A stretch of 64,000 nucleotides of DNA from Chloroflexota bacterium (GTDB lineage: Bacteria > Chloroflexota > Anaerolineae > Anaerolineales > Villigracilaceae): positions 1 through 64,000 of the forward strand of contig JACRBI010000040.1 in the NCBI GenBank assembly GCA_016234495.1, read 5' to 3'. The notes under the pieces were generated by a model that saw only the letters and a program-made list of their open reading frames with translations, did no database searches and was not told where the DNA came from. Positions 1 to 64,000 of this stretch are shown piece after piece (the first letter of the stretch is position 1; the number at the start of each line of letters is the position of its first letter). The position numbers and the translations under genes were made by a program.

Positions 1-1260
1 CTTCGTCAAGAATTCGTCTGGAACAGCCAATTCATTTTTCTTTATCCAACCAAGAAGCGCTTGTGTTGGTTTTCCTTGCTTATCAAAAGATGCTGATTCA
101 GGAGGCCCTTTAATTTCAGTGAATGTTGTTTCGCCTTGTGGTTCTAAACCTTCTACATAAATGACAAGGCGGCGTGGAGTACCATAAACTTTGACGTTCT
201 GGTATTTCAAAGAATAGGTTTTGAGAATTTTTTGCTCAAATAGTAATTTGAGTTGTTCAACTGCCCAATCAATATCGCTGGCGGGCAATTCTTCAACACC
301 AATTTCAAGGATGAATGATGAGGGATGAGGGATGAATTTTAAAGGCGCGGATGATTTTGCTTCATCCTTCATCATTCCGCCTTCATCCTTTTTAAGAAGC
401 GGATATTCAAGTTCTTTCCTCTGTTCCTCATATCCCTCGGCGACTTTGCGGGCCAGTTCGCGGATGCGGCGGAAGAAGGCTTGACGTTCGGCAACGCTGA
501 TCGCGCCGCGGGCGTCGAGGATGTTGAAGGTGTGCGAGGATTTGAGGACGTAGTCGTGCGCGGGAACGAGCAGACCCTGTGCGAGACAGGCGTCGGCTTC
601 GGCGGAGTACAGATCGTACATCGCGCGGGCGCGGTCGATATCGGCGACCTCGTAATAATATTTGGAGTGTTCGTATTCTTCGCGGCGGAAGATCTCGCCG
701 TAGGTGACGCCTGCGCCGTAGTCTTCGTTCCAGATTCCCTTGGCGTTGTTGAGCGCGATGAGGATGCGTTCGAGACCGTAGGTGATCTCGACCGAGACAG
801 GGTTGAGCGCCACGCCGCCCATCTGCTGGAAGTAGGTGAACTGCGTGATCTCCTGCCCGTCGAGCCAGACCTCCCACCCCAAGCCCCACGCGGAGATGGC
901 GGGCTGCTCCCAGTTATCTTCCACAAAGCGGATGTCATGCTGGCGCGGATCAATGCCGAGGGCGATGAGCGACTCGAGATACAGTTCCTGCGGGTTGCCT
1001 GGATCGGGCTTGAGGATGACCTGAAACTGGGTGTGCTTCTGCAAGCGGTTGGGGTTCTCGCCGTAACGCCCGTCGTCGGGGCGGACAGACGGCTCGACGT
1101 AGGCCACGTTCCACGGCTCGGGTCCGAGCACGCGCAGGAAGGTGGCAGGGTTCATCGTCCCCGCGCCGACCTGGGTGTAGTAGGGCTGTGTGATCAGGCA
1201 TCCGCGTGATGCCCAGAAGTCTTGTAGTTTGAGGATAATTTCTTGGAAGGAGGAAGACAT
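1..1260 (-). CDS. glyQS: Glycyl-tRNA synthetase, fused alpha-beta chain (N-terminal part)
   Basis: Charges tRNA-Gly with glycine in the cytoplasm. The frame is open from an ATG at 1260 to the window edge (420 codons), so the 3' end is missing. Residues 1 to about 285 are the catalytic alpha subunit, starting with the family-typical [17 protein letters not shown] and containing the [13 protein letters not shown] segment. After a linker of about 30 residues, the beta subunit begins at about residue 317 ([11 protein letters not shown]). In many bacteria the subunits are separate; single-chain fusions are known, for example in Chlamydia. The linker is encoded by a repeat element (309-395), which may be how the two genes became joined (inference). 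Confidence 0.95.
309..395. repeat. GATGAGG-type degenerate heptamer repeat inside glyQS
   Basis: Tandem gatgagg-like units at 317-335 face inverted ttcatcc units at 361-390, forming an imperfect palindrome. It is read through in frame and encodes the low-complexity linker between the alpha and beta parts of the synthetase. Related units occur at 34274-34290 and 23743-23845. Confidence 0.6.
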
Positions 1261-1388
1261 AGTTATCAGTGTCCAGTTTTCAGTTATCAGTTTTTTTATT
1301 ACAGAGGGATTATAACTGATGGAGAGACGGTAGACCGTGGACAGTAAACGATGATTTGCGGTCTGTGGTCTACGGTCAACGGTCTAAA
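1261..1388. repeat. Two adjacent palindromic heptamer blocks
   Basis: 1261-1320 carries agttatcagt-type units with an inverted copy (ataactgat) at its end. 1326-1388 carries ggtagacc / ggtctac units in inverted orientation. The same two families appear inside genes at 39309-39370, 62473-62526 and 63581-63643. The block lies immediately upstream of the glyQS start codon. Confidence 0.65.
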
Positions 1389-1446
1389 ATGCGCTTCACG
1401 CGACAGGGGGGAGTTGATTCTGTTTCGATGGATTTTGGGTCTACGC

Positions 1447-2418
1447 TCATGGATTTGCATCACGAGCACAGCGGAAACCTACATCATGGTCTTTATGCGT
1501 TGGATAGTAATGAGTGCGGTCAGATGTTCGAAACGAAGTCATCATTGACCAACTTCCGCCACGTTGAACACGATAATCTACAGAAATCATATTTTCGCGA
1601 CCATCTGAAAGAGAATACGGATACGGCATATACAAGCTGCTTACCCATTCCTGTACATTTCCAGCCATATCATATGCACCATAAACACTTTTTCCGTCTT
1701 CATACCAACCCACTGCTTCAGGGTTACTATAGCCGCTTAAATTTACATAATTTGATCCAAATTCATTGCCCCAAGGATATATCCTCCCATCATTTCCACG
1801 TGCGGCCTTCTCCCATTCCGCCTCTGTCGGGAGTCTTGCGTTGCGCCATTCGCAATAAGTTTTTGCCATATACCAATCAACATAAACCACAGGATACTTA
1901 TAAAAATCTGCATCAATTGGAGAATGATACACTTCACGATAATACTCATAACTTTCAGGAACAGCGCCACACACGCCATCCTTCACGCACGATTGATAAG
2001 CTATATTTGTAACTTCATATTTATCAATGTAGAAAGAGGCCAAATTAAGGGTAAACACTGGAAGTTCATCAGCGTCCCCTACATCACTACCCATAACAAA
2101 GATACCATCAGGGACAAGAACCATCGCCTCAGCACCACTTATTGTGCTAGAAATAAAAAGCAACATTAATATTGCAGAAAACAGAGCAACAAAAATTATC
2201 CGTCGCCCACTTCTTTTTTGAATTATTAGATTGAAAATCCATAAACTACCCCCACAAAAGATTAATTCAGCAAAAAGGTGTTTTTCTTTATACACGCCGT
2301 CTTGGGTCAAGCAGGTCCCTTCGGGGAGTCCGCGCATATCATCCCCTTGTGGGACGGGGTCACGGTCCGCGTGGGCGTGGCATAAAAATACTTTCAAAGG
2401 GCGTTTGGTGTCAGACAT
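1447..2418 (-). CDS. SUMF1/FGE-sulfatase-domain membrane protein with truncated TIR leader
   Basis: 323 aa. Residues 1-22 (MSDTKRPLKVFLCHAHADRD) match the first strand and loop of the TIR domain typical of TIR-SUMF1 proteins. The TIR domain then breaks off into about 28 unrecognisable residues. A transmembrane segment spans roughly 72-94. The rest (about 98-320) is a formylglycine-generating-enzyme-like domain with WEKAARG, YPWGNEF, YDMAGNVQEW, RGGSW and GFRCAR motifs. The paired cysteines that enzymatic FGE carries after RGGS are absent, so a sulfatase-maturing activity is unlikely; the domain probably works as an extracellular ligand-binding fold (inference). Function unknown. It is probably a degraded member of the family that is still expressed as a membrane-anchored protein. 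Confidence 0.7.
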   Translation of the reverse strand: MSDTKRPLKVFLCHAHADRDPVPQGDDMRGLPEGTCLTQDGVYKEKHLFAELIFCGGSLWIFNLIIQKRSGRRIIFVALFSAILMLLFISSTISGAEAMVLVPDGIFVMGSDVGDADELPVFTLNLASFYIDKYEVTNIAYQSCVKDGVCGAVPESYEYYREVYHSPIDADFYKYPVVYVDWYMAKTYCEWRNARLPTEAEWEKAARGNDGRIYPWGNEFGSNYVNLSGYSNPEAVGWYEDGKSVYGAYDMAGNVQEWVSSLYMPYPYSLSDGRENMISVDYRVQRGGSWSMMTSFRTSDRTHYYPTHKDHDVGFRCARDANP

Positions 2419-2496
2419 AAGTTTCCCACCGAAAATGGTGTGATGAAATTATACAGCGAATGCGCCGAATCCGATATAATTACCGTGAGGTTAAGA

Positions 2497-2811
2497 ATGG
2501 CTACCAAAGCATCTCGTGTACAGATTTCAATTCCGAAAAGGAAAATTCAGGAATTTTGCCATCGCTACGATGTTCAGCGCATGGCTTTATTTGGTTCTGT
2601 ACTGAATAAGAATTTTCGCCCTGAAAGCGATGTGGATGTGCTGGTCGCCTTCACACCGAATGCTCATATTGGTTTTCTGACGTTATCTCGAATGCAGCGA
2701 GAACTATCTGAATTGTTCAAACGTCCCGTTGATTTGGTCCCGATGGACGGATTGAAACCTGTTATCCGCGATTCGGTCCTCTCGAATCTCGAGGTGGTTT
2801 ATGCGGCATGA
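2497..2811 (+). CDS. mntA: MntA-like minimal nucleotidyltransferase antitoxin
   Basis: 104 aa protein of the MNT family. It shows the nucleotidyltransferase signature GS-x10-DVD (GSVL...SDVDVLV, residues 31-45) with the metal-binding aspartates intact. In characterised MntA-HepT pairs this antitoxin AMPylates a tyrosine of the HEPN toxin. The ATG at 2497 is preceded by GAGG six bases upstream; a TATAAT at 2475-2480 could be its promoter. The gene overlaps hepT by 11 bp, indicating translational coupling. Upstream in-frame ATG/GTG codons exist, but only the 2497 start has a proper ribosome site. Confidence 0.88.
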   Translation: MATKASRVQISIPKRKIQEFCHRYDVQRMALFGSVLNKNFRPESDVDVLVAFTPNAHIGFLTLSRMQRELSELFKRPVDLVPMDGLKPVIRDSVLSNLEVVYAA

Positions 2812-3148
2812 GAAGCTGTACCTGACGGACATCGTGGACGCCGCACGCGCCATTGAGAAATTCATCATGGGCGAGGACTTCAACGAGTTTGAGCAGAACG
2901 AAATGATGAACAGTGCGGTTCTCCAGAAACTGACTGTGATTGGCGAAGCCGCCTCAAAACTGCCGAAAGAATTCACAAAGCGTTTCCCTGCCATCCCTTG
3001 GGCGGATATTGTCAGTTTCCGCAATATTGCCGTACATGAGTACTTTGCCATCCGTTGGGATATTGCATGGGTCGCAGCGTCAGAAGAAGTCCCAACTTTG
3101 CGCGAACAGATTGAACAAATTTTGCGTACCGAATTTATTGATGAATGA
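2801..3148 (+). CDS. hepT: HepT-like HEPN ribonuclease toxin
   Basis: 115 aa, all-helical HEPN/DUF86 protein. It carries the complete RX4HXY active-site motif RNIAVHEY near residue 74, where R and H form the RNase site and Y is the AMPylation target. Its start overlaps the end of mntA (2801-2811), as usual for this two-gene toxin-antitoxin operon. Both partners look intact, so the module is probably functional. A hairpin-T terminator follows at 3180-3199. The pair is inserted between two TIR/SUMF1 remnants, fitting an accessory, possibly anti-phage, island. Confidence 0.88.
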   Translation: MRHEKLYLTDIVDAARAIEKFIMGEDFNEFEQNEMMNSAVLQKLTVIGEAASKLPKEFTKRFPAIPWADIVSFRNIAVHEYFAIRWDIAWVAASEEVPTLREQIEQILRTEFIDE

Positions 3149-3179
3149 AAAAGAGAAAAAGTAGTAGTAAAAACAACGA

Positions 3180-3199
3180 CGCCCTAAAAAGGGCGTTTT
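3180..3199 (+). terminator. Rho-independent terminator of mntA-hepT
   Basis: Stem CGCCCT/AGGGCG with an AAAA loop followed by TTTT, 31 bp after the hepT stop. Confidence 0.8.
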
Positions 3200-3202
3200 C
3201 GT

Positions 3203-3289
3203 TTAAGCCTTGCGGATTTCAAATTCCCAATCCTGACCTTGGAGGAGTTTCTCTTTGTCGAGCCACGAGTGCCCTACGGGCATGATATG
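3203..3289 (-). pseudogene. TIR-domain fragment
   Basis: About 28 codons ending at a TAA (3203-3205) encode WLDKEKLLQGQDWEFEIRKA. This is the conserved second TIR box also seen in the intact TIR gene at 4300-4731 (WLDSERLQPGQDW). Nothing before or after it in this frame resembles TIR, so it is a stranded relic. It lies immediately downstream of the SUMF1 gene 3321-4172. Confidence 0.7.
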
Positions 3290-3320
3290 GCATTTGAATA
3301 TATCAACTTGATAGGTTATT

Positions 3321-4172
3321 TCACGGAGCATCTTTGGCACAGCGAAAGCCAACATAGCCTGAATTATCTCCCATAGAGCTGGCAAAGCGAAACCAGGTAG
3401 TCAGCACATAACGGTCGGGGTGATTCCAAGAGCCGCCGCGTAAAACCCGATCAGTTTCGCGATAGTAACTATGGTCGCCTTGATTGCCCGGGTACACTGT
3501 CAGCGGTGCAGACGTCCACTCCCAAACACTGCCAGCCATATCGTACATGCCGTAAGGGCTTTTGCCTTTTTCGTAGGAACCGACATTTCCAGGAAAGTCC
3601 CCACTGAAATCTACATAAGACGAGTCGAATTCCTCGCCCCAGGGATATGTCCGCCCGTCCGTGCCGCGTGCGGCTTTTTCCCATTCTGCCTCGCTCGGCA
3701 GGTGCGCCCCGCGCCATGCCTCACAATAGGCCTTGGCCTTCTCCCAATCGATGGAAGACATTGGATAATTGGGGACCGCGTAGAACGAATCCACGCTGGC
3801 GACATTCTCCACTTCACTGCACACCCCGGCCGTTACACACTCCCTGTAGCGGGCACGGGTCACCTCATAGACATCCATATAAAAGTCCGGCAGAGTTACC
3901 GTGTGAGAAGGCTGTGCATCACCAGCCATATCGTCATAGCTGCCCATAGTGAAATCCCCTGCGGGGATGAGGCGCATGGTCACGCCCCTGGCGTCGACTA
4001 TTTCAACAGCCAGAGGAGTCGGGGCAACTGTTGCAGCCTGCGTGGGCGGTGCGATTTCTGTTGTCGCAGGTTTATAAATATTCTTTAGCATGGGAACAAA
4101 AAGGGCACCCAGCAGGAAAATGCCGATCAGCGCGGCAGGGAACACTTTAATGGATCGTTTGTTTTCGGTCAT
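3321..4172 (-). CDS. SUMF1/FGE-sulfatase-domain membrane-anchored protein
   Basis: 283 aa. Residues 1-11 (MTENKRSIKVF) resemble the TIR start of its neighbour at 1447-2418, but pass directly into a transmembrane helix (about 13-30), so the TIR domain appears to have been deleted. A Pro/Thr/Ala-rich stretch follows (about 36-50). The SUMF1 fold spans about 57-280: FTMGSYDD, AEWEKAARG, YPWGEEF, YDMAGSVWEW, RGGSW, GFRCAKD. As in the first copy, the copper-binding cysteine pair of true FGE is missing. It is predicted to display the C-type-lectin-like SUMF1 domain outside the membrane; ligand unknown. Confidence 0.75.
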   Translation of the reverse strand: MTENKRSIKVFPAALIGIFLLGALFVPMLKNIYKPATTEIAPPTQAATVAPTPLAVEIVDARGVTMRLIPAGDFTMGSYDDMAGDAQPSHTVTLPDFYMDVYEVTRARYRECVTAGVCSEVENVASVDSFYAVPNYPMSSIDWEKAKAYCEAWRGAHLPSEAEWEKAARGTDGRTYPWGEEFDSSYVDFSGDFPGNVGSYEKGKSPYGMYDMAGSVWEWTSAPLTVYPGNQGDHSYYRETDRVLRGGSWNHPDRYVLTTWFRFASSMGDNSGYVGFRCAKDAP

Positions 4173-4299
4173 GGTTTCTCCCTCCAGAATGGGGTCTTGA
4201 GATTATACCCATCTCGGTCACAAATTGCTAAAAAGGCGCAATTTGTGACCGAGGGCATTATATACAGTGCTTTGAATTTGGATATGGCTTTTTATAAAA

Positions 4300-4731
4300 T
4301 CATTTTTTGTCCACTTCAACCTGAGCTCTTAGTGAACGGAGGAGCCTTTTATAGCCATCCGCCTCGAACAAATCCACGCGCTGCCAGCGTGATAAAGATT
4401 CCGGGGAGTCGCATTCCTCCAGGCGGGCAGGGATGATGAACGTCTCACCAACTGGAAGCAGGCTTGCTTTTTTCAGCGCGATCTTTATTTCCTGCTGACA
4501 ATATCCCTGATGCCGAAGAAAATTCCTCGACAAACACACAATGGCGATATCGCTTGTGAGAATTGCCCTGTTGATTTCATGTCTCCAGTCCTGACCGGGC
4601 TGTAATCTTTCTGAATCCAGCCAGGGTTTTATTCCATCCTTTGCAAGGCGGGCATACAGCTCGTGGACAGGCTCCCTGTCACGATGGGTATGAATAAGAA
4701 ACACGCTGATCGGCCGCTTGAGTATTGTCAT
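4300..4731 (-). CDS. TIR-domain protein
   Basis: 143 aa, almost entirely one TIR domain: strand A (ISVFLIHTHRDRE, residues 8-20), box 2 (WLDSERLQPGQDW, 37-49), VCLSRNF (65-71), the YCQQE segment (77-81) whose Glu sits where TIR NADases keep their catalytic glutamate, and ARLEECDSPESL (102-113). TIR proteins of bacteria cleave NAD or act as scaffolds in defence; which applies here cannot be told. The ATG at 4731 is chosen because the domain begins there; the longer frame to 4923 overlaps the upstream regulator gene and lacks similarity. No effector domain is fused, unlike the TIR-SUMF1 architecture hinted at by its neighbours. Confidence 0.82.
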   Translation of the reverse strand: MTILKRPISVFLIHTHRDREPVHELYARLAKDGIKPWLDSERLQPGQDWRHEINRAILTSDIAIVCLSRNFLRHQGYCQQEIKIALKKASLLPVGETFIIPARLEECDSPESLSRWQRVDLFEADGYKRLLRSLRAQVEVDKK

Positions 4732-4803
4732 TTGTAAATCCTCAGAAAATATTTCCAGGTAAGAGGCATGGCTTTCATAAAATAGCTCAAACAAACTTAA
4801 TGG

Positions 4804-4838
4804 ACAATCCCCTGACGGGGGATTTGTCAGGGGATTGT
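4804..4838. terminator. Strong hairpin between the LuxR-type gene and the TIR gene
   Basis: Perfect 13-bp inverted repeat (acaatcccctgac / gtcaggggattgt) with a 9-nt loop, 51 bp past the stop of the LuxR-type gene. No long T run follows on either strand, so it may be a weak terminator or a mobile palindrome. Confidence 0.5.
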
Positions 4839-4888
4839 TGGGGTAAACCGTCGGTTGACCCAAATATGGATGGGGATCAGAAAGAGGG

Positions 4889-5317
4889 TCAGGTCTGCTG
4901 GTTTTGCCGCCACCATTCAGCAAAGTTCCAATCTTTTAGTGCAAGGCGTAATTCTTTACTGCTCCGCAGATTGAATTTGGCAAATATATTTTGCAGATGA
5001 GTCTTCACTGTTTCAGGTGCGATCGTCAATATTTCTGCAATTTGGTAGTTCCTGTGGCCAAGACAGATCAACGCAACGACCTGTTGTTCGCGGTAAGAGA
5101 GCAAATCCCAGCGTTCCTCCAACTCGGTTGCCTGTTGAAATTGATCGAGACCTGCCTTGGCAAGGTCGGCAATGATCTCTTCTTCTGAACGTCCCTGCTG
5201 TTTGGCGGCTTGTTTTATAAAGGTGACAATCTCCGCATCCTGTAGAAAAATGCGTGGTTCATCGACTCTCTTTTTGGATTCCAGCAATTGCCTGAGGCGG
5301 CGGGGCAGTAGAAACAT
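4889..5317 (-). CDS. LuxR-type helix-turn-helix regulator
   Basis: 142 aa. The C-terminal half (about 73-130) is a GerE/LuxR HTH: LSYREQQVVALICLGHRNYQ, IAEILTIAPETVKTH, LQNIFAKFNLRSS. The first 70 residues (basic start, then a helical stretch) match no receiver or ligand domain that I recognise, so the input signal is unknown. It is upstream of, and in the same direction as, the TIR gene but separated by 157 bp holding a hairpin. It could control the TIR/SUMF1 patch (inference). Confidence 0.8.
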   Translation of the reverse strand: MFLLPRRLRQLLESKKRVDEPRIFLQDAEIVTFIKQAAKQQGRSEEEIIADLAKAGLDQFQQATELEERWDLLSYREQQVVALICLGHRNYQIAEILTIAPETVKTHLQNIFAKFNLRSSKELRLALKDWNFAEWWRQNQQT

Positions 5318-5475
5318 GCCCGGATTATATTAGAACATTTATTCTAAGTCAAACGGCCGTCAGTACTATGGATTCTTTTCAGCTTGTCTTTGGGGTGGGG
5401 ATACAGAAGGGCAGGACATGTTTTCTTTGAGCAGAATCAGGCAAAAGGTCAGAAAAGACGCGGGTTTTCATCCTC

Positions 5476-5504
5476 TTGACAAACCCTCTTAGTTAGGCTA
5501 TTAT
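5476..5504 (+). promoter_or_regulatory. Sigma70-type promoter of the 5571-8195 operon
   Basis: TTGACA (5476-5481), 17-bp spacer, TATTAT (5499-5504): a near-consensus promoter directly upstream of the operator palindrome. Confidence 0.75.
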
Positions 5505-5508
5505 CTAA

Positions 5509-5524
5509 TTAGACATATGTCTAA
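5509..5524. promoter_or_regulatory. 16-bp perfect palindrome, probable repressor operator
   Basis: TTAGACATATGTCTAA lies where the transcription start would be, four bases after the -10 box. This is the expected place and form for a winged-helix dimer site. The ArsR-type regulator encoded at 5799-6896 is the obvious candidate to bind it (inference). Confidence 0.65.
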
Positions 5525-5570
5525 CACAGTCAACCGCCTAAGATTTGCCTTATCGTGGAAGGAGTGTGCC

Positions 5571-5795
5571 ATGATCAACAACTTTATAGATGACCGGCAG
5601 GCCACAATTGACGCGGCAGAGACAGTCGAAAGCCACCCCGCAAGTGTGCGCGAACTGTTTACTTTTGAGACCGGGCTGGTTCTGGAGACACTTGGAAAAA
5701 TGTTCGTGAACATCCCGCCTTTCAACGACCACATTGACCGGAACACCGGCCAGATGCTGATCTCCATCGGCAAAAAATTGAAGGGAAGCAGATAA
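5571..5795 (+). CDS. Small hypothetical protein, first gene of regulator-MFS operon
   Basis: 74 aa, no family recognised. The ATG at 5571 has GGAAGGAG eight bases upstream. An in-frame ATG at 5517 lies inside the operator palindrome and is therefore unlikely to be used. The sequence is soluble and mixed charge (FIDDRQATIDAAETVESHPA ...), without membrane segments or cysteines. It ends three bases before the regulator gene, so the two are cotranscribed and probably coupled. Confidence 0.6.
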   Translation: MINNFIDDRQATIDAAETVESHPASVRELFTFETGLVLETLGKMFVNIPPFNDHIDRNTGQMLISIGKKLKGSR

Positions 5796-5798
5796 TCC

Positions 5799-6896
5799 AT
5801 GACCAGCGAACCCGCCATCCAATGGGATTTTGGCACCGCCTACGAGCTTTTCATCAGCCTGCATGTTTTGCACAACCCCGATCATTTTGGGATTCGCGCC
5901 TCATGGGCTGCCGGCGTACGCTCGCGCATTCCGCCGTCGGAACGCAAATTGCTCGAAGACCTGTACACGTTTACCGGCGTGCCCATGAACTGGATCCACA
6001 ACCTGCCCGCGCCCAAGGACGCCATCACCGCGCTGTGGGCGTTAAAGCAAATCCCCGCTTCTGAACGGATGATCAAAATGACAGGAGCGGATAAACCCTG
6101 TGTGGATCACGATGCGGAAAATTTAGCAAAGCACGAACAATTCAATGAAACCTTTTTGAGAATTACCGCCAGCGGTGCCTGGAAACCCGCAGATGTCGAT
6201 TCAGTGATGAAGGTCATCGGGAAGAAGGTGGGGGCTTCATTAAAACGAGAAGCCGTTGAACGCGTGCTCGATTGGTGGAGCCGCCCCGATGAATTGGGCG
6301 AAGGGCTGCTCTCTGCCCTACAGTCATACTATCAGGCATTTTTTGAGGAGGAGGAAAAGCGGGTCGCCCCCGTCCTCAAGGCTGGGCTGGAAAATGCCCG
6401 GGCATTATCCACCCGCATGACAGTTGAAGAATTATTCGTGGAACTATCGCAGGGCGTTCAGTTGGGAGAGGAATTCCGCGCGCCAAAGTTTGTCTTCGCG
6501 CCCGCGTTCTGGACCACGCCGTTGATTATGTTTGAAAAACTCGACGCAGATACCCAGCTGGTCATTTTCGGCGCGCGGCCTGCGAACATGTCTGTCGTTC
6601 CCGGCGAGACCGTGCCCGACGGCCTGGTGCGCTCGCTCAAAGCGCTGGCAGATCCGACGCGGCTGAAGATCCTCTTTTATCTTTCGCGCGAAAGCCTGAC
6701 TCCATCTGAACTTGCGCGGCGGTTACATCTGCGCGCGCCGACAGTCATCCACCACTTGAATGACCTGCGCCTTGCCAGCCTTGTCGAACTCACACTGGAA
6801 CATGACGAGAAACGCTACGCCATCCGCAAGCAGGCGCTCGATTTGGTATTCGGGAACCTGACAACCTTTTTGCAAAACGAGCCAACCAAAGAATAA
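5799..6896 (+). CDS. ArsR-family winged-helix transcriptional regulator
   Basis: 365 aa. The C-terminus (about 275-360) is an ArsR-type winged helix: LVRSLKALADPTRLKILFYL, then ELARRLHLRAPTVIHHLNDL as the recognition helix. The first 270 residues are a large helical sensor of the kind found in long ArsR regulators, with no metal-binding cysteine motif of classical ArsR; the ligand is unknown. It sits between a small gene and an MFS exporter in one operon. With the palindrome at 5509-5524, this suggests an autoregulated repressor that responds to the exporter's substrate (inference). Confidence 0.82.
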   Translation: MTSEPAIQWDFGTAYELFISLHVLHNPDHFGIRASWAAGVRSRIPPSERKLLEDLYTFTGVPMNWIHNLPAPKDAITALWALKQIPASERMIKMTGADKPCVDHDAENLAKHEQFNETFLRITASGAWKPADVDSVMKVIGKKVGASLKREAVERVLDWWSRPDELGEGLLSALQSYYQAFFEEEEKRVAPVLKAGLENARALSTRMTVEELFVELSQGVQLGEEFRAPKFVFAPAFWTTPLIMFEKLDADTQLVIFGARPANMSVVPGETVPDGLVRSLKALADPTRLKILFYLSRESLTPSELARRLHLRAPTVIHHLNDLRLASLVELTLEHDEKRYAIRKQALDLVFGNLTTFLQNEPTKE

Positions 6897-6905
6897 CGGA
6901 CAGGA

Positions 6906-8195
6906 ATGGAAAATAAAAAAACAAAATCAGTTTTTCAGCCTTTACACTTGATCGGTGAATACGGCACACATATCCGCGCCTTCAAACCCAATGCGCGGAT
7001 GTACTTATTAAACGTCATCATCACCGGCGCGGTGATGGGTGTCTTCCGCCTGCTGTTTAACTTCTTCGTGCTCAGCCTCGGATATGACGAAGCCATGCTC
7101 GGCAACCTGATCACCACCAGCAGTTTCGTGGCGTTGCTGGCAGCCCTGCCGCTGGGCTACATCGCAGACATGATCGGGCGCAAAGGCTCGTTGATCATCT
7201 CCGGCGCGTTGTTGAGTGTATCCATTCTGGCAATGTCGATCTGGCCGTCTCAGGAATTGTTCTACGCCATGAACATTGTCTCCGGCATCGCGCAGAGTCT
7301 GGCGGGCGTGACGATGTCACCCTTCCTGATGGAAAACAGCGATGAAAAAGAACGCACTTATTTATTTAGTTTCGGCCAGGGATTGCAAATGACGATGGCA
7401 TCCGTCGGCAACTGGATCGGCGGCTACCTGCCCACGTGGATGGGCAATGCGCAAAATGTGACTGCCACCAGCAGCATGGCCTACGGCAATTCCATTTTCA
7501 TCATCGGCGTCGGCGCGGCAATTGCAGTCATTCCACTGCTTTCCCTCACTTCACCCAAACTTGAGAAAAGTCAACGCGCAGTTTTCGCGCCTTTTCATTA
7601 CGCGGCAAAAAATCCAATCCTGCTGACCAAGTTGATTCTGCCGATGCTACTCACATCGCTCGGCGCCGGGCTGATCATGCCGTTCATGAATGTCTTTTTC
7701 CGCGTTGTACATCACCAGCCAGACACAGTCATCGGAACATTGTTCGCATGGGGATCGCTGGCAATGGGCATCGGGTTATTGATCGCGCCGCCGCTCGCGG
7801 AACGAACAGGCAAGATTCAACTGGTCGTCATCACACAGGCGCTCTCGATCCCATTCTTAATCCTGCTTGGATTCTCCCCCATCGTCTGGGTCGGCGCCGC
7901 CAGCTATTACATCCGCCTCGCGTTGATGAACATGAGTTCGCCGGTCTATCAAACCTTTATCATGGAACACGTTGAACCATCTGCGCGCGCAACCGTTGCA
8001 AGCATGACCAGCATGGCATGGAATTTCGGCTGGGCGTTCAGCCCCACCATCAGCGGCTGGCTGCAAGTCAAATATGGATTTGGCCCACCGTTCATTGGCA
8101 CGATCGTTCTTTACACGATCTCTGTCATCATGTACTGGGCGTTTTTCTGGAAGGGCAGTATCAGCGCCGTTCAAGCCCCGGCTGCGGCAGATTGA
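6906..8195 (+). CDS. Major facilitator superfamily transporter
   Basis: 429 aa, about 12 hydrophobic segments. The loop between helices 2 and 3 has the MFS signature (GYIADMIGRKGSL). It begins nine bases after the regulator stop and closes the operon. The short charged N-terminus and lack of a signal peptide fit an inner-membrane secondary transporter, probably exporting a small molecule sensed by the upstream ArsR-type protein. Substrate cannot be inferred. The stop is followed at once by a strong bidirectional terminator. Confidence 0.85.
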   Translation: MENKKTKSVFQPLHLIGEYGTHIRAFKPNARMYLLNVIITGAVMGVFRLLFNFFVLSLGYDEAMLGNLITTSSFVALLAALPLGYIADMIGRKGSLIISGALLSVSILAMSIWPSQELFYAMNIVSGIAQSLAGVTMSPFLMENSDEKERTYLFSFGQGLQMTMASVGNWIGGYLPTWMGNAQNVTATSSMAYGNSIFIIGVGAAIAVIPLLSLTSPKLEKSQRAVFAPFHYAAKNPILLTKLILPMLLTSLGAGLIMPFMNVFFRVVHHQPDTVIGTLFAWGSLAMGIGLLIAPPLAERTGKIQLVVITQALSIPFLILLGFSPIVWVGAASYYIRLALMNMSSPVYQTFIMEHVEPSARATVASMTSMAWNFGWAFSPTISGWLQVKYGFGPPFIGTIVLYTISVIMYWAFFWKGSISAVQAPAAAD

Positions 8196-8200
8196 ATCTA

Positions 8201-8232
8201 AAACAGAGCATTCATCAATGCTCTGTTTTTTT
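8201..8232. terminator. Rho-independent terminator after the MFS gene
   Basis: 12-bp perfect stem (aaacagagcatt / aatgctctgttt), CATC loop, continuing T run to 8232; flanked by A on the other side, so it can act on both strands. Confidence 0.85.
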
Positions 8233-8248
8233 GTGGGAAAATGGGGGA

Positions 8249-9433
8249 ATGGAAAAAGATGTCATCATCATCGGCGGCGGCCCAAGCGGACTCTCCACCG
8301 CGCTGCATTTGACGAAGATCGCCCCGCATCTAACTAACCGAATCCTGATTCTGGAAAAGGAGCATTATCCGCGCCTGAAGCTGTGCGCCGGCGGTCTTGT
8401 CGCCGATGCGGAAGTTATCCTACAGCGGCTCGGCTTGGACGTGCGCGAAGTTCCGCATGTGGATGCATCTGCCGCACATTTTGATTTCGCAGGCAAAGGA
8501 CTCAAGATTAGCGTGCCCGGCAGTCACACCATCCGCGTCATTCGCCGCAACGAGTTCGATCACTGGTTGGCAAAGAAAGCAGTAAACAGAGGAATAGAAA
8601 TTAAGGAGGATATAACTGTTAAAAAAATCATCCCGGATGAAAATGGCGTGACCGTTGAAACCGACCAAGGAAATTTCCGCGCACAGATCGTTGTCGGCGC
8701 AGACGGCTCAAATGGAATTACGCGCAGATGCGTCTTGCCGAACTCGCCCGTTTACACAGCAAGAGTCCTGGAGGTTATTACCCCAAATCACCCCCACCGT
8801 CTCGCGGCGCGAGACACCTCCCCCAAATTCTCCGAATCTGGGGGAGGCAGGGAGGGGGCGTACTTTGATTTCTTCCCCGTTCCAGATAACATCGCCGGCT
8901 ACACATGGGACTTCCCCACTCAGATCAACGGACAGCCGATGCGCTGCTGGGGAATCTACGACACAAACCTGCTCTCAGACCAAAACCGTCCGCCGCTCAA
9001 AAAGCCATTGGCCGAAGAAATGGCGCGGCATGGATTCAGCCTCGACGATTACGAACTCAAAGGGCATCCCATCCGCTGGTATGACCCGTTCAACCCCGTT
9101 TCCGTGCCGCGCGTACTGCTCGTCGGCGATGCCGTCGGCGCAGACCCGATCTTCGGCGAAGGCATCAGCATGGCGTTGGGTTACGGCGCGGTTGCCGCGC
9201 GCGAGATCAGCGAGTCGATTCAGCGCAACGAATTTTCATTCAGCGGATACAAGCGTCGGCTCGTGCGAAGCGCGCTGGGTCAAACGCTGTTCGCGCGCTG
9301 GCTCATTACGCAGATCATATATCCGCTTAAGTGGCGCTGGTTCCAAATCTTGTTATGGCGGATATTGAAACCGATCGTGATTCTAGTCGCGTGGATTTTT
9401 GTTTTGAATTGGGGAAAGAGAATTAAGATTTGA
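8249..9433 (+). CDS. Geranylgeranyl-reductase-family FAD oxidoreductase
   Basis: 394 aa flavoprotein. The Rossmann motif GGGPSG is at residues 9-14, RLKLCAGGL follows, then RRNEFDHWL, VGADGSNG and the second FAD motif VLLVGDAVGADPIFGEGISMA. This arrangement is that of geranylgeranyl reductases and related reductases acting on isoprenoid or lipid substrates. The ATG at 8249 is used because the FAD motif follows directly. A hydrophobic C-terminus (about 350-385) may attach it to the membrane. An extra stretch of about 24 residues (about 180-204, HRLAARDTSPKFSESGGG) is encoded by an inserted GC-rich palindrome. The 3' end overlaps convergent recO by 11 bp. Confidence 0.85.
   Translation: MEKDVIIIGGGPSGLSTALHLTKIAPHLTNRILILEKEHYPRLKLCAGGLVADAEVILQRLGLDVREVPHVDASAAHFDFAGKGLKISVPGSHTIRVIRRNEFDHWLAKKAVNRGIEIKEDITVKKIIPDENGVTVETDQGNFRAQIVVGADGSNGITRRCVLPNSPVYTARVLEVITPNHPHRLAARDTSPKFSESGGGREGAYFDFFPVPDNIAGYTWDFPTQINGQPMRCWGIYDTNLLSDQNRPPLKKPLAEEMARHGFSLDDYELKGHPIRWYDPFNPVSVPRVLLVGDAVGADPIFGEGISMALGYGAVAAREISESIQRNEFSFSGYKRRLVRSALGQTLFARWLITQIIYPLKWRWFQILLWRILKPIVILVAWIFVLNWGKRIKI
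8789..8860. repeat. In-frame GC-rich double-hairpin element
   Basis: Nested inverted repeats: gtctcgc/gcgagac at 8799-8815 and cctccccca/tgggggagg at 8817-8847, bordered by ccccca...ggggg. It encodes a low-complexity loop of about 24 residues in the flavoprotein, without breaking its frame. Confidence 0.65.
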
Positions 9434-10181
9434 CGCGCTTGATAAAACCCGGCGTGTTCAGTTGACGTTCAAGCAGATAAGTGAAATATCCCTGCATTAA
9501 AGTTTCCGCATCCTTCTTAACCTCCGGGCTGGGATTTGCGCGAGAGGCATCGCGGTAGGTTGAGCGCTGGAAGTGGCGCAGGTATTTCAGCGTTTCAACT
9601 GAAATTTTGTTTAAGTTTGGCAGACCCAGACCGCAGCGCGGACAGATCGCGCCGCCCGCGCTAAACGAAAAAAATTGATCTTCGGGCAATATATCGCGCC
9701 CGCAATTGGCGCATTCAAATAATTGCGGACGAAAGCCGACGTAATCGAGCAGGCGCATTTCATAATAACGCAGCGCCACCCACGCATCGGATTCTTTTTC
9801 AAGGCGGTCGAGCGTTTCAACAAGCAATTTGAATGTGGATGGATGCCCGCCATCGTCGTCGTAGGTGAAGCGGTCCAGCAGTTCGATGGCATAGGATGCG
9901 TAGCCTGTCTTCATTAAATCTGCGCCGATACCAAGAAAGGCATTGACCGTTTCAGCCTGGGTCACAATCAGCAGGTCGCGTCCGCGCGCGAGTTGCAAAG
10001 TTACATGAGTGAACGGCTGTAAATGTCCCGCCTTGCGTGAAGTGAGCTTGCGCGCTCCTTTTGCAACCGCGCGTACTTTTCCAAGTTCGCGGGTATAAAC
10101 AGTGAGCAGTTGGTCAGCCTCGCCCCAATCTTTATGGCGGAGCACAACAGCAGATACACGGAAGGAACGGAATTCGGCCAT
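9423..10181 (-). CDS. recO: DNA repair protein RecO
   Basis: 252 aa. N-terminal OB fold (FRVSAVVLRHKDWGEADQLL) followed by the helical domain with a zinc site CxxC...CxxC (CANCG about 157-161, CPRCG about 181-185). RecO loads RecA on SSB-coated DNA with RecR. The gene starts eight bases after cdd ends and is likely cotranscribed with it. The tail overlaps the convergent flavoprotein gene by 11 bp. Confidence 0.95.
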   Translation of the reverse strand: MAEFRSFRVSAVVLRHKDWGEADQLLTVYTRELGKVRAVAKGARKLTSRKAGHLQPFTHVTLQLARGRDLLIVTQAETVNAFLGIGADLMKTGYASYAIELLDRFTYDDDGGHPSTFKLLVETLDRLEKESDAWVALRYYEMRLLDYVGFRPQLFECANCGRDILPEDQFFSFSAGGAICPRCGLGLPNLNKISVETLKYLRHFQRSTYRDASRANPSPEVKKDAETLMQGYFTYLLERQLNTPGFIKRVKS

Positions 10182-10188
10182 AACATGT

Positions 10189-10599
10189 TTACAACAAATG
10201 TTTCGGCGTAAATGCTTCGGGCAAAATTTCGGCTACCGTCATTTCCTTTTGAAGCTTGCCATTTCCATCTGCGATCAAGATGATCGTATCCAACCCGAAC
10301 TCGGCCATCACCTGCCTGCATCCGCCGCAGGGAGATCCGCCATTGTTGGTGACGACTGCGATCACATCAAATTCAGACTCGCCTTCCGAGACGGCTTTGA
10401 AGATCGCAACCCGTTCCGCGCACATGGTCTGCGGATACGCGGCATTCTCGACATTGACGCCCGTGAATAAACGTCCGCTCTTGGTGCGTACAGCCGCGCC
10501 GACAGGGTAATTGGAATACGGCACATAGGCGCGCTTGCGCGCTTCATTGGCAAGGTCGATCAGGGATTGGCGTTCTTCATTGGTTAGTTCCATGAGCAT
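10189..10599 (-). CDS. cdd: Cytidine deaminase
   Basis: 136 aa, typical of the small tetrameric enzyme that converts cytidine/deoxycytidine to uridine/deoxyuridine in pyrimidine salvage. The zinc site is complete: CAER (with the catalytic Glu) and PCGGCRQ. The substrate-binding GVNVENAAYP precedes it. Two starts are possible, 10599 or 10593; AAGGA lies five or eleven bases upstream respectively. It lies between glmU and recO on the same strand. Confidence 0.95.
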   Translation of the reverse strand: MLMELTNEERQSLIDLANEARKRAYVPYSNYPVGAAVRTKSGRLFTGVNVENAAYPQTMCAERVAIFKAVSEGESEFDVIAVVTNNGGSPCGGCRQVMAEFGLDTIILIADGNGKLQKEMTVAEILPEAFTPKHLL

Positions 10600-10616
10600 G
10601 AATCCTTTTACAGTTT

Positions 10617-10637
10617 TCCGAAGCCAGAGACTTCGGA
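10617..10637. terminator. Short hairpin between glmU and cdd
   Basis: 7-bp stem tccgaag / cttcgga with a 7-nt loop in the 47-bp glmU-cdd gap; no T run, so it may be an attenuating or mRNA-stability hairpin rather than a terminator. Confidence 0.35.
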
Positions 10638-10646
10638 CTCCAAATA

Positions 10647-12005
10647 CTACTTCGTTTTTCTTTCCAGTTTTTTGATGGCTCGCGCGGGCATACCGACCAC
10701 GAGTGTATCCTCGGCCACGTTCTTTGTCACCACCGACCCCGCGCCTGTGCGCGCGCCGTCACCGATTTTGATCGGCGCGACCAGCATGGTATCCGAACCG
10801 ATGAAGACATCTGCGCCGATTTCAGTGGCATGTTTTTTCTCGCCATCGTAATTGCAGGTGATCGTCCCCGCGCCGATGTTGGTGTTCACGCCGATCTGCG
10901 CATTGCCAATGTAGGAAAAGTGCCCCATTTTCACACCGTCGGCAAGATGCGAATCCTTGACCTCGCCGAAGTTGCCCATGTGAACGTGATTTCCAAGATG
11001 CGCGCCTTTTCGCAGCCGCGCGAACGGGCCCATATCCACATCATTTTCCAAGACCGCGCCATCCATCACGGAGGCCAGCACTTTGCAGCGATTTCCAATC
11101 TTCGAATCGCGGATGATCGAATTCGGGCCGATGACATTGCCTTCGCCGATCAAAGTCTTTCCGTGAATGTATGTGTTCGGCATGATGACCGTATCCGCGC
11201 CGATCGTGACGCCGACTTCAATATAAGTCGACGCGGGATCAACTATCGTCACGCCGTTCAACATGTGCTGGTGATTGATGCGCCGGCGCATCGCCACGTC
11301 ACATTCTGAAAGATGCACGCGTGTGTTGACTCCGATCGTCTCTTCCAAATCGTCCATGACAGTGGCGTGAACTGCCAGCCCGTCTTTGGATGCAAGCTCG
11401 ACTGTGTCTGTCAGATAGTATTCGCCTTTTTTATGATTCTTTGGGATGCGGCTCAAAGCCCCCCACAACCAGTTCGCATCGAAACAATACCCGCCCACGT
11501 TCAATTCCTTGACCTGTAACTGCTCGGGCGTCGCGACATATTCCTCGACGATGGCAGATACCGTCCCGTCCGCGTTGCGGATGACTCGTCCAAACCCGCG
11601 CGGATGATCTGAGTGGACGGTCAGCATCGAGATCGGTCCGTTGTTATTTTTCTGTGTTTCGACCAGAGCTTGCAAAGTTTCGCCGCGCAGCAAGGGCATG
11701 TCGCTATAGCAGACGACGACCAGATCGGTCTTGCCTTTCAACAGTGACTCAGCCTGCATGACCGCGTGGCCTGTGCCCAATTGCGGCTCCTGCAAAACGG
11801 ACTGGGCCGAGTCTCCCAGATATTTTGTCACCGCTTCCGCGCCATGCCCGACCACCACAACCGGTTTCTCGGTGGTGGATTGTTTGATGGCTTCGAGCGC
11901 GTGCCAGATCATGGGCTTGCCGGCAATGGGATGTAAAACCTTTGGCAGGGATGATTTCATGCGCGTGCCCTGCCCTGCGGCAAGCAGGATTGCTGTTACT
12001 CTCAT
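10647..12005 (-). CDS. glmU: Bifunctional UDP-GlcNAc pyrophosphorylase / GlcN-1-P acetyltransferase
   Basis: 452 aa, full length. The N-terminal uridylyltransferase has the signature LLAAGQGTRMKSSLPKVLHP (residues 7-26). The C-terminal half is a left-handed beta-helix of hexapeptides (IGADTVIMPNTYIHG, IGEGNVIGPNSII ...) ending in the acetyltransferase segment GAGTITCNYDGEKKH. It makes UDP-GlcNAc for peptidoglycan and surface glycans. The ATG at 12005 has GAGGTG seven bases upstream. It is preceded by tRNA-Gln on the same strand. Confidence 0.96.
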   Translation of the reverse strand: MRVTAILLAAGQGTRMKSSLPKVLHPIAGKPMIWHALEAIKQSTTEKPVVVVGHGAEAVTKYLGDSAQSVLQEPQLGTGHAVMQAESLLKGKTDLVVVCYSDMPLLRGETLQALVETQKNNNGPISMLTVHSDHPRGFGRVIRNADGTVSAIVEEYVATPEQLQVKELNVGGYCFDANWLWGALSRIPKNHKKGEYYLTDTVELASKDGLAVHATVMDDLEETIGVNTRVHLSECDVAMRRRINHQHMLNGVTIVDPASTYIEVGVTIGADTVIMPNTYIHGKTLIGEGNVIGPNSIIRDSKIGNRCKVLASVMDGAVLENDVDMGPFARLRKGAHLGNHVHMGNFGEVKDSHLADGVKMGHFSYIGNAQIGVNTNIGAGTITCNYDGEKKHATEIGADVFIGSDTMLVAPIKIGDGARTGAGSVVTKNVAEDTLVVGMPARAIKKLERKTK

Positions 12006-12021
12006 TGTGTCACCTCAATCA

Positions 12022-12075
12022 AAACAGGATTTGCGCAGCGCGGGCGGTGACACTCGCGTTGCACAAATCCTGTTT
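12022..12075. repeat. Long-armed palindrome between tRNA-Gln and glmU
   Basis: 12-bp arms aaacaggatttg (12022-12033) / caaatcctgttt (12064-12075) with a GC-rich imperfect inner stem. It could process or terminate the tRNA transcript, with A/T runs on both sides, or form the glmU leader structure. Confidence 0.5.
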
Positions 12076-12090
12076 CAAAAAACGTCAGGC

Positions 12091-12160
12091 TGGGGTACCT
12101 GGATTCGAACCAAGATCCACAGCTCCAAAGGCTGGTGTGCTGCCGTTGCACCATACCCCA
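12091..12160 (-). tRNA. tRNA-Gln (anticodon TTG)
   Basis: 70-nt cloverleaf. Acceptor stem TGGGGTA/TACCCCA, D stem GTGC/GCAC, anticodon stem CCAGC/GCTGT with loop CTTTGGA (anticodon TTG, reading CAA/CAG), T stem CTTGG/CCAGG with loop TTCGAAT. CCA is not encoded. Confidence 0.95.
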
Positions 12161-12188
12161 GTGCGGGCGAAATTGTATCACAGTTTAT

Positions 12189-13280
12189 TTAATTTCCATC
12201 CGGTATGATGCCGAGCCTGCGCGCATCATCGAGCGAGATCACGTCAGAGTTGGATGGTTGATTGCCAAGTTTTTCGGCCGCTTGATCCCAAAAGTCATCG
12301 GCATCATTTGCATTTGTCTTATCGAGGGAGGCATTCGTTAGCAGCGCCTCCATTTCCGGGGCGAGGGATATGTCCACTGGCGGCTCTGCCATTTGGACAG
12401 GAGCAGGCTCGGGCGCAGACGGCGAAACGGGTTTTTCATCCAAAGAAAGGGGGCGTAGTTCACCGGTCACTCCCATCGATTTGAGGGATTTTTCCACTTG
12501 AGCGCGCAGGGCAAGCAGGGCGCTGACAGTTTCAAGGACGCGCTGATCGGAGGCAAGCCCCTGACCCGCTACGAGCAGGGCATACAACGGTGTGACTGGG
12601 ATGAAAAGCAGGTCGTGATCGCCGCCGCTGAAGATGTGAAACGAGTCGATGGTTTCCTGATGATTGTGGCGGGCGACCTTCAGGCTGGTTGCATGGATCG
12701 CCATCAGGGTCGAGATGAGCGAGACTTCCATGCTGGCATCGAGGAGTTTGCCGGTACGCGCCTGAACGAATCCATGGTCATTCAAGAGGAAAACCGCGTC
12801 AGCTTTGATATCCTGACGAAAATTTGCGAGCAGGTCTGAGAGCCTGGCATGCCGGCCTTCGGACATGCCGTCCTTTTTTTGAGTTGGGAAGATGGTGCGG
12901 TCCAACCCAAGGCTGCGCTCGACCACATCCAAAAAATCGGTCATTGGAATGGGCTTGTCGAAGATGGCTTGCGCGCCGGCATTGAGCATTTCTTCGCGCA
13001 TTTTGCGGTCGGTCATGCCGGTGATGAAGATCACGTTGGCTTCGGGGTGGCGCGCGCGGACTTTGTGCATGAGTTCGACTCCGCTCATGCCGGGCAGCAT
13101 GTAGTCGGTGACAAGCAGGTCAATTTTATGACGCGTGGATGAGAGCAATGCCTCTTCGCCTGAGAGGGATTCGTAGACCTTTAATTTTTCAATATTAAGC
13201 GTATCGAGCGTGGCATGTAACAGCCGCAGAATGTCACGCTGGTCATCCACCAACAATACATTGTGTTCGGTCATGGTCAT
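12189..13280 (-). CDS. Response regulator with roadblock/LC7-like output domain
   Basis: 363 aa. Residues about 8-125 form a receiver domain: acidic pair VDD (11-13), phosphoacceptor D59 in VTDYMLPGMSG, switch Thr in FITGMTD and Lys in FDKPI. Residues about 145-270 (DLLANFRQDIKADAVFLLND ... ALLVAGQGL) resemble a roadblock/LC7 small-GTPase-regulator fold. A Pro-rich linker and an acidic C-terminal tail follow. The ATG at 13280 is preferred (GCAGGGA upstream); an in-frame ATG at 13298 has no ribosome site. There is no DNA-binding domain, so it likely signals by protein contact, possibly with a Ras-like GTPase (inference). Confidence 0.75.
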   Translation of the reverse strand: MTMTEHNVLLVDDQRDILRLLHATLDTLNIEKLKVYESLSGEEALLSSTRHKIDLLVTDYMLPGMSGVELMHKVRARHPEANVIFITGMTDRKMREEMLNAGAQAIFDKPIPMTDFLDVVERSLGLDRTIFPTQKKDGMSEGRHARLSDLLANFRQDIKADAVFLLNDHGFVQARTGKLLDASMEVSLISTLMAIHATSLKVARHNHQETIDSFHIFSGGDHDLLFIPVTPLYALLVAGQGLASDQRVLETVSALLALRAQVEKSLKSMGVTGELRPLSLDEKPVSPSAPEPAPVQMAEPPVDISLAPEMEALLTNASLDKTNANDADDFWDQAAEKLGNQPSNSDVISLDDARRLGIIPDGN

Positions 13281-13316
13281 GATTCCCTGCTCCTGCATTA
13301 AGCGCCGGCGGTTGAA

Positions 13317-15242
13317 TTAATTCCCGCAAGCGTCGCCCATGTCGATTGCTTCAATGTTCCAAAGCGGGTTGGCGGTCGGGTCAAGGTCAAAGCGGCAGAG
13401 GTCGGGGCGCGCGGCGGAAATCCGCAGGTGATAATAAAGTGGAATGGCGGGAAGCTCGGTCGAGAACAGCACCTGAGTTTGGCGGTACGCATCGACATAT
13501 GCCTGCTCTTCGGGCAGGGACAGATGCGCGCTGCGACAGGCGGAATCGAACTCCGCGTTTTCGTATGCCGTCACATTCGTGCCGATCCATGAATTCGAAG
13601 CGTTTGGAATCTCGGAACTGGTGAACCAGCCGCAGGGAGGTTCGATGCCGTTCACGCCCATCGCATATTCGATCAGGTCAAAGCTGCGCCCGAACAACGC
13701 GCCGCCCGGGCCGGGCGCATACAGGTCGTTCTGCTCAAAATATTGCACGTTGAGTCCTATGCCGCACTGGGCAAGGGACTGCGAGAGAATATCCACCACC
13801 TGCCTGCGCTGCGTGGCTGTGGTTGTGTAGTAATTTAATTGGAGCGGCGTGCCGGCTGTCACATTTTTTACATTGACCGCAGTGACCGGCGTGGACGGGT
13901 CGCCGTCCACATCTCTCCAACCGGCTTGTTCGAGCAAAGCCTTGCCGGTCGCAGGCTCAAACGGCAGCGCTTCAATATTGGAATCATATAATGGATGCTC
14001 CACCGGCAGATAACTGGCCGGCACTGTTGTTTTTCCAAAAAGCACATTGCCCGCCACCGATTGACGGTCGAGGCAGTAGGCAATTCCCTGACGGGTATGC
14101 GCGTCGGCGAAAATATCCTGCCTGTCGCCTTTGCGCAGATCATAGCCATCGTCGTAGGATGCGGGCGTAATTCCAAGCCCAAGCCATTCGATGGTCATGC
14201 CGGGCGTGAAGAAAGCCTGTGCCTGTTCCGCGGCTTGCATTTTTTGGAGCAAGTCGGCTTGATTATCGAGCCGAATGGTTGGGTCGATAATGTCGCAGCG
14301 TCCGGCCACCAATTCGCTCAGAGCCATGTTCGGGTCCGCAATGAAGCGGAAGGAAATCGAATCAATTTTTGGGTAGCCTTCCGCGGCGCGGAAATAATAC
14401 GGATTTTTCGTCAAGGTGATGTGGTCGCCATCCAGCCATTCATCAACCATGTAAGGTCCCCACCCGATCGGCGAGCGCGAAGAAATATCAACGGTCTTTA
14501 ATTCAAGCGCGGTGAAGTCGCTCCATACATGCTGAGGCGCGGGCGCCCAGAAATTTGTAAAGTAGGCCGGGTCAATGAAGCCCGGCTTGCCCCACCATTG
14601 GACGGTCTGCGGGTCTGTGGCTTCGTAGGTCAGCGTGCGGTCGATCAAGTACTTGTTCGAATCCGAGTTCGGGTCGGATGCAAGCGTAAAAGCATAAACC
14701 GAATCGTCGGCAGTGATCGGCGTGCCGTCTGACCAGGTCAGGTCGGGGCGCAGGTGGAAGTTGACGACCATTTGATCCATCTCCAGCGGGGTCGTGCCGT
14801 CATAGGTGATGACGCAGTTGTCGGCGCGGCAGGAGGCGGGACGGACTCGCAGGCCCTGCTTCAGCGTAACCAGATTCCCATCCGCATCCACCACCTGACC
14901 TCCAGGCTGCACCGGCGTGCTGACGATTTCTGCGTCGCCGTTTTCAAGCGAGGGCATGTCGGTGATGATCACAGCCTGATAGTCATAACCAACCGTGTCG
15001 AACGGGCCGTCATTGACAGCCGCCAGCACACTGCGCGCGGCGGCATTCGGGCTGCCGAATGGATAAAGGGTGTTCGGCTCCTGTCCGAGACAGATGGTGA
15101 GGGAGCGCGGCAGCGGCGTGGCGGTTGGCGAAGGAGGAGGCAGCGGCGTGGAAGTAGCGGACGGTGTCTCTGTCTGCGACGGCGTGAGCGAGCACGCAGT
15201 AACGATAAATATCATCAAGATAAGGGAGATGGTTTTTTTCAT
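13317..15242 (-). CDS. Family 5 (peptide-type) ABC solute-binding lipoprotein, canonical order
   Basis: 641 aa. Lipoprotein signal with lipobox VTAC (Cys17), then a Ser/Thr/Pro-rich spacer. The SBP_bac_5 fold is in normal order: N-lobe start ICLGQEPNTLYPFG, LTWSDGTPITADD, GWGPYMVDEW, then the hinge-crossing segment HTRQGIAYCLDRQSVAGNVL and the C-terminal LPAIPLYYHLRIS. Anchored outside the membrane, it would deliver oligopeptides or similar solutes to the ABC importer encoded just upstream (15498-19795). It serves as the internal reference showing that the other binding protein (20018-21904) is permuted. It follows the importer operon after a terminator-like hairpin, so it may be transcribed separately. 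Confidence 0.88.
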   Translation of the reverse strand: MKKTISLILMIFIVTACSLTPSQTETPSATSTPLPPPSPTATPLPRSLTICLGQEPNTLYPFGSPNAAARSVLAAVNDGPFDTVGYDYQAVIITDMPSLENGDAEIVSTPVQPGGQVVDADGNLVTLKQGLRVRPASCRADNCVITYDGTTPLEMDQMVVNFHLRPDLTWSDGTPITADDSVYAFTLASDPNSDSNKYLIDRTLTYEATDPQTVQWWGKPGFIDPAYFTNFWAPAPQHVWSDFTALELKTVDISSRSPIGWGPYMVDEWLDGDHITLTKNPYYFRAAEGYPKIDSISFRFIADPNMALSELVAGRCDIIDPTIRLDNQADLLQKMQAAEQAQAFFTPGMTIEWLGLGITPASYDDGYDLRKGDRQDIFADAHTRQGIAYCLDRQSVAGNVLFGKTTVPASYLPVEHPLYDSNIEALPFEPATGKALLEQAGWRDVDGDPSTPVTAVNVKNVTAGTPLQLNYYTTTATQRRQVVDILSQSLAQCGIGLNVQYFEQNDLYAPGPGGALFGRSFDLIEYAMGVNGIEPPCGWFTSSEIPNASNSWIGTNVTAYENAEFDSACRSAHLSLPEEQAYVDAYRQTQVLFSTELPAIPLYYHLRISAARPDLCRFDLDPTANPLWNIEAIDMGDACGN

Positions 15243-15462
15243 GAGCGCCTGCCGATATGGATTGGTGGGATTATGCTTTGTAAAAATTTAACAACGAAGG
15301 CAATTATAACAATGTTAATCATTTAACAGGACTTTCGCCTGGCAGAGTCCGAACGCTTCGCGGCCAGACTTCGAGTCAAAACCGGGAGATTTTGCACTCC
15401 AAACGAATGCCCTAATTTATAAGTGGGCAAAAGGCAGGTAAAATCACCGGGGTCAAGTTAAT

Positions 15463-15490
15463 AAAAAAACCGCCTTTCGGCGGTTTTTTT
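15463..15490. terminator. Bidirectional terminator at the end of the ABC importer operon
   Basis: Stem aaaaaaaccgcc / ggcggttttttt with TTTC loop, directly after the stop of the distal ATPase gene (minus strand) and flanked by T/A runs. Confidence 0.85.
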
Positions 15491-15497
15491 ATTAGGT

Positions 15498-16490
15498 TTA
15501 TTCCACCATCCAGCAAGCCACCCAATGTCCGGGACGGGCTTCCTTGAATTCGGGCTCCGCTTGCGAGCACTGGGCAACAGCGATCGGGCAGCGAGTGTGG
15601 AAGCGGCAGCCCTTGGGTGGATTAAGCGGGCTAGGCACATCGCCTTTAAGGATGGTGCGGTCGCGCTTGACTTCGGGATGCGGCACAGGAATTGCGGAAA
15701 GCAATGCCTTTGTGTAGGGATGCAGAGGTTCGCGATACAGCGAATCACGCCCTGTCAACTCCACCATCTTGCCGAGGTACATGACCGCCACGCGGTCGGA
15801 GATGTGTTCGACCACACTCAAGTTATGCGCGATGAAAAGGTAAGTGAGGCCGAATTCCTTCTGCAAATCTTTGAGAATGTTCAGCACCTGAGATTGAATG
15901 GAAACGTCCAGCGCCGAGACCGGTTCATCGCAAACGATGAACTTGGGCTGCAGAGCCAGGGCGCGGGCAATGCCAATGCGCTGGCGCTGTCCGCCGGAAA
16001 ACTCATGCGGGTAACGGCGGGCGTGATATTCTTCCAAACCCACTTTCTTCAACATGTTAATGGCAACTTCCCAGCGTTCCTTGGGATGCCCGATCTTATG
16101 GATTTGCAGGCCTTCCATGACCGCTTCGCCGATCGGCATACGCGGATTTAATGAAGCGTACGGATCCTGGAAGATGATCTGCATGTCGCGGCGCAAAGCT
16201 TTGAGGGATTTGGGGCGCATCTTGATGATGTCTTCGCCATTAAAGGTAACTTCTCCAGAAGTCGGTTCGATCAAGCGCAAAATGGAGCGGCCAACGGTGG
16301 TTTTTCCGCAGCCAGACTCGCCCACCATTCCCAGAGTTTCTCCGTTCTTAACCGCAAAACTCACCTTGTCCACCGCCTGAACCCAGGCGGTAGTGCGTTG
16401 AAAAACACCGGAGCGAACCGGGAAATATTTTGTAAGCTTATTTACAACCAGCAGATCGGTCTTTTCTTGGGTTTGCATTTTTGTATTCAT
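15498..16490 (-). CDS. Peptide-type ABC importer ATPase (DppF/OppF-like)
   Basis: 330 aa from the ATG at 16490 (AAAGAG upstream). Walker [13 protein letters not shown] signature [10 protein letters not shown], Walker [14 protein letters not shown]-loop FIAHNLSVV, and the oligopeptide-importer C-terminal domain with its cysteines (GCRFHTRCP ... CSQ), known in this family to bind a 4Fe-4S cluster. An in-frame ATG at 16553 would overlap the upstream ATPase by 47 bp and lacks a ribosome site. It pairs with the ATPase at 16507-17541 to energise the importer. Confidence 0.93.
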
Positions 16491-16506
16491 AGCCGCATCA
16501 TCTCTT

Positions 16507-17541
16507 TCAGGATTTGCTTCCGCGTTTAATTGGGGCGACATGCTGGTCAGCATCTTGATAAAGCCAGCAGCGTACCTTGTGCCCTTCGGAAAGTTCTTTT
16601 AATTCAGGGCGCTTATCAGCACAAATCGACAGATTGTGCTCGACCCGCGCCATACATCGCGGAGCAAAGCGGCAGCCTGTAGGCAGGTTGACGAGGTTGG
16701 GAACCGAGCCAGGAATCACGTCCAACCGGTCGCGCACTTCGCCTAAAACAGGTATAGAACCAATCAACCCCTTGGTGTAGGGATGAAGCGGACTATCAAA
16801 AAGTGTGGCAACGCTGGATTGTTCAACAATCTCGCCAGCGTACATGACCGCCACGCGGTCTGCCATTTCAGCGATCACACCCAGGTCGTGGGTAATGAGG
16901 ATCATGGCCGAGCCAAGCTGGGTGCGCATGTCGCGCATCAGGTCGAGGATCTGGGCCTGAATGGTGACATCCAGCGCGGTGGTGGGTTCATCTGCGATGA
17001 GCAAGTCTGGCACACAAGCCAAAGCCATGGCAATCATGACGCGCTGCGCCATACCGCCGGACAATTCGTGCGGGAATGACTGCGCGCGGCTTTCAGGTTC
17101 GGGAATGCCAACGAGCTTGAGCAGTTCCACGGCACGTTTTTGACCCGCTTCCTTGCCGAAATCCTGATGGATGTTCAACACTTCCGAGATCTGGTCGCCG
17201 GCGCGAAAGACCGGATTAAGCGCAGATTGGGGCTGTTGGAAGATCATCGACACGCGATTGCCGCGCACCTTCATCATTTCTTCTTCGGTGGCTTTTACCA
17301 GGTCCTTGCCTTCGAATAAAATCTCGCCGGCTTCGATCTTGCCGGGCACGCTGATCAGGCGCATGATGGAAAGGGAAGTGACGCTTTTTCCGCAGCCGGA
17401 TTCGCCCACGATGCCCAACACCTCGCCGGAATTGACATAGAAATCCACGCCATCCACGGCATGCACAACACCGTCTTCGGTATAAAAATAAGTTTTTAGA
17501 TTGCGTACTTCAAGCAATGGTGTTTGATTATTAGTTGCCAC
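16507..17541 (-). CDS. Peptide-type ABC importer ATPase (DppD/OppD-like)
   Basis: 344 aa. Walker [10 protein letters not shown]-loop [10 protein letters not shown], signature LSGGMAQRV, Walker [14 protein letters not shown]-loop LITHDLGVI. The C-terminal oligo_HPY domain has the cysteine cluster GCRFAPRC ... CADKRPELK. It is fourth in the importer operon, 36 bp after the DppC-type permease gene, and forms the heterodimeric motor with the next gene. Confidence 0.94.
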
Positions 17542-17577
17542 AAGTAACTCCCGGTATTGAGATTTTTTTCATAGCGG

Positions 17578-18579
17578 CTATAACTTCAAGCGCGGATCAA
17601 GCGCATCGCGCAGGCCGTCGCCAATGTAATTGAAAGCAAGAGAGCAAATAAAAATGGGGAGACCCGGTACGAGCGGCAGCCAGGGTTTGTCGAACATGTA
17701 TTGTTGTGTAGCCGAGAGCATATTGCCCCAGGTCGGGATCGGGTCTTGAATACCGAAGCCAAGGAAAGCAAGGGCAGCCTCATAAATCACAAAGCCTGCC
17801 AGCCCAAGCGACGCATCCACGATGATGGGAGCCATGGCATTCGGGATCATGTGCTTGAAGATGATCCAGACATCTGTCGCGCCGAGGGAGCGGGACGCTT
17901 CCACGAAAGTCTGTTCGCGCAATGAAAGGATGGTGCCGCGCATCAACGTTGCCGAAGAAAGCCAGCCAAAGCCAGCCAAAATAATCACGATCAAAATCGC
18001 ATTGCGGGCATCTTTGGGGCCAAGCAGCATGATCTTCCCCACAAAATTTAACACAGCCTCCGGGATGGGAATCAGGTTTTCATTTCTTAATAACATCGAG
18101 GAAATGATCAACAATAATGGCAATTGTGGAATGCTCAACATAAATTCAACGAAGCGCATTAAGATCGCATCAACCCATCCGCCATAGAAACCAGATACCG
18201 CGCCTACAAGTATCCCGATCGTCTCAGAGATCAACACAGACAGCAACGCCACCGACAGGGAGATGCGGCCGGCATAGATCAGGCGTGAAAAATAGTCGCG
18301 GCCAATATTATCGGTTCCAAGGTAGTGAACGCGTCCGGTGGCCTCGTCCACGGTTCCAAACGGCACGAAGTAGTTATTAACATTCAACTCATCGACTTTA
18401 AATGACGTAATATAAGGCGCCATGATCGTAATGATAAAGATCACGATCATGACAGCCAGCGAGACCATCGCCAGCCGGTGTTTGACAAAACGCATCATCA
18501 CCACCTGGAATGGGCTGCGCTCTTCGATGGAAATGGCTTCAGCTTTAAGATTATCTATGTTTTGAGCAGATACGGTCAT
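17578..18579 (-). CDS. Peptide-type ABC importer permease (DppC/OppC-like)
   Basis: 333 aa from the ATG at 18579, which has AGGATG five bases upstream; the longer frame to 18639 would overlap the previous gene. It has an N-terminal cytoplasmic segment, a first membrane helix, the extracellular loop with YLGTDNIGRDYFSRLIYAGR typical of DppC, then five more helices. The ATPase-coupling EAA loop reads EASRSLGATDVWIIFKHMIP. It pairs with the permease at 18596-19795. Confidence 0.93.
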   Translation of the reverse strand: MTVSAQNIDNLKAEAISIEERSPFQVVMMRFVKHRLAMVSLAVMIVIFIITIMAPYITSFKVDELNVNNYFVPFGTVDEATGRVHYLGTDNIGRDYFSRLIYAGRISLSVALLSVLISETIGILVGAVSGFYGGWVDAILMRFVEFMLSIPQLPLLLIISSMLLRNENLIPIPEAVLNFVGKIMLLGPKDARNAILIVIILAGFGWLSSATLMRGTILSLREQTFVEASRSLGATDVWIIFKHMIPNAMAPIIVDASLGLAGFVIYEAALAFLGFGIQDPIPTWGNMLSATQQYMFDKPWLPLVPGLPIFICSLAFNYIGDGLRDALDPRLKL

Positions 18580-18595
18580 TGATACATCCTCAATG

Positions 18596-19795
18596 CTAGT
18601 GTAGGCGGATGCGGGGATCCGCGATCGTATAAAGAACATCGCGCAGCAGCGTGGCGATGACGGTTAATACAGACAGGATAAAGAACAGCGCCATCGCAAC
18701 CGGGTAATCATAATCACCGAGGGCAAGGATATATAAACGTCCCATGCCCGGCCAGGCAAAGATACTTTCTGTGATGATCGCGCCGCTAAACAACCCCGGT
18801 ATCGTGAATACGACAATGGTGATGAAGGGAATCAGTGCGTTGCGAAGCGCGTGTTTCAAAATCACCATCTTTTGGCCCAATCCTTTGGCGCGCGCCGTGC
18901 GGACATAATCCTGGCGCAGCACATCCAACATGCTGGCACGGATATAACGGCTCCAGCCTGCGACGTTGAGGATGGTCAATACGGCGACCGGCAGTATCAT
19001 GTGCAGGGCTCTATCTTTAAAAGAACCTGCGATCACTTCGCCGATCAGCGGAATGGTGTAATTGCGGACAGATTCCGACAAGCCGGCCGGGATATAAGCC
19101 AGCCCGGCATTCTTCGGCAAAATTGAAAACAACAAAATAAACAAAAGACCAAAAAAGAAACTGGGCATGGCTGACCCCATAAATGCAAGGGTCGTGAAAA
19201 TATAATCAAATCTGGAGTACTGCCTGACGGCGGAATAAATACCCAGAGGAATGCCAATAATCAAGGATAATAGCGTTTCAAGGCCGATCAATTGCAATGT
19301 TTTGGGGATGCGGCTTTCAATCAGGTCGCTGACCGGGCGGTCGCGCAAAAGGCGCCACGATAAGCCAAAGTCACCTAGAAGCACGCCGCGGCTCGTGCGC
19401 CGTCCAACCAGGTCTTTTAATAAGACGTCTTCCTTGCAGCCAACCGTTACAATTTCAACCACACCGCGTGAATTGGTGACTTCGGCTTCAACCGGCCTGC
19501 GGCAGCCAACCACCATTTCAGCAAAATATTCTTTTCCGCCGATCACAAGCGGGCCACGCGGCACACCGATTAACCAACGGCCAAAGCGCACCGGCAGATT
19601 TAAATCCAACTCAAAGGAAGCGCGTATGCGCGCAATATCTTCCTCGGTGATTCTAAAGCGACCTGATTGTTGGATTTGACGCAAACCAGATAATGGTCCC
19701 CCGGGGGCAAAACTCAGCAAAACATAAGAAGCCACGGCTGAAATAAAAACTACAAGAATTGATTGCAAAACTCGGCGGATTAAATATGCAGTCAC
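18596..19795 (-). CDS. Peptide-type ABC importer permease (DppB/OppB-like) with extra external loop
   Basis: 399 aa from a GTG at 19795 (GGAG five bases upstream). The first helix (AYLIRRVLQSILVVFISAVA) and the C-terminal five-helix core with coupling loop RTARAKGLGQKMVILKHALR are standard. Canonical DppB is about 310-340 aa; here about 60 residues (about 76-138) are inserted in the external loop after helix 1, with two cysteines (98, 120) that could form a disulfide. The GTG start is preferred to an upstream ATG at 19846 because only it has a ribosome site. Confidence 0.92.
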   Translation of the reverse strand: MTAYLIRRVLQSILVVFISAVASYVLLSFAPGGPLSGLRQIQQSGRFRITEEDIARIRASFELDLNLPVRFGRWLIGVPRGPLVIGGKEYFAEMVVGCRRPVEAEVTNSRGVVEIVTVGCKEDVLLKDLVGRRTSRGVLLGDFGLSWRLLRDRPVSDLIESRIPKTLQLIGLETLLSLIIGIPLGIYSAVRQYSRFDYIFTTLAFMGSAMPSFFFGLLFILLFSILPKNAGLAYIPAGLSESVRNYTIPLIGEVIAGSFKDRALHMILPVAVLTILNVAGWSRYIRASMLDVLRQDYVRTARAKGLGQKMVILKHALRNALIPFITIVVFTIPGLFSGAIITESIFAWPGMGRLYILALGDYDYPVAMALFFILSVLTVIATLLRDVLYTIADPRIRLH

Positions 19796-19847
19796 GGCAT
19801 CTCCATCATTGAAAAAACTTTCTTTATTAGGGCTTACGCAGTTCAAA

Positions 19848-19945
19848 TACTTTAGCCACGAATTTCACGAATTTTCTCTAATTTTTTAAATAATTCGTGT
19901 GAATTGGCGAAATTCGCGGCCTGTTCTTGGGGTTTTGCGAAAGTC
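19848..19945. repeat. Imperfect palindrome in the binding protein-permease gap
   Basis: Units like acgaatttcacgaattt face inverted copies (aattcgtgtgaattggcgaaattcg) across an A/T-rich centre. It resembles the block at 28725-28790. It lies between the solute-binding protein and DppB-type genes. Confidence 0.5.
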
Positions 19946-19968
19946 CTGCTTTATTAAAGATTAAGATA

Positions 19969-19996
19969 TGGGGTAGGCGATTTCTCGCCTACCCCA
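19969..19996. terminator. Hairpin after the permuted solute-binding protein gene
   Basis: 12-bp perfect stem tggggtaggcga / tcgcctacccca with TTTC loop, 22 bp past the stop codon. On the minus strand it is followed by ATATC rather than T8. It probably attenuates read-through, so that the binding protein is made in excess over the permeases (inference). Confidence 0.6.
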
Positions 19997-20017
19997 CTTT
20001 ATTACAGGTGGTACAAA

Positions 20018-21904
20018 TTAGCGGGTGAACAGCTGGATGTCGATATGCTCCCAGGTTCCGCCGGCTTCCACGAAGGTCTTGATCTTGCCTTCGGCTTCAG
20101 CAGCGGCGAGGGTCTCGGAGAGACCAGCCAGAGAGGTTGAATCGAGGATGTCAATTTCACCGCCCAAGAGCAAAGCTTCTGCGCTTTCGGGGGTGATGAT
20201 CTGGATGACGAGGTTCGGGGACTTGGCAGGAGTGCCTACCCAATTCTCATTGGCAGCGAAGACGAGCTTCTCGCCCTTGACCCATTCAACCAACTTGTAA
20301 GGACCATAGGAAAGAGGAGTCTCGGCTACGCGAGGATCGGTTGCCCAATCCTTGGCGGCGAGATCGCCCAACTGATGAGCGGGGAAGATTGCCCAAACAG
20401 GGAGGAAGTATAGCGGGTCCTGAACACCGGGTATCCAAGTCTGGGTATAGCCATTGTCGCTGAATTCAGTGCTGGCGGTCTTGTCGCAGGTGATGAAGGA
20501 GGTCGCGCCGGATTCGGGATCGCAGGAGATCTTCTTGCCGAGTTCGAGGTCGGCGCCGGTGACGGGGGTGCCGTCTTCCCACTTGAGGCCGTCGATCAAG
20601 TCAAACCTGGAAACCATTTGTTTCATGGTGATGGTTCCACCGGTGAATTCAACTTTCTCACCAGCAGCGTTCATAACGAAAACGCCAGCGGCGAGGTCAA
20701 CCACGTTACCATCAGCATCCATAACTTTGGTGCCTTCAGCAACTTCCACGTCATTGTTTGTCGTGCCGCCGTTTTCAATGGTGGGCAGGTCTTTGACAAG
20801 GGTGGCTTTGAAGTCGTAGTTCAGGTGAACTTCCTGAGCAGGGCGCACGATCTGGTAGGCAATGTTCGCCACGAAGGCATCTTCAACGAGGGTGAAGAGG
20901 GAGGCGGGTTCCTGGGTGAAGCCAATGACGATGGTATCGGAACCAGCTTTTTCCCAATCCTGAATGTTGTAGTTGTAGTATTCCTGTCCGGGCACCGGTT
21001 GGAAGCCGGAGAGGTCAGCAGCAGCCGCGAAGGTCTCGGTGCGGTTGAACAACGGGATGCTCGGGATATCCTTGGTGAATTCCTGCTGAACGATAGTGTA
21101 AGCAGCAATGCGCTCATCTTTGATGAGGGTGTTGTTGGCGAGCTTGATGTTTGTGCTGGCCAATTCGTTACACCAACCCATCGCGTTCTGACCTACCCAG
21201 CCGTTCTCGGGCAGCGGGATCTGGTCACAAGCATAGAGGGTCTGACCACCGGGATCAGCCTGACCGACCCAGGCGAAAGCGCCAAGTTCATAGTCGCGGC
21301 GGGCGATACCGGTTGTATCACCGAACCACCAGGAAGCGGGGGCATGTAAGCGGACGACACGAACGCCGCACTCAGCCATCTGAGCTTCCCAGATCGCAGC
21401 CCATGTCTGACGGAAGGCAGCGGATGTGGTGGTGAACTTGAGGGCGAGTTCATCGCCAGCAGCATTGGTGCGGAAGCTCGCGCCTTCAGCAAGTGTCCAG
21501 CCGGCTTCGTCGAGCAAGGCCGCGCCTTTTGCAGCATCGAAGGGATAAATGGTCACGTTTTCATCGCCGGCATAAGCCCAGTGGCTGGTCGGGATGAAGG
21601 TGTTCATGATCAAGTTGGCTTGTGTCTCTTCATTGACCAAAGGATAAACCGACTTGATCAAGTCAGCTTTGTTTGTGCAGTATGAAAGAGCCTGACGAAC
21701 TTTGAGATCGCCAAGGATCGGGTGGGGTGTGGTGAAGGAAGTGGGGGTGACAGGAGCCTCAGTTGGGACGGGGGCTTCAGTCGCGACAGGCTGTTCAACA
21801 GCAGGCGCTTCAGTTGCGACGGGAGCCGGGGTGCCACAAGCAGAGAGAATCATGCTGGCGACAACCAACAGACCCATAACAAAGAACAAACGGTTACGTA
21901 ACAT
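20018..21904 (-). CDS. Circularly permuted family 5 ABC solute-binding lipoprotein
   Basis: 628 aa from the ATG at 21904 (GGAGGAG upstream). Signal peptide with lipobox SAC (Cys23) and a Pro/Thr/Ala-rich spacer to residue 60. Residues 61-321 then read HPILGDLKVRQALSYCTNKA ... EFTKDIPSIPLFNRTE ... NYNIQDWEK: this is the second half of a normal SBP_bac_5 protein, including its C-terminus. Residues 322-628 begin with the canonical N-terminus (IVIGFTQEPASLFTLVEDAF), run through LKWEDGTPVTGADLELGKKI and LSYGPYKLVEWVKGEKLVF, and stop at WEHIDIQLFTR, the segment that normally precedes HPILGD. The order is thus rotated relative to the neighbour at 13317-15242. It is first in the importer operon with a strong promoter, so it is probably the main binding protein. 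Fold and function are likely kept because the two ends meet near the hinge (inference). Confidence 0.88.
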   Translation of the reverse strand: MLRNRLFFVMGLLVVASMILSACGTPAPVATEAPAVEQPVATEAPVPTEAPVTPTSFTTPHPILGDLKVRQALSYCTNKADLIKSVYPLVNEETQANLIMNTFIPTSHWAYAGDENVTIYPFDAAKGAALLDEAGWTLAEGASFRTNAAGDELALKFTTTSAAFRQTWAAIWEAQMAECGVRVVRLHAPASWWFGDTTGIARRDYELGAFAWVGQADPGGQTLYACDQIPLPENGWVGQNAMGWCNELASTNIKLANNTLIKDERIAAYTIVQQEFTKDIPSIPLFNRTETFAAAADLSGFQPVPGQEYYNYNIQDWEKAGSDTIVIGFTQEPASLFTLVEDAFVANIAYQIVRPAQEVHLNYDFKATLVKDLPTIENGGTTNNDVEVAEGTKVMDADGNVVDLAAGVFVMNAAGEKVEFTGGTITMKQMVSRFDLIDGLKWEDGTPVTGADLELGKKISCDPESGATSFITCDKTASTEFSDNGYTQTWIPGVQDPLYFLPVWAIFPAHQLGDLAAKDWATDPRVAETPLSYGPYKLVEWVKGEKLVFAANENWVGTPAKSPNLVIQIITPESAEALLLGGEIDILDSTSLAGLSETLAAAEAEGKIKTFVEAGGTWEHIDIQLFTR

Positions 21905-22052
21905 GTTTTTTTCTCCTCCAAAGAAGAAATATAGGGGTGATTTGTTTCTGAACACAAATTACACTTACGTTATAACGTTAATTTTTTGCCTGACCACCTC
22001 CTTTATAAATTAAAAAAGGCTTTACAAATTTGTTATTGTGAAAAGCAGTCGA

Positions 22053-22080
22053 ATTATACCTAATTCCTTTAGGGCGTCAA
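22053..22080 (-). promoter_or_regulatory. Promoter of the ABC importer operon
   Basis: On the minus strand: TTGACG (22080-22075), 16-bp spacer, TATAAT (22058-22053). This predicts a transcript start near 22046 and a 5' leader of about 140 nt before the binding-protein ATG. Confidence 0.7.
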
Positions 22081-22211
22081 CACTGGCACTCATAAGTATT
22101 TGTATAGTCACCAAATTAGGCATAAAATGCTCCTTGAGAATAGATTTAATACCCCTCTGGAGAACTGTTTAATTGCTGTTCTTGAACAGAAAATAGCATT
22201 GCTTTCCAACA

Positions 22212-22249
22212 AGAAGAGGTCGGAGTTCCGGGGAACTCCGACCTCTTCT
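22212..22249. terminator. Terminator of the phosphohexomutase gene
   Basis: Near-perfect 18-bp stem agaagaggtcggagttcc / ggaactccgacctcttct, six bases after the stop at 22255 on the minus strand. No strong T run follows. Confidence 0.7.
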
Positions 22250-22254
22250 GCCTG

Positions 22255-23724
22255 CTAGACCGCGCTCTCTGCCACCGTTTTCCCATACCCAATCAGGGCT
22301 TTGACCATTTCAATATTCCTGCCTTCCGCATATACCCGCAGGACAGGCTCTGTCCCAGACGGGCGGATGAGTAGCCACGAATCGTCAGCCATGATGTACT
22401 TCACTCCGTCGCGCTGGCTGATCTCGTCCACTGGTTGACCGCCAATTTCCTTCGGCGCTTTCTGCGTCAGGAATTCGGTCATCTCCGCTTTGGCAACGGG
22501 ACGGCTCAAGCGCAAGTCCACACGCTCATACAGGGCTGGCCCCACATCCGCGAGCAGGTCATCGACCAGCTCAAAGAGCGATTTCTTCCAGGCTGCGATC
22601 ATCTCCACCAGCAGCAGACCCATGATCGGGCCGTCGCCTTCGGGGATATGTCCCTTGAATGAGATGCCGCCCGACTCCTCGCCGCCGATGAGCACATCTT
22701 CCTTCATCATATAATCTGCGATGTGATTGAATCCCACAGGCGTTTCATATAATTTCAAGCCATAGCGCTTGGCAAGGCGGTCAATCATGCGGGTGGTGGA
22801 TACCGTCCGAACGACAGCGCCGCCCCAGCCGCGATTTTCGACCAAATACTTCAACGACAGCGCCATGATCTTATGCGGGTCGACAAAATTTCCACGTTCG
22901 TCCATCGCGCCGATGCGGTCTGCGTCACCGTCTGTGACGACGCCGAAGTTACCCATGCCTGAACTGACCGCGCTCGCCAGCGGACCAAGATATTTGGCGA
23001 TCGGTTCAGGATGCACGCCGCCAAAGCCGGGATTCATCTCGCCGCGAATCTCGGCGATCTCACAGCCCGTCCCCTGCAAAAAGGATTTGATCACGCCGCG
23101 CCCGGAGCCGTACATTGCATCCACCACAAAACGCTGCGGATTATCCGCGATGATGTTTGTATTGATCAGCTTATTCAAATGCTCAAAATATGATGGCAGC
23201 GGATTGAATTTTTGGATCAAGCCCGCATCGCGCGCCTTGTTGAAATCCATCAAGTTGGGACCGCGTGCCTGCTGTTCGTTGTCGTTGATGTACACTTCCA
23301 CACGGCGGCATTGTTCAGGCAAAGCCGAACCGCCAAACGCGCCTTTAAGTTTCAAGCCGTTATAGCGCGGCGCATTATGCGAAGCTGTGATCATCATCCC
23401 CGCGATGGCGTTATGATATTTCACCGCGAATGAAATGGCGGGTGTCGGCGAATCGGATTGCGCCAGCAGAACGGTGAAGCCGTTCGCGGCCAGCACGCGC
23501 GACACTTCCCCCGCGAAACGATCCGAAAGAAACCGTGTGTCGTAACCGACCACGATCTTCTTCGTGTCCACTCCCGGTGATTTATCCACAGGACTGCCTT
23601 GCTTGTCCCAATGATCCGAAGCAACAGCGTCTGCAATGGCTTGAGTCACGATTCGTAAATTATCAAACGTAAAACTATCCGAGATGACGGCGCGCCAGCC
23701 GTCGGTGCCGAAATGTATGGGCAT
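22255..23724 (-). CDS. Phosphoglucomutase/phosphomannomutase
   Basis: 489 aa alpha-D-phosphohexomutase. Domains in order: FGTDGWRAVIS start, active-site serine loop MITASHNAPRYNGLK (about 115-129), metal-binding DGDADR, sugar-binding GEESGG, and phosphate-binding RPSGTEPVLRVYAEG near the C-terminus. It interconverts hexose 1- and 6-phosphates for glycogen, nucleotide-sugar or cell-wall synthesis. Whether glucose, mannose or glucosamine phosphate is preferred cannot be read from the motifs. Unlike GlmM it is not next to glmU. Confidence 0.92.
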   Translation of the reverse strand: MPIHFGTDGWRAVISDSFTFDNLRIVTQAIADAVASDHWDKQGSPVDKSPGVDTKKIVVGYDTRFLSDRFAGEVSRVLAANGFTVLLAQSDSPTPAISFAVKYHNAIAGMMITASHNAPRYNGLKLKGAFGGSALPEQCRRVEVYINDNEQQARGPNLMDFNKARDAGLIQKFNPLPSYFEHLNKLINTNIIADNPQRFVVDAMYGSGRGVIKSFLQGTGCEIAEIRGEMNPGFGGVHPEPIAKYLGPLASAVSSGMGNFGVVTDGDADRIGAMDERGNFVDPHKIMALSLKYLVENRGWGGAVVRTVSTTRMIDRLAKRYGLKLYETPVGFNHIADYMMKEDVLIGGEESGGISFKGHIPEGDGPIMGLLLVEMIAAWKKSLFELVDDLLADVGPALYERVDLRLSRPVAKAEMTEFLTQKAPKEIGGQPVDEISQRDGVKYIMADDSWLLIRPSGTEPVLRVYAEGRNIEMVKALIGYGKTVAESAV

Positions 23725-23742
23725 GTATTTTCTCCAAGAGGA

Positions 23743-23845
23743 AAGACAAAGGATGAATTACCCAGCACTTGCGTACTGGGCAAGTGTGAAAGACGAAGGA
23801 TGGAAGCGGATGGTTTTATTCATCTTTCATCCTTCACCTTTTTTC
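23743..23845. repeat. Palindromic heptamer-like block between genes
   Basis: aagacaaaggatgaa and aagacgaaggatgga units face inverted ttcatctttcatccttcac. An inner hairpin, cccagca ... tgctggg-like (cagcacttgcgtactggg), lies at 23762-23782. It belongs to the GATGAGG-type family. Confidence 0.5.
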
Positions 23846-25101
23846 TATGGGGTCGGAGTTAAAGTTATCTCAAAATTTGGTGCGGGTGTTGCATAAATCA
23901 CGGTTGATTCCAACAGCCAGCCTTCGAGTCGCTGCCCATTGACCGTGGCAAAAACATGGATCCAGGTCACGCCATTGATCAATTGGAACTCCGGGTACAC
24001 TTCCACGATCGTGCCGTTGTTGAGCGTCTTCAAAAGTTTGCCGTTGGGCACTTCGCGCAAGTTTGCGCCGCCGCCTTCGTTCGCGCTGACTTTGCCGAAG
24101 ATCGGCAAAGGCTCGATGGTCATTGTTATCGTCGGCGTTTCAGTCGCCGGCAGTGAGGGGTCAATCGTGGGGGAAGCAGACACTGTCGCGGACATGGCGG
24201 GGGTGCTCGAAGAGCGGGGACTGCTTGTAGCTTTTGCAGTCAGGCTCGGGGTTAAAGAAGGAAGCGGCGAGGGCGTCATCGTGGGGGTGGATGTGGACGA
24301 CAGCACCGCATCCATCATGGACGGGAGGCCTGATCCCATTAAATTGAAAAGTGCCGCAGCGAAAAGCACGAGCGTGCCCCCGCTGAAAAAAATGCCGCGC
24401 GTCGAAGGGCGGAGCTTTAATATGAAGAGAGTCAAAAGGCCGAAGATGCCCGCCAGCGAGAAATGCGTGACAAAGACCAGCACGCCCTGCGGCCAGATGC
24501 CTTCCAAACCGGAGCCAAGGCCAAATCCGCCGGCGCTGATGGGCAGGTAAAAGGTGTACGCGATCACGACGCTCGGCAGAAACGGCTTGTTTTCGGAACG
24601 GGCAAATGAAGCCACCAATGTGACCGCGCCAACGACCAGCACAACCAGTTCGGGAATCCATAAACGCGAATGGTTATAAACATTGAAGAGCGTCGTCGGC
24701 GGGAAGAGACGCGAGGCAAAGCCGGTCAGCAGGCCGCAGAGGAAAACAATGACCGCGCTGATTAACAACGCCATGAATGTTTCAAACTGAAAACGCAGTG
24801 AGCCTGTCAGAGTGGCGAGTAAAAATCCGACCCAGGGAGTCATCAGCGGCGTGACGAGGATACCCAGCAAAAGCACGGCTTGCGAATCAAGCAGGTAACC
24901 CAGCCCGAGGATCGCGCCGCACGCCAGCGAAAAGATGAACAGTTCAAAGGATGGGTACGCGCGGCGTGAAAGGTCAAAGATAAATGCGGCCTGACCGACT
25001 GCGTCATGCGGGATGCTATCGCGGCGGGTGACGCGCCTGCGGCGCGCGCGCGCTTGCGATGTCGGTTCTGAGGGGATGATGGGTTCGTCTGAATGAGGCA
25101 T
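23845..25101 (-). CDS. DUF389-like membrane protein with C-terminal SH3 domain
   Basis: 418 aa. Basic N-terminus (RARRRRVTRR), then about seven membrane helices from residue 55 to 265. The first carry the DUF389-type motif GAILGLGYLLDSQAVLLLGILVTPLMTPWVGFL, with two half-motifs resembling each other. A Ser/Thr/Pro-rich linker (about 280-330) leads to an extracellular bacterial SH3 domain (about 335-405: ANLREVPNGKLLKTLNNGTI, WIHVFATVNGQRLEGWL). The role of DUF389 proteins is not established; the SH3 domain suggests contact with the cell wall or an external protein. The fusion is unusual. Single gene, no clear operon. Confidence 0.7.
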   Translation of the reverse strand: MPHSDEPIIPSEPTSQARARRRRVTRRDSIPHDAVGQAAFIFDLSRRAYPSFELFIFSLACGAILGLGYLLDSQAVLLLGILVTPLMTPWVGFLLATLTGSLRFQFETFMALLISAVIVFLCGLLTGFASRLFPPTTLFNVYNHSRLWIPELVVLVVGAVTLVASFARSENKPFLPSVVIAYTFYLPISAGGFGLGSGLEGIWPQGVLVFVTHFSLAGIFGLLTLFILKLRPSTRGIFFSGGTLVLFAAALFNLMGSGLPSMMDAVLSSTSTPTMTPSPLPSLTPSLTAKATSSPRSSSTPAMSATVSASPTIDPSLPATETPTITMTIEPLPIFGKVSANEGGGANLREVPNGKLLKTLNNGTIVEVYPEFQLINGVTWIHVFATVNGQRLEGWLLESTVIYATPAPNFEITLTPTP

Positions 25102-25234
25102 AGGAGTTTTTGTAATTCTATTTTGCGCTGATGTCTATCACTGATCGCAACGGCCATTATACTAGAGAGAACGGACGATAAAACAATGGAATTCAAACCG
25201 CCAAATTAACATACACAGTTGTCGCAAAGTCGCT

Positions 25235-25335
25235 TGGTAAAATTCTTTTTAGTACACGGATTGCGCGGACTCCACAGAAAGTGCAGAGAAATAAAACAAA
25301 ATCCGTTCACTCCGTGAGTTCCGTGTACAAAGAAT
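25235..25335. repeat. Long imperfect palindrome
   Basis: agtacacggattgcgcggac units face tccgtgagttccgtgtac across an A-rich centre. It is built like the CACAGAG-type elements but with a different unit sequence. Confidence 0.55.
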
Positions 25336-25383
25336 ACGCTCTTCCTGACTTTGCTACAGCCATGAATTAACACAAGCCATTAA

Positions 25384-25412
25384 TTCATCGTTAACCGCGA
25401 CACTGCTATAAT
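25384..25412 (+). promoter_or_regulatory. Possible promoter of the R3H-ATPase gene
   Basis: Perfect TATAAT (25407-25412) with a poor -35 (TTCATC) 17 bp upstream; the leader would be about 225 nt. Confidence 0.35.
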
Positions 25413-25643
25413 AGCCCTGCACGTGACCAATTCCCCGGCGCGCGACTTTCTCACCAAGGCAGGTAGATTGCCATGTTCAACATTTCCCTCTAACCTTTCC
25501 CAAAATCAAACCGCGCAGTTTTTTCGCGCGCATATACCAGTTCAAGTTTCAATCCTTCGACACGCTCACATAGTCCCGATATTTTTTCGGGAGGGTAGGC
25601 CTGCAAACTTGACACCCGACACTTAAACACCTGGTACCTTACT

Positions 25644-27260
25644 ATGACTCAACATCGAATTACAGACGACCTGGAAGCCCTACTGGAAGTGCTTCCGTTA
25701 AATATCCGCCATGCGGTGGAAAAAGCCAACAACAGCGAAAAACTGCTCGAGATCGTCATTGACCTTGGCCGCGTGCCCGCAGCGCGTTTTGTTGAAAACG
25801 AAATATCCCTGCTTGAAAAGGAAATCACGCGCGGAGAAATTGACCACATCACCGAGCGCATCGGCGACTTTGACGCGGACAATCGCGCCGGCATGGAGCG
25901 CACCCTGCACCGCATCTCGGCCATTCGCAACAGGCGCGGAGTCATTGTCGGCCTCACCTGCCGCGTTGGACGCGCCGTGTACGGCACAGTGGACATCATT
26001 CAAGACATCATCGAATCGGGCAAATCGGTTCTGATTCTCGGACGTCCCGGCGTGGGCAAGACCACTCTTCTGCGTGAAGCGGCGCGCATCCTCGCCGAGA
26101 ACAAACGCGTCGTCATCGTGGACACATCCAACGAAATCGGCGGTGACGGTGATGTGCCGCACCCGGCAGTTGGCCGGGCGCGCCGAATGCAAGTCAGCCA
26201 GCCGACGCAGCAGCATGAAGTGATGATCGAAGCCGTTGAGAATCACAATCCCGAAGTCATCGTCATTGACGAGATCGGGCGCGAGCTGGAAGCGCTTGCT
26301 GCACGCACCATCGCCGAGCGCGGCGTGCAGCTCATCGGCACGGCGCACGGACAGACCCTCGACAATCTTTTACTCAACCCAACCCTGAGCGACCTCGTCG
26401 GCGGCATCGAAGCAGTCACTCTTTCAGACGAAGAAGCCCGCCGGCGCGGCACCCAGAAAACAGTCCTCGAAAGACGCGCGCCCCCAACCTTCGACGTGGT
26501 CATCGAAATCCAAACCCGCGATCGTTTCGCGGTCCATCTCGATATAATCGCCTCGGTCGATTCACTTTTGCGCGGCGCTCCCCTACCGCCCGAAGTCCGC
26601 ACGCGCGATGCCGAAGGCAAGATCGTGATCGAGAAAGCCGCACCAGTTGTAAAGTCAAAGCTGGAAGCGAAGGAAGTAGTCAAGCCGGCTCGGCGCGGGA
26701 AGCAGATCCCGGATCAGACTACGGGTCAGCCTGCTCCCGTTATCGAAGAGCAGAGTCAGCAATCCAAACAGACTCCGCTCATCACGGCGGCTTTGCAAAC
26801 CGTGCGCGTGTTTGCGTACGGCGTGGCGCGCAACAGACTCGCGCAAGCCGCGAAACGGCTCGGCGTGCCCGCCGTGGTCGTGACCGATGAAAGTGAAGCC
26901 GATGTGCTCGTCACCCTGCGGACGTATTATCGCAACCGTGAACAGATCGTAATGGATGCCGAGCATCGCGGAATGCCGATTTATGTTTTACGCGCGAATA
27001 CCGTGGCGCAGGTGGAGCAGTTCCTCGGCGACCTGTATAACCTGACCGAGCAGCAGCCTCCGCGTGACAAGCTGGATGGCGTGCGCGAAGAAACACAGCA
27101 AGCCATCGCCGCAGTCCTCAACGGCGAGCGCTGGGTGGATTTGCCGCCCGGCCCATCCCTCGTGCGAAGATTACAGCACGAGCTGGCACGCAATGCAGAA
27201 TTGGTTTCTCATTCTTATGGAAAAGAACCAAGAAGGCATGTGAGAATTTTTAGGGAGTAG
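25644..27260 (+). CDS. R3H-domain AAA ATPase (Ycf45/SpoIIIAA-like)
   Basis: 538 aa. The AAA-type ATPase core has Walker A GRPGVGKTT (133-141), Walker B VIVIDEIG (206-212) and the IGTAHG sensor. After a charged variable region (about 330-375) comes a segment rich in basic residues (VRVFAYGVARNRLAQAAKRL, about 385-405). The C-terminus (about 488-538) is an R3H-type single-stranded nucleic-acid-binding domain. Related proteins occur in cyanobacteria and plastids (Ycf45) and, for the ATPase, in sporulation protein SpoIIIAA. The cellular role is unknown, probably RNA or ssDNA handling. It is followed by tmk-map. Confidence 0.85.
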   Translation: MTQHRITDDLEALLEVLPLNIRHAVEKANNSEKLLEIVIDLGRVPAARFVENEISLLEKEITRGEIDHITERIGDFDADNRAGMERTLHRISAIRNRRGVIVGLTCRVGRAVYGTVDIIQDIIESGKSVLILGRPGVGKTTLLREAARILAENKRVVIVDTSNEIGGDGDVPHPAVGRARRMQVSQPTQQHEVMIEAVENHNPEVIVIDEIGRELEALAARTIAERGVQLIGTAHGQTLDNLLLNPTLSDLVGGIEAVTLSDEEARRRGTQKTVLERRAPPTFDVVIEIQTRDRFAVHLDIIASVDSLLRGAPLPPEVRTRDAEGKIVIEKAAPVVKSKLEAKEVVKPARRGKQIPDQTTGQPAPVIEEQSQQSKQTPLITAALQTVRVFAYGVARNRLAQAAKRLGVPAVVVTDESEADVLVTLRTYYRNREQIVMDAEHRGMPIYVLRANTVAQVEQFLGDLYNLTEQQPPRDKLDGVREETQQAIAAVLNGERWVDLPPGPSLVRRLQHELARNAELVSHSYGKEPRRHVRIFRE

Positions 27261-27323
27261 GGCAGCTGTTAGCAATTAGCGTTTAGCACGCAGCTAAAAG
27301 CTAACAGCCAACCGCTAAACGCT
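27261..27323. repeat. GCTAAAC/GTTAGCA palindromic heptamer block abutting tmk
   Basis: ctgttagcaattagcgtttagc faces inverted gctaaaagctaacagcc and gctaaacgct. It fills the whole gap between the R3H-ATPase stop and the tmk ATG, leaving tmk with no visible Shine-Dalgarno. Confidence 0.65.
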
Positions 27324-27950
27324 ATGTTCATCACCCTCGAAGGCCCCGAAGGCTCCGGCAAGACATCACACATCCCCCATCTCGTGGAATATCTGCGCGG
27401 GAATGGCTATGTCGTATTCCCCACCCGTGAACCTGGCGGCACATCCATCAGCGAGCAGGTACGCGATATATTGCATGACTTGAAAAATGCCGAGATGCAT
27501 CCGCGCACCGAGACGTTGCTCTATCAAGCCGCGCGCGCTCAAATCGTGGAGCAGGTCATCAAGCCGCGTTTGGCCGCCGGTGAAATTGTGATCTCAGACC
27601 GCTACTACGATTCAACCATCGCCTATCAAGGCTATGGACATCAACAGGATTTGGATCAAGTCCGCGCGCTGGTGAAGTACGCCACCGGCGGACTTGTCCC
27701 CGACTTAACTATTTTGCTCGACCTCGACGTGGAAGTCGGACTCAAACGAAAGAAGCAAAACGAATCCGAATGGAACCGCATGGACGATCACGAAGTGAAA
27801 TTCTACGAGCGAGTCCGCGCGGGATATTTGGAAATGGTCAAACAGGAACCGCGGCGCTGGGTCGTGGTCAACTCAGAGCAAAAGTGGGAAGATGTGCAGG
27901 CGGAGTTGAAGAAGGCGATCGTGGGAAGGTTGAAGGTCAAAAGTCAATGA
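27324..27950 (+). CDS. tmk: Thymidylate kinase
   Basis: 208 aa. P-loop EGPEGSGKT (6-14), DR(Y) motif ISDRYYDSTIAYQG, and the lid-side FPTREPGGT motif with the catalytic REPGG. It phosphorylates dTMP to dTDP. The ATG directly abuts a repeat block, with no ribosome site seen. The stop overlaps the map start in ATGA (27947-27950), so map is translationally coupled. Confidence 0.95.
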   Translation: MFITLEGPEGSGKTSHIPHLVEYLRGNGYVVFPTREPGGTSISEQVRDILHDLKNAEMHPRTETLLYQAARAQIVEQVIKPRLAAGEIVISDRYYDSTIAYQGYGHQQDLDQVRALVKYATGGLVPDLTILLDLDVEVGLKRKKQNESEWNRMDDHEVKFYERVRAGYLEMVKQEPRRWVVVNSEQKWEDVQAELKKAIVGRLKVKSQ

Positions 27951-28690
27951 TTGTTGAAAACGAAAATGACATCAAGCACCTGAAAGCCATCGGCCATATC
28001 TGTGCCATGACTTTGCAAAAGATGATGGAAAGCGCCAAGCCCGGCATGACCACGCTTGAACTCGATAATATTGGCGCGGAGTTCCTTCAAAAAGCAGGCG
28101 CTCAATCTGCGCCGCAGGCCATGTATCATTTTCCCGGCGCGACCTGCATCAGCGTTTCGCCGGTCATCGCGCACGGCATTCCCGGCGACTGCATTTTGCG
28201 CGAAGGCGAGTTGATCAATATTGACGTCTCAGCCGAGATGAACGGCTATTATGGAGATACCGGCGCTTCGATGGTGATCTCAAAGCATGTGCCAGAATAT
28301 GAAAAGCTGCTGGCCGCAGGCAGGTCTGCGCTGGAGAAGGCAGTGCGAGTCGCTGTGGCCGGACAGCCGCTCAATTTAATTGGCAGGACCATTCAGGAAG
28401 AAGCAATGCGAAATGGTTACGGCGTCATCTACGATCTGACCGGCCACGGCATCGGGCATAGACTGCACGAGGACCCGACCGAAGTCTTCAACTATGCCAA
28501 GCCCAAAGACCGCCGCATTCTTGAAGAAGGCCTGGTTCTGGCCATCGAGCCATTCCTCACCACCGGCAAGGGACATATCTTCGAGGAGCGGGACGGCTGG
28601 TCACTGCGGACAATTGACCGAACCATCGCCGCTCAGTTCGAGCACACGGTCATTGTCACAAAGGGCGAGCCAATCATTTTGACGATATAA
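27947..28690 (+). CDS. map: Methionine aminopeptidase type I
   Basis: 247 aa pita-bread metalloprotease that removes N-terminal Met. The metal and catalytic ligands are all present: IAHGIPGD, NIDVSAEMNGYYGDTGAS (two Asp), LTGHGIGHRLHE (His), AIEPF (Glu) and FEHTVIV (Glu). The start is the ATG overlapping the tmk stop; a longer frame upstream is only a shadow of tmk. A terminator follows at 28843-28875. Confidence 0.95.
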   Translation: MIVENENDIKHLKAIGHICAMTLQKMMESAKPGMTTLELDNIGAEFLQKAGAQSAPQAMYHFPGATCISVSPVIAHGIPGDCILREGELINIDVSAEMNGYYGDTGASMVISKHVPEYEKLLAAGRSALEKAVRVAVAGQPLNLIGRTIQEEAMRNGYGVIYDLTGHGIGHRLHEDPTEVFNYAKPKDRRILEEGLVLAIEPFLTTGKGHIFEERDGWSLRTIDRTIAAQFEHTVIVTKGEPIILTI

Positions 28691-28724
28691 ATTTACAGAC
28701 GGCATATGGTTTTCTCAAGGTCGA

Positions 28725-28790
28725 AAAGTCTTTAACGCAAATTGAGCGAATTTCGCGAAAGCTTTAAAAAATTCGCGTTATAGTTTGTTG
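28725..28790. repeat. Imperfect A/T-rich palindrome after map
   Basis: acgcaaattgagcgaatttcgcgaa faces ttcgcgttatag across aaagctttaaaaa. It resembles the block at 19848-19945. Confidence 0.45.
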
Positions 28791-28842
28791 CAATTTTATA
28801 AAATAGTCAAGCCATTTTGAGAACGCCCTGACAGACAGCACG

Positions 28843-28875
28843 CATCCCGCAGACTCTATGCGGGATGTTTTGTTT
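28843..28875 (+). terminator. Terminator downstream of tmk-map
   Basis: 9-bp stem catcccgca / tgcgggatg with a 7-nt loop, followed by TTTTGTTT. Confidence 0.8.
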
Positions 28876-28916
28876 AACGCACAGGTTAGAGTTACGTTAG
28901 CGTGCCTTTTGTGCGC

Positions 28917-28946
28917 TTGACGAAGACTTTGCGTGGTGATAACAAT
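28917..28946 (+). promoter_or_regulatory. Probable promoter of the J-protein gene (leaderless type)
   Basis: TTGACG (28917-28922), then a -10-like TAACAAT ending at 28946, six bases before the ATG at 28953. No Shine-Dalgarno is present, so the mRNA may start at or next to the start codon. Confidence 0.5.
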
Positions 28947-28952
28947 AGCCTC

Positions 28953-29846
28953 ATGGACTACAAAGATTATTACAAGATCCTCGGTGTCGAACGAAAAGCC
29001 AGCGCAGATGAGATCCGCACGGCGTATCGCAAACTTGCCATGAAATATCATCCGGACAAAAACCCCGGCGATAAAAAAGCCGAGGATAAATTCAAGGAGA
29101 TCAACGAAGCCTATCAGGTCTTGAGCGACGAGCAGAAACGCGCGCGCTATGACCAGCTCGGCAGCGCGTACACCGACTTCCGCTCCAGCGGCGGGCGGCC
29201 GGGTGACTTCCGCTGGGATGACTGGTTTCAGCAGAACTCACAACAACGCGGCGGCAATACGGATGATGTGTTCGGAGGCGGCGGCTTCTCTGATTTTTTC
29301 CGCACAATCTTTGGCGAGGCAATCCGCAATTCTGCGCGCGGACAATCTGCCCAGGGGCAGCAGGGATTTCAACAGGAAGTGCAGATCAGTTTTCAAGAGG
29401 CGTACGAAGGCACAGTCCGTCAACTGCAAGGCAGCGGAAAAAAATTGCAGGTGCGCATCCCTGCCGGGGTGAAGACAGGTTCAAAGGTTCGAGTGGCAGG
29501 CGCGGGACCGGAAGGGATCGATCTCTATCTCGTAGTGAATATCACAGACGAAGATAAATTCGAACGCGATGGTCAAGACCTGACCACGACATCCGCTTTA
29601 AGTGTTTTCACTTTAATTCTTGGCGGCGAAACAGAAGTGGAGACTCCCGCTGGCAAGGTCAAGTTGAGCATTCCAGCCGGCACGCAGCCCGAGCAGGTCT
29701 TTCGTTTGGGCGGGCGCGGGATGCCGAATTTGAAAGACCCGAAAACAAAGGGGGATCTTTACGTGAAATTAAAAGTACAAGTTCCCAAATATCTGTCGTC
29801 CAAACAAAGAGAGCTTCTTGAAGAAGCATCCCGCATAAAATTTTAA
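28953..29846 (+). CDS. J-domain co-chaperone (CbpA/DnaJ type II)
   Basis: 297 aa. J domain at residues 4-70 with the HPD motif (33-35) that stimulates DnaK. A Gly/Phe/Gln-rich linker (about 75-135) follows, then two C-terminal substrate-binding beta domains ([18 protein letters not shown] ..., [15 protein letters not shown]). The four-cysteine zinc finger of DnaJ is missing, which places it with CbpA-type proteins. An upstream in-frame codon at 28902 is unlikely because the domain begins at 28953. The gene is 19 bp before htrA, suggesting a protein-quality operon. Confidence 0.9.
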
Positions 29847-29865
29847 ATTAAGCACAGGAGTTTTT

Positions 29866-30999
29866 ATGAAAACAAAGCGAAGCATTCTGGCTTTAACGGT
29901 TTTGATCATTGCAACGCTGGCTTGTCAATCACTGCCGTTATCAAGTCAACAGCCGCCATCTGCGGCAGCGCCGGTTCAACCGATTGCCCCCGTCAACACG
30001 AATGCCGCCAACCCGGCTTCACAGCAGGATGGGCTGGTGACACTTTATGAAAACGTCAGCCCGGGCACCGTGGCTGTCATCACAGATCAGGGACAGGGTT
30101 CGGGGTTTGTCTACGATGCGCAAGGCCATGTCGTAACGAATTATCATGTCATCGAAGGCGCGACCAGCGTGGAAATAAGATTCAGCTCCGGCTTCATGTC
30201 CTACGGAACGGTCATCGGGACGGACACCGACTCAGACCTTGCCATCGTCAAAGTGGATGCGCCCGCCGAGGAGATTCATCCGCTCCCGCTCGGCGATTCA
30301 GACTCACTGAAAGTTGGTCAGACGGTAATAGCCATTGGCAACCCGTTTGGCTTGAACGGCACAATGACGGTCGGCGTCATTTCGGCGCTTGGCCGCACAT
30401 TGGACTCAATCCACGAGACACCCGATGGCCGCCCGTTCACCGCCGGCGATATTATCCAAACCGACGCGGCCATTAACCCCGGCAATTCGGGTGGTCCGCT
30501 CTTCAACACCAACGGCGAAGTGATCGGCATTAACCGCGCCATCCGCACGTTGAGCGCAACAGACACCGGTCAGCCGGTGAATTCCGGCATTGGCTTTGCG
30601 GTTTCCGTCAACATGGTGAAGCGCGTCGCGCCGGTCTTGATCGCATCCGGCACATATGATTATCCGTTCCTGGGAATCTCATCCATGGATTCCTTGAGCC
30701 TTGACGTGGTCAACGAACTTGGCCTTAAATCCTTTACCGGTGCGTATGTCACGAATATTGTCAGCGGCGGCCCGGCAGATCAAGCCGGCATCGTCGCAGG
30801 CAACAACCCAACAAATATCCCCAACCTGTTTAGCGGCGGCGACCTCATCATCGCCATTGACGGCCGCCCCGTCCGCACCTTTGACGAGATGCTGGCCTAC
30901 CTCATCACCAACAAAGGCCCCGGCGACACGGTCATTTTGCAGGTACTGCGCGGCACCGAAAAAGTGGATGTGCCTGTCACACTCGACAAGCGGCCATAG
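29866..30999 (+). CDS. htrA: HtrA/DegP-type serine protease, lipoprotein
   Basis: 377 aa. Signal peptide with lipobox TLAC (Cys20) and a Pro/Ala/Asn-rich spacer, so the enzyme is anchored on the outer face of the membrane rather than by a helix. The trypsin-like domain has the full triad: His94 (TNYHV), Asp124 (DSDLAIVKV), Ser208 (NPGNSGGP). One PDZ domain (about 265-370: GPADQAGIVAG, GGDLIIAIDGRPV) follows. It degrades misfolded exported proteins. AGGAG lies upstream of the ATG. It follows the J-protein gene and ends before a MITE-like repeat. Confidence 0.93.
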   Translation: MKTKRSILALTVLIIATLACQSLPLSSQQPPSAAAPVQPIAPVNTNAANPASQQDGLVTLYENVSPGTVAVITDQGQGSGFVYDAQGHVVTNYHVIEGATSVEIRFSSGFMSYGTVIGTDTDSDLAIVKVDAPAEEIHPLPLGDSDSLKVGQTVIAIGNPFGLNGTMTVGVISALGRTLDSIHETPDGRPFTAGDIIQTDAAINPGNSGGPLFNTNGEVIGINRAIRTLSATDTGQPVNSGIGFAVSVNMVKRVAPVLIASGTYDYPFLGISSMDSLSLDVVNELGLKSFTGAYVTNIVSGGPADQAGIVAGNNPTNIPNLFSGGDLIIAIDGRPVRTFDEMLAYLITNKGPGDTVILQVLRGTEKVDVPVTLDKRP

Positions 31000-31008
31000 C
31001 AAAAATGG

Positions 31009-31145
31009 TTCTTTGGTATTTGGTGGGGTTTCCTATTTTTCACCACAGAGCACACAGAGAACACGAAGATTAAAAAGTTTTTCTCTGTGGACTCCGTGAT
31101 CTCCGTGGTAAGCGGGGTTTTACCCCAATTAATCCGGAAGAGCCG
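31009..31145 (+). repeat. MITE-like palindromic element, copy 1
   Basis: About 137 bp. Core with ccacagag-type units facing ctccgtgg-type units, flanked by conserved ends (ttctttggtatttggtgggg at the left, cggggttttaccccaattaa at the right). It matches 40751-40893 and, inverted, 57477-57618 along its whole length. It sits between two convergent genes. Confidence 0.75.
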
Positions 31146-31178
31146 AATAAAAATGGACTGGCTAAAGCCAGTCCATTT

Positions 31179-32453
31179 TTATTTCATCAATCTTGCGGCG
31201 CGTCTTCCGATCTCCACCGCGAAGTTCGTGCCGCGATCCCACGGATAGACCTGGCTCATCGAAGCGAAATACAACCCGTCAATTGGCGTTTGTATCTCTG
31301 GAATATTTTTTGAATGATTCACCAAAGGCACGGGTTGGGCATAATTCGTTTTGTGTACCCAGACCTTCTTCACCCACTCACGCGAAAATTCTGGGTTGAA
31401 CTTTTTCAGCGCGGGGATAAACTTCTCCAGCAGCTCATCATCGCTCATTGAAAAATATTCGTGCCCCGCTTCAAGATAATCGCCGGCATACACAATATGG
31501 TCGCCGCCGAAATTTTCCTTCGGCACAAAATTCGTATGCTCCACCAGCGCCAAAAACGGATAGCCCTCGTCCTTCGGCACGTTGAACCAGTAATAGCCTT
31601 CATTTGAAAGCGGATGCTTGAGCGCCAGCGTCATCACCACCGCGCCCATTGATTTCAAATCAAGCAAACCCTTTAAATAATTTTCAGGCAGATCGGGGCA
31701 GAGTCTTGCCATGAGATTCGGCGACGTGGTGACAAGCACCTTGTCGAAAGATTCACCGTCCACGATCAAAACACCCGACGTCTGATCCCGCTTAATGGAT
31801 TTTATCTGCGCTTTGAGTTTGATCCCGACTCCCACCTCGCGCAGTTTCTCCGCGAACAGATCAGCGAACTTTTGAAAGCCACCCTCGAACGTGCCGAGCC
31901 GGGTCGTGCGCGCATGGATTCGCGCCCACATCCACGCCATGTTGACATCTTTATAGAAGGGACCGAACTTCCCGATCAGCAATGGCTTCCACATCTGCTC
32001 GTAGACTTGTCTGCCCGCGTATTTCATCATCCACTCATCCGCGGTGACTTTTTCCAGCGCGCGCCAGTTGTTCGTCAGGCGCAGGTACAATCCGACGAAG
32101 CCGAATCTAATTTTGTTCAGACCAAATCCAAGTCCGGGAAAAAGAAGCGCTTTCAGAATTGAGTCAAAGGGATGCCATTTATTCTTGTACAACATCACGG
32201 TCAATGGGCGCGGGAATCGCACCCTGTCTTCCAATCCCAACTCGCGGATCAATCCCAGCATTTCGCTGTCCGACTGAAACCAGTGATGATAGAACTTCTC
32301 CACCGACCAATCCCAATGCGGTTCCTTGAAGCCGGAAGCCAGCCCGCCGACATAATCAGCCGATTCAAAAATGGTTACATCATGTCCTGCTTTTTTTAAA
32401 TCATAAGCGGCAACCATGCCGCTGTATCCAGCCCCGATAATCGCGATTTTCAT
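31179..32453 (-). CDS. FAD-dependent amine-oxidase-like oxidoreductase
   Basis: 424 aa. N-terminal dinucleotide fold IAIIGAGYSGMVAAYDLKKA followed by the GGLASG loop (about 38-43) that contacts FAD. The C-terminal FAD segment reads GLYFASMSQVYPWDRGTNFA. The organisation is that of protoporphyrinogen-oxidase/UDP-galactopyranose-mutase-like flavoproteins often associated with sugar or lipid metabolism. The substrate is unknown. It lies 18 bp downstream of a GTAGGGGCG palindrome and the response-regulator gene. Confidence 0.82.
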   Translation of the reverse strand: MKIAIIGAGYSGMVAAYDLKKAGHDVTIFESADYVGGLASGFKEPHWDWSVEKFYHHWFQSDSEMLGLIRELGLEDRVRFPRPLTVMLYKNKWHPFDSILKALLFPGLGFGLNKIRFGFVGLYLRLTNNWRALEKVTADEWMMKYAGRQVYEQMWKPLLIGKFGPFYKDVNMAWMWARIHARTTRLGTFEGGFQKFADLFAEKLREVGVGIKLKAQIKSIKRDQTSGVLIVDGESFDKVLVTTSPNLMARLCPDLPENYLKGLLDLKSMGAVVMTLALKHPLSNEGYYWFNVPKDEGYPFLALVEHTNFVPKENFGGDHIVYAGDYLEAGHEYFSMSDDELLEKFIPALKKFNPEFSREWVKKVWVHKTNYAQPVPLVNHSKNIPEIQTPIDGLYFASMSQVYPWDRGTNFAVEIGRRAARLMK

Positions 32454-32472
32454 TTCATATCCTTCGTTGGGT

Positions 32473-32499
32473 GTAGGGGCGGGGTTACCCCGCCCCTAC
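32473..32499. repeat. GTAGGGGCG palindrome that provides a stop codon
   Basis: gtaggggcgggg / ccccgcccctac around TTA. The stop codon (TAG, minus strand 32498-32496) of the response regulator lies in its arm. Related copies: 34378-34438, 39732-39760, 43770-43795, 61701-61760. Confidence 0.7.
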
Positions 32500-33143
32500 T
32501 GCAATGTATTTTTTTCTTCCTGTTCGATTTTTTCAACAAGGCTTTTCAACCTGCCCCACTTCATCCGCAAGACATAGATGATGGCCAGCGTTTGCACCCA
32601 GCGCTGTTCAAAACCTGAAGTATCGACCAACTGTTCAAACACTTCAACGGCCTGATCGTCCGTGCGCTTGGATTTGATGTATTCATTTCCAAGATGTTTT
32701 AAGTAGTCTTCGCTTCTTTTTCGCAATTGATCCACCTGCACGTTTACCTGAATGGATTCTTCCATCCGCCTTTGTACCCGTCTGATTGCCGCCTCAAGCT
32801 CATCCACGGTAAACGGCTTGATGAGATATTCCCGTATTCCAATGGACATGGCCTCGCGAAAGGCATTGGGGTCTCTTTCAGCGGACACGATGATACAGCC
32901 GGTATTTGGCGCGAACTTTAATATTTGTCTGGCCGCGGTCAAGCCGTCCATCAGCGGCATGTTGATGTCCATCAGCAAAATATCCGGGTGGTGCTCGCGA
33001 GTCATGTCAATGGCTTGCTGTCCGTTGGCGGCGATCGCGACCACTTCGAGATCGTCGATGGTGGAGATCATCAAGCGGGTGTTGCGGCGGGTTTCCTGAA
33101 CGTCGTCTGCGATGAGTATCCTGAACTTTTTGTTTAGTGACAT
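32496..33143 (-). CDS. Response regulator, receiver plus helical C-terminus
   Basis: 215 aa. Receiver domain: acidic pair ADD (12-14), phosphoacceptor D59 in LLMDINMPLMDG, switch SAERD, Lys in LIKPFTVDEL. The C-terminal part (about 125-215) is highly charged and helical (VQRRMEESIQVNVQVDQLRK ... EKIEQEEKNTL) and matches no DNA-binding domain. It probably acts through protein contact. The last codons and the stop come from the palindrome at 32473-32499, so the native C-terminus may have been shortened or replaced. Confidence 0.85.
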   Translation of the reverse strand: MSLNKKFRILIADDVQETRRNTRLMISTIDDLEVVAIAANGQQAIDMTREHHPDILLMDINMPLMDGLTAARQILKFAPNTGCIIVSAERDPNAFREAMSIGIREYLIKPFTVDELEAAIRRVQRRMEESIQVNVQVDQLRKRSEDYLKHLGNEYIKSKRTDDQAVEVFEQLVDTSGFEQRWVQTLAIIYVLRMKWGRLKSLVEKIEQEEKNTLQ

Positions 33144-33248
33144 CTCGATTCGCTCCGCTGTTAAACTTGCTTTGACAGGTTACAAAGTAAGTATAACTTA
33201 TGCAAGTCGCACGGGCGGGGGCGCGACATTAATGTTGCAGTACAAAAT

Positions 33249-34253
33249 TTACTCCCGTGTTTCCGAGCGCAAGTCATCGCTCCACTTCAAGCCCTCGCGC
33301 GCCATGAAATACGCGCCAAGCAATGTGATGGGAAGCCACAATGCCACATGCAAGGTCAGTGTGTATCCCGCCGCCGTGGCTTGATCCACGCCAAAGGCGG
33401 TGAGCACCGCAATGCCGGGCGCGTCGAACGTGCCGATGTAGCCCGGCGCGGATGGGATGGTGGTTGCCAGGTTTACGATGCCGTTCATCAACATCAGCGC
33501 AAAGAAAGATACGTTGAAATTAAAGGCATGCATCACGAACCAGTATTTGCCCGTCTCCAACAGCCAGATAATGACCGAGGTTACAAAGACCATCAACACG
33601 TTAAAAGGCGAGCGCAGCGAAGCGAGTCCATCCAGAAATTTATTCATCACGCTGATGATTTTCGTGTGCAGGCGTTTTGGAGTCAGCCGTGCGATCATCC
33701 ACAAACCGATTCTTGCAGTGACATGCGGAAACATTGCCGCCAGCAGGAAGATGATCAGCGCGCCGAGGAAAACGCCTGTGCCGATGACCGCCACCTGCTG
33801 AATGTTGCCCACAAAACCGGATGCGCCCGTCAACTTCGCCAGCTCGGACAAATTGACAAAGACGAATGCCAGCATCACCACACCGTCAAAGATACGCTCG
33901 ACGATGATGGTCGCCAGCGAAGCGGAAACAGGCACGCCTTCCTTGCGTTTGAGGATCACGGCGCGCAGAACTTCGCCCGCGCGTGCGGGATAAATATTAT
34001 TGCCCATGTATCCAATGGTCGTGATGGGAAACATTGTATTCGTTGGGATTTTCTTGATGGGGCCGAGCAGGTAATGCCAGCGCCAGGCGCGAATCCATAC
34101 GCCCACAAAGTACACGCCGATGCCCGGCACGAGCCAGATGTAATCTGCTTTTATGACCGTCTCCCAGAAATCGTTGAGATGAAGCCCACGCAGTGAAAGC
34201 CAGATGAATACGATGCTGATCAGCACCCCGAGCCAGAATTGCCATTTTTTCAT
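33249..34253 (-). CDS. Flippase-like membrane protein (LPG synthase transmembrane/UPF0104 family)
   Basis: 334 aa from the ATG at 34253; a TTG at 34271 is possible but neither has a clear ribosome site. About eight membrane helices with the family segments GNNIYPARAGEVLRAVILKR, ATIIVERIFDGVVMLAFV and PSAPGYIGTFDAPGI. The family includes the flippase domain of lysylphosphatidylglycerol synthase and GtrA/AglD-like proteins for lipid-linked substrates. There is no synthase domain here, so it may move a lipid or polyprenyl-linked sugar (inference). Confidence 0.83.
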   Translation of the reverse strand: MKKWQFWLGVLISIVFIWLSLRGLHLNDFWETVIKADYIWLVPGIGVYFVGVWIRAWRWHYLLGPIKKIPTNTMFPITTIGYMGNNIYPARAGEVLRAVILKRKEGVPVSASLATIIVERIFDGVVMLAFVFVNLSELAKLTGASGFVGNIQQVAVIGTGVFLGALIIFLLAAMFPHVTARIGLWMIARLTPKRLHTKIISVMNKFLDGLASLRSPFNVLMVFVTSVIIWLLETGKYWFVMHAFNFNVSFFALMLMNGIVNLATTIPSAPGYIGTFDAPGIAVLTAFGVDQATAAGYTLTLHVALWLPITLLGAYFMAREGLKWSDDLRSETRE

Positions 34254-34273
34254 AGGCGGTGATTGTACCAAAG

Positions 34274-34440
34274 GAAAGGATGAGGGATAAAGGCTGAATG
34301 TCGAAGGCCAAAGGCGTCGCCCTGACGCGAAGCGTGTCGAAGGGTCATTCGGCTATAATGACTTAATATTATCGGAGCAGGGGTGACCCTTCATGAATAT
34401 CAGCGACTCAAACTTGTGCTGGGCGGGTCGCCCCTACCGT
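34274..34440. repeat. Repeat-rich gap with GTAGGGGCG and GATGAGG elements
   Basis: 34274-34290 has gatgagg-type units. 34378-34389 (caggggtgaccc) and 34426-34438 (gggtcgcccctac) are the arms of a GTAGGGGCG-type element with a 36-bp centre. No gene. Confidence 0.5.
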
Positions 34441-34448
34441 GAAAGATA

Positions 34449-35354
34449 ATGGCAACAAAAAGGATACCCATGAAAAAATACTGGCCTAATCTAAAAGATT
34501 ATCTAATCATCGCGCTGGCTTCGCTGATTCAGGCGGCGAGCCTGCGGATATTTTTTGTCCCCGCGAATCTGGCTTCGGGCGGCGTCAGCGGCATCTCGCA
34601 GTTGATCAATCACTTTACAGGCTGGCCCATCGGCTTGATGGTGCTGATCGGCAATGTGCCGCTCTTCCTGCTCGGCTGGCGATTCCTCGGCGGACGCCGC
34701 TTTGCTTTGCGGACAGCGGTTGCGATTGTCACGTACTCGCTGCTGACAGACCTGCTCTTAAAGATTCCAATCTTCGTTTATTACACCGATATTTTGATTG
34801 CCGACCTGAAAGGCGACATCTTCCTCAACTCGTTGTACGGCGCGATCATCAGCGGCATCGGCTACGGACTTGTCTACCGCGCGCGCGGCACAAGCGGCGG
34901 CTCGGATATTCTGGCGCGCATCCTCAATAAGTGGCGCGGAATATCCATGACGCAAAGCTATTTGATGGTGGATACTTTGGTCATCTTGTCCGCCGGGTTT
35001 ATCTTCGGTTGGAAGGAAGCCCTGTACGCCATGATCACGCTGTACGTCAGCGGGCTGGTTTCGGAGACCGTGCTCGAAGGCGGCGGAACCGTCCGCACGG
35101 CGATGATCGTGACGAACAATCCAGAAGAAGTTTCAGCCAGAGTGATCGATGAACTCGAACGTGGCGTCACCTATCTGGAAGGGCGCGGCGCGTACACTGG
35201 CAATTCGCGTCCCGTTTTATATTGTGTGGTCTCGCGCGCAGAGGTTGCCACGCTAAAAACCATCGTCCACGAAATCGACCCCGACGCATTCATGGTGATC
35301 GGGATCGCGCACGAGGCATTGGGCGAAGGCTTTAGACCGTTGAGTGGAAAGTAA
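34449..35354 (+). CDS. YitT family membrane protein (DUF161-DUF2179)
   Basis: 301 aa. Five to six membrane helices (residues about 15-205) with the family motifs FFVPANLASGGVSGISQLIN and RARGTSGGSDILARILNKW. The C-terminal cytoplasmic DUF2179 domain (about 220-295) includes RGVTYLEGRGAYTGNSRPVL and IDPDAFMVI. The role of YitT proteins is unknown, perhaps transport. The start may be 34449 or 34470; the latter has AAAGGA six bases upstream. Confidence 0.88.
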   Translation: MATKRIPMKKYWPNLKDYLIIALASLIQAASLRIFFVPANLASGGVSGISQLINHFTGWPIGLMVLIGNVPLFLLGWRFLGGRRFALRTAVAIVTYSLLTDLLLKIPIFVYYTDILIADLKGDIFLNSLYGAIISGIGYGLVYRARGTSGGSDILARILNKWRGISMTQSYLMVDTLVILSAGFIFGWKEALYAMITLYVSGLVSETVLEGGGTVRTAMIVTNNPEEVSARVIDELERGVTYLEGRGAYTGNSRPVLYCVVSRAEVATLKTIVHEIDPDAFMVIGIAHEALGEGFRPLSGK

Positions 35355-35376
35355 TTTAGTGAGAAGTAAGAAGTAA

Positions 35377-35408
35377 AAGCCCTTCAGGTTTGAAAACTTG
35401 AAGGGCTT
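35377..35408 (+). terminator. Terminator after the YitT gene
   Basis: Imperfect stem aagcccttcaggttt / aaaacttgaagggctt followed by CCTTATTACTTTTT. The surrounding 35357-35440 also carries agaagta / actcatc heptamer-like units. Confidence 0.7.
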
Positions 35409-35434
35409 CCTTATTACTTTTTACTCATCACTCA

Positions 35435-36334
35435 TCACTTTCTTTTTATATACCCCAACTGATTCAACATATTTTGATTATCGCGCCAATCCTTGGAAAC
35501 CTTCACGCGCACTTCAAGGAAGACCTTTCGCCCGCCCATTTCTTCAATCTCTTTGCGCGCCGCACTGCCAATGGACTTCAACATCTTGCCGCCCTCGCCG
35601 ATGACGATTCCCTTTTGCGATTCACGTTCCACAAAAATGGTCGCGGCGATGTACGCCATGCCGTTCTCGCGTTCCTTGAATTCGTCAATGCGGACGGCCA
35701 AACTATGCGGCACTTCGTCACGCAAGATTTTCAAGCATGATTCGCGGATGAGGTCTGCGGCAATATCCTTCTCGTATGCATCGGTCACCTGTTCTTCGGG
35801 ATAATCGGGAGGTCTCTCTGGCAACAGGCTGGCCAGTTTCTCAAGCAGTTCATCCAGCCCGAGCCTTTTCGTGGCGGACACTTTCATAACTTCGGCCTGA
35901 TTCAGCAACCGGGAAAATGTCTCAGCCCGGGCAGACTCCTCGTCGGCGCCGAGTGTGTCAATTTTGTTCAGAACCAGCAAGCGGGGAGTCCGACCCGCAG
36001 TCTTGTTGAGCAGGTCAGCGATGCGGATGTCGTCTTCTGTTGGTTCGGTGGAAGAATCCACCAGCCAGAGAATCACATCCACACCTTCTGCGGCTTCTTC
36101 GGCTTCATAGTTTAGGAACTCGCCCAGTTTGTGGCGCGCCTGATGAATACCGGGCGTATCCACAAATACGAGCTGATAATTTTCAGCAGTGAGAATTCCA
36201 AGCTGACGGCGGCGCGTGGTCTGCGGGCGCGGCGAAACCGCGGCAACTTTTTGCCCAAGCAGCGCGTTGAGCAAAGTGGACTTGCCCACGTTGGGGCGTC
36301 CGATGATGGCGATAAAACCTGAACGATGAGTCAT
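35435..36334 (-). CDS. era: GTPase Era
   Basis: 299 aa from the ATG at 36334. G domain motifs: G1 GRPNVGKST, G3 DTPGIHQ, G4 NKID, G5 SATK. The C-terminal KH domain (about 210-295) has VIGEGGKMLKSIGSAARKEI. It binds 16S rRNA and assists 30S assembly. The start overlaps the EamA gene stop (ATGA), so it is translated from the same message. The longer frame upstream is a shadow of that gene. Confidence 0.96.
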   Translation of the reverse strand: MTHRSGFIAIIGRPNVGKSTLLNALLGQKVAAVSPRPQTTRRRQLGILTAENYQLVFVDTPGIHQARHKLGEFLNYEAEEAAEGVDVILWLVDSSTEPTEDDIRIADLLNKTAGRTPRLLVLNKIDTLGADEESARAETFSRLLNQAEVMKVSATKRLGLDELLEKLASLLPERPPDYPEEQVTDAYEKDIAADLIRESCLKILRDEVPHSLAVRIDEFKERENGMAYIAATIFVERESQKGIVIGEGGKMLKSIGSAARKEIEEMGGRKVFLEVRVKVSKDWRDNQNMLNQLGYIKRK

Positions 36335-37206
36335 GCTTTGGGTTTCCTGTTCACGACAACGATGCTCGAAACGATCAGGATCGAACCGACAAGCAGCTGC
36401 CATGAAATTTGTTCGTTGAGGAAGATGATGCCGAGCAGAAGCCCGCCCGGCGGGAAGATGTATGTGACGAGCGTGGTGCGCGTGGGGCCGATCTCGTGAA
36501 GCAAATAATAATTAATGATGATGGCGATGCCCGATCCCAAAACGCCCAGCCAGAGCACGGCGATCCACGTAATGGGCAGGGTTGGGATTTTGAACGGCTC
36601 GCCGGTAAATGGAGCGGCAAGCAGCATAAAGATCGTGGCTGTGATGAGCGGAGCTGCTCCGCGTGCCGGGCCTTCAACGTGCTTTGTATATTTGCGCGCC
36701 GCAACCGCGGTGACGGCATAGAAAAGCGAAGCAAGAATTACCGCCGCCTGTCCAATAACATTGTTATGCGCGCTGGCAAGCAGGTCTTCGCTGAGGAGAA
36801 TGACAATGCCGACGAATCCCATCACCAGACCAATGACCTTGTTGATGGTCATCTTGTCGTCATGCAGGAAGAAGTGCGCGATGATCAGCGTGAAAAGCGG
36901 GACGGTTGCGTTGAGGATGGATGCGACAGCCGAGTCGATGGTCTGCTCGCCCCATGAGATGAAGAAGATGGGAATCGCGAGGCTGAGCGGGCCGAGGATG
37001 CCAAAGATGACCCATGTCTTCCAGTCTCGCGGCCAGGACGCTTTTTGATAACTGACGATGGCGGCGGCGCTTAATGCGCCAAACAACAGGCGGAATGTGA
37101 CCAGCGAGGTGGGGCCGATCTCCTGCACGCCGATCTTGATCCACAGGAAGGACGAACTCCAGATAACTCCAAGGGCAATGAACGCGATCCAATGTTTTGT
37201 TTTCAA
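36331..37206 (-). CDS. EamA/DMT family transporter
   Basis: 291 aa from a TTG at 37206, which has AGGAG four bases upstream. The ATG at 37233 lies inside a palindromic repeat and has no ribosome site. Ten hydrophobic helices in two EamA repeats (WIAFIALGVIWSSSFLWIKI ..., AAVILASLFYAVTAVAARKY ...). It probably exports amino acids or metabolites; substrate unknown. It is coupled to era by a 4-bp overlap. Confidence 0.87.
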   Translation of the reverse strand: MKTKHWIAFIALGVIWSSSFLWIKIGVQEIGPTSLVTFRLLFGALSAAAIVSYQKASWPRDWKTWVIFGILGPLSLAIPIFFISWGEQTIDSAVASILNATVPLFTLIIAHFFLHDDKMTINKVIGLVMGFVGIVILLSEDLLASAHNNVIGQAAVILASLFYAVTAVAARKYTKHVEGPARGAAPLITATIFMLLAAPFTGEPFKIPTLPITWIAVLWLGVLGSGIAIIINYYLLHEIGPTRTTLVTYIFPPGGLLLGIIFLNEQISWQLLVGSILIVSSIVVVNRKPKA

Positions 37207-37220
37207 TTTGCTCCTATTCA

Positions 37221-37279
37221 GACAATAGACCATGGACGGTAGACGATGGTCTGCGGTCTATCTCGTCCACGGTCGTCAG
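37221..37279. repeat. GGTCTAC-type palindrome between EamA and Elp3 genes
   Basis: atagaccatggacggtagac faces ggtctgcggtctatctcgtc. It overlaps the Elp3 stop codon (37276-37278) and the upstream alternative start of the EamA gene. Confidence 0.7.
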
Positions 37280-38931
37280 ATTTTCTTCACCAAATAATAC
37301 TCGCCGCGTTCGAAGCCGCGCCCCAGATAATAGTGACGTGTTCCGACCGCAGAAATGACAGCCAGTTTCTCAAAGCCGCTTTTTCGCGCCACATTCTCCG
37401 CCTCTTCGAGCAGACGTGTGCCAAGCCCGGCGTGTTGCGCCGCGCCAGTTTGTTCCGAGCCGACTTCGAGCGATTGTCCGTAGACATGCACTTCGCGGAT
37501 GAGCGCCGCGCCGTCAAGGTCATCCATGCCGGTGGACGGGGAATCTTTTGCGGGCAGCGACAAGCGGATAAAACCCGCGAGCCCGTCTTCGGGTGTGACG
37601 AAGGAGATGAAATGCTCCTCGGCAAATCCTGCCTGATAGACAAGATCGTCCAGCCGCAGGGACTTTGAGTCAACTGTCTTGCCGCGCACTTCGCGGCAGC
37701 GCACACACTGACAATGGGTGCTGCGCTTTTTCATTTCGCTTTGAATATCCTGCCGCAGGCTGGTGCGCGTGTTCCCTTCCACAACATTGTTGCCGGGAAT
37801 ATCGCGGATGACGCGGTTGACGCGGCAATAACGCGGGATGCCCGGTTTGATGTCTGCGATCAGGCTCACCAACTCTTCGGTGGTGTACGGATGAAATTCT
37901 CCGCGCTGCCAGTATTCGTACAACTCTGCATTGGCAAGTAATTGATTCGGGTAGATCTTTATTTCGTCGGGACAGAATCCAGCCCACAGTTTGGCAAAGT
38001 CCGCGCGGTCTGATTCGGGAGTCGCACCCAACAGATTCGGCATCCAATGCAGCACGATCTTGAATCCAGCAGCGCGCAGCAAGGCTGTGGCTTTGCGCGT
38101 GGACTCAACATCATGCCCGCGTTTATTGATCTCCAAAATGTGATCGTCAAAACTTTGCGCGCCCATCTGCACTTTGGTCACGCCGAGGTGACGCAGCCAG
38201 CGCAGTTCGTCTGGATTAATCTCGTCGGGGCGGGTCTCGATCACGAGGCCGACATTGCGATGAAGCGCGGTTTCGTTTTCAGATTGAGTTTTTAAAAAAC
38301 TCACCACGCCCCCCTCCGTCCCCCCATTTTGATTTTCAAAATGGGGGGATGCCGAAGGCTGGGGGGCATTCATCGCATCGAAACAGCGCTTGACGAACCA
38401 CTCCTGATAATCGCGCCGATACGATGACCACGTGCCGCCGAGAATCAGCAACTCAATTTTGTCCGTGGGATGGCCGAGGTTGGTCAATGCGCGGATGCGA
38501 TGATGCACCTGCTCGAACGGATCGAATTGATGTTCAAGCGCGCGCATCGCGCCGGGTTCATCCGGCAGGTAACTCTTTGGCATCCGCACATCGGTTGGGC
38601 AGAAGATGCACTTGCCCGGGCAAGGGTACGGCTTCGTTAAAACTGTAACCGTCGTCACGCCGGAGAGAGTCCGCATCGGCTTCATGCGGATGCGCTCCAA
38701 AAGAACGCGGTCGGGCTGCATTGCGCCACTCTCCACCATTTGGTTGTAGGCAGCCACCAGCGCGGCTTTTGTCAAATAGCCTTCGCCGCTTTCGAGCGGA
38801 TGAGAACGCAAAGCGCGCATCACATCGCCGCCAGCGCGGATCTCATCCAGCACCAGATGAGCCAGCGCAAGTTTCTGCGGTGTGAGCGCGTTAAATTTTT
38901 TCCAGCGCTGTCTGCGTTCAGAAATTTCCAT
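37276..38931 (-). CDS. elp3: Elp3-family tRNA U34 carboxymethyl synthase
   Basis: 551 aa. Radical-SAM cluster motif CPGKCIFC (Cys104, 108, 111), then ETRPDEI and the rest of the TIM barrel. The C-terminal GNAT domain (about 420-550) contains QHAGLGTRLLEEAE for acetyl-CoA. Elp3 of bacteria and archaea makes 5-carboxymethyl-U34 in tRNA without other Elongator subunits. Residues about 189-211 (PQPSASPHFENQNGGTEGG) are an in-frame insertion encoded by a GC-rich palindrome. Divergent from a Trm9-like methyltransferase gene that may act on its product. Confidence 0.93.
   Translation of the reverse strand: MEISERRQRWKKFNALTPQKLALAHLVLDEIRAGGDVMRALRSHPLESGEGYLTKAALVAAYNQMVESGAMQPDRVLLERIRMKPMRTLSGVTTVTVLTKPYPCPGKCIFCPTDVRMPKSYLPDEPGAMRALEHQFDPFEQVHHRIRALTNLGHPTDKIELLILGGTWSSYRRDYQEWFVKRCFDAMNAPQPSASPHFENQNGGTEGGVVSFLKTQSENETALHRNVGLVIETRPDEINPDELRWLRHLGVTKVQMGAQSFDDHILEINKRGHDVESTRKATALLRAAGFKIVLHWMPNLLGATPESDRADFAKLWAGFCPDEIKIYPNQLLANAELYEYWQRGEFHPYTTEELVSLIADIKPGIPRYCRVNRVIRDIPGNNVVEGNTRTSLRQDIQSEMKKRSTHCQCVRCREVRGKTVDSKSLRLDDLVYQAGFAEEHFISFVTPEDGLAGFIRLSLPAKDSPSTGMDDLDGAALIREVHVYGQSLEVGSEQTGAAQHAGLGTRLLEEAENVARKSGFEKLAVISAVGTRHYYLGRGFERGEYYLVKKI
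38299..38371. repeat. In-frame GC-rich palindrome in elp3
   Basis: ccccccattttga / caaaatgggggg (38320-38346) with outer arms gcccccctccgtc / ggctggggggc. It encodes about 22 extra residues between the CFDAMN and NVGLVIETRPD blocks of Elp3. Confidence 0.7.
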
Positions 38932-39004
38932 AAGCCTTCTTTACCGATAACATTCCGAGATTATACCGTTACAGAGTGCCTGAATGGGTAAAGTTCCAGA
39001 AGGG

Positions 39005-39010
39005 TATAAT
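39005..39010 (+). promoter_or_regulatory. -10 box six bases before the methyltransferase ATG
   Basis: Perfect TATAAT at 39005-39010 followed by six bases and the ATG at 39017. The transcript would begin at or near the start codon. The -35 region is poor. Confidence 0.45.
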
Positions 39011-39016
39011 GCCGTC

Positions 39017-39733
39017 ATGAATTTTGTCACAGCAGGCCGGCTGCTTGAACTCAACCGCGAATTTTATAACCGCTTTGGCGATTCGTTTTCAGCCACGCGC
39101 CAGAGATTGCAGCCCGGCGTCAAAAAGATTCTCGAAACGATTCCGAATGATGTCTCCGTTTTAGACTTGGGCTGCGGCAACGGGCATTTCCTGCGCGAGT
39201 TGATTCGGCGCGGTCACAAGGCTCCGCTTCTCGGCGTGGACTTTAGCCTGCCCCTGCTACGAGACGCAGAGTCAGCGCCGGGGGTGGAGTTTCGAGAGGC
39301 AGACCTCTCGCAGTTATCAGTCATCAGTGAACAGTTATCGGTAATTGGTAATTGGTCACTGATAACTGCATTTGCAACTCTGCATCATATTCCATCCACT
39401 GAGATGCGGCTCGATATTTTGCGGACGGTGAAAAAATTATTAAAGCCGGACGGGAAATTCATTCTATCCAACTGGCAATTTTTGAACAGCGAAAAACTCA
39501 AAGCCAGAATCCAGCCCTGGGGCAGGGTCGGAATTAACGACAGCGATGTGGATGAAGGGGATTATTTACTGGATTGGCGCAGCGGGGGAGAAGGCTTGCG
39601 GTACGCGCATCATTTCACAGCGGAGGAACTGTCCGGGCTGGCAGAGCAGGCCGAAATGCGCGTGATCGATTCTTTTCTATCAGACGGCGAGGGTGGGAAT
39701 CTTGGGCTGTATCAAATCTGGGCACATGCGTAG
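39017..39733 (+). CDS. Trm9-like SAM-dependent methyltransferase
   Basis: 238 aa from the ATG at 39017 (an in-frame start at 38984 would precede the -10 box). Class I motif VLDLGCGNG (48-56). The start FYNRFGDSFSATRQRLQPGV and the tail GDYLLDWRSGGEGLRYAHHF follow the pattern of Trm9/ALKBH8 tRNA methyltransferases, which methylate cm5U34 to mcm5U34. It is divergent from elp3, whose product makes cm5U34, which supports that reading; the assignment is still inference. Residues about 99-113 (QLSVISEQLSVIGNW) come from an inserted heptamer repeat placed just before the ITAFATLHHI motif. The stop codon TAG lies in a GTAGGGGCG palindrome. Confidence 0.75.
   Translation: MNFVTAGRLLELNREFYNRFGDSFSATRQRLQPGVKKILETIPNDVSVLDLGCGNGHFLRELIRRGHKAPLLGVDFSLPLLRDAESAPGVEFREADLSQLSVISEQLSVIGNWSLITAFATLHHIPSTEMRLDILRTVKKLLKPDGKFILSNWQFLNSEKLKARIQPWGRVGINDSDVDEGDYLLDWRSGGEGLRYAHHFTAEELSGLAEQAEMRVIDSFLSDGEGGNLGLYQIWAHA
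39309..39370. repeat. In-frame AGTTATC-type heptamer repeat (QLSVIS-encoding)
   Basis: gcagttatcagtcatcagtg and aacagttatcggtaattggt with inverted cactgataactgc at the end. It encodes an extra loop inside the methyltransferase. Same family as the block upstream of glyQS (1261-1320). Confidence 0.75.
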
Positions 39734-39760
39734 GGGCGACCCGTTGGGTCGCGCCTACAT
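39732..39760. repeat. GTAGGGGCG palindrome at the methyltransferase stop
   Basis: gtaggggcgaccc / gggtcgcgcctac (from 39730). The TAG stop at 39731-39733 is the second to fourth base of the element. Confidence 0.65.
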
Positions 39761-39763
39761 TAA

Positions 39764-40744
39764 TTACACGATCACATTCTGCGGGTTGACCACATACCGC
39801 CACCAGTTGTGAGTCACGCCGTTCTTGCGTCCTGCCGTGCGCGGAAAATGGTTGAGCCACCATTTGTGGTGCGCGCGAATCTCACCGCCCCACTCCGCCG
39901 GACCAACCACGCGCACATCCCCTTTGAAATTCGGAAAATTATATAACCAGTCGTAGCACTCACTTTTAACCGGGGTCGGATTGTTCCAGTCATAATCCTG
40001 CTGGCTGTTGGGCGCAAAGTGGATGTTGCCGCAGGCGGCCTGGCCGGGCGCGCTTTTTTCGTAGCGGATGAAACGCTTCCATAAATTGGCGTCGCCGCTT
40101 AATCTGCTGAACGTCTTGTCCATGATCGATTCGGCGCGGTGACCGTAGGCCTCAAGCATCTCACCGATGAATCTTTCATACGAAAAGCCCATGACCACAA
40201 AACGCCGCCCGGCGGAATCGGTGTTTTTCAGCGATGGCGCGTTACACCAAAAAGCGCCCGGCCCGCCCATAACCGATTCATAAAAGCCGGCGTGCGGGAA
40301 ACCGAATATCCAAACCTCGTCAATTTCATTGCGCGCCACACGCTGCAAAATATTGAACTGCGCGAAGATGGCGTGATAGTCCACCTCCTGCGGCATGTGC
40401 GGGGCGACCGTGCCGCGCAGGACGTTCATGTAACTTTGAGGAGTGTAGCGAAAACAGTCTGTCTTGGCGGGGAATTCATTCAACTCCACACGTTCGGCAA
40501 TCTCATAACGCGCCATACCCGCGCTGACTTGCATCATATCGAGCAGGAAGCCGGTGATCAGGTCTGAGGTGCGATACCATGCCTGCTGTTGCGAGAGCTT
40601 TTCGCCGGTGTCCATGACAGGGTCATACACGATCAGCAGGACTTTGCTTCTTGTGATCTGCGCGGGTTCGGTTTCGCTGTCAGGCGGAAGTTTGGGTTGG
40701 GCGGGTTTAAAGAGGTTGAAGAATGCGCTGAAAAAGTTTTGCAT
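39764..40744 (-). CDS. Conserved hypothetical protein
   Basis: 326 aa from the ATG at 40744 (AAAGGA six bases upstream). No family that I can name. After a short hydrophobic-aromatic N-terminus (MQNFFSAFFNLFKPAQP) it looks soluble and globular, with VLLIVYDPVMDTGEKLSQQQ at the start, an EVWIFGFPHAGFYESVMGGP motif midway and an aromatic-rich C-terminus (HKWWLNHFPRT ... HNWWRYVVNP). The pattern could suit a secreted or carbohydrate-binding protein, but no clear signal peptide is seen. The ribosome site overlaps a MITE-like element. Confidence 0.6.
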   Translation of the reverse strand: MQNFFSAFFNLFKPAQPKLPPDSETEPAQITRSKVLLIVYDPVMDTGEKLSQQQAWYRTSDLITGFLLDMMQVSAGMARYEIAERVELNEFPAKTDCFRYTPQSYMNVLRGTVAPHMPQEVDYHAIFAQFNILQRVARNEIDEVWIFGFPHAGFYESVMGGPGAFWCNAPSLKNTDSAGRRFVVMGFSYERFIGEMLEAYGHRAESIMDKTFSRLSGDANLWKRFIRYEKSAPGQAACGNIHFAPNSQQDYDWNNPTPVKSECYDWLYNFPNFKGDVRVVGPAEWGGEIRAHHKWWLNHFPRTAGRKNGVTHNWWRYVVNPQNVIV

Positions 40745-40750
40745 AAAAGT

Positions 40751-40893
40751 CCTTTGGCGCGTTGTTAATTTCGTATCTATTTTCACCACAGAGAGCACTG
40801 AGGCCGCAGAGAAAAACCTATGAAAATCTCCGTGCTCTCCGTGTGCTCTGTGGTAAAGCAGGGCTTTTACCCCGCTTAATCCCAGAGAATTGG
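40751..40893 (+). repeat. MITE-like palindromic element, copy 2
   Basis: About 143 bp, aligned end to end with copies at 31009-31145 and 57477-57618: left cctttgg..., core ccacagagagcactgag facing ctctccgtgtgctctgtggt, right gggcttttaccccgcttaat. It fills the gap before the pseudo-phosphatase gene end. Confidence 0.75.
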
Positions 40894-40902
40894 AAAAATT
40901 TT

Positions 40903-43341
40903 CTACGGCATATCTGTCGCGAAATAGATCTGTCCATTCACGGCAAGATACAACACGTGATTCGCGCCGACCGCAATCGCGCCGATGGGACCGGACGGCA
41001 TGGGATTCGACGCTCCCAACCTTGGGCGGAACTGATTCTGCAGGTCGAGCGTGCGCGGCATGAAGCGAAAGACTCCCTGCGACGGTGAATCCGCATCGAG
41101 CAGGAGGATGGATTGATCCGGCAGGGCGGTGAACAGCATCTGCGTGAAGTGCGCGCTGGCGAAGAGGTCTGTGTCGCGGTAGGCTTCAAACGGGTTGTGA
41201 TACGGCGACGGGTCTTCGCAGCGCGTGGAGGCCGAGTTAATGCGGCTGAATGAACAGGTGGAGAGATGCCCATCGGAGTGGAGCATGTACAGGTCGTCGC
41301 CGGAAACGACAAGGTCGATCACATCCTGCTTTTCAGGAGTCTGCCCGCCAAAGAAGAAATACGGGAGGTCTACAAAGATCCCGTCCCTGCCGGTGTAAAC
41401 CCACACCGCGCGCGCAGACGAATCCAGCACATACAGGTTGCCGCCATCCAACACGAAAGCAGTGACGCGTTCCCAGCTGGTGGCGGGTGGCGGCAGCGGA
41501 ATGGCCTGCGCCACAACTCCGGGAGCGCAATAAAGCAGGTTGCCGGTTGCATCAATGCCCAGCACCGTGGAGGCTTTCACATTCACCAGCGGCAGGGCAA
41601 GGATATCCACCAGCGGACCGACCTTGTAATCGCCATAAATGCCCGGCTTGCAATTAAATGCTGTATCCAATTCAAAGCCGCCGGCATTCCCGGCCGGTTT
41701 GGCGCGCAGCACTTCCCCATTGGCAGCGTTGAGCATGTACAGGTCAGATTCATTGGCAGTCATGCGGCTGATCTCGATGCCGAGGTTACTGCTGAAAGCC
41801 GGGTTAAATTGCAGGCGCGTAATGCCAAGCAAAATATCGAGGTTGGCTTCCGCTTCCTGGCGGAGCGTGATCGTCTCTGAAGTTTCGCGGTGCGACTCGG
41901 CAATATCCACATTGCTGATCACATTTTCCCAGGCTTTGCGCTGTTCCACGGGGTCGGTCAGCGAGACCGCCTGCTCCTTCATATTGTTTGCCTGCAATAA
42001 ATAGGTTTCGTATTGCTGGCTGCGCCCATAACGCAGGTAAACCACGCTGGCAATCGTGACCACCACCAGCGGAATCAAAACCGCCATGAACATCATCGTG
42101 ATTGTGGAAGGCGCGTTAAGCGGTTCGGTCGAATCAGCGTTCGGCAGCAGGCGCGGCATAAATTTTCTAAATCTTTCGGCGATGGTATCGTTCAACCGCC
42201 GCGTAAACTGGATGGCACCCGCAAGCGCCTTCGCCGTTTGACGAGTCCCGCTTGAAATTTCACGCTGGACTCGCGCTCTTCTTTGACGTGGAGGAGCAGG
42301 CTCAAGGATTTTTTCGATGACAGGCGCCTCACCTGTCTTAACCGACAGTGGATCCACACCTTCGGCAGAGGATTCACTTTGGGCAGGTTGTCTTTGCGCC
42401 CGCGGAATGGATGCGGGAAAATCACGCCCCGCGCCGGTATGCGCGTGCGGCAGATTAGCCAAAGGGTCTTTATCCACAGCAGGCGCTTCTTCCGGCTGCG
42501 GAGGTATGGCATACGCCGATGGTTGAACGACATGCGCGGGCGGCGCGTCAGCGGAGTCTGTTACAGGGGCGGAAAATATTTCTTCGGGCTGAGGCAGGCT
42601 CGGGGTTAAGTCTGGAGGCGCTTCAACGGTTTTCCTCTCCACCTTTATATCTGTCGTCTCTTTTATGTGGTTGATCACGCCCGCGCCATCAGTGGCTTGA
42701 ATCAGCACTGCATTTAGATCGGCGCTGGTGAGAGAAAGCAGGCGGCGGCGCATCGCGTCCATCGAAGACGGAACCGCATCATTCAGTGTGCTGTCCCAGG
42801 CGCTTGGGGTCCGCCCGAAAAAGAGCAGGCGGTCGCCGGAGCTTAAGGTCGTCTGGGCGTAATGGATGCTGGTGGTTTGGTTGCTGCCAAGCCCCTTGCC
42901 GGAAACAGCCGGTTCGTGAATATGACGCGATTCATTTTGACCAAACCAATAGGCGTGCATGGGGCCGCTCATGGAAAGCGTGCATTGCGCATCGCGCAAC
43001 ACGGCAAGAGTCAGCCAGCCTATGGCATATTGACCTTTCAAGTTCGTGGTCATATTGCGCTCGAACAGGGTTTTATTGACATGGTCGGCTGCTGTGCGCA
43101 AGGCGCTGGTGAGCGCGCCGGAAGTTTTATAAAAAGCGGCTGCCGCATCCTGCGCGACCTTCAAATATTCAGATGTTGAAAAAGTGGAGTTGCCGGTCAG
43201 CAATAAATAAACGATCAAGCGGTCGCGCTCGCGTCCACGCGCCGCGTTCTGCGGCGGAGTCTGCGCGACAAGGCCCGGCAGGCTGGGGATTTCCTGCCCG
43301 TTGATTCGATAGATGGATGAAAGGGTTAGGTCGAGTGCCAT
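40903..43341 (-). CDS. Membrane protein with degenerate PP2C-like domain and beta-rich C-terminus
   Basis: 812 aa. Residues about 1-220 resemble a PPM/PP2C phosphatase (YAIGWLTLAVLRDAQCTLSM, SGDRLLFFGR), but the DGMGG-type metal-binding aspartates are not present, so it is probably a non-catalytic relative. A long Pro-rich charged segment (about 235-390) leads to one transmembrane helix (about 412-437, MMFMAVLIPLVVVTIASVVY). The extracellular part starts with a helical stretch (about 445-500) and continues as repeated beta segments (LYMLNAANGEV, LYVLDSSARAV, LYMLHSDGHL, SILLLDADSP) like a propeller. The architecture suggests a signalling or sensing protein that couples the outside to the cytoplasm (inference). 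Confidence 0.6.
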   Translation of the reverse strand: MALDLTLSSIYRINGQEIPSLPGLVAQTPPQNAARGRERDRLIVYLLLTGNSTFSTSEYLKVAQDAAAAFYKTSGALTSALRTAADHVNKTLFERNMTTNLKGQYAIGWLTLAVLRDAQCTLSMSGPMHAYWFGQNESRHIHEPAVSGKGLGSNQTTSIHYAQTTLSSGDRLLFFGRTPSAWDSTLNDAVPSSMDAMRRRLLSLTSADLNAVLIQATDGAGVINHIKETTDIKVERKTVEAPPDLTPSLPQPEEIFSAPVTDSADAPPAHVVQPSAYAIPPQPEEAPAVDKDPLANLPHAHTGAGRDFPASIPRAQRQPAQSESSAEGVDPLSVKTGEAPVIEKILEPAPPRQRRARVQREISSGTRQTAKALAGAIQFTRRLNDTIAERFRKFMPRLLPNADSTEPLNAPSTITMMFMAVLIPLVVVTIASVVYLRYGRSQQYETYLLQANNMKEQAVSLTDPVEQRKAWENVISNVDIAESHRETSETITLRQEAEANLDILLGITRLQFNPAFSSNLGIEISRMTANESDLYMLNAANGEVLRAKPAGNAGGFELDTAFNCKPGIYGDYKVGPLVDILALPLVNVKASTVLGIDATGNLLYCAPGVVAQAIPLPPPATSWERVTAFVLDGGNLYVLDSSARAVWVYTGRDGIFVDLPYFFFGGQTPEKQDVIDLVVSGDDLYMLHSDGHLSTCSFSRINSASTRCEDPSPYHNPFEAYRDTDLFASAHFTQMLFTALPDQSILLLDADSPSQGVFRFMPRTLDLQNQFRPRLGASNPMPSGPIGAIAVGANHVLYLAVNGQIYFATDMP

Positions 43342-43418
43342 GTAAGAAAAAACCTCAAGCGCGTGTCAAATCTGACGGGTTTTTGCCCGGACATTATAAC
43401 TGGTAAAATTCGGCGGCC

Positions 43419-44450
43419 ATGATCTATAAACTTCATAAAGATTTTTCTGAAATTGACAAACAGGAATGGAACAACCTGTTAACCAACTCGGTCAGCGACA
43501 ATCCATTTTTGCGGTATGAATATCAACGCGCCTGGTGGGAACATCGCGGCGGCGGCGAGTGGGCCAATGCCGAATTAGTTTTGGTCACTGCCCGGGAAGA
43601 TGAAAAGCTGATCGGCATTGCTCCGCTCTTTCTGGCGGAATATGACGGGCAGGCGGCGCTGTTATTAATTGGCAGCATCGAAATCTCTGACTATCTGGAT
43701 GTCATCGTGCGGGCGGATGACCACGCGCGATTCCTCTCCGGGCTGTTTGATTTTCTCGCTTCGGATGAAGTAAGGGCGGGGTCACCCCGCCCCTGCAATT
43801 GGTCGGCTGTCGATTGGTATAACCTACCCGATTCATCCACCACATTAACCGCCCTTAAAGAAGAAGCCGCCAGGCGCGGATGGACGCATCGTGAGGAAGT
43901 GTACCGCCCCACTCCGCGCATTGCCCTGAACGGCAGTTTTGAAGAATACCTCTCGCGGGTTGAAAAGAAACAGCGCCACGAGATCCGCCGCAAGATGCGC
44001 CGCGCCGATGAAAGCGGACGCGACGTGCGCTGGCACATCTCCGGCATGGACAATGTGGAAGCGGAGATCGATTCCTTCCTCAGCCTGATGGAGCAAGACG
44101 CAGGCAAGGCAGGCTTTCTGCACGACCCAATGCGGAATCAAATGCGGGCGATCATCCGCGCGGCGCAGGAGAACGGCTGGCTGTGGCTGGCATTCCTCGA
44201 AGCGGACGGTCAGCGCATTGCAGCCAACCTGAATTTTGATTACAACGGAAAATTATGGGGCTACAATGCCGGCGTCAACCGCGCCTTCATGGACTTGTCC
44301 CCCGGCTGGGTGTTGCTCGGTCATGTTTTGCAGTGGGGCTGCGAGAACGGACGCACCGAATTCGATTTCATGCGCGGCGACGAAGAATACAAGTACCGCT
44401 TCGGCGCGCTCAACAAGTATGTGATGAGAGCGAAGTTGACACGTAAGTAG
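43419..44450 (+). CDS. FemAB/BioF2-like GNAT acyltransferase
   Basis: 343 aa. The double GNAT fold of the BioF2-like (Acetyltransf_6) family: NPFLRYEYQRAWWEHRGGGE near the start, EEYLSRVEKKQRHEIRRKMR in the middle and ANLNFDYNGKLWGYNAGVNR ... GRTEFDFMRGDEEYKYRFGA at the end. These proteins transfer acyl or aminoacyl groups in cell-wall, capsule or lipid modification; substrate unknown. Residues 118-126 (VRAGSPRPC) are encoded by an in-frame palindrome. A -10-like TAAAAT lies ten bases before the ATG. Confidence 0.82.
   Translation: MIYKLHKDFSEIDKQEWNNLLTNSVSDNPFLRYEYQRAWWEHRGGGEWANAELVLVTAREDEKLIGIAPLFLAEYDGQAALLLIGSIEISDYLDVIVRADDHARFLSGLFDFLASDEVRAGSPRPCNWSAVDWYNLPDSSTTLTALKEEAARRGWTHREEVYRPTPRIALNGSFEEYLSRVEKKQRHEIRRKMRRADESGRDVRWHISGMDNVEAEIDSFLSLMEQDAGKAGFLHDPMRNQMRAIIRAAQENGWLWLAFLEADGQRIAANLNFDYNGKLWGYNAGVNRAFMDLSPGWVLLGHVLQWGCENGRTEFDFMRGDEEYKYRFGALNKYVMRAKLTRK
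43770..43795. repeat. In-frame GTAGGGGCG palindrome
   Basis: gtaagggcgggg / ccccgcccctgc around TCA, inside the FemAB-like gene; read as VRAGSPRPC without frameshift. Same family as 32473-32499 and 39732-39760. Confidence 0.7.
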
Positions 44451-44467
44451 GTGTCAAACAAACGCCC

Positions 44468-45337
44468 ATGAGTACAACCATCTTAAGCATATTGTCTGGA
44501 ATAGTGGGAATGTTCGGGTGGGGAATATACGACTTTTTGGGCGGCGTTTTTGCCAAACAGATCGGACCTTTCAAGTCTTTCTTCTGGTCACAAGCAGCCG
44601 GCTTGGTATCTACCTTTCTACTTGCCCTTATTTTTACAACAAGTTTTCAAATTCCCATCCTTGTAATTATTTTGTTTCCAATTGCGGCAATTGTTTATTC
44701 CGCCGGGTATTTGTTTTTTTTCAAGGGATTTGAGATAGGCAATGTATCCATTGTTGCCGCGACCATGAATCTCTGGGCTGTGTTTACGATGTTGTTTGCC
44801 TTTATATTTATGGGACAGCGCCTTTCAGCCATACAAACTTTAGGCGTTCTGATGATCATCTCCGGTGTTACATTGGCGTCCGTAAACTGGAACGATATTG
44901 GAAAACATAAATTCCAACTTTCATCAGGGGTCAGGGAAGCAGTCTTCGGCGCTTTTTTCTTTGGCATTTTTTGGAATATCAGCGAGATCATTTCTGAGGA
45001 AGTCGGATGGCTATTAACAACTCTGCTTGTAAAATTGGGGATTGTAGTATTTCTGCTGGTCTTTTCCTTTTTTGGTAAACGAGAGATCGGCTTGACGAAA
45101 ACCGCCGCGAAGATCAAATATGCAATTGTATTAATGGGAATTGCTGAGGCTGGCGCAGTGGCAGTTGTCAACTATGGGTTGACGATCGGAGATGCAATCT
45201 TGATCACACCGATTGCGTCCGCTTTATCCATCGTGACCATAACACTGGCTGTTGTTTTCTTGAAAGATAAATTGACCAAAATTCAAGGGCTGGGAATCGT
45301 CATGGCAATTATCGGAATCATTGTAACTGCCCTTTAA
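44468..45337 (+). CDS. EamA/DMT family transporter
   Basis: 289 aa, ten hydrophobic helices in two EamA repeats. The first has MFGWGIYDFLGGVFAKQIGP, the second ISEIISEEVGWLLTTLLVKL. It is more A/T-rich than its neighbours. It starts 17 bases after the FemAB-like stop and may be cotranscribed. Probably a metabolite exporter; substrate unknown. Confidence 0.82.
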   Translation: MSTTILSILSGIVGMFGWGIYDFLGGVFAKQIGPFKSFFWSQAAGLVSTFLLALIFTTSFQIPILVIILFPIAAIVYSAGYLFFFKGFEIGNVSIVAATMNLWAVFTMLFAFIFMGQRLSAIQTLGVLMIISGVTLASVNWNDIGKHKFQLSSGVREAVFGAFFFGIFWNISEIISEEVGWLLTTLLVKLGIVVFLLVFSFFGKREIGLTKTAAKIKYAIVLMGIAEAGAVAVVNYGLTIGDAILITPIASALSIVTITLAVVFLKDKLTKIQGLGIVMAIIGIIVTAL

Positions 45338-45353
45338 TTCCAGCCTAATTTTC

Positions 45354-45419
45354 GTAGGTCAGGCTTTTAGCCTGACGCTCCCTGGGGTGTAAAAACGGCG
45401 GGTTACAAACCCGCCCTAC
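45354..45419. repeat. Compound palindrome with GTAGG...CCTAC ends
   Basis: Two hairpins in tandem: gtcaggct / agcctgac (45358-45375) and ggcgggtt / aacccgcc (45397-45416), bounded by gtagg and cctac. Related in its ends to the GTAGGGGCG family. Confidence 0.6.
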
Positions 45420-45571
45420 TGTTTCGTGATTTTTATCCCGGGGATAGGTAAGGGTTGGCACTTTACATTCCATCCGTTCATCATAGAATAGATTGACTAT
45501 TACGAGCCGTATTTTTATATGGCTATTTCCCATCTTCGGGATTATGATAATTATCAATATTGGAGGTTCCC

Positions 45572-46444
45572 ATGCGAGATTTGACGAATGAAATTTTGGA
45601 ACTGATCCGCCGCACATCATCCAGCCTGCCGCCGGATGTGGAAAAACGTCTGCGGGCGGCCATCGAAAAGGAAGAACCCGGCTCCGCCGCGCGCGGGGCG
45701 TTGGAGACCATCCTCAAGAACATTGACCTTTCCCGCGCCCAGTCCACGCCGATCTGTCAGGACACGGGCACGCCGATTTTTTACGTGCATTACCCGGTCG
45801 GGTTGTCCACGATTCAACTCAAAGCGCAGATTCGCTCCGCGATGGCAGAAGCCACCAAACGGTCATATATGCGACCGAACGCCGTAGATGCCGTCTACGA
45901 TAAAAACACCGGCAACAATCTCGGCGGCGACGACTTCCCGTATGTCCATTTTGAAGAAGTCGAAGGCGATGACCTGACGATCGAGTTGATGCTCAAGGGC
46001 GGCGGATGTGAAAATGTTGGGCGTCAATATTCCCTGCCCGATAGTTCGGTCGGCGCGGGGCGTGACCTCGCTGGCGTGCGCAAAGTTGTTTTGGATGCGG
46101 TGCAAAAGGCGCAGGGTCAGGGATGCGCGCCCGGCATTCTGGGCGTGTCCATCGGCGGTGACCGCGGCTCGTCGTACATCAAATCGAAGGAAGTGTTGTT
46201 CAGCGAAATGGGCACGCGCAACGCCGACCCCAAACTCGCCGAGTTGGAAGAACGCCTGACCAGTGAGGCCAACGAAATGGGCATCGGCCCGATGGGCTTC
46301 GGCGGCAAGACGACCGTGCTGGATACGAAGATCGTCGGCTTGAGCCGCCTGCCCGCCTCGTATTTTGTCTCTGTTTCATATATGTGCTGGGCATATCGCC
46401 GCCGCAAGATGACGGTGAAGGGCGAGGAAGTCATTTACGATTGA
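45572..46444 (+). CDS. Class I fumarate hydratase, alpha (N-terminal) subunit
   Basis: 290 aa. Iron-sulfur lyase of the TCA cycle (fumarate to malate) in its two-subunit form. The three cluster cysteines are seen in PICQDTGTP, GGGCENVG and GQGCAPGIL. GGAGG precedes the ATG at 45572, so the TTG a few codons upstream is not needed. The beta subunit follows 32 bp later. A tartrate dehydratase, built the same way, is the main alternative. Confidence 0.9.
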   Translation: MRDLTNEILELIRRTSSSLPPDVEKRLRAAIEKEEPGSAARGALETILKNIDLSRAQSTPICQDTGTPIFYVHYPVGLSTIQLKAQIRSAMAEATKRSYMRPNAVDAVYDKNTGNNLGGDDFPYVHFEEVEGDDLTIELMLKGGGCENVGRQYSLPDSSVGAGRDLAGVRKVVLDAVQKAQGQGCAPGILGVSIGGDRGSSYIKSKEVLFSEMGTRNADPKLAELEERLTSEANEMGIGPMGFGGKTTVLDTKIVGLSRLPASYFVSVSYMCWAYRRRKMTVKGEEVIYD

Positions 46445-46476
46445 GACGTTTAACGTTAAACGTTTGAGGAGAACCC

Positions 46477-47097
46477 ATGAAATCAATAACCACCCCCATC
46501 AGCGATGATGTAATTCGAGAATTAAAGGTCGGTGACGCGGTCTTGCTTTCCGGCATGATGGTCACCGGGCGCGACGCCGTTCACAAGTGGATGATGGAAA
46601 CCTTCATCAAGAAGACGCGCGCGCCGCAGGGCGATGACCAGCAGGTCTATGACGAATTGAAGAAGCTGCTGAACGGCTCGGTGATCTATCACTGCGGTCC
46701 GGTCGTGGCCGGGCTGGATACAAAAGAATATAAATTCGTTGCCGCTGGACCCACCACCTCGATCCGCGAGGAGCCGTATCAGGCCGACGTGATGAAGCAC
46801 TTCAACCTCAAAGGTGTGATCGGCAAGGGCGGCATGGGCGCGAAGACATTGAAGGGCTGTGAAGAAACTCCCGCGGTGTATTTCCATGCCATCGGCGGAG
46901 CAGCTTCCTACATCGCGCAGACTGTGACCAAAGTACACGCCGTCTTCAAAATGGACTTCGGCGTGCCCGAAGCAATCTGGGTCATCGAAGTGAAGGATTT
47001 CCCCGTGGTGGTGACGATGGATTCGCATGGCGGGAGTCAACATGCGGTGGTCGAGGAATCATCGAAGAAGGTGCTGGAAGACCTGCTGGCAAGGTGA
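46477..47097 (+). CDS. Class I fumarate hydratase, beta (C-terminal) subunit
   Basis: 206 aa partner of the preceding gene. Family motifs KVGDAVLLSGMMVTGRDAVH, YHCGPVV, AAGPTTSIREEPYQ and VIGKGGMGAKT, plus the PEAIWVIEVKDFP C-terminal block. GAGGAG lies upstream of the ATG. The stop is followed after 27 bp by the first core site of the putative cassette array, so this is the last ordinary host gene before it. Confidence 0.92.
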   Translation: MKSITTPISDDVIRELKVGDAVLLSGMMVTGRDAVHKWMMETFIKKTRAPQGDDQQVYDELKKLLNGSVIYHCGPVVAGLDTKEYKFVAAGPTTSIREEPYQADVMKHFNLKGVIGKGGMGAKTLKGCEETPAVYFHAIGGAASYIAQTVTKVHAVFKMDFGVPEAIWVIEVKDFPVVVTMDSHGGSQHAVVEESSKKVLEDLLAR

Positions 47098-47124
47098 TGA
47101 TTCGGCGTTGTGCCGTTAAAATAA

Positions 47125-47131
47125 GTTAGGC
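47125..47131 (+). other. Integron-type core site GTTAGGC at the left end of the array
   Basis: GTTAGGC fits the R' consensus GTTRRRY exactly and marks the point where the first cassette would join. No attI or integrase gene is present in the window. Confidence 0.5.
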
Positions 47132-47158
47132 TTCTTCTTGCAAAATTGGAGTACTCAC

Positions 47159-47779
47159 GTGTCCCCAGAAAAAATGTTGCCCCCAGACCTTGAAGAACTC
47201 TTTCACCCAATCAACAATGAGATAACGTGGCTACATACAATCTGGGAGTTGTACCTTCAACTCTATTGCGCAACAGATAAAAACTATGACATAATGAATT
47301 CGACCGCACCGCAATTCTTTGCAATTCTTCAGAATGTCTTGTTTGAGCAACTCATCTTAATTGTAGGAAGACTTACTGACCCACCAAGCACTCTCGGAAA
47401 AGAAAATGCATCAATTGCAAAACTAATTGAAAAAGTCAAGGCGCAGGACTCACAACAACTTGCAAACTCAATGCAAAAGAAACTCGACGAATTCAGGGTT
47501 GAGCATGTAGCATTTCGAACTTGGAGAAACAAAAGAGTTAATCATGATGATATGGAAACCCTTTTAGGGAAATCAGCAGACCCAATGCCTGAGATACCAA
47601 GAAGGCAAGTACAGACCGCAATTGATCAGCTTGCGGGAATAACGAATGAATTCAGCGAAGAACTTCAAGGTTCTACGCAAAGCTATAAACCATTTATGTT
47701 TGCTAAAGGAGATGGAAACGCGCTGTTGCAAGCACTTCAACTGGCATCGGGTTTATCTGCTCCAGAGAAGGAAGCCTAG
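47159..47779 (+). CDS. HEPN/AbiU2-like protein, cassette gene 1
   Basis: 206 aa from a GTG at 47159 (TGGAG seven bases upstream). Mostly helical, with DEFRVEHVAFRTWRNKRVNH: an R-x4-H-like RNKRVNH in the place where HEPN/AbiU2 proteins carry their RNase motif. The N-terminal half (ITWLHTIWELYLQLY ... LILIVGRLTDPPSTLGKENA) also fits AbiU2-type proteins. A role in abortive infection or RNA cleavage is inference. A/T-rich compared with the fumarase genes. It occupies the whole space between two putative recombination sites, as a cassette gene would. Confidence 0.65.
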   Translation: MSPEKMLPPDLEELFHPINNEITWLHTIWELYLQLYCATDKNYDIMNSTAPQFFAILQNVLFEQLILIVGRLTDPPSTLGKENASIAKLIEKVKAQDSQQLANSMQKKLDEFRVEHVAFRTWRNKRVNHDDMETLLGKSADPMPEIPRRQVQTAIDQLAGITNEFSEELQGSTQSYKPFMFAKGDGNALLQALQLASGLSAPEKEA

Positions 47780-47915
47780 CAAAGTGCGCATCTGACGCTG
47801 GGGAGTTTGCGCACATTCCAAGCAGTTTTCTACGCCTCAGCCTTTTTCCAGTTGGATGGCTTCCCCGTCCCCCACCCCAGCGTACCCCTTCGGGGCATAA
47901 CGCCAACCGTTGGGC
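47774..47915 (+). other. Putative integron attC site 1
   Basis: 142 bp from R''-like GCCTAGC (47774-47780) to R'-like GTTGGGC (47909-47915); the two pair with G-T wobbles. An inner inverted repeat (cgctgggg / ccccagcg) gives the fold typical of attC. It overlaps the end of cassette gene 1. It shares with site 2 the start CCTA(A/G)CAAAG(C/T)GCGCA, a GGC(C)TTCCCCG(A/T)CC block and the end AACCGTT(C/G)GGC. Confidence 0.6.
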
Positions 47916-48018
47916 GGCGCGAAGTAACTGTATTGAGACACAAATTAAAATTGTGTGCCAACCAATAGGGTTTGAATTCGTTACCATTCAACTGTGGGCC
48001 AAATTCAGGAATAATAAA

Positions 48019-48765
48019 ATGAAGAAATTATTGCTATGGCAATTACTGATTCCCCTTCTTATAGCATCAGGATTAACTTTTGGAATTGCCTATTTGCTCA
48101 ATAACACGCTTGACTACCCCAGCATATTTCTCAATCTTTCCACAGATTTTATAATGGTTGTAATTACAATCTGGTATGTGGATAGGGTGTTGAAACGCCA
48201 TGAAGATGAAAAATGGAAAGATGTTGATCTCTCGATAAAATATAAAATATATGATCTAGCAAATTCAGCCATTGAGACAATTTGTATTCCCATAGGCATC
48301 CATGATGAAAGCTTGCCAGAATTTCAAGAAGTTGTAAATAAACTTAAGACTAGTCAAACACCCGGGATTGATACAGATTACTATGGAGATTTTGCCAAAA
48401 AATTTGTAGCAGGACGCCTCAACCATACCCCAAGAGACACACCAGAAGACAAATTTGCCATAGAACGGCTAAAAAAGGTAAACATATCAGAGGAAGGTTG
48501 CAGAAAAATATATAAAAAGCTAAAAAAATACGAGCGTGATGCTACTCAAATAATTGACTTTTTCGGCACTCGGCTTACTGCTGAGCAATTAAAAGCCTTA
48601 ATGAATTTTCAGTTTTTTATTCAAGGTCACAATAACCGCTTTAATGATGCTTTAGCTAAAAATGAATGGTGGAGTTGGTATCAATTTTTATTCTTATTTT
48701 TACCTCAATGTTTAGACCTATTAGATGCTTCATCGCTTCATTGGACTATAGTAGCTGAAGGCTAG
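48019..48765 (+). CDS. Hypothetical two-helix membrane protein, cassette gene 2
   Basis: 248 aa from the ATG at 48019 (AGGA eight bases upstream). Two N-terminal transmembrane helices (about 6-27 and 37-56). Then a basic, lysine-rich helical cytoplasmic domain (KRHEDEKWKDVDLSIKYKIY ... EEGCRKIYKKLKKYERDATQ). No family recognised. Strongly A/T-rich compared with the host genes, which suggests foreign origin. It lies between putative attC sites 1 and 2. Confidence 0.6.
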   Translation: MKKLLLWQLLIPLLIASGLTFGIAYLLNNTLDYPSIFLNLSTDFIMVVITIWYVDRVLKRHEDEKWKDVDLSIKYKIYDLANSAIETICIPIGIHDESLPEFQEVVNKLKTSQTPGIDTDYYGDFAKKFVAGRLNHTPRDTPEDKFAIERLKKVNISEEGCRKIYKKLKKYERDATQIIDFFGTRLTAEQLKALMNFQFFIQGHNNRFNDALAKNEWWSWYQFLFLFLPQCLDLLDASSLHWTIVAEG

Positions 48766-48831
48766 CCAGATATCTTGAGGCCAAGAGATACTTCATGTTG
48801 TGCAATAGGCAACAAGACAACCAAACGCACC

Positions 48832-48896
48832 ACCTAACAAAGCGCGCAGCCGCCCGGCCTTCCCCGACCATCCTCCACTATCGCAAACCGTTCGGC
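48832..48896 (+). other. Putative integron attC site 2
   Basis: 65 bp from ACCTAAC (48832-48838, exact RYYYAAC) to GTTCGGC (48890-48896, one base off GTTRRRY). It resembles site 1 at both ends and in the middle. It lies downstream of cassette gene 2 and upstream of the reductase-like gene. Confidence 0.55.
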
Positions 48897-48940
48897 ATTT
48901 CTTTATCAAGTAGCAGCATAATCCAAGAAAGGATGTCAGC

Positions 48941-49492
48941 ATGTCAAAGGTGATTGCAGGAATGACAATCTCGCTGGATGGATTTGTCAATGACAGCAGC
49001 GGCAGCGTGGCTTCTTTATATTCCGACCTTGAAACATATCAAAACACCGAACCCTACAAAGAGTCCATACAAAACACGGGCGCGGTGATTATGGGTAAAA
49101 ATACTTTCGAGATGTCTAATGACCCCGAGTGGTACGTGGATTACGAGTTCCAGGTTCCGATTTTTGTTCTGACACATACGCTTCCAGCCCAACAGCCAAA
49201 ACCAGCCGGGAAAGTATCCATTACTTTCGTCCTTGACGGAGTTGAAAGCGCGGTCAAACAGGCAAAATCAGCCGCAGGCATCAGAGATGTCGCAGTGATC
49301 GGCGGCGCAAGCGTGACGCGGCAATGTATAAAAGCGGGACTTGTAGATGAACTCCAGATTGACATCATGCCAATTCTGCTTGGCGGCGGCCTGCGGCTAT
49401 TTGAAGGCTCTGAGGCCGCTTCCATTCAACTGGACAGAATAAACGTGGTGAATTTACCCGGCGGCAGAATCCATATGAAATTCCGCGTGTAA
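48941..49492 (+). CDS. Dihydrofolate-reductase-like (RibD C-terminal family) protein, cassette gene 3
   Basis: 183 aa. KVIAGMTISLDGFVNDSSGS at the start, GAVIMGKNTFE, then AAGIRDVAVIGGASVTRQCI and the end block DELQIDIMPILLGGGLRLFE are those of the RibD_C/DHFR-like family. This family is common in bacteria and often found as a mobile single gene. The substrate is uncertain; it is not a typical trimethoprim-resistance Dfr. AAAGGA lies upstream of the ATG. The base composition is close to the host. Confidence 0.85.
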   Translation: MSKVIAGMTISLDGFVNDSSGSVASLYSDLETYQNTEPYKESIQNTGAVIMGKNTFEMSNDPEWYVDYEFQVPIFVLTHTLPAQQPKPAGKVSITFVLDGVESAVKQAKSAAGIRDVAVIGGASVTRQCIKAGLVDELQIDIMPILLGGGLRLFEGSEAASIQLDRINVVNLPGGRIHMKFRV

Positions 49493-49534
49493 GATTTTGT
49501 CGTGTTGGCGGCGAGGCTTGCACAGCACAAAACC

Positions 49535-49560
49535 GCCTGACAAGCCTGCAGCGGGGAGCG
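49535..49560 (+). other. Possible decayed third attC site
   Basis: GCCTGACAAGCCTGCAGCGG resembles the R''-L'' start of an attC site with one mismatch in the core, 43 bp after the reductase-like gene. No matching R' end is seen; a different repeat (gtcattctgagcga-type) follows. Confidence 0.35.
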
Positions 49561-49656
49561 CGTCATTCTGAGCGACAGAGCGAAGAATTTCCTATTTTAT
49601 TTTTCAAAACACGCTCACAGAGAATCCAGAATTTCACGAATGACGGAGTAAAAATC

Positions 49657-50262
49657 ATGACCATCAACAAATGGGGCGGGCTTGCATCTTTTTTACTGGC
49701 AGTGTCGTTTATTGTCGCGCCGTTGATCTACCTGATGGGAAATTTGCGGGATGCCATCGGCGTATTTGCCTACGACCTCGCAGATTTCCTCTATGGGCCG
49801 ATCCTGTCAGCCGGCATGGTTACCGTGTTTTATGTCCTTCGCGAGCGCATCGGCGAAAAGGCATCCCGCCGCATGGATCTGGCGCTCCTGGCGGCCCTCC
49901 TTTCAGCAGCGGGAATGGCGGCAGTCGCTTTTATCCGCGCTTCCAACCGGCACTACCACCTGCTCCATCCCGAGTTGAATCTGGAAGACTCTGTCATTGT
50001 CCTTACCGTTTGGGGAACGCTTGTCTCCGGTGTGAGCGCGGTGGGGTTTCATTTTCTAGGGTGGGCTTTCGTGCTGCTTGGTTCTGCCGGCTGGACGTCC
50101 CGCCTCTTTCCCCGCCTGCTAAACATATTTTATTTTCTGGCCGGAGTCGCGGGCTTGTTTGTTTATCTGTTCCCCGAACTCGAAGGACTTGTTTTACTGC
50201 TCGGCACGATCATGGGAATCTGGCAGGGGATTCTGCTCTGGAAATTTGACTCCCGCCAATAG
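49657..50262 (+). CDS. Hypothetical six-helix membrane protein (DUF4386-like)
   Basis: 201 aa, six hydrophobic helices (about 8-29, 43-63, 73-93, 110-132, 143-160, 170-195), with short loops. The general pattern (LGSAGWTSRLFPRLLNIFYF near helix 5) recalls DUF4386-type proteins. No function known. It shares a nearly identical 20-bp leader (tgacggagtaaaa) with the antitoxin gene at 50361. Confidence 0.6.
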   Translation: MTINKWGGLASFLLAVSFIVAPLIYLMGNLRDAIGVFAYDLADFLYGPILSAGMVTVFYVLRERIGEKASRRMDLALLAALLSAAGMAAVAFIRASNRHYHLLHPELNLEDSVIVLTVWGTLVSGVSAVGFHFLGWAFVLLGSAGWTSRLFPRLLNIFYFLAGVAGLFVYLFPELEGLVLLLGTIMGIWQGILLWKFDSRQ

Positions 50263-50360
50263 ATCAAAGCCCAGGGTCGGACAATTTTCCGCATCCCTCC
50301 GCTCTTGGTGTAAAATAGATTCAGGCAGTCCGGTATTAAACGAGTGACGGAGTAAAAGCC

Positions 50361-50573
50361 ATGACTCTTGAAGAAAAAATTCACCGATACGCGCAAAAAC
50401 TTCCCCTTTCTTTTCAGGAAGAGTTGTTCGATTTTGTTCAGTATTTACTCATGAAGGCCGAACAGCAGGAAAAGCAGGATTGGACTTCATTATCGTTATC
50501 TTCCGCAATGCGCAACATGGAAGATGAGCCTTCTTTGTACAACACGTCTGATATACAGGTATTTTTTGCATGA
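50361..50573 (+). CDS. DUF2281-type antitoxin
   Basis: 70 aa. The N-terminus TLEEKIHRYAQKLPLSFQEE and the segment LFDFVQYLLMKAEQQ are typical of DUF2281, the small antitoxin partner of MazF/PemK toxins. It overlaps the toxin relic by 4 bp (ATGA). The gene itself looks intact. Confidence 0.75.
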   Translation: MTLEEKIHRYAQKLPLSFQEELFDFVQYLLMKAEQQEKQDWTSLSLSSAMRNMEDEPSLYNTSDIQVFFA

Positions 50574-50742
50574 AAAAAGCGGGGCAGGTTGTCGTTTTTC
50601 GATTTCCGCAAACCGACCTTGGAGAAGGCAAACTGCGGCCTGCCCTTTTGCTGGGGAAATCCTTCTTGGCGCAATCGGAAAAATTTCAAACGAGCGGTTG
50701 AATCGGGTAAAGAAGCATTTATCAGATTGGCTCACAGGCTAA
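50570..50742 (+). pseudogene. MazF/PemK toxin remnant with internal deletion and frameshift
   Basis: The first frame (50570-50701, 43 codons) begins like a MazF: MKKAGQVVVFRFPQTDLGEG KLRPALLL, then runs into noise and a TGA. The expected C-terminus (GAIGKISNERLNRVKKHLSD WL) is found in another frame at about 50665-50742. The central part of a normal toxin of about 110 aa is missing. The toxin should be inactive while its antitoxin gene survives. Confidence 0.72.
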
Positions 50743-50790
50743 TGGAATTACGTCCCGACAAAGCGCGCAGGCTTTTGATAACCTATCCCA

Positions 50791-51075
50791 ATGGCCATCG
50801 AATTTAAAGGCAAAATTTTCCACTGGCGCGGACCGGCGCCCTACCTGTTCGTTGCCATGCCAGAGGAGCAAAGCCGCGACTTGAAAGCGATCTCGGCTGC
50901 GCTGACCTATGGCTGGGGCGTGATCCCCGTCCACGTGCGGATCGGCAAGACTGAATGGAAGACGTCGCTGTTCCCCAAGGATGGCCGCTACCTTGTGCCG
51001 ATTCGATTGAGCGTGCAAAAATCGGAAAATCTCGCCGAGGGTGACAGCGTGGTCATTCACCTCGAAGTCCGTTGA
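50791..51075 (+). CDS. DUF1905 domain protein
   Basis: 94 aa single-domain protein. FKGKIFHWRGPAPYLFVAMP, GWGVIPVHVRIGKTEWKTSL and the C-terminal LRLSVQKSENLAEGD-like end (here IRLSVQKSENLAEGDSVVIH) are characteristic of DUF1905, a small beta-barrel. Function unknown. Confidence 0.82.
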   Translation: MAIEFKGKIFHWRGPAPYLFVAMPEEQSRDLKAISAALTYGWGVIPVHVRIGKTEWKTSLFPKDGRYLVPIRLSVQKSENLAEGDSVVIHLEVR

Positions 51076-51379
51076 AAGCCGGCAAACACTGATACTCGAC
51101 GGGGTTTCAAATTATTGTTCGCCTCATTGTTAACGCCAAGACGCAGAGGCGCCAAGATTCAATAGTTCTCTTGTAAAAGTCAAAAACACCAACCACGGAG
51201 ACACAAAGGCACAGAGATTTAATGTTTTTTCCTCTGTGTCTCGGTGACTCCGTGGTTCAAAAGGTTTTTCGAACGACCGACTTGCAACCTATGCAAGAGG
51301 TCTAATCTTTTGTTTCTTTGCGGTTCTGCGTCATTGCGGTAGAACCGGCGAAATTCAGCAAGGTAGCAACCTGCGTTAT
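51076..51379. repeat. CACAGAG-type palindromes in a gene-free gap
   Basis: No gene in 304 bp. 51190-51256 is a clear imperfect palindrome (aaccacggagacacaaaggc facing gtctcggtgactccgtggtt); 51120-51165 has gacgcagaggcgcc units and 51300-51335 related ones. Similar in unit to the MITE-like cores but without their conserved ends. Confidence 0.6.
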
Positions 51380-54300
51380 TTACCTCCGCCTGCGCTTCAT
51401 TATCCACAGCCAGATCGCCATGACAGGCAAAAACGCCAATGAAACGGCGAACAGACCGAATTTTACATGGGTCGAGTAAAAGCCCATCGGAGCGAGGAAA
51501 TCACCGGCGTAGCCGTATAAGATTCCCATGAAGGCGATGTTTTCAAGGAAGTCTGCCAACCCGGCAAGGACGGTTAAGCCTGCGATCAGGCGGCAGAAGC
51601 CGGCCGGTTTTTCGCCTTTGTCCAACGCTTGAAAGCCGTCTCCCACCAGGTCCCAGAGGATCCACGGTATGATGGTCGCTCCCAGCAGGAAGGGGAAATC
51701 CAGGAATAAAGTCCACCAAACATATCGCTCCATACCAGACCAGGCTTCGAGAATCACAGCCTTTTGGGCTGGGTTTGCAAGTTCAAATTCAATGAATGTG
51801 TGACCTGCGGCATTTAGCGGCGCAGTGGACCAGCCCATGGCAAAGACAAAAATCAAAGTAACCGAAGCAAGCGCCAGCAGAGTCCAGACCGGCTTTTTCA
51901 TCCAGTTTGAGAGCCGGTTTCCGATCCCATAGACCAGCATCACGAATGCGCCGAATGCGATCAGGATTGCGCCGATGACAAAAAAGATTTCCTTCATGTA
52001 GGCGAGGAAATTTAGCAGGCCGTCGGCATAATAGACGACTGCGAGCAGGATCAGCCCGCCCAAAATGGGGAAGAGTGAAGGGTTGGCCAGCGCAGGCGGC
52101 ACGAGCGCTTTCCACAACCGCGCGCTTTTGGAATCGGTCTTATCAGCGGCTGGGATTTTTTTGAAATCAATCAGCGACCTTTCAATCAAAATGGTTTTCA
52201 GCACCATGCGGGCGTATTGCAAAAAGGCGGTAAAGCCGATCATACCCCAGCCCCAGGCCGGGAACTTGCTTTCCGGCGAAAGAGAGCCTGCGGCTACGAA
52301 TATCAGCCCGGTGAAATACAACAGGAAAAAGATGTTGCGCGCGATCATCGAAAACAAACTGTCTGTGGTTGCCATTTCGACCGCCCAGAAGAGAAACTGC
52401 CCAGCCCGCGTGAGCCAGCCTGCAAGCGGATTGTTTTTCAACGAATAGGCAATGGACAGGCCTTCGAACATTTTCCCGGCCACCTGCGCGCTTCTGGCCG
52501 CCAATTGCAGCGCATTGCGCGGCTCAAGCGAAAGGTCGAGATCGAACTCTTTTTCAAAGACGCCCAGAACGAGGCTGTCGCCCATCTGGTTGATGACCGC
52601 GCTGTCGTCGATCAAGTCGTCATCAATTTTTTGGGGGGCAGCTTTTACGCGGGATTTGCTTTTGTCAATTGCAATGCCCGGCATCGCCTGCATGATGTTC
52701 ATGCGAACATTCTTGAACTGTGTGTTGCGGCGCAGGGACTGTGTCAAACTTTCATTCTTGTGCGAAACTTCATTCCGGAGGATGGCCGCCTGCGCCATGC
52801 GAATATATTCCTCCTGTTTACCCGGCGGCAGCCCCAGCGAGCGGATGATCTGCTCCGCGCCGTCCAGCCGCCCCCACATGATGTCATTCTCGCGCCATTC
52901 CATTTTAAAAAAAGCGCCGAAGTTGACCAGAGTCTGCCCGCCCAGTTTTTGTTCGAACTTTTCGCCTTCGAATGATTTCGAATCGTCCGGGCTGATGCGC
53001 CAGATGTCCACAATATCCGCTTCGCCAAGTTCGTTGGCAACGAGGAACGGATAGGTCAGGCGGTCGTAATATTCGTAGGCTTCGTAGGGCGCCTGCAAAT
53101 ACAGCATGGCAAGCTGGAGCGCAGGCAATTCGCCGCCCCAATCCAGCAGGCCGAGTACCTTCTTGGTTTCAATGCTGGATTTTTGGGATGCCTCGGTGGA
53201 TTTCTCGATAAACGCTTCGACATAACCCGTGACCTGATCCTGGTCCTTGCAGCTGGATATCTTCCCTGCGCCTTTTCGCGTGCCGGCGCGCGAGTCGCTT
53301 AATATTTTCTGCGCCGCATTCAAGCGGAATTTTATCTCCCGCAGGGCTTCGATAAACAGGGGCAGGAATTCGCTGGTGGTTATCAATGACATGACCGTGC
53401 TTTCCTGAATTTGCGCCGTGCCGCCTTCTGAGACGCGGAAGACCTCCCTGATCCATTGCAGCATTGCCGCATCATCTGTGCCTGGTTTCCCGCGAGCCTC
53501 CGCGAGGGAAAGGTCGTTCATCCGTTTTTGTACACTCTGGCGGATGCTCTCCGCTGCCGAAGTTTGAAGATGTTCCCGCAGCGGTTCCTTCTTATCTGCC
53601 GGGCTTATTCGCTTCGCAGTACTGGCCTGTTCCTTCAATTCCTCCCAATTTAAGAAGACCTTCTTCTCGGCGAAGCCGAGGTTATCAAGCGGGCTTTGCA
53701 GGGTATTTCCCAGCACCAGCATTTCATCTATTTTGGCGTGCAGGTAATTCAACCTGCGCATCCGCCAGTCAATATCGGCATTTTGCAGGAATTCATTCCA
53801 GGTCTTCTTCCCCTTTCCGCTTTCACTCGCTGGCTCGGAGGTGTAGGACTGATTGAATCCGCTCCAGACGGCCTTGTGTAATTCAAAAAATTCCTGCGAC
53901 TGGCGTTCAATGTTGTGGGTATCGGCGATATCCGCTGTGATCTTGTCCAGCAAGGTGTTGACGCGCAGGGTGATGTATGCCCCGAAGGAAGGTCCCATGC
54001 GGTCAATGCAATCCTTCAGCCCAAGGGTCGGCCATTCGCTGCGGCTGATGGATGTGATACTCTCAGGCGGGATCTCGTACAGGTGTTTTTCCACCTCGCG
54101 CAGGGTTTCCTGAGCGCGCTCGATCATCCGATTTCGGCGGTGGACGGTTTCAAGGTCGTCGCGGATCGGTTCGTACATCGGCAGGGTAACCGTGGCCTTG
54201 GTCACATTTTCGATCACATTTGGTTTGGGTCTGGCGCCGGGCTTGCCCTCGGCGGGCAGTTTTTGCGGCGAGGGTTCGATATAGATCAGCTTCCTGTCCA

Positions 54301-55234
54301 CTGGATGGTCGGCGGTGCGGTTGAGCAGGCTCTCGGTTGCGTAGCTGAACGGCTTGTTGTCGAGGTACCCGCCGTCAGCGTAGGGGCGATCGAGGTGTTC
54401 ATCCTTTTTTGTTTCTTCAAAATACTTTTTCCAGTCATTCCGCTTTTTGACAGAGGCATTCACGCCCGGCAGGTTCAACATGTCGTTGAGGGTCATCGAT
54501 TCAAAGGCCGGCGGGATGGCGGATGTGCAGCGGCTAATGAACGCGAGAAATGGATTGTCTTCCTGCGTGAAGTCGTTCTGTTCATCGCCGCCCTTTGCAT
54601 AGCGCAGGTGGAACACCTTGCGGAAGCGTTTTTCCTTTGGGAAGGAATGCGGGTTGGTGGTGTGGAGTTTGATGTCGCGCCCGTACAGGTCGGTGGCAGT
54701 GACGTACAGGTCGAGTTCGTTGACGAAGTCCGAAGGCGCCTTGGCCGGTGAATCTTCGTCCATGTCTTCGTAGGCTTTGTACAAAAGGTAGGCCATGCGC
54801 TGGCTGTTCATCAGGTAGGGCGGCAGGTCGGGGACATCCAGCCGCACCGGCAGGTCTTTGACCGACTCGCCGTCATAGATCAGCGTGTTCACGTCGGCCA
54901 CGTTCTTCCAGACTTCGGCCAGTTTGGAAAACTGCTGGTTGTTGGCCAGCGCCTTGGCAAGGAAAATCGCGTTCAAGCCGCCGGCAGAAGTCCCGGACAA
55001 AATATCCACTACAAATTTTGTGCGGAGTTCCTCTCCTATTTCCCTGTACACCCGCTCAGGTCCGTCCAGCTTGCTTTCATCAGGCTCCAGATATCCCCCG
55101 CCCTTCTTCCGCGCGGTTGCGCGCACCATGCGATACAACTCCTGCGCCACACCGTTGATGTAAATGGCCAGCGAGATTCCCCCGTACATCACCACCGCAA
55201 AACGGGTTTCATAATACAAGTCCTGATCGCTCAT
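51380..55234 (-). CDS. Large patatin-like phospholipase-family membrane protein
   Basis: 1284 aa. The N-terminal patatin domain has an oxyanion loop (MYGGISLAIYINGVAQE, 17-31), nucleophile Ser83 in SGTSAGG and the catalytic Asp in DGGYLDN (D287). This matches the patatin-related family of very long proteins. The middle (about 320-880) is helical and charged, with no fold recognised. The C-terminal third has about ten membrane helices (from about 945 to the end), including a block that resembles its own repeats. It would be a membrane-bound lipid hydrolase; substrate and role unknown. It is alone on its strand, divergent from rlmB. Confidence 0.82.
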   Translation of the reverse strand: MSDQDLYYETRFAVVMYGGISLAIYINGVAQELYRMVRATARKKGGGYLEPDESKLDGPERVYREIGEELRTKFVVDILSGTSAGGLNAIFLAKALANNQQFSKLAEVWKNVADVNTLIYDGESVKDLPVRLDVPDLPPYLMNSQRMAYLLYKAYEDMDEDSPAKAPSDFVNELDLYVTATDLYGRDIKLHTTNPHSFPKEKRFRKVFHLRYAKGGDEQNDFTQEDNPFLAFISRCTSAIPPAFESMTLNDMLNLPGVNASVKKRNDWKKYFEETKKDEHLDRPYADGGYLDNKPFSYATESLLNRTADHPVDRKLIYIEPSPQKLPAEGKPGARPKPNVIENVTKATVTLPMYEPIRDDLETVHRRNRMIERAQETLREVEKHLYEIPPESITSISRSEWPTLGLKDCIDRMGPSFGAYITLRVNTLLDKITADIADTHNIERQSQEFFELHKAVWSGFNQSYTSEPASESGKGKKTWNEFLQNADIDWRMRRLNYLHAKIDEMLVLGNTLQSPLDNLGFAEKKVFLNWEELKEQASTAKRISPADKKEPLREHLQTSAAESIRQSVQKRMNDLSLAEARGKPGTDDAAMLQWIREVFRVSEGGTAQIQESTVMSLITTSEFLPLFIEALREIKFRLNAAQKILSDSRAGTRKGAGKISSCKDQDQVTGYVEAFIEKSTEASQKSSIETKKVLGLLDWGGELPALQLAMLYLQAPYEAYEYYDRLTYPFLVANELGEADIVDIWRISPDDSKSFEGEKFEQKLGGQTLVNFGAFFKMEWRENDIMWGRLDGAEQIIRSLGLPPGKQEEYIRMAQAAILRNEVSHKNESLTQSLRRNTQFKNVRMNIMQAMPGIAIDKSKSRVKAAPQKIDDDLIDDSAVINQMGDSLVLGVFEKEFDLDLSLEPRNALQLAARSAQVAGKMFEGLSIAYSLKNNPLAGWLTRAGQFLFWAVEMATTDSLFSMIARNIFFLLYFTGLIFVAAGSLSPESKFPAWGWGMIGFTAFLQYARMVLKTILIERSLIDFKKIPAADKTDSKSARLWKALVPPALANPSLFPILGGLILLAVVYYADGLLNFLAYMKEIFFVIGAILIAFGAFVMLVYGIGNRLSNWMKKPVWTLLALASVTLIFVFAMGWSTAPLNAAGHTFIEFELANPAQKAVILEAWSGMERYVWWTLFLDFPFLLGATIIPWILWDLVGDGFQALDKGEKPAGFCRLIAGLTVLAGLADFLENIAFMGILYGYAGDFLAPMGFYSTHVKFGLFAVSLAFLPVMAIWLWIMKRRRR

Positions 55235-55358
55235 GGATTCGCTCCTCTACATTGCCAAACAAACAGGATATGAGTTGTGACTATGCAAATACAGAATACA
55301 TGAAAAATATCCAAATATCAAGATGCCCTGCGCAAGACGGTATGTAATATTTTTCAAG

Positions 55359-55364
55359 TAAAAT
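55359..55364 (+). promoter_or_regulatory. -10-like TAAAAT six bases before the rlmB ATG
   Basis: TAAAAT (55359-55364), then CAACGC and the ATG at 55371; no Shine-Dalgarno. Same spacing as at 39005, compatible with a leaderless message. Confidence 0.4.
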
Positions 55365-55370
55365 CAACGC

Positions 55371-56099
55371 ATGAAGGAACTCATCTATTCACGCAACGCA
55401 GTTTATGAAGTCCTGCGCGCAAAACGCAGGCAGATATTTTCGATCGAGATCGCCGAAGGGGTTCAGGAAAAAGGCAAGATAGCTGAGATCATCAAACTGG
55501 CGCAGGGACAAAAAATAAAGATCAGCCGCGTGCCGCGTCCCAAACTGGACAAGGTGCATCAGAACAATCAAGGCATCGTAGCCGAGGTCAGCGGATACCC
55601 GTATTCTGACGTGCTGGATATTTTGCAGAACGCCAAAGGCGAACAGCCCTTCATCCTCATGCTTGATTCGCTGCAAGACCCGCAGAACTTCGGCACGCTC
55701 ATCCGCACCGCAGAAGCGCTCGGCGTGCATGGCATCGTCATTCCGTCCGCGCGCACGGTGGATGTGACGCCGGCCGTGGTCAACGCGTCTTCCGGCGCGA
55801 GCGAGCACATGCTCATCGCGCAGGCGAATCTGTCCCAGACGATCGACGCGCTCAAAGCGGAGGACATCTGGGTCGTCGGACTGGACCAGGCCGGGGCGGA
55901 GGTCGATGCGGGGTCACGTCACCTAAAAGGCGCGCTCGCGCTCGTCGTCGGTTCAGAGGGCGAAGGGCTGCATGATCTCGTCCAAAAGAAATGCGACATC
56001 GTTTTGAAGCTGCCCATGAAAGGCAAGATCGAATCCCTCAACGCCGCCGTCGCAGGGTCGGTGGCGTTGTACCTCGCGTATTTATCACGAAAACCCTAA
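55371..56099 (+). CDS. rlmB: SpoU-family rRNA 2'-O-methyltransferase (RlmB/TrmH-like)
   Basis: 242 aa. N-terminal substrate-binding domain (YSRNAVYEVLRAKRRQIFSI), then the SPOUT knot with motif 1 NFGTLIRTAEALGVHG, motif 2 LVVGSEGEGL and motif 3 LPMKGKIESLNAAVAGSVAL. RlmB methylates G2251 of 23S rRNA; other TrmH-type targets are possible. The stop is inside the left arm of its terminator. Confidence 0.9.
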   Translation: MKELIYSRNAVYEVLRAKRRQIFSIEIAEGVQEKGKIAEIIKLAQGQKIKISRVPRPKLDKVHQNNQGIVAEVSGYPYSDVLDILQNAKGEQPFILMLDSLQDPQNFGTLIRTAEALGVHGIVIPSARTVDVTPAVVNASSGASEHMLIAQANLSQTIDALKAEDIWVVGLDQAGAEVDAGSRHLKGALALVVGSEGEGLHDLVQKKCDIVLKLPMKGKIESLNAAVAGSVALYLAYLSRKP

Positions 56100-56123
56100 A
56101 GGTCTTAAAGACCTTTAGGGTTT
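56091..56123 (+). terminator. Terminator overlapping the rlmB stop
   Basis: 16-bp perfect arms aaaccctaaaggtctt / aagacctttagggttt. Confidence 0.8.
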
Positions 56124-56138
56124 GTATCTGGAGACCTC

Positions 56139-57473
56139 ATGCCACAAGCAACCTATCATTTTCCTAAAGGATTTTTATGGGGGACGGCCACAGCATCGCA
56201 CCAGGTGGAAGGGAATAACACCAACAACAATTGGTGGAAGTGGGAACAGGACGGTCACACCGACGGGAGGTCTGGTCTGGCCGCCGATTGGTGGGGCGGC
56301 CGCTGGCGCGAGGACTTCGACCGCGCCGCCGAGACCGGACAAAACGCGCACCGCTTTTCTGTGGAGTGGAGCCGCATCCAGCCGACTCCCGACACATGGG
56401 ACGAGGAAGCCATAGAAAAATATCGCGCCATGCTGCGCGGACTCAAAGAACGCGGCATCACGCCGATGGTCACTTTGCATCACTTCACCGATCCGCTTTG
56501 GGTTTCGGAAAAACGCGGATGGGAAACAGAAGCAGTTGTCCCGTTGTTTGATCGCTTCGTCCGCAAAACAGTGGAAGCGCTGAAAGAATATTGCACGCTC
56601 TGGTGCACCATCAACGAACCAACCGGCTACGCCTTGAACGGCTATATTTCCGGCAGTGTTGACTCATTCCCGCCCGGGAAAAACGACCTGCGGCTGGCAA
56701 TGCAGGTACAAGCCAACCTCATCCGCGGACATGCCGCCGCGTACCGCGCCATTCATCAGATCCAGCCTGAGGCGCGGGTCGGGTTCGCGCACCATTACCG
56801 TTCCATCGCACCGAAGCGCGCCTGGTCGCCGCTGGATAAATGGGCGGCGCATAATTTTTTCAGCGGCATCAATATCGGCTTTCCCTCCGCGCTGGCAGAA
56901 GGCGTGATGCGCTCGCCGATCGGCTCGCTGAAAATCCCCGAGGCCAAAGGCACGCAGGATTATTTCGGCTTCAACTATTACACCCGCGAATATGTGACCT
57001 TCGACTTGCGAAAACCCGGTACCCTCTTTGGGCGCAACTTCTACCGCAAAGACGCGGAACTCAGCGATAATGGTTTCCTCGCCAATGAACCGGATGGGAT
57101 GTTCGAAGGGTTGAAGTGGGTCACGCGCACCTTCCCCAACCTGCCGATCATCGTCAGCGAGAACGGAGTCAACTCGGCAGACGATTCGCTTCGTCCACGC
57201 TACATCGCGCAGCACATCCACCAAATGTGGCGGGCGGTCAACTTCAACTGGCCGGTCAAGGGATATTTGCACTGGTCGCTGGTGGACAACTTCGAGTGGA
57301 GTTTTGGCTGGAAATACCGCTTTGGCTTGTGGGGGCTGGACCTCGACACGCAAAAAAGAATCAGACGCCCCTCTGTTGATTTTTACGCCGAGATCTGCAA
57401 GGAGAACGGAATCTCAAGCGAGATGGTGCAGAAATACTGCCCCGAAGTGTTCGATAAACTATTCCCCAGCTAA
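56139..57473 (+). CDS. GH1 beta-glucosidase
   Basis: 444 aa glycoside hydrolase family 1 TIM barrel. Acid/base Glu160 in TINEP and nucleophile Glu341 in IVSENG; sugar-binding GFLWGTATASHQVEG at the start and WSLVDNFEWSFGWKYRFGL at the end. No signal peptide, so it cleaves short beta-linked sugars inside the cell. There is no sugar transporter beside it; regulation is not visible. Exact substrate (gluco-, galacto- or fucosides) is open. Confidence 0.93.
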   Translation: MPQATYHFPKGFLWGTATASHQVEGNNTNNNWWKWEQDGHTDGRSGLAADWWGGRWREDFDRAAETGQNAHRFSVEWSRIQPTPDTWDEEAIEKYRAMLRGLKERGITPMVTLHHFTDPLWVSEKRGWETEAVVPLFDRFVRKTVEALKEYCTLWCTINEPTGYALNGYISGSVDSFPPGKNDLRLAMQVQANLIRGHAAAYRAIHQIQPEARVGFAHHYRSIAPKRAWSPLDKWAAHNFFSGINIGFPSALAEGVMRSPIGSLKIPEAKGTQDYFGFNYYTREYVTFDLRKPGTLFGRNFYRKDAELSDNGFLANEPDGMFEGLKWVTRTFPNLPIIVSENGVNSADDSLRPRYIAQHIHQMWRAVNFNWPVKGYLHWSLVDNFEWSFGWKYRFGLWGLDLDTQKRIRRPSVDFYAEICKENGISSEMVQKYCPEVFDKLFPS

Positions 57474-57476
57474 ACC

Positions 57477-57618
57477 GGGTCTCTGGTATTAAGTGGGGTA
57501 AAACCCTGTCTTACCACGGAGCACACTGAGAGCACGGAGATTTTATAGGTTTTTCTCTGTGGACTCCGTGGTCTCTGTGGTGAAAATACGATCAACCCCA
57601 CCAAACCCCAAAGAGCCG
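57477..57618 (-). repeat. MITE-like palindromic element, copy 3 (inverted)
   Basis: About 142 bp; on the minus strand it aligns with copies 1 and 2: ctctttggggtttggtgggg, ccacagagaccacggagtcc, aaaacctataaaatctccgt, ggttttaccccacttaatac. Located between two convergent genes. Confidence 0.75.
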
Positions 57619-57662
57619 TTAAATCTTCAACTTTCAACTCTCGACCTTCAACCCTTAACTTT
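57619..57662. repeat. TTCAAC-type heptamer-like units
   Basis: cttcaac/tttcaac/cttcaac units at about seven-base steps just past and into the acyltransferase stop; the final aactttttt gives its last codons. Confidence 0.4.
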
Positions 57663-58371
57663 TTTGATACGCCCCACGATAGTTCTCCGGCAATAAATCT
57701 GCCAGCGCCTGCATGATCTGATGCGTGCCAGATTCAAGCGCATCATGCCGACCCGAAGCCTGCCCCTCCAACTGGAACATTTTTCCCACCCGCACACGCA
57801 CCGCTACGCGCCTGAGTTTTTTCATCTGTCCATAGACATGTTCGTTCTCGGTGCCGGTGACAGCCATCGGCAGGATCGGTGCGCCTGATTTATAAGCAAG
57901 GAATGCCGCGCCGCCGCTGCCTTCCTCCAATGCGCCGGTGACAGAGTACCTTCCCTCCGGCGCGATGATGATGATCCGCCCTTCGGCAAAACCATCCAGC
58001 GCGGCACGCAGGGCTTTTTTATCCGCGCGCCCGCGATGCAGCCAGATGACGCCGTACCAGTCCATTAATTTTCCGAGAACAGGGAAATCATACAGTTCGA
58101 TCTTACCGAGCGCATCCGGTGTGACCGGCAGAGTCGAGATCAACGCGGGGGCATCCGCGTCGCCGAGGTGGTTGATGACAACAAGGAGGGGTCCATGCGC
58201 GGGGAAATTCTCCATGCCCTCCACGGTCACCTTCAGACAAACCTTCGCAACAAGTTTCAACAATCCATGCGCGAACGAGCGGAAGGCGCGCCGCGCGCGA
58301 GTCATCTGCGGCAGGCGCACCAGTTCCGGCCGCCACACTTCACTGACAGGTTTGGGAGGGATGTGATTCAA
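57655..58371 (-). CDS. plsC: 1-acyl-sn-glycerol-3-phosphate acyltransferase-like protein (second copy)
   Basis: 238 aa PlsC-type acyltransferase. Motif I NHLGDADAP (a variant of NHxxxxD), motif II-like IWLHRGRADKKALR, motif III APEGRYS and motif IV ILPMAVTGTE. It would add the second acyl chain in phosphatidic acid synthesis. It overlaps the preceding plsC by 4 bp (ATGA, 58368-58371). Two adjacent copies might have different acyl or acceptor preferences (inference). Confidence 0.87.
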   Translation of the reverse strand: MNHIPPKPVSEVWRPELVRLPQMTRARRAFRSFAHGLLKLVAKVCLKVTVEGMENFPAHGPLLVVINHLGDADAPALISTLPVTPDALGKIELYDFPVLGKLMDWYGVIWLHRGRADKKALRAALDGFAEGRIIIIAPEGRYSVTGALEEGSGGAAFLAYKSGAPILPMAVTGTENEHVYGQMKKLRRVAVRVRVGKMFQLEGQASGRHDALESGTHQIMQALADLLPENYRGAYQKS

Positions 58372-59051
58372 AGCGCCTGCCCGGCATAGACGCCGTGATA
58401 TTCCTCGGGCAGCAACCCCGCGATGTGGCGCATGACAAGGTCGGCATTCTTTTGGCGGGCTTCGCGGCGTTCCGCGCCTTTCGCGAAGCGTGTGATGGGA
58501 GGAAAAACTATCGGCTTGCCAATGCGAATTTCGAGCGGCGGCTTTTCTCCATGAGTTGCACGCTGCCAGAAATCCTCGGTGGTGCCCACCAGCCCAACGG
58601 GAATTACCGGCACCTGCGCGTGCTCAATGATGTAGCCCACGCCCGGCATGGCGCGGCGCATGGCTGTCTCGTGTGAGCGTCCGCCTTCAGGCGCGATTAC
58701 CAGCGGGCGGCCTGATCTCAAAACTGCCATGATTCTGTCAAGCAGGATGCGGTCATACTCGCCGCGATGCACGGGAATCACGCCGTACATCGAAAGGATG
58801 AGTCCCTGCCCCTTTTTCTTGAACACATCCGAGGCGCCGATCACTTCGGGCTGCTCGGGCCAGAAGGATACAGCCAGCGGCGGGTCGAAGATCGAGATGT
58901 GATTGATGGCAATCACATACGGCTTGCCAAGCGGGACATTTTCTTTTCCAAAAATTTTTACGCGCCCCAATAGGCGGAAGATGGCGCGAATGCCGGGACG
59001 CAAAAAGAGTCGGTTCAAGCGGGTGTGCAGGGGGATTTGATATGGTTTCAT
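58368..59051 (-). CDS. plsC: 1-acyl-sn-glycerol-3-phosphate acyltransferase (first copy)
   Basis: 227 aa from the ATG at 59051; the longer frame to 59120 runs into a repeat. Motif I NHISIFDPP, motif II GVIPVHRGEYDR, motif III APEGGRS, motif IV VIPVGLVGT: a complete PlsC. It is probably membrane-associated through its N-terminal half. It is translated together with the next plsC and lies 177 bp downstream of cmk on the same strand. Confidence 0.9.
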   Translation of the reverse strand: MKPYQIPLHTRLNRLFLRPGIRAIFRLLGRVKIFGKENVPLGKPYVIAINHISIFDPPLAVSFWPEQPEVIGASDVFKKKGQGLILSMYGVIPVHRGEYDRILLDRIMAVLRSGRPLVIAPEGGRSHETAMRRAMPGVGYIIEHAQVPVIPVGLVGTTEDFWQRATHGEKPPLEIRIGKPIVFPPITRFAKGAERREARQKNADLVMRHIAGLLPEEYHGVYAGQAL

Positions 59052-59081
59052 TCTTATTTTAACGTCAATAATTGATAAGGA

Positions 59082-59165
59082 ATTTTCACCGCAGAGTCGC
59101 GGAGTTCGCAGAGTTTTCAATAGGTTTTCTCGATGTTCTCTGCGCCTCTGCGGTCAGAAATGGCG
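59082..59165. repeat. CACAGAG-type imperfect palindrome between cmk and plsC
   Basis: ttcaccgcagagtcgcggag and gttcgcagag face ttctctgcgcctctgcggtc across a 25-bp A/T-rich centre. Confidence 0.6.
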
Positions 59166-59228
59166 GGTTTTGTATGACTTTTATTTATCCATTATTCACG
59201 TTATTTTATAAGCGACATAATTGCCGCG

Positions 59229-59915
59229 CTACATGGTGCATAATTTCAAGACATGCTCAAATACCTGTTCGGCATTCATCTTATCTGAGTCAATGATGAC
59301 CGCATCATCTGCCGGACGCAGCGGCGCAACCGCGCGGGTGGAATCAATGCGGTCGCGTTCGATTACTTTTCGCAGAATCTCTCTGTAGTCAGATTCCTCG
59401 CCGCGCGCGATAAGTTCGTCATGCCGGCGTTTGGCGCGTTCCTCAGCGCTTGCATCCAGATATATTTTTATGTCGGCTTCGGGCAGGACAACCGTGCCGA
59501 TGTCACGGCCGACCATCACAACTTTTCCGCGCAGGCCGATGCGGCGCTGTTGTTCAGATAATGCCCGGCGCACGCCGGCATAGGCCGAAACCACCGAGAC
59601 ATTCGCTTCCACGTTTCCATCGCGCATATCCCAGGTGACATCTTTGTCGGCGATGACCACGTCGCAGGCACGGCCGTCGCCAACCGAGGGCGGGCGGATG
59701 TCTATCTGCGCTGTCTGGGCGAGGATGGTGATTGCAGATTCATCGCGCAGGTCAAGGTCACGTTGGAGCGCGATCCAGGTGATGGCGCGGTACATGATGC
59801 CGGTGTCAAAAAAAAGATAGCCGAGCGCGTCAGCGAGTCTTAATCCAAGCGTGGATTTGCCCGACGCGGCCGGGCCGTCCAATGCAATGATGGAGGGATG
59901 AATGTTTTTTGTCAT
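59229..59915 (-). CDS. cmk: Cytidylate kinase
   Basis: 228 aa from the ATG at 59915. P-loop ALDGPAASGKST (11-22), then YRAITWIALQ, GRDIGTVVLPEADIKIYLDA and the lid RAKRRHDEL. It phosphorylates CMP/dCMP. The longer frame to 60068 has no similarity and overlaps the upstream gene. It begins 17 bases after the GT39-like gene. Confidence 0.95.
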   Translation of the reverse strand: MTKNIHPSIIALDGPAASGKSTLGLRLADALGYLFFDTGIMYRAITWIALQRDLDLRDESAITILAQTAQIDIRPPSVGDGRACDVVIADKDVTWDMRDGNVEANVSVVSAYAGVRRALSEQQRRIGLRGKVVMVGRDIGTVVLPEADIKIYLDASAEERAKRRHDELIARGEESDYREILRKVIERDRIDSTRAVAPLRPADDAVIIDSDKMNAEQVFEHVLKLCTM

Positions 59916-59932
59916 GTTCAATTTTTTCACAA

Positions 59933-61672
59933 TTAAGGATTGGTGTTGGGTGAAGAGCCGAGGAAAAGGTCGTCGCGCGCCCAAAGGATGATGATCTCGC
60001 CAGATTGCGGCATCTGACGCAAGGTGACCCAGCGCACCCAGCTTTGCGTTGAGAGGGTGTCGTTCCACAAGGGAGTTTGCCGCCAGGTGAAATCCTGCCC
60101 GCGATAGGAGGATGCGAGGGCGGGGTTATCTTGTAGGGGCGTGATGACGAAATACGGCGAGCTGGATATGTCCAACGATTCAACAGCGGTGACCTGATGC
60201 TCGCGCAAAGCCCATTCAAGCGCGGGCGAATTCACACCCGCAATGAGGACAGGCGCAGAATTGTCATCGCCCATTTCCCATTCGGAGAGGTTATTCACAG
60301 TTGAACGAAGCAGATCCGCCTGAGCGGGGATATTCGGCTGCCACCATAATTCCGGGAAGCTCAACCCGCGCAGACCAGCGGAGCCGAGCGCGCCGCCCAA
60401 ACCGAATGCGCCCAGCACGAATGCCAGTCCCCAGGCACCGCCGATGCGCGCGGTGCGGATCGACCAGCCCGACGCCACGAGCAGGATGCTGAACACCAGC
60501 AGGAGCAATGCGCCGAACAGAAGCCAGAGGCGCATGAAATATTCCTGCGAGTTGGCCTGAATCCAATTTATCTTTGAAAAGTCGAGCCACGAAAATGCCC
60601 AGATGAATGCAGTCAAGAGGACAACGCCGGCAACTTCGATTCTTTCTTCGGGGAACATGTCGATGCTGCGGACCAGTTCCAGCGCGGCCAACGCGGAGAG
60701 GGGGATGAGAGTCCATGCCAAATCGCTGACCTGACGGGAGGGAATGAAGACTGCGAGCAAAAGCGAAACCAGCAGCCAGATGCTGATGGGAATGATCCTG
60801 CCGCTCAATTTACGCCAGCCGCGAATGATGGCAAATATTGCCAGCAGCAAAGTCAGCGGTTGATAAACAAGAAGCGAAAGGAACAGTCTGCTTGCCGGAA
60901 CATCCGAAGGAGTTTGCCAGCTGATGATATATGCCGGGATGGATGCGAGTGCGGCGCTCAGTCCGTTGGGCGCGATGAAGAAAAGCGTGCCGGCCGTGAG
61001 GAGGGTAATGGCAAATGACCAGATGGCAGAAGGCCGCTTCGCGACACGGAAGGATGCTGTATGAGGTTGTAGTTCAGTCTCGGCGGATTCATCAACGGGT
61101 TGATTGCGGGATTTGCGGCGAAGATCGAAGGCCTGATATAACGCCCAGCTGATTCCCAACCCAAGCAGGCCAGCCCAGACGGATGGTCCGCCAAGGAGAG
61201 CGAGCGCGGCGAAGAAGCCCGTGAGGCGAGGTTTGTTCTGGCTGTAAAATCCCCAGGCTAACAGCAGGAATGTGATCGCAAAGATGGGACTCGCTGCCTG
61301 GCGTGACAGGGCGACCAGACCCGGGTCGATGGCGGTGAAGAAGGCGAGGATCAAGCTTGGGCGGGGCTTGATCCGCTGAAGAAATAGAGGAGCGAACACC
61401 AGCAGACTTCCCGCCAACGCGGGAGCGATCCGCGCGAGGAAATCCGTCCCGCCGCCGTAGAGGAAGAAAAATATCGAAGTGGAGAGAATATAAAAGGGAT
61501 GCGGGCTGAGCGCGGGCTTGAGTCCCTGCGCGATGTGCAGGGCTTGCAGGGCGGGCAGGGCTTCGGCGTCGGTGAGCGGCACGGCCCCAAGTTCGGCAAG
61601 GCGCAGGCCGAGGGCGAGCAGAAAGGCCAGCGCGTACAGCCAGCCTTCGTGTTTGAAATGTCGGTATGTCAT
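59933..61672 (-). CDS. GT39/ArnT-like polytopic membrane protein
   Basis: 579 aa, about 12 membrane helices. The external loop after helix 1 has LTDAEALPA, in the place of the acidic catalytic motif of dolichyl/polyprenyl-phosphate-sugar mannosyltransferases. A helical stretch ARIAPALAGSLLVFAPLFLQ follows, as in this superfamily. The C-terminal soluble domain (about 470-579) is unassigned. Probably transfers a sugar from a lipid carrier on the outside of the membrane. It lies 89 bp downstream of the related DUF2298 protein, suggesting a shared glycan pathway (inference). Confidence 0.72.
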   Translation of the reverse strand: MTYRHFKHEGWLYALAFLLALGLRLAELGAVPLTDAEALPALQALHIAQGLKPALSPHPFYILSTSIFFFLYGGGTDFLARIAPALAGSLLVFAPLFLQRIKPRPSLILAFFTAIDPGLVALSRQAASPIFAITFLLLAWGFYSQNKPRLTGFFAALALLGGPSVWAGLLGLGISWALYQAFDLRRKSRNQPVDESAETELQPHTASFRVAKRPSAIWSFAITLLTAGTLFFIAPNGLSAALASIPAYIISWQTPSDVPASRLFLSLLVYQPLTLLLAIFAIIRGWRKLSGRIIPISIWLLVSLLLAVFIPSRQVSDLAWTLIPLSALAALELVRSIDMFPEERIEVAGVVLLTAFIWAFSWLDFSKINWIQANSQEYFMRLWLLFGALLLLVFSILLVASGWSIRTARIGGAWGLAFVLGAFGLGGALGSAGLRGLSFPELWWQPNIPAQADLLRSTVNNLSEWEMGDDNSAPVLIAGVNSPALEWALREHQVTAVESLDISSSPYFVITPLQDNPALASSYRGQDFTWRQTPLWNDTLSTQSWVRWVTLRQMPQSGEIIILWARDDLFLGSSPNTNP

Positions 61673-61700
61673 GCGGGCAATTGTAATCGGTTTGGATTGA

Positions 61701-61760
61701 GCAGGGGCGACCCGTCAGATTTATTTATAGCTTTGATAATCCTTGGCGGGTCACCCTTAC
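61701..61760. repeat. GTAGGGGCG-type element with long centre
   Basis: Arms gcaggggcgacccg (61701-61714) and cgggtcacccttac (61747-61760) with a 32-bp A/T-rich centre, between two glycan-type membrane genes and touching the stop of the DUF2298 gene. Confidence 0.6.
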
Positions 61761-61761
61761 A

Positions 61762-64000
61762 CTACGGCACTTCGTAAATGACGGTGATCCCCTGCTGGAA
61801 AATGGGTTTGAGGTGAATTTGGAATTTCTCCTCGCTGACGGGCATGGATGTGCGCTCGAGGCTGCCGATGTAAACGTAGCGGATGTTGTATTTCTCGATG
61901 ATGACCTGCGCATCTTCCCAGCGGGTTGTGGCATAGAGATTCGTAATGTCATCGAGGCGCGAGCCTTGCGGCGCGTAACTGCCGCGCCATTGCGCTTCGT
62001 GACCGGTCCAGCCGAGGACAGTTTGCAGCCCTGTGAACATGGAGATTCGTCCGTAGGCAGAGTAGCCGCCTCCCACCGCTTCGGCGATGATGCCATCCGG
62101 GACGGTGCGCAGGAATTCGACTGCGGCGGCTTCATCGGGGTTTTCGCGGATGATGCGGTCGAAGTCGTCGAGGGTGAATCCGCCGAAGGGTTTGAAACTG
62201 TTCGTCTTTGTGACCACGCCAAAAACGGGGAATAACAAGCCTGAAAAAATGACAAGCCCGATCAATACGCGGAAGATGGTGTTCGTCGCGCCGCGCAGAT
62301 TTTGCAAAAGCACGCTCACGCCAAATGCGGCGGCGAGACTCCATAACATCCATGCCTGATAGTAGAACTTGAAGACCGTGTTGATCCGATAGAAGAACTG
62401 GTCACGCAGGTAAACGAACTCCGGGACGAGGACTAGAATCGCGCCGAGGGCGAGAAGGAGGAGAACAAATTGATAGACGGTGGACGGTGGACGGTGGACG
62501 ATTTCGGTCTGCGGTCCACCGTCTACATCGTGCCCGAAGGGTATGGTCGATGATTTTGGAAATAAAAATGCCAGCGCGGGAATCAAGACCGCCAGCAGTG
62601 TGGCGAGGCTTCCGATATAAGTTAATCTGCGCAGGGTTGTCGCGCCGATGAATTGGGCGGCGGTCATGCCTTGTGATTGCAGGAAACCTGTCACGAAATC
62701 TTTTTCGACTAAAGAGCCGATCAAGCCGAGTGAAAGGGTGAAAAGCAAAAGAAGAATAGTAAAACCAAGCCCGAGGGAAAAGCCAATCTTCCAATTCAAA
62801 GGGATTTTTTCACCGCGCCATAAATAGATGAGATATGCGAAGATGGGAATCAACAGTGTGCCCCACATCACCCACAAATGCACGCCGCGTGTGGGATACA
62901 TGAAGTTCGGCAAAATCCCGCCGGCCTGCGACGAGAAGCCGAGGTAGAACGGAAAATACATCAGAATGGATACAGCCCCGAGCGGCAGACCAAGCCGCAG
63001 GGCGTCCTCGAGGCGCAGCCAGTTCCAGCCGTCTTCTGCTGCGCGCCAGAAAACATATGATCCAACGATCAAGGCCGCCGCGACGAGGATGTCCCACGTA
63101 TTGAGGAAAGCCAGTCCGCCAATGACCAGCGCGGAGAACAAGAAGCCGGGCAGGTTGATATGCTGTTTTGCTCCAAGCAAATTGATCGTTCCGCGAAAGC
63201 CGCCAAAGAAGAGGTTCATGGCGGCAGCGATGGCGAGCAGACTGAAAGGAATCGCCAGCACATGCGGATGCAAGTCACCGAGCAGAAAGGAAAAGAATGG
63301 GAACTCGTCAATGACATCGCCGGTCCAGGCGCCGATCATGTTGTAATCTTGAATGATGCGCGAAGAACGCCACCACCACAGATAGCGGTCGAGCGGCGGC
63401 CAGTGGAATGGGAGCGCCGGCACCTCGGAAAGTTCGCGCATATCCAGCCATAACCAGAAACGGCTCGAATATTCACCCGTAGCTGGATTCTGTGCCCAGA
63501 ATAATCCGCGCTGATGGAGGATCTCGAGCAGCGCGCCGAAGTTTCCCATCAGCAATAAAAAGAGGGGAGCAAGAAAAGCAAGACCGTGGACGGCAGACGA
63601 TGGACGATGGACCGTATCGTCTACGGTCTGCGGTCTATGGTCCGTTTTCGAAAGCAGGTTATACAAAATGCCGTACGAACCGATCGCGCCGAGGGCAAAG
63701 ATGAGCGCGGTCATCAGGTTGTGCGCCATGCTGCCGGGAATATCTGAGACGCGCGCGAGCATGGCTGTCATCACATAGCCAAAGTAATAATATGAAATGG
63801 CATAGCCCGAAAGCCACGGGTCTTGCGGAGGGAAAGTCGGTGAACGCAGTATGCCGTTGATGAACGCCAACTCCATGGGCTTTTCGGTGCTGTACAGTTC
63901 CGGGTTGGCCGAGCGGACAAAAGCCATGAAGGCAAAAGCGATAAAAAATAAAATTTCAGTCGTGAGGAGGAGGGGGAGATTGGAGCGTAAAAAATTTACG
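61762..64000 (-). CDS. DUF2298/Chlor_Arch_YYY membrane protein (C-terminal part)
   Basis: The frame is open from the window edge to 61762 (746 codons seen; N-terminus missing). The YYY signature is present: WLSGYAISYYYFGYVMTAML, followed by many helices and motifs such as EFPFFSFLLGDLHPHVLAIP and FYRINTVFKFYYQAWMLWSL. The family is known from Chloroflexi and archaea and resembles polyprenyl-linked glycosyltransferases; function not established. Two loops of the protein (HDVDGGPQTEIVHRPPSTVY and DHRPQTVDDTVHRPSSAVHG) are encoded by in-frame copies of the same GGTCTAC-type repeat. Confidence 0.85.
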   Translation of the reverse strand, partial: VNFLRSNLPLLLTTEILFFIAFAFMAFVRSANPELYSTEKPMELAFINGILRSPTFPPQDPWLSGYAISYYYFGYVMTAMLARVSDIPGSMAHNLMTALIFALGAIGSYGILYNLLSKTDHRPQTVDDTVHRPSSAVHGLAFLAPLFLLLMGNFGALLEILHQRGLFWAQNPATGEYSSRFWLWLDMRELSEVPALPFHWPPLDRYLWWWRSSRIIQDYNMIGAWTGDVIDEFPFFSFLLGDLHPHVLAIPFSLLAIAAAMNLFFGGFRGTINLLGAKQHINLPGFLFSALVIGGLAFLNTWDILVAAALIVGSYVFWRAAEDGWNWLRLEDALRLGLPLGAVSILMYFPFYLGFSSQAGGILPNFMYPTRGVHLWVMWGTLLIPIFAYLIYLWRGEKIPLNWKIGFSLGLGFTILLLLFTLSLGLIGSLVEKDFVTGFLQSQGMTAAQFIGATTLRRLTYIGSLATLLAVLIPALAFLFPKSSTIPFGHDVDGGPQTEIVHRPPSTVYQFVLLLLALGAILVLVPEFVYLRDQFFYRINTVFKFYYQAWMLWSLAAAFGVSVLLQNLRGATNTIFRVLIGLVIFSGLLFPVFGVVTKTNSFKPFGGFTLDDFDRIIRENPDEAAAVEFLRTVPDGIIAEAVGGGYSAYGRISMFTGLQTVLGWTGHEAQWRGSYAPQGSRLDDITNLYATTRWEDAQVIIEKYNIRYVYIGSLERTSMPVSEEKFQIHLKPIFQQGITVIYEVP
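62473..62526. repeat. In-frame GGTCTAC-type palindrome, DUF2298 copy A
   Basis: atagacggtggacggtggac units face ggtctgcggtccaccgtctac. The reading frame passes through it as a Pro/Thr-rich loop. Confidence 0.75.
63581..63643. repeat. In-frame GGTCTAC-type palindrome, DUF2298 copy B
   Basis: agaccgtggacggcagacga, tggacgatggacc then inverted cgtctacggtctgcggtcta. It encodes a peptide very similar to copy A about 350 residues away in the same protein. Confidence 0.75.

Follow-up and report, generated by a model that had tools for sequence, protein, structure and literature searches.

The closest described counterpart of the protein reported here comes from Treponema pallidum: TpMglB-2 (Tp0684), a cluster B binding lipoprotein that is naturally permuted, still binds glucose and changes shape upon ligand binding (PMC4990184). 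Its authors propose the name 'Cluster Bc' for such proteins, and discuss tethering as well (PMC4990184). A second point of reference is the DppABCDF importer, in which the TM1–TM2 region of DppB has a scoop motif that enters the DppA cleft (PMC12136057). Here we describe a 628-residue lipoprotein encoded on a stretch of 64,000 nucleotides from a Chloroflexota genome, referred to throughout as the window. Very probably, this protein is an inherited circular permutant within the cluster C binding lipoproteins (family 5, Opp/Dpp-type) and works for the OppBCDF importer whose genes directly follow its own. It would capture a peptide-like ligand and deliver it to OppBC, as in DppABCDF.

Like TpMglB-2, the window protein represents a natural permutation of an ABC-importer binding lipoprotein and belongs to a group of related proteins (PMC4990184). 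The two differ in fold and in the position of the cut. TpMglB-2 is described there as having the Type I/cluster B sugar-binding fold, permuted inside the N-lobe with a fourth hinge crossing added (PMC4990184), whereas the window protein belongs to cluster C (PF00496) and is predicted to be cut in the C-lobe with both crossings kept. It shares the natural permutation with the Cluster Bc proteins, but its only Pfam match at E 0.001 is PF00496, with none to MglB or cluster B. With DppA/OppA-type proteins (PF00496) it shares the homology of both halves, a lipobox and adjoining oppBCDF genes; it differs from them in its swapped halves, in its termini, which would lie in the C-lobe, and in an OppB partner with an extra periplasmic segment. 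Natural permutation is already known in cluster B, and the present case extends it to cluster C; no permuted family 5/cluster C binding protein was found in the open-licence PMC literature.

A binding lipoprotein with exchanged halves

The gene at 20018–21904 is encoded on the minus strand; the plus-strand frame at these coordinates holds several stops. Read from ATG 21904, the product begins with a lipoprotein signal peptide (21836–21904, minus strand), whose lipobox L-S-A-C places the cysteine at residue 23. A low-complexity spacer rich in T, P, A, V and E (21731–21835, minus strand) leads from the lipid anchor to the folded part, which opens at TTPHPILGDLKVRQALSYC, the motif with which ordinary family 5 binding proteins begin their second half. 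There follow the normal C-terminal half, comprising the C-lobe and return strand (half A; 20945–21730, minus strand), and the normal N-terminal half (half B; 20021–20944, minus strand). At the seam between them, residue 320/321 in ATG numbering, the normal C-terminus ...NIQDWEKA passes into the normal N-terminus GSDTIVIGFTQEP, and the protein terminates at the strand WEHIDIQLFTR (20021–20053, minus strand). L20, A22 and C23 of the lipobox region are invariant in an alignment of 17 rows (A1), comprising the window protein and L013–L028. Signal peptide, spacer and terminus all read as claimed in an earlier note on this DNA, as does the ribosome-binding site, GGAGGA, 9 bases 5' of the ATG (21914–21919, minus strand; direct reading). 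The promoter claimed alongside them is a TTGACG-16-TATAAT site (22053–22080, minus strand) that fits at 11 of 12 positions but, taken alone, carries no significance: 2.0 such sites are expected in shuffled sequence, and 1 was found.

The order of the halves was compared with that of a second family 5 binding protein, encoded at the end of the same gene cluster (P0002; 13317–15242, minus strand; PF00496, BLASTP). Numbering the window protein from an upstream GTG, 17 residues ahead of the ATG (P0001), BLASTP aligned its residues 341–636 to 47–352 of the paralogue (E 3e-35) and its residues 80–318 to 377–618 (E 6e-21); the halves are therefore in swapped order. PF00496 matches the paralogue in one stretch (profile 15–327) and the window protein in two, the best of which pairs protein 450–614 with profile 20–184. 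At 127.9 bits against a gathering score of 32.4, the window protein belongs to the family 5/cluster C profile, and by sequence it also has the lipoprotein export signal and the position beside oppBCDF expected of the family; the collinear order of N-lobe followed by C-lobe is what it lacks.

Among the fetched loci, 152 ORFs matched the half profiles and were sorted into 91 permuted, 45 standard and 16 other ORFs, the last mostly fragments and lone lobes. Exchanging the halves in silico lifted the score against a profile built from standard-order proteins in 91/91 permuted and 0/22 standard proteins, with the median best single-domain score moving from 216 to 436 bits and from 793 to 434 bits, respectively, and that of the window protein from 231.9 to 447.3; these sets had already been sorted by order with related profiles, and the swap test is a consistency check with a control rather than an independent discovery. 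Taken together, the swapped BLASTP segments, the two non-collinear PF00496 stretches and the swap test bear out the circular permutation that the earlier note had read from the sequence, as well as the standard order of the paralogue. A close relative with this gene in standard order, which the note had named as counter-evidence, was absent from the fetched close relatives.

A constant cut site and its predicted place in the fold

The cut is as clean as had been claimed. In 85/91 permuted ORFs the W of WEH lies 11 residues from the C-terminus, in 4 the distance is 12–15 residues, and the motif is absent in two, L075 (cut by a contig end) and L067 (divergent). The cut site falls between the WEHIDxxL strand and the VRQAL helix. 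Across this site the standard-order proteins L068 and L069 read WEHMDFNTLAR-TNKDSKERKA-PHPLLGD and WEHLDFNLFAR-TNKDATERKT-PHPVLGD, such that the cut falls in a 10-residue loop, and the termini of L068, ...NIAEWEKG and GADTLIIG..., correspond to the seam of the permuted proteins. A lipobox-like site is likewise present in 85/91 permuted ORFs, followed by a spacer with a median length of 44 residues. Six ORFs gave no match (L038, L061, L074, L080, L089 and L090); most of them are truncated or have a late start, and the site in L080 is close to the consensus.

Phylogenies of the separate halves group the permuted proteins. In quick trees computed without bootstrap and with no root inferred, 37 permuted and lone-lobe rows lie on one side of a branch for half A (66 rows; SH-aLRT 100), and 33 permuted rows fall together for half B (61 rows; SH-aLRT 99). 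For this set, three of the 91 permuted ORFs were set aside (L074, L075, L090), and 33 of the other 88, together with 28 of the 45 standard ORFs, were kept at 72% identity.

By sequence, half A matches residues 322–562 of the Thermus protein 2d5w and 276–491 of DppA (1dpp), and half B matches 2d5w 210–311 and 6i3g 54–231. An AF2 model of the mature protein, built from a 48-row alignment that included the halves of standard-order neighbors, reached pLDDT 80.5 and pTM 0.77; with the 17 close relatives only, the model was poor (pLDDT 51). VIA-align superposes model residues 266–561 on DppA 1–265 (Z 18.2, rmsd 2.8, 233 aligned), 261–561 on 2d5w 1–304 (Z 19.7) and 263–562 on CtaP 5isu 37–281 (Z 20.4); across DppA, OppA and AppA, half B superposes on the N-terminal halves with Z of about 18–20. 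The comparison with DppA that the earlier note had suggested is thus structural for half B, these matches spanning essentially model residues 261–561, and the fold of half A is assigned from its sequence match. Model pLDDT is below 50 at residues 1–4, 136–163, 302–306 and in the tail, 560–571, whose pairing with the C-lobe is not seen in the model. Among the matches listed, Foldseek alone covers no more than about half of the model, which is what a permutant should give.

With half B superposing on DppA 1–265 and half A matching DppA 276–491, the cut would lie at about DppA 265–276, which we take, from the lobe border of DppA, to be the beginning of the C-lobe. The permuted protein would then fold as a normal two-lobed Venus flytrap. 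Its old C- and N-termini, both in the N-lobe, would be joined almost without added residues (...NIQDWEKAGSDTIVIG...), and the chain would be opened in the C-lobe between the first strand (WEHIDIQLFTR, now the C-terminal tail) and the first helix (VRQALSYC, now the N-terminus). The N-lobe would thereby become continuous in sequence and the C-lobe discontinuous, with both hinge crossings remaining covalent. Since the new N-terminus would lie in the C-lobe, the lipid anchor is predicted to hold this lobe instead of the N-lobe. With the spacer running into the beginning of the C-lobe, the earlier proposal of an anchor attached near the hinge is a reasonable one; a spacer of the observed median length could also make the anchor position neutral.

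We infer that WEHIDIQLFTR, as the first C-lobe strand, stays in the C-lobe as a C-terminal tail. This strand should belong to the C-lobe because lone C-lobe proteins keep WEHID after loss of the N-lobe: in L063, L064 and L170 the whole N-lobe is absent, yet they run ...LPLFxR...WEHIDFNL, and L062 comprises two such lobes in tandem. An alternative idea, that the permutation cuts one hinge crossing, was dropped because these proteins retain the strand.

The isolated C-lobe proteins are found at L062 5248–7554 (doubled), L063 4652–6247, L064 5762–7195 and L170 6431–7675. In each, the lobe ends in WEHIDxNL; a region that matches no Pfam profile and then a (Y/F/H)LPxxxR tail come after it. L062–L064 have a signal-like start, the L170 open frame shows none, and a full-length match to L063 occurs in 1/400 phylum genomes. 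They appear to have arisen from permuted proteins that lost the N-lobe. Two further family 5 proteins are joined to other domains. In the genome from which the window comes, one very long ORF (L003; G000:C48:22989–26804) combines a Bmp/PnrA-like binding domain (PF02608) with repeat-like regions and a lone family 5 C-lobe whose order is standard. At L065 (7604–10477), a standard family 5 protein is joined in a 958-residue frame to a phosphonate-binding-like domain (PF12974), and this frame adjoins a very divergent permuted protein.

The importer operon and its OppB loop

Behind the permuted gene, the window encodes the permeases oppB (18596–19846; likely start GTG 19795; PF00528) and oppC (17578–18639) and the ATPases oppD (16507–17541) and oppF (15498–16553), all on the minus strand. 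A 12-pair palindromic stem-loop (19969–19996, minus strand, listed on the plus strand) occupies the interval between the binding-protein gene and oppB. It is possibly an attenuator or mRNA stabiliser, perhaps setting the ratio of binding protein to permease expression; terminator-like sites in this region number 2 against 3.4 expected in shuffles. The earlier assignment of the gene to the head of its own importer operon extends to its relatives, as an OppB lies directly behind the permuted gene, or behind what a contig end has left of that gene, in 45 loci in addition to the window. OppC, OppD and OppF usually come after OppB; for L096 and L097 the fetched flank contains no more than oppBC, and the gene neighborhoods of L075 and L082 are cut.

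Window OppB contains an extra periplasmic segment with two cysteines between TM1 and the GDFG motif (19397–19561, minus strand); by our own reading, it would lie after the scoop-bearing part and before GDFG. The stretch from the TM1 GGP to DFG, measured in all but one of 68 rows (L072, which has no start motif), spans 95–111 residues with exactly two cysteines in 46/46 OppB proteins beside permuted proteins. In 11 OppB proteins beside standard-order proteins it spans 42–192 residues. Of the measured rows, L158 (104) and L166 (77) have values that look too high, owing to a preceding motif in the open frame. Next to a standard-order protein, the OppB of L162 has a 101-residue stretch with two cysteines in another sequence context. 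The unusual external loop mentioned in the earlier note is constant throughout the permuted operons, but loop length alone is not tied to the permutation, given the long inserts beside standard-order proteins. Uniqueness of the long OppB loop to permuted operons was accordingly rejected as regards length (L161–L163) and kept as regards sequence. The OppB proteins of L161 (188 residues) and L163 (192), both beside standard-order proteins, have periplasmic stretches of other sequence, and this loop seems to be a hot spot for insertions.

One alternative reading is that anchoring by the C-lobe and an enlarged two-cysteine OppB loop co-evolved as a docking adaptation, with the binding protein handled unlike that of Dpp/Opp. 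A single branch sets the OppB proteins of permuted operons apart (46 rows; SH-aLRT 99, with a program warning that long branches meet). Their co-occurrence with the permuted protein is near-perfect: of the 396 class genomes, 53 have an OppB match at E 3e-111 or better, all of them among the 56 with a whole or partial permuted protein, the other three being G050, G286 and G329. Moreover, the loop lies in the same TM1–TM2 region that in DppB contains the scoop (PMC12136057). However, with both traits on one branch these associations count as one event, and long inserts are also present beside standard-order proteins (101 residues with two cysteines in L162, 188 in L161, 192 in L163). Furthermore, a standard-order binding protein lies beside the same genes in 14/17 named relatives, after oppF in 13 and before the permuted gene in L029 (none is seen in L015, L022 and L028, the first two of which have short flanks). 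We therefore regard a docking adaptation as tentative and, on balance, unlikely.

Origin of the permutation

Duplication, fusion and trimming, close to the route proposed in the earlier note, fits as the origin of the permuted protein. No tandem-duplication intermediate was found among the 152 ORFs matching the half profiles, and the doubling in L062 concerns the C-lobe, not the protein as a whole. The closest unpermuted proteins found by half A are L068 (G135) and L069 (G169), each a single chain in standard order. L068 heads the same BCDF order, and its OppB loop is short, at 62 residues with no cysteine; L069 has no OppB directly behind it.

The trees hint at separate nearest neighbors for the two halves, which raises the alternative that two neighboring paralogues fused, half A being derived from an L068-like protein and half B from the larger standard clade. 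Half A groups with L068/L069/L071 (SH-aLRT 92.1) and half B with the larger standard clade (SH-aLRT 91.7). The stretch from ENG to WxDG is longer in half B, at 61–118 residues (25/32 rows measured; 44–69 in the larger clade, 8/20 measured), than in L068, at 28, with L069 and three outgroup rows not measured. AU tests nevertheless do not reject one common history for both halves (p 0.24, 0.25 and 0.44); these addressed six questions, of which one was unfinished and two needed no test, in a comparison from which four long-branch rows (L005, L006, L031, L065) were dropped. Mean identities, from 32, 20, 2 and 3 rows of four groups, are 44% to L068/L069 and 30% to the larger clade for half A, and 32.5% and 27.8% for half B, which is thus slightly more identical to L068/L069 than to the clade proposed as its source. 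A fusion of paralogues is, in our estimation, rather improbable as the source of the permutant.

Distribution of the permuted order

A scan of genome contigs for close relatives of the window protein returned 19 loci, all from records titled Chloroflexi, Anaerolineae or Anaerolineales. The order is permuted in 17 of them (L013–L029) and standard in L030 and L031. Within the window's class, 59/396 genomes match at E 1e-50. One match spans most of the 571-residue query in permuted order in 49 genomes, while seven hold pieces cut by contig ends or frames (G020, G026, G031, G073, G208, G240 and G353); G135 and G169 have the standard order, and G174 a doubled C-lobe. At this threshold 340/396 class genomes lack the permuted protein, whole or partial, as do 8 of the 11 listed genomes of the window's genus, the other 3 possessing it. 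In a phylum sample of 400 genomes, which overlaps the class sample, 43 match, 41 as one collinear piece and two partially (G073, G605); 14 of the 43 are common to both samples and 29 come from two other families, f71 and f107. Several single-contig genomes contain the gene, and 72,556 plasmid records gave no match to the protein at E 1e-15. The conservation in Anaerolineae that the earlier note had asked about is thus evident and reaches beyond it to two other families. The permuted arrangement is widespread but patchy within one phylum, and tied to one importer lineage.

Two loci depart from the intact gene. The one-contig genome G605 carries a shortened permuted gene (G605:C1:2870596–2871717; query 1–375, frame of 480 residues), a possible pseudogene. 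At L078 (4550–6749), the permuted gene occurs as two overlapping frames, an A half and a B half, reflecting either a frameshift or a real two-piece protein.

No OppB lies directly behind the permuted gene in L065, L066, L067, L080, L086 and L172; oppBC are missing beside all of these, L066 and L067 having oppDF only. Such copies could point to a protein that binds its ligand as a sensor or scavenger and does not feed OppBCDF, which we judge highly improbable for the permuted protein, given the OppB directly behind it in the window and 45 other loci. That the order is an assembly artefact or a decayed gene of the window's MAG, as its 57-contig assembly, the split frames of L078 and the shortened match in G605 might suggest, is refuted for the family, and practically discounted for the window, by 91 distinct permuted open frames from independent assemblies and single-contig genomes, in keeping with the earlier view that this is no random rearrangement.

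Implications

It is conceivable, though doubtful, that several families of one phylum share a class of Opp importer whose binding protein is anchored by the C-lobe and docks on an OppB enlarged by a loop that a disulfide may close. On this reading the permuted topology would also have allowed the C-lobe to separate, and the free-standing proteins with one lobe or a doubled lobe (L062, L063, L064, L170) would be its products. Collinear profiles hide such permutations, as Pfam and NCBIfam give only partial matches for the permuted protein. Permuted and standard-order binding proteins stand in the same gene cluster, in the window as in most of its named relatives, and may share one permease. With natural circular permutants one can ask how far folding, hinge motion and partner docking depend on a protein's termini and on the order of its chain. 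Because both forms share a gene cluster and the permuted form occurs in single-contig genomes, this question can be tested here with natural proteins.
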